This document shows, in pieces, positions 1 to 23,186 of a stretch of DNA of 23,186 nucleotides (within the stretch, counting starts at the first letter, position 1; every line of letters begins with the position of its first letter). Below the pieces are notes generated by a model. The model was not told the origin of the DNA. It saw only the letters and a program-made list of their open reading frames with translations, and did not search any database. Source of the DNA: a virus; the IMG/VR virus record IMGVR_UViG_3300013795_000075, positions 1 to 23,186 of that record; one strand, 5' to 3'. Both the position numbers and the translations under genes were made by a program.

Positions 1-2
1 TT

Positions 3-278
3 TTACTCATCTGCAATCCTCACCACAGTTTTACCAATATTCTCGCCTTCATAAAAAGAAACAATTTCTAATGTTTTACCGTTGTCTAATTTCTTTTTAG
101 CTCCAGGACCTATTACACGCAACATACGAATATCGAAAAAATACTTTTTCGGTACAGGCGAGTCACTGTTTTCAAAGATGATTGCATCACCCTCTATTTC
201 ACCGCTTAAGAACTTTTTAGTGTTTTTGTTTGTACCTGCTGGTACTGTCTCTAATATTACTTCTTCTTTTTTACTCAT
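3..278 (-). CDS. Hypothetical protein downstream of gpD
   Basis: A 91-residue, lysine- and glutamate-rich soluble protein with no signal peptide, membrane segment or cysteine. I do not recognise its family. Its ATG overlaps the TGA of the gpD-like gene in an ATGA arrangement, so it is probably translated by coupling as the last visible gene of the tail operon. In P2 the gene after D is the late activator ogr. This protein has no zinc-binding cysteines and is not an Ogr homologue. The context suggests a tail-completion or other late protein, but no function can be given. Confidence 0.7.
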   Translation of the reverse strand: MSKKEEVILETVPAGTNKNTKKFLSGEIEGDAIIFENSDSPVPKKYFFDIRMLRVIGPGAKKKLDNGKTLEIVSFYEGENIGKTVVRIADE

Positions 279-1243
279 CTCTTCTTTCCTTTATCATTTA
301 ATTTAAAATTTTCAAACTCTACATCTACAACCCAACCAGATGAACGTGAGTATGTATGCCTTGCTGTTTCAATGCTATATTCTCCGTCATCTTCATGGTT
401 ATATGTATCGTAAAGTCTTAGCCGTGTGCCAGCGTATAACTCTTGACCTATGGTTTCAAGATTACCGCTTACTGTACCTCTTTGAGCTTGAGCTAATTTG
501 GACTTACCTTTTGCCAAAGCCTCTGCTTCACTTTTTGCCTCACATTTCACTTTAAGCTGTGGCTGGTCACCGCTTGTGGTTTGAGGTATCCACATAGCTA
601 ATTTTTTATCGTAATACTCTACTTTACAGCTTTTATATACTTTTTTAGTGCTTGTTTTTACTGTTATACTCATGCACTTTTCGGCATTGACTGCATATAC
701 AGGATGACTCTCATCTTCTTTGTTTACGAAAAAAGCAATATCGTTTTTTATAGTAAAAAGAACATCATAATCTTTGGCTATGCGATCTAAAAACTGTATA
801 TCTGTTTCGTCTGTTTGATATAAGCTTATTATGTCTATATCTTCTGTTTTAAATTTGGCTTCATGCCCTAATCTTCCAGCTACTAAAGAAACAATGCTTG
901 AGAGTTTTGTATTTTGATAGTGCTGTGATTTTTTATCTTTTTGCTTTTGGTTAAATTCTACTCCAGTAGCTGTAAATGATAAAGCTTTATTACTACCTCT
1001 CGTGATGCTTTGTACATGAAATAATCCACAATTCATATACTGACCCAAATCATTAAATAACTCAAACTTAATCACAGATGAGGGATTAGGCTTGGGTACA
1101 TTTGGCATAAGTGAGATACTTAGCTGGTCACTTTTAAAACCTGCTTTATCTGTAAAAGAAGCTTGAAGTATTTGGTCTTCAAAATACTGTTTTCCGTCTA
1201 TCGTTAGCATACACCAGCTTTTTATTTGTAGTATTTGACTCAT
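275..1243 (-). CDS. D: Phage late control D / baseplate hub protein (P2 gpD-like)
   Basis: P2 gpD and its relatives (T4 gp27, the N-terminal part of VgrG) form the baseplate hub linking the tail tube to the spike. The roughly 322-residue protein has the beta-rich layout of the family. A central segment reading LSSIVSLVAGRLG is followed by DETDIQFLDRIAKDYDVLF, the typical 'S-D-x-x-F-L-x-x-L-A' region. A late stretch, AKSEAEALAKGKSKLA, then leads to a C-terminal beta domain. I chose the ATG at 1243 because it forms an ATGA overlap with the gpX stop. An upstream in-frame TTG at 1255 would add four residues. The gene follows gpU and gpX, as in other P2-type tails. It is shorter than the P2 protein (about 390 residues by recollection). 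Confidence 0.9.
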   Translation of the reverse strand: MSQILQIKSWCMLTIDGKQYFEDQILQASFTDKAGFKSDQLSISLMPNVPKPNPSSVIKFELFNDLGQYMNCGLFHVQSITRGSNKALSFTATGVEFNQKQKDKKSQHYQNTKLSSIVSLVAGRLGHEAKFKTEDIDIISLYQTDETDIQFLDRIAKDYDVLFTIKNDIAFFVNKEDESHPVYAVNAEKCMSITVKTSTKKVYKSCKVEYYDKKLAMWIPQTTSGDQPQLKVKCEAKSEAEALAKGKSKLAQAQRGTVSGNLETIGQELYAGTRLRLYDTYNHEDDGEYSIETARHTYSRSSGWVVDVEFENFKLNDKGKKR

Positions 1244-1470
1244 AGCTCTAGCCAACCCTTGTACTCTTCATTTTCTTTTTTCTTATTTTCATACTCAATC
1301 ATATCTTCTACTCGAGGTAAGACTATAGATACACCTGCTTTTAGACTCATGGATTTAGAGCATAAATTCATATTGTGTGCTAAAACTGTGGCTAACATAT
1401 CATGAGAGCCATACTCTTCTAAAACTATCAGATCTATGCGGTCACCGTCCACTGTTTTATAATATGTCAC
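1240..1470 (-). CDS. X: Tail protein X (LysM-like, P2 gpX family)
   Basis: A 76-residue protein with the gpX/LysM-like pattern: YKTVDGDRIDLI near the start, an 'Ala-His-Asn' stretch around residues 31-34 (VLAHNMNL), and a PRVED segment where family members have 'lp'. GpX is a small tail-completion protein thought to sit near the hub. Translation starts at GTG (1468-1470), preceded by an AGAGGA Shine-Dalgarno sequence. The start overlaps the end of gpU by 14 bases, and the stop overlaps the gpD ATG. In P2 itself X lies elsewhere. The U-X-D order seen here is common in other P2-like and Mu-P2 hybrid tails. Confidence 0.85.
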   Translation of the reverse strand: MTYYKTVDGDRIDLIVLEEYGSHDMLATVLAHNMNLCSKSMSLKAGVSIVLPRVEDMIEYENKKKENEEYKGWLEL

Positions 1471-1909
1471 CGTAAATCCTCTCTAACACTATATTGTAAC
1501 TCTCTACTCTATGGTCACCTATGAGACCAAACTTTTGTTTAGTAGGAGAGTAAGTTTTCATCACCACATCATAATCAAATGTAAGGGTAGAAAACACCAA
1601 AGGTTTACGCTCCATGAGCATATATTTAAGAGGGTTTAACCCATCTATAGGCTTAGCTACTAATACACCGTTTAATGTGATAATATGCTCAAACCCACCG
1701 CTATCACCTAAAAGCTTTTGACCTTTGATAGGCTTATAAGAAGAAAACTCTGCAGTCATATTTTCTGTTATTTGCTTAAAGTCATTTTGGTTCATAAAAA
1801 AAGCAAAATCATCTAATTTACCCATGACTGCACCACCAGCACCTGAAAAGATAGAGTTAGCTAAAAAGCCAAATGCTCCTATGTTGAAGTCAGGTATTTT
1901 TACAGCCAC
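1457..1909 (-). CDS. U: Tail protein U (P2 gpU-like tail terminator/completion)
   Basis: A 150-residue protein matching the gpU layout. It has a hydrophobic Gly-rich start. A central stretch runs from about residue 60 (GQKLLGDSGG then ITLNGVLVA). Then come LKYMLMERKPLVFSTLTFDY and a final VESYNIVLERIYGD, equivalent to the 'I..I.E.R..F' ending of the family. GpU acts in completing the contractile tail. The start is GTG at 1907-1909 in a TAGTG overlap with the muramidase stop, which implies coupled translation. The length is close to that of P2 gpU. Confidence 0.87.
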   Translation of the reverse strand: MAVKIPDFNIGAFGFLANSIFSGAGGAVMGKLDDFAFFMNQNDFKQITENMTAEFSSYKPIKGQKLLGDSGGFEHIITLNGVLVAKPIDGLNPLKYMLMERKPLVFSTLTFDYDVVMKTYSPTKQKFGLIGDHRVESYNIVLERIYGDIL

Positions 1910-2478
1910 TATACAGCCACCGCTCTGTTTACCCAGCCTTTGTAAAATCTTCTATACTGTTTTCTATTTTTGTGAGCAAAAGCCAAATACTTATAAAAGG
2001 CTATTTCAGCTAAATCAAATTGTATATCAAAGCGTTTTTCATCGTAGCTATTGAGAGCTTTTATAGTCTTAGTGCCTATCCAGCCATCTACTTTGACCCC
2101 TACTATTTTTTGAGCTTTTTTGATGGACTTTTTAGGGTTTGTATTTACTGCAAATACAAAAATCTCATCAGCTATCTTTTGTGAGTCGATAAAATCTAAC
2201 TTTAGTTCATCCCAGTACTCAGTTTCATAAAAAGCATATACTTTTTTTGTAAGTGTATTGTCTTTGAATAACTCACGAGATGCACTTTTTAACGTATACC
2301 TATGCTTTATGATAGTTCTATAGACCTCACGCCATCCGTTCCATTTTGGGTGAGCAGTTTGGTAAATACCAAAATAGGTATAACCACGTTCACCTTTATT
2401 GTGATGTAAAACATCAGAGGGATAACGGTACTCAAGGACTTTCAACTCATCCATACTCTTCTGAAAACGTGCCATCAT
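1909..2478 (-). CDS. GH108-type muramidase (phage lysin)
   Basis: A 189-residue peptidoglycan hydrolase. The N-terminal part has the family pattern of a catalytic Glu (E16 in KVLEYRYP) followed about 20 residues later by the GYTYFGI turn. The C-terminal part (about 115-189) matches the peptidoglycan-binding domain that accompanies GH108: KKAQKIVGVKVDGWIGTKT, then the KGWVNR ending. The usual EGGY motif is degenerate here (EYRY), so activity is likely but not certain. It has no signal peptide or SAR segment, so a canonical endolysin role would need a holin, and a holin candidate lies at 17,084-17,431. It could instead be a virion-associated lysozyme, since it sits between tape measure and gpU. 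Its ATG overlaps the nuclease stop (ATGA). A second ATG follows immediately, so the start may be one codon later. Confidence 0.78.
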   Translation of the reverse strand: MMARFQKSMDELKVLEYRYPSDVLHHNKGERGYTYFGIYQTAHPKWNGWREVYRTIIKHRYTLKSASRELFKDNTLTKKVYAFYETEYWDELKLDFIDSQKIADEIFVFAVNTNPKKSIKKAQKIVGVKVDGWIGTKTIKALNSYDEKRFDIQFDLAEIAFYKYLAFAHKNRKQYRRFYKGWVNRAVAV

Positions 2479-2984
2479 TTCTCCCTTGCGTAGATACCTC
2501 TACGTTCTAAATTTGCTGAGCGTGAAGCTTCTAAAAGAAAAGCTTTACGTTTTGGGTGCATCAGGTTGGTTGGGTATTGCACCGCTAGGCCATATCGGAT
2601 GAGTAAATAGTTTATATTTTTGATATAGACTAATGGTCTGCCATACTGGTCATCTTTATAATAATGATATTTGACCTGTTTATATAAAATTTTCTTTGTC
2701 ACAAATTCTTTAGCTTTGTAACCCCAAAAAAGCACCTCTCTTACTGAATGTTTTTCAAACGGATGTATATCTTTTAAAGTTTGCAACTGTTTAAAAACTC
2801 TATGTTTTGTAAAGTCGTTCATCTTCGTTTCAAATGTATCAAGCCCAACTAAACGGACTTTAAAAGCTTTAGCTGTGCCTTTTTTAAGCCAAAGTGTATC
2901 ACCATCACTCACACTGACTACTTTTGCTGTATCCCATGCCATAAGGCTCATTGTTACTGTTAGAAATAAAATTATCTTTTTCAT
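2475..2984 (-). CDS. Secreted thermonuclease (staphylococcal-nuclease fold)
   Basis: A 169-residue SNase-family endonuclease. Residues 1-16 form a Sec signal peptide with likely cleavage after LMA. The active site of the family is intact: DGDT (27-30), then R44, D49, T50 and E52 in VRLVGLDTFETK, and R116 in QYGRPLVY. The C-terminal RRGIYA matches the usual 'GIW' ending. These residues bind calcium and cut DNA or RNA phosphodiester bonds. The product is predicted to be periplasmic or secreted. It lies inside the tail operon between tape measure and lysin, overlapping both by four bases. Plausible roles are degrading host or competitor DNA at lysis, or a periplasmic barrier to other phages. Neither role is shown by the sequence. 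Confidence 0.88.
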   Translation of the reverse strand: MKKIILFLTVTMSLMAWDTAKVVSVSDGDTLWLKKGTAKAFKVRLVGLDTFETKMNDFTKHRVFKQLQTLKDIHPFEKHSVREVLFWGYKAKEFVTKKILYKQVKYHYYKDDQYGRPLVYIKNINYLLIRYGLAVQYPTNLMHPKRKAFLLEASRSANLERRGIYAREK

Positions 2985-5107
2985 ACTACATCCTTTAAAT
3001 TTACATCATCGTCTTGATGCTGTATTCTTCTTTGTGATTTGATTATCATTCTGTCTATATCTGCTTCGTCCATATCTTTAGCTATATGAAATGTGTTTTG
3101 TATCGTTTGATAGGTGACATTCCCTCCAGTAGACTGAACCGTCCCCATATTTGCTAAATGGCTTGAAGTTGCAGCACTAGGACTTTCAACTATTGCAGTA
3201 GGTACAGGTGTAGGTAAAACTGCTTCAGGGGCTAGACTTAACGCCTTTAGCCTAGAAGCCATAGTATCTTTAGGGTTCATGCCTTTTTTGTGTAGAGGTG
3301 CTTTTGTAGGGTTATAAAATGAATTATTTACGGGGTTTACTTGAAGTGACTTACCTATACCTTTTTGTTTCTGACGTTCTTTTAACGATTTTGCATTTTC
3401 AGCCATATGATTAAGCCCTGCCATTACAACACCTGTGGCTAAGGTAGCACCTATAATAATAGGATTACGCTTAGCAAAAGAGAACAGTGTACTTAATACT
3501 GATTTGAATTTGCCCAATAACATTTTACTTTTAGTAATCTCTATACCCTGCTTTATTGGTAATTTAGATGATAGTCTCAATGCAGACAATACACCTTTTA
3601 TTTTCCAAAGTCCTTTTAAAATACCTATAAAAGGACTAGCAACCCAGCTAATACCTTTCAGTGCTACAGCTACGCCCACAACTTTAAGACCTATGCCACC
3701 TATGCTCTTGATTAGCTTTTCATTGGCGTTATAAAATTCTGTAATTTTTGTTATGCCATTAGAAAGAAGATTTAAAAAACTGACATATTGGTGTTTCATT
3801 TTGTCACCTAATACAATGGTCCCACCCTCTATTCTATTTTTTGCCATTGTTTCTTTTGCACCAGTGGTATTCATTTTTACCCTATATTCATTATCTACAG
3901 CGGACATAAATTTATTACCACTTACTAATTTAAGTGATTTATCCAAGTTCTTTAAATCGCCTGACATCTTAGAAATAACATTAGCACCCTGCGATCCAAA
4001 GGTTTTCATTATCTGCTGTTTGGTCATAGTTTTATTAATATCTATGATGATATTTTTTAACTCCCCAGCCCCTTTTTTCTGCAAACGTGAGAAATAATGA
4101 TATTTAGAGTTCGTCTTCTTAAACCTATTATTCAATATTTTAAATGATGTCGCGGCGAGTTCTGGTGATACCTCTAAAGTGTTCATGTAGTTTGAAAGTC
4201 CAGCAGAATTTTCAGGAGAGAATTTTAATTCTTTAAAAATCCCAGCCAAGCGTCCTGTGGTATTTATTAAATCCTTTGCTGAATTTGCACCATTATTTTC
4301 AAGATGTGTAAAAGCGTTAGTCATGATTTTAATCTTGGAAATAGGCAAATTCATACGTTCAGCCATTTTAGCAAACTGCCTACCTGACTCTTCGGTGCTT
4401 AAATCCATAGCTACTGACGCTTTAGCTATATCTGTAGTAAACATAGGTAAATCCTTAATAGCAACACCTGACCGACCACCACCTGCTTGAATTTGTGCTA
4501 TTTGTGAAGCTGTTAAAAGAGAACCTTTTTTTACCTGATTTAGAATATTTTGTTTTAATTTTTTGGTTTGTGCCTCTGTAGCATCTGTAGCCTTCGTTAC
4601 GTCTGCTATACTCGTTTCAAAATCTATAGCTTTGCGTATAGGGTTTAAAGATGTTACAGCACCTATAGCAGAACCAACCGCTACAGCACCTACTACTTTG
4701 GCTCTACCTTTTAATCTTGATTTTGTTTTTTGATACATATTTTGTTTTAATATGTTTTGTGTGTGTTTTTGTGAATAAAAAGCTGTTTGTTTTTGACTTC
4801 TTTCTATTGCTTTATGTGTGCGTAAATTTGTTTTTAATGCTTGGTTTGCATTGTTAATTCCCATCATTTCGAGAGGAGTTCTACTTATCTTTGCAACTCT
4901 TGATTGTGTTTTTTGAAGTGTCTTATCTAAACTTTTTAAATTTCTATTCAATACAGAAAATTTTGTACTTTTGAAAAGATTTATAGTTTCTAATCTTACT
5001 GCTGTCTTATGTAATTTATTAACAGATACTTGAAGAAAGTTAGCACCTTTTATAGCACTATTCATTACCATGTTTATACTAAGTGATTGGTTTCTAGCAG
5101 TTGCCAT
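2981..5107 (-). CDS. T: Tail tape measure protein (P2 gpT-like, PhageMin_Tail family)
   Basis: A 708-residue protein that sets tail length and is ejected with the DNA. The first 130 residues are basic and helical, followed by a hydrophobic segment (about 137-157). The PhageMin_Tail core (about 160-390) contains IDFETSIADVTKAT, SLLTASQIAQIQAGGGRSG and RLAGIFKELKFSPENSAGL. Further hydrophobic stretches lie near residues 465-510 and 550-570, as is usual for tape measures. The C-terminus is charged (MDEADIDRMIIKSQRRIQ). The start has a good AAGGA Shine-Dalgarno five bases upstream. It follows the chaperone frameshift gene, as expected, but with an HU-like gene inserted between them. Confidence 0.93.
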   Translation of the reverse strand: MATARNQSLSINMVMNSAIKGANFLQVSVNKLHKTAVRLETINLFKSTKFSVLNRNLKSLDKTLQKTQSRVAKISRTPLEMMGINNANQALKTNLRTHKAIERSQKQTAFYSQKHTQNILKQNMYQKTKSRLKGRAKVVGAVAVGSAIGAVTSLNPIRKAIDFETSIADVTKATDATEAQTKKLKQNILNQVKKGSLLTASQIAQIQAGGGRSGVAIKDLPMFTTDIAKASVAMDLSTEESGRQFAKMAERMNLPISKIKIMTNAFTHLENNGANSAKDLINTTGRLAGIFKELKFSPENSAGLSNYMNTLEVSPELAATSFKILNNRFKKTNSKYHYFSRLQKKGAGELKNIIIDINKTMTKQQIMKTFGSQGANVISKMSGDLKNLDKSLKLVSGNKFMSAVDNEYRVKMNTTGAKETMAKNRIEGGTIVLGDKMKHQYVSFLNLLSNGITKITEFYNANEKLIKSIGGIGLKVVGVAVALKGISWVASPFIGILKGLWKIKGVLSALRLSSKLPIKQGIEITKSKMLLGKFKSVLSTLFSFAKRNPIIIGATLATGVVMAGLNHMAENAKSLKERQKQKGIGKSLQVNPVNNSFYNPTKAPLHKKGMNPKDTMASRLKALSLAPEAVLPTPVPTAIVESPSAATSSHLANMGTVQSTGGNVTYQTIQNTFHIAKDMDEADIDRMIIKSQRRIQHQDDDVNLKDVV

Positions 5108-5161
5108 AAATTTCCTTTCTATTAATCTCTATACAACCCACCTCAATGGACTCTATAAAGA

Positions 5162-5181
5162 TGTAGAGCCGAAGCTCTACA
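5162..5181 (-). terminator. Strong UUCG-tetraloop hairpin after the HU-like gene
   Basis: Read on the minus strand, TGTAGAGC-TTCG-GCTCTACA forms a perfect 8-bp stem closed by a cUUCGg tetraloop, an exceptionally stable RNA hairpin. It begins eight bases after the HU-like stop codon and lies about 55 bases upstream of the tape measure start. Only a weak U-rich tail (ATCTTTAT) follows, so it may be a partial terminator, an attenuator or an mRNA-end protector rather than a full stop. Full termination would cut off the essential downstream tail genes. Confidence 0.5.
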
Positions 5182-5189
5182 AGTGACTG

Positions 5190-5564
5190 CTAAAGTCCTT
5201 CAAACCCTGAAGTAGAGTTAAGAGCTTCCAGCAATGATGGAGATGTGTTAATAACAATATGTCTACCAGCTGGAGCGTCTACAGTGGTAAACGTCCGTGG
5301 CAAGAACTGACCCGGATTATCAGGGTCTTCTACTAATTTGTTTGGTACGCTGTAAGTTCTAGCTTGATGTTTTCTCACCTCAATAGTTCCAAGACCTTGG
5401 ATTTTAATACCTTGACCTGCAATAAGACCAGCGATAGATAAATCACTTGCAGTATCCAGTACTTTATCAAGTAGAGTTTTTGTAATAGTTACACCATCTT
5501 CTGTTAGTTTTGCATGGATAAACGCTCTAGCTTCTGCTTCGTTGATTGTATTTTCTTTTGTCAT
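5190..5564 (-). CDS. HU/IHF-family-like DNA-binding protein
   Basis: A 124-residue protein with the HU layout. Two N-terminal helices (about 6-45) are followed by the GQGIKIQGLGTIEVRKHQAR strand region, equivalent to 'v.l.gFGtF.vr.R..R' in HU. A longer-than-usual arm (about 75-100, containing PDNPGQ) follows, then the closing strand and helix NTSPSLLEALN. HU proteins bend DNA as dimers. The arm differs from canonical HU, with YSVPNK where RNP(Q) is expected, so a changed DNA preference or a structural role is possible. The gene has its own good Shine-Dalgarno (AAGGAG). It is flanked by two hairpins (5612-5632 and 5162-5181) and breaks the otherwise gapless tail operon, so it looks like an inserted accessory gene. 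Confidence 0.72.
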   Translation of the reverse strand: MTKENTINEAEARAFIHAKLTEDGVTITKTLLDKVLDTASDLSIAGLIAGQGIKIQGLGTIEVRKHQARTYSVPNKLVEDPDNPGQFLPRTFTTVDAPAGRHIVINTSPSLLEALNSTSGFEGL

Positions 5565-5611
5565 GTTTTGCTCCTTATGACTATGTAATGTATGTTTTAC
5601 AGCCGTGCCAA

Positions 5612-5632
5612 CCTATCAGACTATCTGTTAGG
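5612..5632 (-). other. Interrupted palindrome between E' and the HU-like gene
   Basis: On the minus strand CCTA-a-CAGA-tag-TCTG-a-TAGG pairs as 4 + 4 bp around one mismatch with a 3-nt loop. It begins nine bases after the E' stop and lies upstream of the HU-like start. It could be an operator site on DNA or a small RNA hairpin. No U-tract follows, so a terminator role is weak. Confidence 0.35.
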
Positions 5633-5640
5633 AATAAATG

Positions 5641-6113
5641 TTAAAACCTTGCGTTCATCTGCATAAGTTCAAGCTTTTGTTTATGTCTCTTCATCGCTAC
5701 TTTGTGCATAAGCAACCATTCATTATTGGATATACTCATCTGCTTATCTATGGGTATGCCTGTAGCTTCATACACTTGTGACCGTGCTTCCATAAGTAGC
5801 TCCCCATCACTAGGAAGCATTACTAAAAATTTTCAATAACTTCACTAATAGAATTAGTATCCCTGTCCACTAAGAGAAGAGCTTCATCATAATCTATACC
5901 AGCACTTGCTGCAATTTGAAGATACGTAAGATGTTCCCCTTTATCTACCCTTTTAAATATGGCTACATTATCAAAACCATTTAACTCATTGATACGTAAA
6001 ACAGTTACTTTTTTAGTCGTATTTCCTGCCTTAACTTCATTTGTTTCCCCAAATGGATAGAGTCTTGATAGCTCAATCTTCTTCTCACCCATTTCTACTT
6101 TAGTTGTTGTCAT
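5641..6113 (-). CDS. E': Tail assembly chaperone fusion E+E' via programmed -1 frameshift
   Basis: Ribosomes reading gpE are predicted to slip back one base on A-AAT-TTT (5826-5832) just before the E stop. They would then continue TTA GTA ATG through a second frame that stays open to TAA at 5641-5643. The fusion would be 157 residues: 96 from the E frame and 61 from E'. The E' part contains NNEWLLMHKVAMKRHKQKLE, a charged helix like the short C-terminal domain of P2 E'. In P2, lambda and most long-tailed phages this pair (G/GT type) chaperones tape measure and tube during tail assembly, and the frameshift gene lies between tube and tape measure genes, exactly as here. The E' frame also has an internal ATG at 5818-5820, but no convincing Shine-Dalgarno serves it. 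Confidence 0.8.
5785..5832 (-). promoter_or_regulatory. Programmed -1 ribosomal frameshift signal (AAATTTT plus stem-loop)
   Basis: The slippery heptamer A AAT TTT fits X-XXY-YYZ and is in the zero frame. The E stop TAG follows immediately. Six bases after the heptamer a 7-bp stem begins: TGCTTCC (5813-5819) pairs with GGAAGCA (5785-5791) around a 21-nt loop. Inside the loop a further AGT/ACT pairing is possible. Heptamer, 5-9 nt spacer and downstream structure are the standard parts of a -1 frameshift site. Confidence 0.8.
5823..6113 (-). CDS. E: Tail assembly chaperone E (P2 gpE-like)
   Basis: A 96-residue acidic protein starting MTTTKVEMGEKKIELSRLYP, with the chaperone pattern of a beta-rich start, VTVLRINELNGFDN, then YLQIAASAGIDYDEALLLVDRD. 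The last motif corresponds to the 'liA.l.g.....l..L...D' region of phage tail chaperones. It is the unshifted product of the E/E' pair and would be the more abundant form. The ATG is preceded by AAAAGG at seven bases. It directly follows the tube gene, as in P2. Confidence 0.82.
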   Translation of the reverse strand: MTTTKVEMGEKKIELSRLYPFGETNEVKAGNTTKKVTVLRINELNGFDNVAIFKRVDKGEHLTYLQIAASAGIDYDEALLLVDRDTNSISEVIENF

Positions 6114-6124
6114 TTATAAACCTT

Positions 6125-6604
6125 TTATACGTTTTGTGCGAAATCAGCAAGTAGATTAATTCCATTGCCACCTAATATTAATACAAGAGCCTCACGATTG
6201 TACTGCACCGTTTGCTGACCGTTGATGGTCTCTTCAAAAGTATTAACACGACCCTCAAGAGAACGTTTCACACTATCGCCCTCTTTAAGCTCTGTACCTA
6301 CTTTGTGAAGCTGACAGCTCACCGTTGCAATGTAAGGCACATCTTTACCATTTTCACGAATGTTACCCTTAATAATGAACGTATCACCGTTTTGCATAGC
6401 AGAGATATACTGAGGTGCTAGGTCTACCACATCTAAAGATATTTTAGGTGTTTTAACCAGCCCTGTACTCTCATCATTTACTACCTCAAACTCCCAATCA
6501 GGAAGTTTTACATCTTCTGTCTTACCGAAGGTGCTTTTACCCCCTAGTAAGATAGAAAGACCGCTTAATACCGAGCCACTAGCTCCTAAACTTTGTTTTG
6601 TCAT
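6125..6604 (-). CDS. FII: Major tail tube protein (P2 gpFII-like)
   Basis: A 159-residue protein directly downstream of the sheath gene. In contractile tails this position is held by the tube protein, which polymerises inside the sheath. The core is beta-rich: LPDWEFEVVNDESTGL, QYISAMQNGDTFIIKG, PYIATVSCQLHKVG and QYNREALVLILGG, with no membrane segment. Several of these strands resemble the tube family pattern in which a conserved region on charge-rich extra modules precedes a final strand. The start has AAAAGGAT six bases upstream. Similarity to P2 FII is modest by eye, so the call rests on both context and fold-like pattern. Confidence 0.82.
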   Translation of the reverse strand: MTKQSLGASGSVLSGLSILLGGKSTFGKTEDVKLPDWEFEVVNDESTGLVKTPKISLDVVDLAPQYISAMQNGDTFIIKGNIRENGKDVPYIATVSCQLHKVGTELKEGDSVKRSLEGRVNTFEETINGQQTVQYNREALVLILGGNGINLLADFAQNV

Positions 6605-6608
6605 TTGA

Positions 6609-7823
6609 TTATCCTTTTATCTCTTCGATTTGATTTTCTGCTATAAGGTCAGCGTAATAATCATCAGTAGCGTATGGTTGAATAACGATACTTCTAATAC
6701 CTACGTTATTACCAGCGTCATAACTCATATAGATAGTCCCAGCTGAAATCTCACTAGGCGTATTTCTTTCATCCCACCAGACTTTAGCACCTATGGCACA
6801 TCCAGCATTTATGGCTTTACCTAAGAACACATCCACATCTGCTTTTGCAAAGTGGAAAACTTCTTTTACCGTTCTATGTTTATGACGCTTAAGTGTTTGT
6901 TGTATATTTTCATTTAGACCATCAAAGAACCTCAATGTCTCAAGCTTGTTAAATCTTGCATCAGAGCTTGGACTTTCAAAATTATAAAGTTTCCAACCAT
7001 CGTCATTTAAAAGCACAGTACCACCAGCATCTGCTATGACATTGACACTACAGCCCTGCTCACCCTCTTCATAAGAAAGATTAACAGTTACACCTGCTAC
7101 ATCATAGATGGGACGATTTGCATGGTCAAATGCAAAACCAAACTCACCTAAATTAGCATCCCAATACGCTATATGACCAGCTACTACTGCTGAGTTTGGC
7201 TTAGCTATAGTTGCATCTTGATAGACTGAGTACGCTCTTCTGTAAAAAGGAAACGCTAACTGTCTCATGCCACCAAGTGATGTTAATTTTGTTAATGCTT
7301 CACTTTGTGCAGCACAATTCAAATCAAACACACTCACTGTTTTAGTACCACTGTTAAACGACTCTAAAGCACTTTGGATCGCAGGGTCATGAGAATACCA
7401 AGGTGCTATGGCTATACGTACTTTTGAATTTACACCCCAAATACTACGAGCTAATTCAAGGTTTTTTACAGCTAAAACCACCTTAGACTTAAGAGCGTCT
7501 ACTTCATAAAATAAAGTAGGGTCTTTTTCTATATTGGTTGCGGTTGTACCCACAAAAGAGATAACTATAGGACTCTGTACATTTTGCTGCACTATGTCCC
7601 ATAAATCTTCTTTTATCATCCCTGCTTTATCTTTAAAAACTTCTAGTGCTTCTTTGGCACTAGGAAATCTCAAAAGTCCGTCTTGCATTGTTATCTGTGT
7701 TTTGATGTCATCACTAAATGATGTAGTAACTCCAATCCCCACCAAACCTATGACAGTCAAAGACTTTATGACCGTAGGCATGGCACTAGCATTTTTTGTA
7801 TCTAAAACTTTAATACCGTTCAT
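6609..7823 (-). CDS. FI: Contractile tail sheath protein (P2 gpFI-like)
   Basis: A 404-residue sheath protein, close to the length of P2 FI. Recognisable features are the N-terminal VIGLVGIG segment and FPSAKEALEVF, the central RIAIAPWYS and the C-terminal KVWWDERNTPSEISAGTIYMSYD, followed by PYATDDYYADLIAE. The last region matches the C-terminal sheath domain, which contacts the tube and neighbouring subunits. The sheath contracts to drive the tube through the host envelope. The start has the best Shine-Dalgarno seen in the window (AGGAGGT, 7 nt spacing), consistent with high-level production of a many-copy protein. Confidence 0.95.
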   Translation of the reverse strand: MNGIKVLDTKNASAMPTVIKSLTVIGLVGIGVTTSFSDDIKTQITMQDGLLRFPSAKEALEVFKDKAGMIKEDLWDIVQQNVQSPIVISFVGTTATNIEKDPTLFYEVDALKSKVVLAVKNLELARSIWGVNSKVRIAIAPWYSHDPAIQSALESFNSGTKTVSVFDLNCAAQSEALTKLTSLGGMRQLAFPFYRRAYSVYQDATIAKPNSAVVAGHIAYWDANLGEFGFAFDHANRPIYDVAGVTVNLSYEEGEQGCSVNVIADAGGTVLLNDDGWKLYNFESPSSDARFNKLETLRFFDGLNENIQQTLKRHKHRTVKEVFHFAKADVDVFLGKAINAGCAIGAKVWWDERNTPSEISAGTIYMSYDAGNNVGIRSIVIQPYATDDYYADLIAENQIEEIKG

Positions 7824-7824
7824 T

Positions 7825-8301
7825 TTAATTACCTCCTGTAATTAGTAATTTTCTAGCTATCATGTCATAACCTAAACCTTGACCTGCTACACCTCTAAGT
7901 AAGACGTTTCCATCCTGTACAACTTCAAAATCACATACAAAAGGAGTGATATGAAAAATATTATCTTCTATCTCTCCTAAGTAGTGATTTTCCGGATCGT
8001 TATACCAAGCCATCATTTCATCATGATCTAAAATTGCATTCGATTTTTTATTACCCATATTTTTCCTTTTTTCTTTATTCCAAAAGTGCCACCCAAAAGT
8101 ACGTACAGCAAACCACATCATCCCAGCCAATAAAAAAGGGGAATGTTTAGAGAGGCATTTATAAAAACGTCTATCTGCTACTACTCTTCTTATATGTTGT
8201 TTTTTATAGTTAAAATCGTGAAGCTTGCAGCATGGCGTTAGTATCCATTTCCAAACTTTGTCAAAAAAGCAGGTACAGTGACCACGATTACAAAACTTCA
8301 T
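7825..8301 (-). CDS. Putative phospholipase A2-like protein with extra C-terminal domain
   Basis: A 158-residue protein. The N-terminal half has a cysteine-rich pattern, PCCKLHDFNY (H28-D29, Y32), followed by AD (42-43) and C49. This resembles the CCxxHDxxY calcium/catalytic helix of phospholipase A2-like domains seen in viral and phage proteins. A hydrophobic stretch (about 55-74) could insert into membrane. The C-terminal half (82-158) has no cysteine-rich pattern and looks like a separate small domain. An internal ATG (8056-8058) with a good AAAAAAGGA Shine-Dalgarno could make that half as a separate 77-residue protein. The start overlaps the lipoprotein stop (TAATG). PLA2 function is a motif-based guess; lipid hydrolysis at entry or lysis would fit. 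Confidence 0.5.
   Translation of the reverse strand: MKFCNRGHCTCFFDKVWKWILTPCCKLHDFNYKKQHIRRVVADRRFYKCLSKHSPFLLAGMMWFAVRTFGWHFWNKEKRKNMGNKKSNAILDHDEMMAWYNDPENHYLGEIEDNIFHITPFVCDFEVVQDGNVLLRGVAGQGLGYDMIARKLLITGGN
7831..7837 (-). promoter_or_regulatory. Consensus Shine-Dalgarno for the sheath gene
   Basis: AGGAGGT lies seven bases upstream of the sheath ATG, within the end of the upstream gene. It is the fullest match to the anti-SD sequence in the operon. Neighbouring genes use shorter AAGGA or GAGG sites, so it likely raises sheath translation above its operon partners. Confidence 0.7.
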
Positions 8302-8762
8302 TAGTTACTCGTATTACTTTCATTATTATTGACAACGCTAACGTACTTTCCCTGCACACACGCACCTCTATACAACCGTCTATATCCACCATCTAAATAA
8401 CTCAAATCAAACACATGGGTTATCTGATTGTTACTCTCATTTGACTGTATATACATATCTCCATCAAGTAAGTAGGCACTGCCATCAGCCGTTAAGCTTA
8501 CAATCGGTGTTTCAAAGTCCACCGTTTCGCCATCTACTGAATACTCATAAGTAAAACTATCTCTCTTAATGTTGTCGTTATAATCTACTTTTGCTCTAAG
8601 TTTTACCTCACCACCGAGTTCTGATATACCACGGCAGTCTATTGCTCCAATGAGTGAAAACTCTTTGACTGTTTCATCTTTTTTACTATCTCCACTACTA
8701 CCACACGCAGTAAATGCAAACATAGCCATGACAGCCACTAATCCCATTAATATTTTTTTCAT
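8301..8762 (-). CDS. Small lipoprotein of unknown function
   Basis: A 153-residue protein with a lipoprotein signal: MKK, a hydrophobic stretch, then FTAC with the lipidated cysteine at residue 20, followed by a Ser/Gly/Asp linker. The mature part is beta-rich, with C43 and C135 that could form a disulfide. It is probably anchored in the outer membrane facing the periplasm. It sits between fibre genes and sheath, the position of the accessory Z/fun genes in P2. A role in lysogenic conversion or superinfection exclusion is possible, as phage lipoproteins often act in this way. It shares the operon and has no visible promoter of its own. Confidence 0.75.
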   Translation of the reverse strand: MKKILMGLVAVMAMFAFTACGSSGDSKKDETVKEFSLIGAIDCRGISELGGEVKLRAKVDYNDNIKRDSFTYEYSVDGETVDFETPIVSLTADGSAYLLDGDMYIQSNESNNQITHVFDLSYLDGGYRRLYRGACVQGKYVSVVNNNESNTSN

Positions 8763-8766
8763 ATCT

Positions 8767-9564
8767 CTATCCTTTTATTGTGAAATTTTTAAGTATCTCT
8801 TGTACTTGTAAGCCTGTTAATTCAAGCACATCAGGAGGTGTAAGTTCTGAACCATCCTCAGATTTCCCCAGCCTGTCAACCATCTGTAGCAGAGTATCTA
8901 CATCTTCAAATTGACCAACCATTGTCAAGGCTATCATTCTATTTTCAACACTATCAATAAAGCTATAGAACATATTTAAAGCCATACCCCACTGCTTACT
9001 AACAGCCACCACATTAGATACATAGTCATCTATCGTTTTATGCTCGGAAAGAGCAAGTAGAGATAAGGATTTAACAACAACACTTTTACTCTCAGCATCA
9101 GCATCATCTGATAGATAAATTTCTATCATCTCTAGGCGATTTCTGTATCTTTCTTTTTTTGATGAAGAGATAGACTTGCCTGAAATAATAATTTCTGCAT
9201 CAGTTTGTTTTTTACTTGCAATATCTTTTATCTTCTTAATATATATTTCTTTGTTTTCAATATCTGTTAAAACCTTTTCGCTTACCTTTCCATCTTCAAA
9301 AATCTTTCCAACAAGTTCTACACTATTGTTACTCTTATAGAAAGGGTAAAGAGTAATTACATCTACATCATGGCTATGTTCTGACACGATATGATTATTG
9401 TCTAACTCTAAATAAACGACTTTACTTTCAATTTGTGATATTTCATTGTTTAATACAGTTATTTCATTTTCAATTTCTTCAGTCTTATATTCTGCATCCC
9501 ATTGTTCTAACTGGTTTGTTTTGATAATCAACAATTCTTTTAATTCTTTTAATTTATTCAACAT
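8767..9564 (-). CDS. Coiled-coil protein downstream of tail fibre
   Basis: A 265-residue protein I do not recognise. Residues 1-55 form a strong amphipathic coiled coil (LNKLKELKELLIIKTNQLEQ and LNNEISQIESKV). A beta-like central part and a helical, acidic C-terminal half follow (VENRMIALTMVGQFEDVDTL). There is no signal peptide or membrane segment. It directly follows the short fibre gene, the place where P2-type phages put the fibre assembly chaperone (gpG), so a fibre-folding role is possible. The C-terminal part could also be a structural tail protein. The start has AAAGGA at six bases. Confidence 0.65.
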   Translation of the reverse strand: MLNKLKELKELLIIKTNQLEQWDAEYKTEEIENEITVLNNEISQIESKVVYLELDNNHIVSEHSHDVDVITLYPFYKSNNSVELVGKIFEDGKVSEKVLTDIENKEIYIKKIKDIASKKQTDAEIIISGKSISSSKKERYRNRLEMIEIYLSDDADAESKSVVVKSLSLLALSEHKTIDDYVSNVVAVSKQWGMALNMFYSFIDSVENRMIALTMVGQFEDVDTLLQMVDRLGKSEDGSELTPPDVLELTGLQVQEILKNFTIKG

Positions 9565-9574
9565 ATAAAATCCT

Positions 9575-10285
9575 TTATTTAATCCATACAGCCATGTAGC
9601 TTGATTTTTTAATATAGCTTGCGGTGGTAACCCTTACTCTAGTTGACTCGTAGTAGTAGTACATATTGACATTAAGATTACCAGCGTAATCATAGTTTTC
9701 AAATCTATAAATAGGTACTGCGGTAAACCCCTTAAGATGTGCCATTGTGTACCCCGATGGAGGATATACATAAAATGTCCTAACGTTCCCAACTATTCCC
9801 CTAGTTGATGTAACGTCCTTAATCCCTAACTTAGCTCTTACCTGTGCTATAGTAGAAGTTCTAATACAATTATCACTCTCTGTATCTACTAACGTAGCAA
9901 ATAAATTACAATTTGCATTTCGTGTGTCATACTGCATTCTAAAAAGTCTTGCGTGTATATCTCCGAGACTATCTCTTTTGGCTATTTTATTTGCTGCAGG
10001 ATTTGTGACTGACCCTACTAATACATCTGAAGCAAGAACGTATGGATGTTCATGTTCTACCTCACTTTTTATCTGTGCTAAAGTTTTACCCTCAAGCTTT
10101 GTAGCGTCTATGTCCGATTTGACCTCTGCTAAAGTTTTGCCCTCAAGCTTTGTAGCGTCTACTTGTTTATTGTCCAAATCGTGCATATCGCTATCTATCT
10201 CTTCTAAAGCTTGTTTTATAAGTGGATAATCCACGGATAATGAAACACCTTTAGGAAGAGGATATTTTTTGTTTACTGTTTCCAT
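9575..10285 (-). CDS. Short tail fibre / receptor-binding protein
   Basis: A 236-residue protein with fibre-like architecture. Its N-terminus matches other tail-fibre starts (PLPKGVSLSVDYPLIKQALE). A tandem 17-residue repeat beginning DATKLEGKTLA occupies residues 43-76, a repeat type common in trimeric fibre shafts. Residues 90-150 contain KIAKRDSLGDIHARLFRMQY, another common fibre element. The C-terminal domain is Tyr-rich (NMYYYYEST) and ends in SYMAVWIK, like fibre tips that contact receptors. Its ATG overlaps the stop of the large upstream gene (TAATG). The receptor cannot be predicted. Confidence 0.8.
   Translation of the reverse strand: METVNKKYPLPKGVSLSVDYPLIKQALEEIDSDMHDLDNKQVDATKLEGKTLAEVKSDIDATKLEGKTLAQIKSEVEHEHPYVLASDVLVGSVTNPAANKIAKRDSLGDIHARLFRMQYDTRNANCNLFATLVDTESDNCIRTSTIAQVRAKLGIKDVTSTRGIVGNVRTFYVYPPSGYTMAHLKGFTAVPIYRFENYDYAGNLNVNMYYYYESTRVRVTTASYIKKSSYMAVWIK
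10078..10161. repeat. Direct repeat inside the fibre gene (33 bp, 51-bp period)
   Basis: Positions 10078-10110 and 10129-10161 are the same 33 bases with one mismatch. The offset of 51 bases equals 17 codons and keeps the reading frame. It encodes the duplicated fibre peptide. The near-identity at DNA level suggests a recent duplication or ongoing slippage that could lengthen or shorten the fibre shaft. Confidence 0.85.
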
Positions 10286-13200
10286 TAACTTATAATTCCT
10301 CTCATATTTTTAACTTCAGGACGATTTACATCAGTTGATGTTATTTCTATTTTAAATCGTGTTTTTAAGATGTCTAAACTATCTGCTTTAAAGCACATTT
10401 CCACAAAACCATCACCAATAAAACGATTTTTCGATGTGTCTCTAACCAAAGGTACAAACGTACCATCTACTTCGGAAAATAGGCTCACAGCCTCTGATTG
10501 CTCTTTAATGTCTACGTAAACATCTACCTTAGTACCTGTTACTTCAAATTCTCTACTTATGTATGTAGATTTTTCAGATACTCTACCTACAGCTAAAGTA
10601 ATATCTTTATCAATAATAGGTGTAAAATCACGGCTAGATGTGCTAAGCAATGCACTTAAAATAATTTCACCTGTATAGCTTTCAAATGAAGTTAAAGAGA
10701 ATTCATTTAAATTAATTTTATGATTACCTCTATCTGTCAGCGTAGCGGTATATCTAACAGACGTTCCTACATATAATTTAGATGTAGCCATAAGATATAA
10801 ATCTGTGATATTTTCAACATTTACACGCCCAATCTCTTTAGTGAATGTTTCATAAAAATATGGTTTTTCAACTACTAGGGATAAATCTTCTTTTTGATAA
10901 GCCGTCCATGTTGAACCGTTGCTTGAACTCAACAAAACTCCAGCGTAAGGTTGTTTTTGTACCCATTTCTTAGCCTGTACATCAAACGCTCCCAGCTTTG
11001 CAGTAGCCACACGACCAACTGCATCACCACTTTCCACTATGAGTGCATACTCTTGATGAGCTTCGAGTAGTACAGGTGAGTCACACTTAAATGTATGCCA
11101 CCCACTTTCTAAACTATCAGCATCATAGGTTTGTGTAAAGATAGTTTGTTTCATATCAGGCTCACCAACCGTTGTTTTACATATAATTAATTTTATATAG
11201 GTGATAGGTAATGTCTCGATATAGAGGTTAAACTCATGAGTAAATGTATCTTTATCAAAGAGTATCGTTTGCGCCAATGGATCACGCCAAAAAAGAAGCA
11301 CTCTTTTACTTTGTGGGACGGTAACCCATACATCTTCAACCACTATACCGCTTGTACGACCTTTTAATCTCACAAGGTTATGACCACTTACAACCCCTGC
11401 AGGTGTTGTAACTGTAGTATCTACTCTATACTTATCATCAGAAATAAGTATCGTTTGAGCTTGACCAGCTTTTTTACCATCCACATAGATATCTACTATT
11501 TCATTTGTAAATGTTTCTGCTCTGATAGAAAGAGGGATGCGCGGCACAACACTTGCCTTAGTAGAGTCTCCAGTACCAAGCACTCTTGACCTGGACCATA
11601 CTATTGTAGATGTATTCACACCTGTAAAATGACCTGTATTATAATAAGTGTTATTGGCTACCCATCTATATGTAGCAGGTTTCAAAGTCATTCTGTTACT
11701 AGGTGCTGGTGCTTCTATAAACTCATTTATTAGCCTATTGTCAGTTCTAGCAATTTGATTTATAAGTGTACCTACCATGACATACGGCAAAGCGATATCT
11801 GCATCAAAGTTAAAAGAATAAGGTGTAAAATTTATCTCAGGGACTAAGCTTTTATTGGCTATTACAGCGTTTTGTTCTAAACCTAAATCTCTTATGTCAT
11901 CATCATAAAAAGGGTCAACAAATATTTCACGTAAATTAAGTGTAGGGTCTATGCCTTTAGCATCATTTCTTAATTCAATCTTAGCAACATTATATTCTAT
12001 GTCACCTACACGATTAAATAGCGTATGTAGTTCACTCATTTTCACCGTTTTATCGTAATCCAGCAGTATAATAGGATTTTGATTATGCTTAATTTCTACC
12101 TCTGCCAGTGATAAGCCTATAGTTGCTTTTGGTGCAATAGGATTAAACTCATCAGCGATACCTGTAAGTATTTCAAACTTTCCATCTCTCGTTAAAATAA
12201 GTCTATCTCTACGAGTAAGGTAATAATCATAATTTACATAAAAACTACTACCACTTGCTAAACCATTAAGTGTGATACTGTTATCTGTATGCTCTAAATT
12301 TTCCAAATGCGTTTGATACTTGTATTTCACGCTATAAGTAGAGCTGGGAGCTGGTTCATTAACCGCATTATCCCATTTTAAAAAATCACCGTTAAGAACA
12401 AAATCTGTACCAGCCACATAAGTAGTAGTACCCTGTTTTATCTCTAATATTTCAACAACTGGAGTATGAGGCAAAACATCAGTAACTCCAGTATAAGAAC
12501 CATGTGTTACATTTTCAGTAATTAACGCAATGCCCACAACCCTATCTACATTTCGCAAAGGTGTATGACGTAAGATATACTCACCATCACCATTAAAAGT
12601 ATGAGGTTCTGCTACTGTACTTTGCACATCTGAAGCAAATGGTACAGCTACCTTTTGGCTATATTCAAATATAAGCTCATCACCATCTACATGACCGTTA
12701 CCAGCTTCTACACTCAATATATGCTCTCCAGCATCATTATCATCATGGTCAAAAGAAGTGTTAAGACCATCTACCACATAAGAACCGTTAGAGTCATAAT
12801 CATATCGTGCCACTATTTTTCTAGCACCCTCAAGCTCAGGTGCTATACGTTTAGTACTTTGAAGTATGCCCTCTCTATAAGTAAATACAGCATAAAACAC
12901 TTCGCCATCTTCAAGCTCATCTTCTCTGCACCAGCGACCATTTACCTGTAATCTATCACCACCCTCTTCTTTGTACCCAGCCGTTGCTATAGCAGGGTCT
13001 AAAAGAGTGACATCTTCCAAGGATGAGATTATCTTCTTACTCACTGCAGAACCTATGGTAACAACTGCTTCTAAATCTATATTTATCTCTCTTTGTGGCA
13101 CGGAAATGGTATAACCATTGGCATAAATAAGTGACTTTTCAACCGTTACTACATCAAGCGATAAATTTATATTACCGCCTCTAAGTATAGAACCATCTTC

Positions 13201-13347
13201 AAATACTGCACTAGAAATATTTTTATAGTCATCTCTTATATATGCTTGTAACTCATTTAGTTCAGCACTTTGTATATATCTGCTAGGATAAAACTTAATC
13301 TCTTTGTAGTTTTGTGCTGGGGAAAATCTATTGTAGTAAGGTGTCAT
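10285..13347 (-). CDS. Large DUF4815-like tail fibre/spike protein
   Basis: A 1020-residue protein whose start, YYNRFSPAQNYKEIKFYPSR then YIQSAELNELQ, followed by FEDGSILRGGNIN, matches my memory of the N-terminal DUF4815 domain of phage baseplate or fibre proteins. No search was run. The rest is beta-rich with many short strand/turn units and no membrane segment. A probable middle region (about 530-760) has DPLAQTILFDKDTFTHEFNL, and a C-terminal jelly-roll-like part ends MRGIIS. It sits where P2 has gene H, so it probably forms the main fibre or spike stalk on the baseplate, with the next gene as the tip. Its SD (AGGAG) overlaps the stop of the preceding gene. Confidence 0.75.
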   Translation of the reverse strand: MTPYYNRFSPAQNYKEIKFYPSRYIQSAELNELQAYIRDDYKNISSAVFEDGSILRGGNINLSLDVVTVEKSLIYANGYTISVPQREINIDLEAVVTIGSAVSKKIISSLEDVTLLDPAIATAGYKEEGGDRLQVNGRWCREDELEDGEVFYAVFTYREGILQSTKRIAPELEGARKIVARYDYDSNGSYVVDGLNTSFDHDDNDAGEHILSVEAGNGHVDGDELIFEYSQKVAVPFASDVQSTVAEPHTFNGDGEYILRHTPLRNVDRVVGIALITENVTHGSYTGVTDVLPHTPVVEILEIKQGTTTYVAGTDFVLNGDFLKWDNAVNEPAPSSTYSVKYKYQTHLENLEHTDNSITLNGLASGSSFYVNYDYYLTRRDRLILTRDGKFEILTGIADEFNPIAPKATIGLSLAEVEIKHNQNPIILLDYDKTVKMSELHTLFNRVGDIEYNVAKIELRNDAKGIDPTLNLREIFVDPFYDDDIRDLGLEQNAVIANKSLVPEINFTPYSFNFDADIALPYVMVGTLINQIARTDNRLINEFIEAPAPSNRMTLKPATYRWVANNTYYNTGHFTGVNTSTIVWSRSRVLGTGDSTKASVVPRIPLSIRAETFTNEIVDIYVDGKKAGQAQTILISDDKYRVDTTVTTPAGVVSGHNLVRLKGRTSGIVVEDVWVTVPQSKRVLLFWRDPLAQTILFDKDTFTHEFNLYIETLPITYIKLIICKTTVGEPDMKQTIFTQTYDADSLESGWHTFKCDSPVLLEAHQEYALIVESGDAVGRVATAKLGAFDVQAKKWVQKQPYAGVLLSSSNGSTWTAYQKEDLSLVVEKPYFYETFTKEIGRVNVENITDLYLMATSKLYVGTSVRYTATLTDRGNHKINLNEFSLTSFESYTGEIILSALLSTSSRDFTPIIDKDITLAVGRVSEKSTYISREFEVTGTKVDVYVDIKEQSEAVSLFSEVDGTFVPLVRDTSKNRFIGDGFVEMCFKADSLDILKTRFKIEITSTDVNRPEVKNMRGIIS

Positions 13348-13355
13348 ATCAGCTC

Positions 13356-13832
13356 CTAAAATGTCACAATCACGTTAATAACTTCACTAGAACCAGCTTC
13401 TAAACTTCTAACGGCTATATTTTCACCAAATAATTTTTTACCAACTGTTATCACGCTACCATGAGGTATAAAGTGCATATTTTGACTAACATCAGCCACC
13501 TCTGAACCTGAGACTACAATCTGCTGTCTTATTTTCATACCCTCTAGCTCAAAACCTTTAAGCTTGAAAGAGAGTAGTAACATTTTTGTAGGCTCAACAC
13601 TTCTAGCATAAAGCGTCTCATTAAATTCTATATCTCCATCTTCATCTACTTTTACGTATGATTTTTCATGTTCAGCTACAAGTCCCAAAATCTGACCTTT
13701 TACCTCTCCATTAAAAAGAGGTATATTTTCATTTGTCCACTCATCGCCACCATCTGTTAAAAGCATTTTAAAACTCATGTTTTTCATTGCCTTAGCGATA
13801 ATCTCATGCCCTTGTGTATCAAAAATTAACAT
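13356..13832 (-). CDS. Putative tail-collar/fibre-associated baseplate protein
   Basis: A 158-residue protein between gpI and the large fibre gene. The first 30 residues (MLIFDTQGHEIIAKAMKN) and the later LLLSFKLKGFELEGMKIRQQ resemble the layout of phage tail-collar proteins that carry fibres, but the match is weak and I would not name a family. It is beta-rich and soluble. The upstream SD (AGGAGAG) lies in the last codons of gpI, so expression is coupled. A role linking fibre to baseplate is inferred from position. Confidence 0.55.
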   Translation of the reverse strand: MLIFDTQGHEIIAKAMKNMSFKMLLTDGGDEWTNENIPLFNGEVKGQILGLVAEHEKSYVKVDEDGDIEFNETLYARSVEPTKMLLLSFKLKGFELEGMKIRQQIVVSGSEVADVSQNMHFIPHGSVITVGKKLFGENIAVRSLEAGSSEVINVIVTF

Positions 13833-13833
13833 T

Positions 13834-14583
13834 TTACAACTCTCCTAAATTTACTTTATTTACTGAAACGACATAGCTGTCATCCCATGAACCTATCCAT
13901 TGTCCAACCCATCCACGAGCTATAAGTACACCCATATGTCTATCTATCAATATACTTTTCTTCATCGTTGGCGTATCTATAGATAATGTATGATTTATGA
14001 TAGTTTCCATCTGTTTTTCTAGAGTTGGTTGGATAACCTCAAGAGTTTTAAAACTTTCTTTTTTAAAACATACTCTCACACCATTTACTAAAACACCATC
14101 TGTATCAGAGAGGATTGACTCATCATAATGGTTAAAATCTAGCTTTGTTCTAGGTGAACATTGGTTATCACTCACAGATACAAGTTTAGAACGTACATTT
14201 TTAAAATATTTTATATTTTGTAAAAAAGTTTTTACTTCATCTTGCTGGGTTACAATCATAAAATGACCACGACTCAAGCGTTCATCTTCAAACCACTCTA
14301 CTAACTTGCCTTCACCTAAAAAAATATCTATAGCATCCTCTACAGCCTGAACCGTCCCTGCTATATTTCTACCTTTTTGTATATTTTTTAAATACACTCT
14401 AGCTTTAGGCTCTGTCATACTAGATATATCAACATTCAAACCAAATGCAATATGAGCTAATAAAGAAAGATGACAAACTAAAGGGTCTGTATTTAAAATG
14501 CTATAATCTTCTATAGTTTGAATATCTAATAAATCAGCAAAATTTTGAGCGTTTGAAGTTTGATTAAGTGGTAATAAGCTCAT
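13834..14583 (-). CDS. I: Baseplate wedge protein I (P2 gpI-like)
   Basis: A 249-residue protein with the gpI pattern. It starts LLPLNQTSNAQNFADLLD, then has DPLVCHLSLLAHIAFGLNVD, equivalent to 'dP..cP..lLpwLA...sVd', and then RNIAGTVQAVEDAIDIFLGE, equivalent to 'hr.kGT..ai..al'. GpI forms part of the baseplate wedge with gpJ and gpW. It is longer than P2 gpI (about 176 residues by recollection). The extra C-terminal half (about 120-249) may hold a fibre-attachment domain. The start overlaps the gpJ stop as TAATG. Confidence 0.85.
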   Translation of the reverse strand: MSLLPLNQTSNAQNFADLLDIQTIEDYSILNTDPLVCHLSLLAHIAFGLNVDISSMTEPKARVYLKNIQKGRNIAGTVQAVEDAIDIFLGEGKLVEWFEDERLSRGHFMIVTQQDEVKTFLQNIKYFKNVRSKLVSVSDNQCSPRTKLDFNHYDESILSDTDGVLVNGVRVCFKKESFKTLEVIQPTLEKQMETIINHTLSIDTPTMKKSILIDRHMGVLIARGWVGQWIGSWDDSYVVSVNKVNLGEL

Positions 14584-15677
14584 TATAAACCTCTCTTAAA
14601 TTCTAAATTTATACTGTCTACAATAACCACTTCATTATCTGCACAAATAACATTTTCAAAATTAGTAACTATGTCATAAACACCATCTACACGACACTTG
14701 GATACAAGGTCAGTTCTTACAAAGTTTTCACCAATTTTAAAATCATGTATTAAGTTTTTTCGTATTTCTGTTTCTATTGATTTTGCTTTGAGTAAGTCAA
14801 ATACTTGTACTTCTATATCTATGTTTATATGTTTATATGTTGCTTGGGATATAATCACATTATCGCCTAATGGCCTAACTGATTTAACATTTAATGCCTC
14901 AGCAACCCTCTCAATCATCGCACTATCTACTACACCTGTTGCGGAGGTAAGATATATGTTTACATCAAGTACATTCTCTTCAAGTACAACTACCTCTTTT
15001 ATACGACTATCTGCACTTATTGCATAATATATATATGCATCTATTGCCCCAGCAGTTGAGTATGTAGCGTTAGAGAGTATGATACGCTCCCTATAGCGAT
15101 TATCATCTTCTTTTGCATAGCCACCGATATAACTACTTAACTGCTCAGCCTTACCAATAAAAGATAAATCTGTGACTATATTTTCTGTAACTACATCTGT
15201 GCTTTCAACATATATTTGTAATTCAACATAACCCTCTACACTCATCTCTCCAGCGGGTATGGTCAAATCTTCTAACACAAAAGCTTCATGATTATTTTTG
15301 CTATTTAAAACTGTACCTTTAGGGATATTTTTATCTATAGTATGCAAGGCTGTAAGCGTAAATCTAAACAATGCTCTAGGCTTTTCACCCTTAGCTCTTA
15401 CAATGCCTTTTTCTAAGCCCAAATGGTCTAAATCAACACCTGTAGCTGTGGTAATAAGTAGTTGCTTGATAGTCTCATTTTTATCAGCCTGATTGTGCAT
15501 TTGTCTAAGAGTCAGCACTCTTAGTTTTTTCATATACTGGTCACTTTCCAGAGGGTTCCAATCACTACCTAAAACCTCTTTGGCTAATAAAATATTTTCA
15601 GCCAATAGTGTTTCAAAGTCATTAACTTCTATAATATTAGGTAATGGTAGTTTGTTTATCTCATCTATAAACTGCAT
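14583..15677 (-). CDS. J: Baseplate assembly protein J (P2 gpJ-like)
   Basis: A 364-residue protein with the Baseplate_J layout. An N-terminal arm contains LTLRQMHNQADKNETIKQLL then TGVDLDHLGLEKGI. A middle domain has PKGTVLNSKNNHEAFVLEDL. A motif equivalent to 'dD..yR.Ri' (EDDNRYRERIILS) is followed by STAGAIDAYIYYA, and the closing part has RPLGDNVIISQAT. These proteins form the wedge ring of the baseplate and are homologous to T4 gp6. The start sits in a TAATG overlap with the gpW stop. Confidence 0.93.
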   Translation of the reverse strand: MQFIDEINKLPLPNIIEVNDFETLLAENILLAKEVLGSDWNPLESDQYMKKLRVLTLRQMHNQADKNETIKQLLITTATGVDLDHLGLEKGIVRAKGEKPRALFRFTLTALHTIDKNIPKGTVLNSKNNHEAFVLEDLTIPAGEMSVEGYVELQIYVESTDVVTENIVTDLSFIGKAEQLSSYIGGYAKEDDNRYRERIILSNATYSTAGAIDAYIYYAISADSRIKEVVVLEENVLDVNIYLTSATGVVDSAMIERVAEALNVKSVRPLGDNVIISQATYKHINIDIEVQVFDLLKAKSIETEIRKNLIHDFKIGENFVRTDLVSKCRVDGVYDIVTNFENVICADNEVVIVDSINLEFKRGL

Positions 15678-16012
15678 TACGCTACCAGCCTACCAGATAT
15701 AATGCCAACACTAAGATATACATCAAATCTAACAACACCCATAGACATTTCTACTAAATCATATTTAACATCTTGAAAGTTCAATCTAGGGTCAAAACTA
15801 CAAGCGTTTTTAAAGTCTCTTCTAAAATCTATTAGAGTAGAAGAGTCTAAGTTTCTATGCTTACGTTTTACAAAATCAGTACCATAGTCAGGATTACAGA
15901 TCACAGACTTTTTACGCGTAGTGAGTGCATCATAAAAAGACTCATCAGGAGTATTTGAATAACCATCCTTATCTATATATATAGTAGTTTCTAAATGTTC
16001 TATTTTAATCAT
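15677..16012 (-). CDS. W: Baseplate protein W (T4 gp25-like)
   Basis: A 111-residue protein of the gpW/gp25 family. Key features are ALTTRKKSVICNPDYGTDFV, where gp25 proteins have 'll.t..ge....p.yG..l', and a central FRRDFKNACSFDPRL helix leading to a final beta sheet (RFDVYLSVGI). Gp25-like proteins sit at the contact between wedge and sheath and start sheath polymerisation. The conserved glutamate of the family ('EW..i') is not obvious here. The gene is one base downstream of the gpV stop. Confidence 0.87.
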   Translation of the reverse strand: MIKIEHLETTIYIDKDGYSNTPDESFYDALTTRKKSVICNPDYGTDFVKRKHRNLDSSTLIDFRRDFKNACSFDPRLNFQDVKYDLVEMSMGVVRFDVYLSVGIISGRLVA

Positions 16013-16013
16013 G

Positions 16014-16517
16014 TCATACTCTTGGGAATGCAGCGTTCATGTGATTAGTCAAATCACCACGTACATCAGTAATAGTACCTGTAACTTTTAGATTGCTATC
16101 TATCGTCACCAAAGATGCTTTTATCATCACATCTTTTTCAGCTTCAACAGTTATAGAACATGGTGTTTTTAGCGTAATTTCCTCAGCTTTAGTATCATGT
16201 ATATAAGTAGTACCATCTATAGCCCACCTTACTATCTTATTCTCATCTATATCATGAGGTAAAGCTACTTTTTCATAAGCTATATTCCCATCTACAAAAC
16301 CATCTTCACTCTTACCGCTTTGGTTAAACACCATGCATTGGTCACCCACGCGAGGTGGTATATGCTCCTTATAGAAAGAAGATATTTTTTGTTTAAGTGG
16401 TAGCCAGTTGGTAGTGCGTCCATCTACATCGGCTTTAACTTCACAAGTCTTACCATTACCTAATGCTATATATTGTACATCAGATATAACACCTATTTGT
16501 ATATCTGTTTGTGTCAT
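16014..16517 (-). CDS. V: Baseplate central spike protein V (P2 gpV-like)
   Basis: A 167-residue membrane-piercing spike. The N-terminal OB-like part (about 5-85) has the family sequence RVGDQCMVFNQSG preceded by NWLPLKQ. A repeated-strand part (about 105-150) has ITLKTPCSITVEAEKDVMIK and KVTGTITDVRGD, which would form the triple-stranded beta-helix tip. P2-type spikes usually end in an HxH motif that binds an iron atom; here the C-terminus reads NHMNAAFPRV with a single histidine. The start overlaps the o-spanin stop (ATGA). The gene begins the tail module proper, as in P2. Confidence 0.88.
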   Translation of the reverse strand: MTQTDIQIGVISDVQYIALGNGKTCEVKADVDGRTTNWLPLKQKISSFYKEHIPPRVGDQCMVFNQSGKSEDGFVDGNIAYEKVALPHDIDENKIVRWAIDGTTYIHDTKAEEITLKTPCSITVEAEKDVMIKASLVTIDSNLKVTGTITDVRGDLTNHMNAAFPRV

Positions 16518-16807
16518 TTTAGTAGCTCCGAGATAGCTCTAAGTTTTTGGGTATTTTGGTAGTTGCAGAAAATTAAATCTTTACCATATTTTGTAAGTTC
16601 TTTTGAACCTTTACAGATTTTTACATCTTTTAATAAAGTTGGGTTAGGTGGAGTAGCCGGAGTTAAAAGTTCATCAGGTATATCTACCTTTTGAACAGAA
16701 AACTCAGTTACTACTTTAGGCTTAGGAAACAAAGCACCTACAAGATTACTACTGCAACCTGTTAGCAAAGTTAATAAAATCATTAATATTATTGATTTTT
16801 TTATCAT
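16514..16807 (-). CDS. Outer-membrane spanin subunit (Rz1-like lipoprotein)
   Basis: A small lipoprotein of about 97 residues starting MIKKSIILMILLTLLTGC; the LTGC lipobox puts the lipidated cysteine at residue 18. The mature part has proline-rich segments (PKPK, TPATPPNPT) and a C-terminal helix after FCNYQN, typical of o-spanins. I chose the ATG at 16,805-16,807 because GGAAGG lies eight bases upstream. A GTG at 16,852 would add 15 residues, break the signal and has no SD. The first 59 bases overlap the i-spanin gene in another frame, the classic Rz/Rz1 arrangement. O-spanin and i-spanin bridge the periplasm and fuse the membranes at lysis. Confidence 0.82.
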   Translation of the reverse strand: MIKKSIILMILLTLLTGCSSNLVGALFPKPKVVTEFSVQKVDIPDELLTPATPPNPTLLKDVKICKGSKELTKYGKDLIFCNYQNTQKLRAISELLK

Positions 16808-17081
16808 TATCAGCACCTTCCACTTTAGATTTGTAACGGCGTAAAACTTCACTCTTTTTTTTATTGTTTGCTATGAGTTTTTTAAGTGTTCTTTTACAGC
16901 TTTTTTCTGCATCAGTTGTTTTTTTAATCTCTATTTTTTGGGTCTGAACTTTAGAAGTTAAAGCTATATTGTCCATGACCTCCCAAGCATACATAGAACC
17001 CAAAATTACCAAAGCACCTGCTAGAATATAAGTGATTATCTTTGTTGGGTTTTTGATTAGCTCTAATGCTTGAGTTATCAT
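16749..17081 (-). CDS. Inner-membrane spanin subunit (Rz-like)
   Basis: A 110-residue protein with one N-terminal membrane segment (about 15-34, IITYILAGALVILGSMYAWE) and a lysine-rich coiled-coil periplasmic part (about 40-90). This is the shape of i-spanins. The o-spanin gene starts inside its 3' end in another frame. I-spanin and o-spanin form a complex that disrupts the outer membrane after peptidoglycan is cut. No sequence motif identifies it, so the call rests on shape, the overlapping lipoprotein and the lysis context. Confidence 0.75.
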   Translation of the reverse strand: MITQALELIKNPTKIITYILAGALVILGSMYAWEVMDNIALTSKVQTQKIEIKKTTDAEKSCKRTLKKLIANNKKKSEVLRRYKSKVEGADNDKKINNINDFINFANRLQ

Positions 17082-17083
17082 TA

Positions 17084-17431
17084 TTAAATAGCTCCAACTT
17101 TAGTTAATAATCGAGAAAGTTTATTATTTACTTTGTCGTAACATTCTTTTGTATTTACACGTTCTGAGAGGGTAACATCTGTTATGAGCTTTACAACTTC
17201 TTTATGATGTTCCTGTGAGGTTTTATATTGTAAATTGAAAGATTTTTGATTTTCTACCATGTCAGTTAGAGCTTCAGATATCTTTTTTTGATAATCTTTA
17301 TCTTTGAGAATAACCCACAATAAAATCCCTGCAGTAACAAAAGATAAAACCAAAAATGAACCCATCACGCCCTGCTCTACTATTCCATTTGTAGCACTCT
17401 CAACTACATGACTTACCGTTTCTTCTAACAA
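17084..17431 (-). CDS. Holin-like single-span membrane protein
   Basis: A 115-residue protein with one hydrophobic segment (about 23-43, MGSFLVLSFVTAGILLWVIL), then DKDYQKK and a long charged helix or coiled coil. The layout resembles BhlA/UviB-type holins. It lies directly upstream of the spanin pair, so a holin role (inner-membrane pores that let the muramidase reach the cell wall) is plausible. The start is TTG (17,429-17,431), with GAGGA seven bases upstream. It could instead be another small membrane protein of the lysis cassette. Confidence 0.6.
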   Translation of the reverse strand: MLEETVSHVVESATNGIVEQGVMGSFLVLSFVTAGILLWVILKDKDYQKKISEALTDMVENQKSFNLQYKTSQEHHKEVVKLITDVTLSERVNTKECYDKVNNKLSRLLTKVGAI

Positions 17432-17536
17432 TTAAAAATCCTCTGACAAATAATAATATAGAAACATAGGGGTTAAAGCCATCAACGCTAAAAAAGATAT
17501 AAACAAATCACAAGCATCACACAAATACTTTTTCAA
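17432..17536 (-). CDS. 34-residue membrane miniprotein at the head of the lysis/tail operon
   Basis: A short ORF starting at TTG (17,534-17,536) with AAGGG five bases upstream and ending TAA directly against the TTG start of the holin-like gene. It encodes MKKYLCDACDLFISFLALMA, then a short hydrophobic stretch (LTPMFLYYYL) and a charged end: one membrane span with two cysteines near the N-terminus. It is the first gene after the late promoter, so it could be a holin, antiholin or lysis timer. No homology can be claimed. Confidence 0.5.
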   Translation of the reverse strand: MKKYLCDACDLFISFLALMALTPMFLYYYLSEDF

Positions 17537-17565
17537 AATAACCCTTATGTTCTTTTGGTATTTGT

Positions 17566-17595
17566 ATTATTCAAGCTTTACTTCAAGTATGTCAA
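17566..17595 (-). promoter_or_regulatory. Late promoter of the leftward lysis/tail operon
   Basis: On the minus strand a perfect -35 TTGACA (17,590-17,595) is followed after 18 bases by AATAAT (17,566-17,571), five of six matches to the -10 consensus. It lies about 30 bases upstream of the 34-residue ORF and is the only good promoter seen for the 17-kb operon. Because it fits the host sigma-70 consensus, expression in lysogens must be held down by a repressor or needs another control. Confidence 0.65.
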
Positions 17596-17614
17596 GGCAC
17601 TTTTCATAATTTGG

Positions 17615-17620
17615 TATAAT
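17615..17620 (+). promoter_or_regulatory. Extended -10 promoter for the secreted-protein gene
   Basis: TGGTATAAT gives a perfect TATAAT with an extended TGn element 21 bases before the ATG at 17,641. No good -35 is visible, which is acceptable for an extended -10 promoter. It diverges from the leftward late promoter, and the two overlap in the same 60 bases, so they may interfere with each other. Confidence 0.55.
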
Positions 17621-17640
17621 TCTTTTTAAAAGAGGGTAGT

Positions 17641-17988
17641 ATGAACAAATTATTTTTTACCTTATTACTTGTAGCAAGTATCAATGCAGAGTCTTTTATT
17701 AGTCCAATAAATTTTAAAAACACACAAGAAAATAAAAATAAAGTCATTGCTTTCATAAAGTTTGAAGTAGCAAGGAATAACCAAGGCATGGATATAGATG
17801 AAGCAGTAGCTAGATATGACGAAGAGATGCAACTAGAAGCATTTAAAACACTAATTCATGTAGAAAATAAAGGTGTATTGAAAAGCACTATAAAAAATAA
17901 TTGTGACGAGTATGGCTGTAGTTATGGAGTTATATTAATGGCATACCAAGAAAATATAAAAGCAAAAAATAAAGTTTTATCTTGGTAA
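17641..17988 (+). CDS. Small secreted/periplasmic protein of unknown function
   Basis: A 115-residue protein with a Sec signal (MNKLFFTLLLVASINA, cleavage after A16). The mature part is helical and charged. It has a Cys pair (C88, C93) in CDEYGC that could form a disulfide in the periplasm. No family is recognised. It has its own extended -10 promoter and an SD (GAGGG, four bases from ATG). It converges on the repressor gene with no gap, so it could be expressed in the lysogen. This layout fits a lysogenic-conversion gene (superinfection exclusion or host-surface change), but this is inference. Confidence 0.7.
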   Translation: MNKLFFTLLLVASINAESFISPINFKNTQENKNKVIAFIKFEVARNNQGMDIDEAVARYDEEMQLEAFKTLIHVENKGVLKSTIKNNCDEYGCSYGVILMAYQENIKAKNKVLSW

Positions 17989-18678
17989 TTAACTTTTTAA
18001 AATCCTACCAACCACCATACCAATTATTTCTATATAGTCTTGACTTTCATCTGCTTTTATAGTTTCACTCTCATATACTTTATTACATGAAGAAATGACT
18101 ATATCACCATTGCTTTTGAAACATAAATTTTTAATCATAGTACCATGTGCTGCGGTTATCACATATTTACCATCCATAAATCCCATATCACTATTAAAAT
18201 CACAAAAGATAACTATATCTCCAGCATCCACATAAGGTATCATACTGTCACCTATTACCAATATTGAACGTAATTTCTTATGATGATATTTTTTAGATAC
18301 AGCCATTTTATCAACATACATAACATCGGCTATTTCATCCATTCCGACTAAGTGACCAAGTGACCCAGCACCAATATAGCCACTAAGCATATCAACTTTT
18401 AATGTATTAGATACCATGGGTCTTACGCTTGGCATTTTTTCTCTTAATATTGCATCCATTGCTTGTGTAGAGTCATCAAATAAAAACTGCTCAGGTATGC
18501 CTAAGATATCTGCCAATGCTATAATTGTTTTAATCTTTGGATTTGCTCCAGACTCCCAACTTTGAACATTCGCGTTACTACTTTTAAATCCATATAATGC
18601 AGTAATTCTATATGCCAAATCAGCACGTGTCATATTTAACTTTTGTCTGTATTTTTTTAAATTCTCTCCAAATGTCAT
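17989..18678 (-). CDS. CI-like repressor with S24 self-cleaving domain
   Basis: A 229-residue repressor. Residues 4-60 form an XRE-type helix-turn-helix (TRADLAYRITALYGF, VQSWESGANPKIKTIIALAD). The C-terminal S24 peptidase-like domain has the cleavage site A104-G105 (YIGAGSLG), the nucleophile S145 in GDSMIPYVDAGDIVI and the general-base lysine K183 in GTMIKNL, spaced as in LexA and CI. Binding keeps the prophage silent; RecA-stimulated self-cleavage after DNA damage releases it. The start has AAAAGGA seven bases upstream. It faces a divergent two-HTH regulator, and operator candidates lie between the two. Confidence 0.93.
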   Translation of the reverse strand: MTFGENLKKYRQKLNMTRADLAYRITALYGFKSSNANVQSWESGANPKIKTIIALADILGIPEQFLFDDSTQAMDAILREKMPSVRPMVSNTLKVDMLSGYIGAGSLGHLVGMDEIADVMYVDKMAVSKKYHHKKLRSILVIGDSMIPYVDAGDIVIFCDFNSDMGFMDGKYVITAAHGTMIKNLCFKSNGDIVISSCNKVYESETIKADESQDYIEIIGMVVGRILKS

Positions 18679-18695
18679 ACTAATTCCTTTTATAA

Positions 18696-18701
18696 ATTAT
18701 A
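18696..18701 (-). promoter_or_regulatory. -10 box of the repressor promoter
   Basis: On the minus strand TATAAT at 18,696-18,701 lies 17 bases before the repressor ATG, so the leader is very short. No good -35 is seen. The nearby operator candidate at 18,731-18,750 is about 30 bases upstream, close enough for autoregulation. Confidence 0.5.
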
Positions 18702-18730
18702 TTACAAACTTTAATGCTACCATCATTAAA

Positions 18731-18753
18731 ATACAAGTATTTAATTGTATAAT
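18731..18753 (+). promoter_or_regulatory. Rightward early promoter with overlapping operator candidate
   Basis: A perfect TATAAT (18,748-18,753) serves the gene at 18,792. The inverted repeat ATACAA-8 nt-TTGTAT (18,731-18,750) overlaps the -10 by three bases and would cover the -35 side, so a bound dimer would block polymerase. This is the expected operator position for the repressor, and the divergent gene would be its switch partner. A half-site-like TTACAAA sits at 18,702-18,708, near the repressor -10. Confidence 0.55.
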
Positions 18754-18791
18754 CTCTATAATTAATAATATAATTTATAAAATGGATAAAT

Positions 18792-19241
18792 ATGCTAAAA
18801 GTATCATACATCGCTACCACACTAGAGATAACATTTCAACAAGTGCATAATTACATTAAAAAAAAACAACTTAAGGCAACTAAGTGTGATGGACATTGGC
18901 TTATAAAAGAAGAAGATTATAACTTTTTTTTCAATACACATTTTATAAATAGGCACAATAAAAAAGGTGTTAAAATTCCATCAAATGAACAAATACAGAT
19001 ACTTAGAGATTTTATAGCAGATTATGATAATAATAACTTACTTCCAAAATATTTTCAAAAAAAATATAAAAATATTGACTCACTCATACCACCATTAAAA
19101 ATTTTTTATATAGCAAAAAGAAACACTTTTATACTGAAAGACAAATCAACCATGACAATAGTAGACTTATCTGAAAAATATAATTTATCTATATCACAAA
19201 TCAACAGAATAATTAAAAAATCAAAAGAGAGGGATAATTGA
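18792..19241 (+). CDS. Regulator with two helix-turn-helix regions (Cro/early position)
   Basis: A 149-residue basic protein. The N-terminal part (1-45) has the shape of an excisionase/MerR-like HTH: YIATTLEITFQQVHNYIKKK, then GHWLIKEEDYNFFF. The C-terminal region (about 118-146) shows a second HTH-like pattern: MTIVDLSEKYNLSISQINRI. The divergent position relative to the repressor is that of Cro or an early regulator, so it likely controls the lytic switch. Unlike canonical Cro it is larger and carries both HTH types. The ATG at 18,792 has only a weak SD (GGAT). Confidence 0.65.
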   Translation: MLKVSYIATTLEITFQQVHNYIKKKQLKATKCDGHWLIKEEDYNFFFNTHFINRHNKKGVKIPSNEQIQILRDFIADYDNNNLLPKYFQKKYKNIDSLIPPLKIFYIAKRNTFILKDKSTMTIVDLSEKYNLSISQINRIIKKSKERDN

Positions 19242-19269
19242 AAATAAATAAATTGCACAATCAACCACA

Positions 19270-19314
19270 TTCTTAATAAGATTTTTATTATTTAATAACT
19301 TCTTAATAAGATTT
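19270..19314 (+). repeat. Two 15-bp direct repeats upstream of the RHH gene (operator candidates)
   Basis: TTCTTAATAAGATTT occurs at 19,270-19,284 and 19,300-19,314, exactly 30 bases apart (about three helical turns). Each copy contains the odd palindrome CTTA-A-TAAG, suitable for a dimer. The second copy ends two bases before a TATATA box (19,317-19,322). They are placed to control the downstream ribbon-helix-helix gene, probably by that protein itself. Confidence 0.6.
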
Positions 19315-19350
19315 AGTATATACTTTTTGCAGCATTTAAAAAGGATATTT

Positions 19351-19563
19351 ATGGATCAAGATGATATCTATACAGTTTCAGATGATTTAAGTCTATTTGA
19401 TGGAATGAAATACAAAAAAGAAAGCATGAGTTTTTCCATACGTGCTGACATCAAAAAAGACTATGACGCTTTTATAAAAGAAAACGATTTAAATCGTTCA
19501 AACGTTATACAGAAAGTCATGTTAAATATTTTAGTTAAAGCCGGAGTAAGAAAGAAGGCATAA
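19351..19563 (+). CDS. Ribbon-helix-helix (CopG/Arc-type) regulator
   Basis: A 70-residue protein with an acidic start and a ribbon-helix-helix domain (about 26-62). The strand ESMSFSIRADI is followed by KKDYDAFIKEND and NRSNVIQKVMLNIL, typical of Arc/CopG dimers. I chose the ATG at 19,351 because AAGGA lies five bases upstream. An in-frame TTG at 19,327 would add eight residues without an SD. Its position before the replication genes and the adjacent direct repeats suggest autoregulation and possibly control of primase/helicase expression. Confidence 0.75.
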   Translation: MDQDDIYTVSDDLSLFDGMKYKKESMSFSIRADIKKDYDAFIKENDLNRSNVIQKVMLNILVKAGVRKKA

Positions 19564-19565
19564 AA

Positions 19566-19677
19566 AAAGGCTAGAACATCGAAAGATGAACTAACCTTTG
19601 ATTAGAAAACTGCTACAAGCTAATTTTCGTGGTTGAAAGTATTGTAGCAGTTTATTAATTAATAATCAATTAATAAA
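19566..19677 (+). ncRNA. Structured RNA leader between RHH gene and primase
   Basis: Three hairpins lie in 112 bases. Hairpin 1 (19,566-19,599): AAAGG/CCTTT, a C-A mismatch, TAG/CTA, an AA/AA loop, then CATC-GAAA-GATG with a GNRA tetraloop. Hairpin 2: AAACTGCTACAA (19,607-19,618) with TTGTAGCAGTTT (19,642-19,653), 12 perfect bp around a 23-nt loop. Hairpin 3: TTTATTAATT (19,651-19,660) with AATTAATAAA (19,668-19,677), 10 perfect bp, whose 3' arm ends at the primase SD. Hairpins 2 and 3 share three bases and could be alternative. No U-tract follows, so simple termination is unlikely. Riboregulation of primase or a small RNA are possibilities. Confidence 0.5.
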
Positions 19678-19686
19678 GGTATCAAT

Positions 19687-20715
19687 ATGAGTACAGAGCA
19701 ACCCTCACTAGATGAGATTAAAACATCACTTGACATCGTGACTATTGCAGAGCTATACGGTGAACTTAAAAAAGTAGGTGCAAACTACAGTTATAAAGAT
19801 GACAAATCTATCATCATAAACCCATCAAAACAAATCTTTAGCAACTTTAACGGAGACATTATGAGCGGTTCAGTTTTAGACCTCATTATGTACATGGAGA
19901 AGATAGAGCTAAATGACGCTATTAAGAAGTTAAAAGAACTAGCTGGAGCAGAAACCTATACCATAGACCCAGCCAAACAACTGCAACGTAAAACAGAAGC
20001 CTCTAAAAAGAAAGTTGTTGATTTCCAAAAGTTAGGTCTTTTTGCTAAAAACGACCTCACAGCAGGTCAAGCTAAAAAACCCATACCTATCACCATAGAA
20101 GGTGATACTATTCTTAATTATCTATCTATAAATGAAGTCTATCATAAACTCTTTGAACGTACACAGTTTACCATGGAGTACCATGACAAAATCAACTACC
20201 TATATAACCATATCATAGGTTATGATGAGTATTTTAAATGTGCATCTATCATTATCAGAGACAGTACAGGACGTGTGGTCGATAAGTGTGCATACAGACC
20301 AAAAAAGCCCGACAGTTACGATAATTGGGGTGACCCAAAATATATACATAAAAACAGCCATACACGAGGTAATGACTTTTTATATCCCTTTCAAAAAGAA
20401 GTAGAAAGTATCTTAGCTAAAGAGGATTACTTTATCGTGGGGGAGGGCATTAAAAACGCTGTAAACGCTCTTATTTATGGAGTGCCTTACATTACTATAG
20501 AGAGCACATCAAATAAGGCTAATCATAACCTCATAGAGTATATCAAAGCCTTACTAAACAACCAATACAAAGTCATAGCCATGTTTGATGGGGATAAGGC
20601 TGGAGCTATAGGATACAAAGCTCTTAAAAAAGAACTGGGTACAGAGTTAGATAACTTTTTTGACTTTACATCAGATGAAGACTTCACTAGCTATATAGTA
20701 GGAGAAAACGCATGA
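19687..20715 (+). CDS. Phage primase, TOPRIM type with degenerate CHC2-like N-terminus
   Basis: A 342-residue protein. The start, IKTSLDIVTIAELYGELKKVG, looks like the N-terminal CHC2 domain of DnaG, but residues 30-60 have no cysteine, so the zinc site is lost. The SVLDLIMYMEKIELNDAIKKL stretch completes that domain. The C-terminal TOPRIM domain (about 247-320) keeps its acidic motifs: FIVGEGIKNAVNAL (E253) and IAMFDGDKAGAIGY (D301, D303). These coordinate metal for primer synthesis. It overlaps the helicase gene by ATGA, so the two form a split version of the P4-type primase-helicase. The SD (AAAGG) lies in the 3' arm of an upstream hairpin. Confidence 0.83.
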   Translation: MSTEQPSLDEIKTSLDIVTIAELYGELKKVGANYSYKDDKSIIINPSKQIFSNFNGDIMSGSVLDLIMYMEKIELNDAIKKLKELAGAETYTIDPAKQLQRKTEASKKKVVDFQKLGLFAKNDLTAGQAKKPIPITIEGDTILNYLSINEVYHKLFERTQFTMEYHDKINYLYNHIIGYDEYFKCASIIIRDSTGRVVDKCAYRPKKPDSYDNWGDPKYIHKNSHTRGNDFLYPFQKEVESILAKEDYFIVGEGIKNAVNALIYGVPYITIESTSNKANHNLIEYIKALLNNQYKVIAMFDGDKAGAIGYKALKKELGTELDNFFDFTSDEDFTSYIVGENA

Positions 20716-22268
20716 ACGCAACTACTGAAAAAATAAACCGTATCAAAAAGAGTGCAAAAGCAACGACTAAACCACTCAAACAGATAAATAAAGAAGAAGT
20801 TACAATATCAGTACAAGCTACTGATTTAAACGAAATTTTAAAACTCTCTAAACGTATTAAAAACTTTCAATCCATGTACGAAAAAATAACAGGGGAAAAG
20901 CCAAACAATAAAGATGTGTCACTAAGTGTATTTTACGAAAATATTTTAATGGATGATTTAAAGAAATATGATACAGATATAAAAAGCCAAAATGGACTTT
21001 ATTACATTTGGACGGGTAAATATTGGAAGTCACTTGAAAAAGATACCCTAAAGCGATTTATAAAACAATACATCAAAAAAAGAGGCATGATACTTCATAC
21101 TAACAGCAATGTAGTAGATGGTGTATTTAAAAATATCTCTATTTCCAAAGGTGGTATAGTTTATAAAGTGAATGAGAATACTCAACTACTAAACCTTAAT
21201 AATGGTGTACTTTTCATTTCCCCTAAAGAAATAGAATTTAAAACGCATAACAAAAAATACAATCTCAATTATTGTTTAGATTTTAATTATGATCCAAACA
21301 GTGAAAATACACTATGGCAGAATTTCCTAGACGATGTGCTGCCAAATAGACAAACACAAAGAACATTTCAACAAGTCATAGCAAATTTACTCATAAAAGG
21401 TTTGAAAATAGAAGTTCTACCCTTTTTATATGGTACAGGGGGGAATGGTAAATCAGTAGTATTAGAAGTCCTTACAGGTCTATTTGGACGTGAAAATGTT
21501 ACGACCTATTCACTCACTAAAATTACCACAGATGAAAAAATAAGAGCTAGAATAGCAGACGGTAAGATTATGAACCTATCCAGTGAAAACAACATGGGTA
21601 ATGTAAACGCAGAAACGGTAAAAACATATAGCTCTGGTGAGCCTATGGATGCAAGATTAAATTATGGCAACCCTTTTGAGATTTATGACTATGCAAAATT
21701 TTTAGGAAACATCAATAAATTATCAGTCATGGACAGTGAACGTACTATGGCAATAATTAGACGTATTATCATTATCCCTTTCATGCGTAACCTCAACGAA
21801 GATAGCACTATTAAAGTAGATATAGATTTACACAATAAAATACTACATAACAAAAGTGGTGTATTAAATTGGATATTAATCGGTATTACTGAGGTACTTA
21901 AAAATAGAGGTATTTATAAAAGTGACGAAGTCCAAAAAATGCTAAACAGATACACAAAAGATACAAACCCTGTAGCTATGATGATAGAAGAAAACGGCTA
22001 CATAATTGATACAGATAACAAATCCCCTAAAATTATGTACTTATCGCTTAAAGAGCTTTACCATGATTATATTGACTATGCCCATGAGATAGGTGTAGGA
22101 AAATTAAACAGAAACAACTTCAAAACAGACCTACTAGCATACGCTGGAGTAAAAGAGTTTAGTAGCCAAAATAAAATATGCTTTAACCTAATAAAGCCTA
22201 TCTCTGATACAAGCAACACACCACCTGTATCAGAAGAAGTAGAAGAAGATACCCTATTCAATGGTTAA
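20712..22268 (+). CDS. SF3-type replicative helicase (P4/D5 family)
   Basis: A 518-residue ATPase. Residues 75-200 form a D5_N/P4-like region. The AAA-like core has a Walker A GTGGNGKS (241-248), an SF3 Walker B in GKIMNLSSE (E292 at the end) and motif C as FLGNINKL (N333, sensor), followed by R350/R351 as candidate arginine finger. The C-terminal part (about 440-490) resembles the winged-helix region of such helicases, which often binds origin DNA. It probably unwinds DNA at the adjacent iteron region. Its stop codon lies in the loop of an 11-bp inverted repeat (22,254-22,280). Confidence 0.9.
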   Translation: MNATTEKINRIKKSAKATTKPLKQINKEEVTISVQATDLNEILKLSKRIKNFQSMYEKITGEKPNNKDVSLSVFYENILMDDLKKYDTDIKSQNGLYYIWTGKYWKSLEKDTLKRFIKQYIKKRGMILHTNSNVVDGVFKNISISKGGIVYKVNENTQLLNLNNGVLFISPKEIEFKTHNKKYNLNYCLDFNYDPNSENTLWQNFLDDVLPNRQTQRTFQQVIANLLIKGLKIEVLPFLYGTGGNGKSVVLEVLTGLFGRENVTTYSLTKITTDEKIRARIADGKIMNLSSENNMGNVNAETVKTYSSGEPMDARLNYGNPFEIYDYAKFLGNINKLSVMDSERTMAIIRRIIIIPFMRNLNEDSTIKVDIDLHNKILHNKSGVLNWILIGITEVLKNRGIYKSDEVQKMLNRYTKDTNPVAMMIEENGYIIDTDNKSPKIMYLSLKELYHDYIDYAHEIGVGKLNRNNFKTDLLAYAGVKEFSSQNKICFNLIKPISDTSNTPPVSEEVEEDTLFNG

Positions 22269-22280
22269 TCCATTGAATAG
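22254..22280. repeat. 11-bp perfect inverted repeat holding the helicase stop codon
   Basis: CTATTCAATGG (22,254-22,264) and CCATTGAATAG (22,270-22,280) pair perfectly around TTAAT, with the TAA stop at 22,266-22,268 inside the loop. No U-tract follows on either strand, so intrinsic termination is unlikely. It lies eight bases before the first iteron and may be a boundary element or an RNA 3'-end structure. Confidence 0.5.
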
Positions 22281-22308
22281 AGTAAAACCTAACAATATAA
22301 GCACTAAC

Positions 22309-22349
22309 CTAACAATCTAACAGTAACCTAACACCAAATCTAACAGTCA
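22309..22349. repeat. Left arm of 41-bp inverted repeat
   Basis: These 41 bases are the reverse complement of 22,544-22,584 with a single mismatch (40 of 41). The arm contains four CTAACA copies. The arms are separated by 194 bases. The near-identity suggests both arms are selected or were copied recently. Confidence 0.85.
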
Positions 22350-22352
22350 CCA

Positions 22353-22373
22353 AATCCCTACTACACCGTACTT
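22353..22373. repeat. 21-bp direct repeat, copy 1
   Basis: The 21 bases starting AATCCCTACTACACCG recur without change at 22,510-22,530, 157 bases away in the same orientation. Copy 1 lies three bases inside the left arm of the 41-bp inverted repeat. The sequence is more GC-rich than its surroundings and unrelated to the iteron. Confidence 0.85.
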
Positions 22374-22374
22374 A

Positions 22375-22396
22375 TACCTATATTTTTACCTATATT
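22375..22396. repeat. Tandem TACCTATATT repeat
   Basis: TACCTATATT occurs at 22,375-22,384 and 22,387-22,396, a 12-base period close to one helical turn, between copy 1 of the 21-bp repeat and an iteron. It may be an additional initiator- or host-factor-binding element. Confidence 0.6.
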
Positions 22397-22509
22397 GTTA
22401 GATTATTAGGTATACCCCCTAAAACTCTTCTTTTATGTACACCCCAAAAAAGATATGTTTACCCCACCCCCTACCTAAAACCTAACAATTTAATAATATT
22501 TTTTCTAAC

Positions 22510-22530
22510 AATCCCTACTACACCGTACTT
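22510..22530. repeat. 21-bp direct repeat, copy 2
   Basis: Identical to 22,353-22,373. It lies 13 bases inside the right arm of the 41-bp inverted repeat and directly after the CTAACA at 22,505, sharing one base with it. Confidence 0.85.
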
Positions 22531-22543
22531 TATAGCCTTTTTT

Positions 22544-22584
22544 TGACTGTTAGATTTGGTGTTAGATTACTGTTAGATTGTTAG
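22544..22584. repeat. Right arm of 41-bp inverted repeat
   Basis: Reverse complement of 22,309-22,349 except for one base (A at 22,566 where the left arm predicts G). It contains four TGTTAG copies spaced 8-12 bases. Confidence 0.85.
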
Positions 22585-22693
22585 ATTTGGTTTTTTACAT
22601 CTCAAATCTAACTTTTAAGATAAAGTTGTAAAAGTTTTCTATGTATTGAATTTTTATATAGGAGTAACTTTAGTTTATTTTGCATAAAGTACA

Positions 22694-22723
22694 TTGTAAT
22701 ACTTGAAGCTATCTAGTTATAAT
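22694..22723 (+). promoter_or_regulatory. Promoter of the last gene
   Basis: TTGTAA (22,694-22,699), an 18-base spacer and a perfect TATAAT (22,718-22,723) lie 25 bases before the ATG at 22,749. The gene therefore has its own expression and does not depend on readthrough across the origin-like region. Confidence 0.6.
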
Positions 22724-22748
22724 AAAAGATTAACTACAAAGGTGTACA

Positions 22749-23153
22749 ATGAATAAAGTAGCTACTGACACATTTTCAATTAATGCAGAGAGTCAAGATG
22801 ATTTGCTACAAATCCTACTTAAATTAAATAACCATACAGTAGCCACCTACTGTTTAGATATGGGAATAGATGAAGATACTCTATCAGGCAATCAAGAGTG
22901 GGCTATAAAATCACTTAGCACCCTATTAAACGCTGAGTTAATCCATTTAGGCTATGTAGCAAAGGATGCAAGGCATGAGGGCGTATTTGGAGAGTATGAT
23001 GAAGCAGTAGAAGCACTTAAAGAGGCTCAAAGTAATACAGATGACCTCCAGCAACCAATTATTATCAACAAAGAGCATATACTAAGCTCTGTACGCACAA
23101 TCAAAATATCTATCTTAGTAAATGCTATGAGATTAATTAAAGAGAAGTTTTAA
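22749..23153 (+). CDS. Hypothetical phage protein
   Basis: A 134-residue acidic, mostly helical protein without signal peptide or membrane segment. I do not recognise it. Visible features are a helical N-terminal half (SQDDLLQILLKLNN, NQEWAIKSLSTLLNAELIHL), a central Glu-rich DEAVEALKEAQ and a lysine-containing C-terminal helix. The start has AAAGGTG four bases upstream and its own TATAAT promoter. Its place after the origin-like DNA suggests an early or replication-associated gene, but no function can be assigned. Confidence 0.7.
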   Translation: MNKVATDTFSINAESQDDLLQILLKLNNHTVATYCLDMGIDEDTLSGNQEWAIKSLSTLLNAELIHLGYVAKDARHEGVFGEYDEAVEALKEAQSNTDDLQQPIIINKEHILSSVRTIKISILVNAMRLIKEKF

Positions 23154-23157
23154 CGAT

Positions 23158-23176
23158 GCTGGAGATAACCTCCAGC
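23158..23176 (+). terminator. Hairpin after the last gene
   Basis: GCTGGAG-ATAAC-CTCCAGC forms a perfect 7-bp GC-rich stem four bases after the stop codon, well placed for termination. Only ten more bases are visible (TGCAGATTAT) and they hold no clear U-tract, so the call is tentative. Confidence 0.4.
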
Positions 23177-23186
23177 TGCAGATTAT

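Follow-up and report, generated by a model that had tools for sequence, protein, structure and literature searches.

In the published description of PICI replication origins, an AT-rich region always lies between two iteron sets, an organization stated to be absent from every other known bacterial replicon (PMC6092414). The C-terminal domains of SaPI Rep and SCCmec Cch2 recognize iterons located directly 3' of their own genes (PMC7581432). In the annotated P4 ori, the iterons have the orientations ---+-- with spacings of 10, 11, 22, 43, and 10 (sites read from L081). In the archaeal plasmid pRN1, a proposed origin was placed 3' of the SF3-helicase gene, beside a terminator-like hairpin (PMC4234260).

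The DNA analyzed here, referred to as the window, is the 23,186-nt stretch of IMG/VR virus record IMGVR_UViG_3300013795_000075, in which copies of the hexamer CTAACA/TGTTAG follow a gene for an SF3/D5-type helicase. An earlier note on this DNA had compared it with P4-type systems; the comparison was apt, but the closest published organization appears to be the PICI/SaPI origin (PMC6092414). As in PICIs and SaPIs, the putative initiator helicase has a primase gene upstream, the proposed ori lies directly 3' of the initiator gene (PMC6092414; PMC7581432), and two sets of short, element-specific iterons surround a central region, the sets of the window being in mirror orientation. The window differs in that its element carries P2-like tail genes and is not a satellite, that its primase is separate and of the DnaG/CHC2 kind, and that the mirror centre is C-rich and not AT-rich (63% AT against 70% around it). 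Nor does the window present the features of a whole PICI (a satellite relying on phage virion genes, integrase, rpr), since it has virion genes for baseplate J, hub GPD, tail tube, tape measure, P2 I-like, and sheath proteins. The feature would belong to a known kind of origin, with a new hexamer, CTAACA.

The likeness to P4 consists of a D5/SF3 helicase accompanied by short iterons and of half-units near the P4 ori spacing in three related loci, L046 (10, 11, 15, 41, 8), L044 (10, 10, 21, 45, 8), and L042 (8, 12, 24, 43, 8). These half-units have the orientation pattern of the P4 ori, and each of the three origins resembles a pair of P4-type units in face-to-face arrangement. In the window, however, the half-unit consists of four outer sites and an inner one in opposite orientation, the primase and helicase genes are separate (19687-20715 and 20712-22268) whereas alpha is a fused primase-helicase, and the iteron is CTAACA instead of GGTGAACA. 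P4 has split ori and crr regions; in the window, which is an incomplete phage, one cluster is present. SCCmec Cch2, like the window protein, is a helicase of the D5_N type, and its C-terminal domain binds iterons located immediately 3' of the Cch2 gene (PMC7581432), as is proposed for the window protein; its putative origin has only three 5-nt direct iterons, without mirror arrangement, and Cch2 is partnered with the CCPol-MP polymerase. The proposed pRN1 origin shares the position 3' of an SF3-helicase gene and the neighboring terminator-like hairpin (PMC4234260), and differs in being a stem-loop without iterons and in having a primase of another type fused to the helicase.

The iteron region and its neighboring genes

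Twelve exact copies of CTAACA/TGTTAG were located between positions 22,289 and 22,584 (22289+, 22309+, 22317+, 22328+, 22340+, 22396-, 22482+, 22505+, 22548-, 22560-, 22571-, and 22579-), spanning 296 bp and all lying in the 480-nt intergenic region 22269-22748, the first of them 20 bp past the helicase stop codon (Table 1). The observation made in the earlier note, with four copies per arm and others inside and outside the arms, was thereby confirmed. Dinucleotide shuffles of the region (2000) contained on average 0.54 and at most 4 hexamers, and elsewhere in the window no 400-nt segment had a 7-mer cluster of comparable size; the hexamer is not rare in the window overall, with 25 copies against 20 expected. 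The arms at 22309-22349 and 22544-22584, which the note had described as 41-base reverse complements with one mismatch, indeed matched at 40 of 41 positions with four hexamers each; at 92% matching, the inverted repeat reaches a length of 49 nt. Of the remaining four hexamers, three are located between the arms and one is outside them, and the degenerate hexamer TATTAG is found at 22404, beside the left inner iteron. Ten of 14 sites were paired by the mirror, and none of 200 random placements was equally good. This mirror layout would fit the suggestion that the inverted clusters serve as two putative binding platforms.

Table 1. Coordinates of the features in and around the proposed origin, by position in the window.
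Feature	Position	Strand	Remarks
Separate DnaG-type primase (CHC2 zinc ribbon)	19687..20715	+	342 aa; end overlaps helicase start by 4 bases
SF3/D5-type helicase, proposed replication initiator	20712..22268	+	518 aa; D5_N and DUF5906 core
Hairpin over helicase stop codon	22250..22284	+	DNA fold -10.3 kcal/mol, z -6.3
Intergenic region with proposed origin	22269..22748	+	12 hexamers; equivalent region with same layout in L004 and L033
Outlying iteron	22289..22294	+	Left of left arm
Left outer iteron set (arm)	22309..22349	+	CTAACA at 22309, 22317, 22328, 22340
Direct repeat copy 1, AATCCCTACTACACCGTACTT	22353..22373	+	Between outer and inner iterons
Left inner iteron	22396..22401	-	Opposite orientation to left outer set; place kept in L004 and L033
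Conserved central block AAAAAAGATATGTTTACCCCACCCCCT	22446..22472	+	27 nt; C-rich, G-poor strand; centre of mirror
Right inner iteron	22482..22487	+	Exact hexamer
Right inner iteron	22505..22510	+	L004 has ATAATA at aligned place
Direct repeat copy 2	22510..22530	+	Exact 21-nt match to 22353-22373
Right outer iteron set (arm)	22544..22584	-	TGTTAG at 22548, 22560, 22571, 22579; mirrors left set, 40/41
Promoter-like site for next gene	22694..22723	+	TTGTAA-18-TATAAT, consensus match only; 110 bp past last iteron
Downstream gene	22749..23153	+	134 aa; 41% identical gene in L004; unrelated gene in L033

Three features of Table 1 do not figure in the earlier note: the 21-nt direct repeat, the hairpin over the helicase stop codon, and the central block. 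The central block has one difference in the closest relative, L004, and its core GATNTGTTT is also central in a second relative, L033; it is a candidate melting or priming element. A 16-mer pattern from the block, TGTTTACCCCACCCCC, matched nine IMG/VR viral contigs. The A+T shoulders of the centre lie at 22370-22440 and 22470-22520, and the least stable DNA was located at 22610-22740, to the right of the iterons. No match to the 21-nt direct repeat was found in IMG/VR and no folding was found for its two copies, the L033 counterparts being small hairpins. In L033, AAATCCCTAAATATAGGGCTTTTT occurs twice at the matching places, where the repeated element differs from that of the window and forms the hairpin CCCTAAATATAGGG. 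The hairpin over the helicase stop codon has an equivalent in L004 (8919-8949; -10.0, z -5.9) with a changed stem sequence. Its T-rich tail is on the minus strand only, and it appears terminator-like for minus-strand transcription only. The Rfam scan of the window was empty and the tRNA scan found none.

The helicase matched the Pfam families D5_N (E 2e-10) and DUF5906 (E 1.5e-12), both above cut-offs, as well as PHROG DNA primase/helicase families with E values down to 6e-52, and its Walker A motif GTGGNGKS is invariant in three homologues. The C-terminal domain, about residues 396-500, is proposed to bind the iterons. The window helicase had no Pfam match to a winged-helix or Pox_D5 domain, and the match of Pox_D5 to the L033 helicase was weak and below the cut-off (E 0.0065). 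A PDB profile search gave weak matches only, to the C962R helicase core, and an AlphaFold model built from two sequences was unusable (pLDDT 38). The primase was recognized by Pfam Zn_ribbon_DnaG (E 2e-8) and as DNA primase by PHROG.

P2-like contractile tail genes (hub GPD, tape measure, tube, P2 I-like, and baseplate J) occupy the left 17 kb, and the sheath gene was recognized by PHROG. The same part of the window contains a gene for an HU/IHF-like DNA-binding protein on the minus strand between tape measure and tube (5190-5564), a staphylococcal-nuclease-like gene (2475-2984) that is located between those for the tape measure and a lysozyme-like protein and has a signal-like N terminus, and a 1020-aa tail-region protein (10285-13347) with a DUF4815 match (E 6e-126). 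No head gene was identified among the window genes examined, and neither an integrase nor a ParB gene among the neighboring genes examined. The window represents a partial phage; it stops about 0.6 kb past the iterons, and GC skew was uninformative at this site.

Conservation and change of the iterons among related helicase loci

The closest relative found, L004, is a Campylobacterales metagenome contig whose helicase is 78% identical to that of the window, and the gap downstream of this helicase has the window's layout with 42-nt arms and the word CTAATA. Alignment of the two regions showed that hexamer position 5 changed from C to T at 12 of 12 sites, while the other hexamer positions changed at only 1 of 60, compared to 81 of 222 (36%) in the spacers (other hexamer positions against spacers, Fisher P 2e-9). 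Because position 5 changed at every site and the remaining positions were nearly unchanged relative to the spacers, the hexamers are most likely all read by one common protein whose preference has shifted. L004 is a low-coverage MAG contig, and thus its exact letters need care; sequencing errors, however, do not take the form of one identical change at all 12 sites. In the arm spacers of L004, two positions changed identically in both arms and several changes broke pairing. Since some of these changes disrupted complementarity, it is probably exchange between the arms, and not pairing, that accounts for their being nearly identical even in the spacers.

The L033 helicase is 54% identical to that of the window, and genes for sheath, tape measure, and baseplate are likewise present on the L033 contig. 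Twelve CTAACA iterons with the same plan were found there, the layout being kept despite a different downstream gene. The C-terminal domains of the two helicases are only 42% identical, although the iteron word is shared. At positions 408, 436, 441, 479, and 498, the two helicases have a residue in common that differs in L004. IMG/VR scans with a single protein and with a two-row alignment found no relative, and a three-row alignment found one distant relative.

The survey covered 24 helicase loci: the window, L004, and 22 from Campylobacterota genomes. In 14 of the 24, the densest repeated 7-mer was located on the 3' side of the helicase at a distance of about 130-400 bp, and in one more it was about 1.2 kb away; nine had no detectable cluster. 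An absence of the repeats beside homologous helicases, which by the earlier note would have refuted its reading, was thus not observed: they are present 3' of the gene in the two closest relatives and, as lineage-specific heptamers, in most family members examined. The words found across the loci were TCTAACA, TCTAATA, ATGGACG, TGTCACA, GGTTACA, TAAGACA, TGAGCCA, TTTACCA, and AGTTAAC, in broad agreement with the helicase clades. Most loci with a cluster have mirror-image sets of sites about a centre, and in 9 of 15 loci tested this symmetry was equalled by at most 5 of 200 random placements, the mirror count of L042 being inflated by the near-palindromic TGTCACA. The centre is 82-87% AT in L046, L050, L059, L062, and L048, which include TAAGACA and TGAGCCA loci.

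A second concerted switch was observed between TAAGACA (L050/L059) and TGAGCCA (L048/L064/L065), with 8 of 8 clearly aligned sites switched between L050 and L048. Among its TAAGACA iterons, L050 (G262) keeps one CGAGCCA, at a place where L059 has TAAGACA, and this copy seems to be a remnant of the word used by its sister phages, TGAGCCA. L059 and L050, which share the word, have 67% identity in the helicase core and 76% in the C-terminal domain, whereas L059 and L048, which differ in word, have 75% and 57%, respectively. In this group the C-terminal domain tracks the iteron word; by the same sequence comparison, no such simple relation is seen in the group to which the window belongs.

Similar 3' clusters were found in Mycobacterium phage Malthus (L093 4092-4300), with opposed GGGGACAT clusters, and Lactobacillus phage JNU_P9 (L091 4041-4300), with opposed CCGTCAC clusters. 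Both are sequenced tailed phages, and the clusters lie in both cases directly 3' of the primase/helicase gene and with no origin annotated. Most sampled named phages with D5 helicases have no 3' cluster, and therefore the iteron design downstream of D5 helicases is not universal.

Proposed origin function and alternative explanations

Taken together, the repeats, their symmetry, the fixed place 3' of a helicase family, the lineage-specific words, and their concerted change indicate, with a probability that we put at about 0.88, that the iteron region is the replication origin of a Campylobacterota tailed phage or prophage, with the adjacent SF3/D5 helicase as initiator. The earlier proposal of an origin serving the adjacent primase and SF3 helicase is thus strongly supported by comparison with relatives. 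Several observations speak against it: the centre is not AT-rich relative to its surroundings, the least stable DNA lies to the right of the iterons, 9 of 24 loci have no detectable cluster, the C-terminal domains of the window and L033 helicases have diverged to 42% identity despite the shared iteron, and the Pfam search detected neither a winged-helix nor a Pox_D5 domain in the window protein.

According to the mechanism that we propose, the C-terminal domain of the helicase would bind the CTAACA iterons, with one helicase oligomer on each mirror-image set and the two in opposite orientations. The two complexes would then open either the C-rich/G-poor centre or the A+T-rich shoulders beside it, so that two hexamers could be loaded facing opposite ways and template be exposed for the separate DnaG-type primase. 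The primase would start on the exposed strand, possibly at block 22446-22472, and replication would presumably proceed bidirectionally with the host polymerase.

The best surviving alternative, itself improbable, is that the helicase binds these sites mainly for control of copy number or incompatibility, like P4 crr, and that the true start lies elsewhere in the phage. The P4 iteron region directly 3' of alpha is indeed crr, with the annotated ori about 4.5 kb away, and the window is a partial phage, so that an ori could be located beyond its ends. However, P4 crr consists of two direct 120-bp repeats and not of a mirror, no second cluster is present in the 23-kb window, and PICI origins of mirror layout occupy the matching place and act as ori (PMC6092414).

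Repeated sites upstream of genes are common as operators, and both the CI/S24-like repressor (17989-18678) and the HTH protein (18792-19241) of the window carry HTH domains. The hexamers might thus be operators by which one of these phage regulators controls the next gene. We consider this marginally less probable than a role in copy-number control, since the only good promoter match is 110 bp past the last iteron, L033 keeps the cluster although its downstream gene is unrelated, and the clusters track the 3' end of the helicase gene across many lineages; moreover, an operator with 12 sites, spread across 296 bp in two mirror sets, would be unusual.

It is more doubtful still that the inverted repeat of 41 bp works by forming a DNA structure, either a cruciform or a stem-loop origin of the pRN1 type, and not via its iterons. 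The arms are complementary at 40 of 41 positions and the proposed pRN1 origin is a stem-loop 3' of an SF3-helicase gene (PMC4234260), but a loop of about 194 nt would be required, the hexamer is the conserved unit and is also present inside and outside the arms, and in most related origins the sites are still mirrored but long perfect arms are lacking. In L004 the spacers changed alike in both arms at two positions only, and several changes broke pairing. The cruciform suggested in the earlier note is therefore a poor fit and was rejected as unlikely on loop length and arm evolution. The least probable explanation is that these are recombination or partition sites (integrase arm-type sites or parS): attP arms, as annotated in P4, also have short repeats in both orientations, but no integrase or ParB was found among the neighboring genes examined, no tRNA is present in the window, and from lineage to lineage the clusters stay with the helicase gene.

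Iteron words and a possible phage replicon design

There is somewhat less than an even chance that, in the origins of this phage-helicase family, the mirror scaffold stays fixed and the iteron word is swapped at all sites at once as the C-terminal domain of the helicase changes with it; the word would thus act as a label of replication compatibility. By changing the word, phages would perhaps escape the cross-use of their origins by satellites or co-resident phages.

Here the PICI-like iteron design was seen in a Campylobacterota phage that also has tail genes. The switched pairs, CTAACA/CTAATA with helicases 78% identical and TAAGACA/TGAGCCA, provide a ready set for mapping initiator-origin recognition and the evolution of its specificity. 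The added value lies in these two natural specificity switches and the comparative evidence, which make initiator-origin recognition directly testable. If the iteron word is indeed a compatibility label, PICI-type origins would be a common design of phage replicons and not unique to PICIs.
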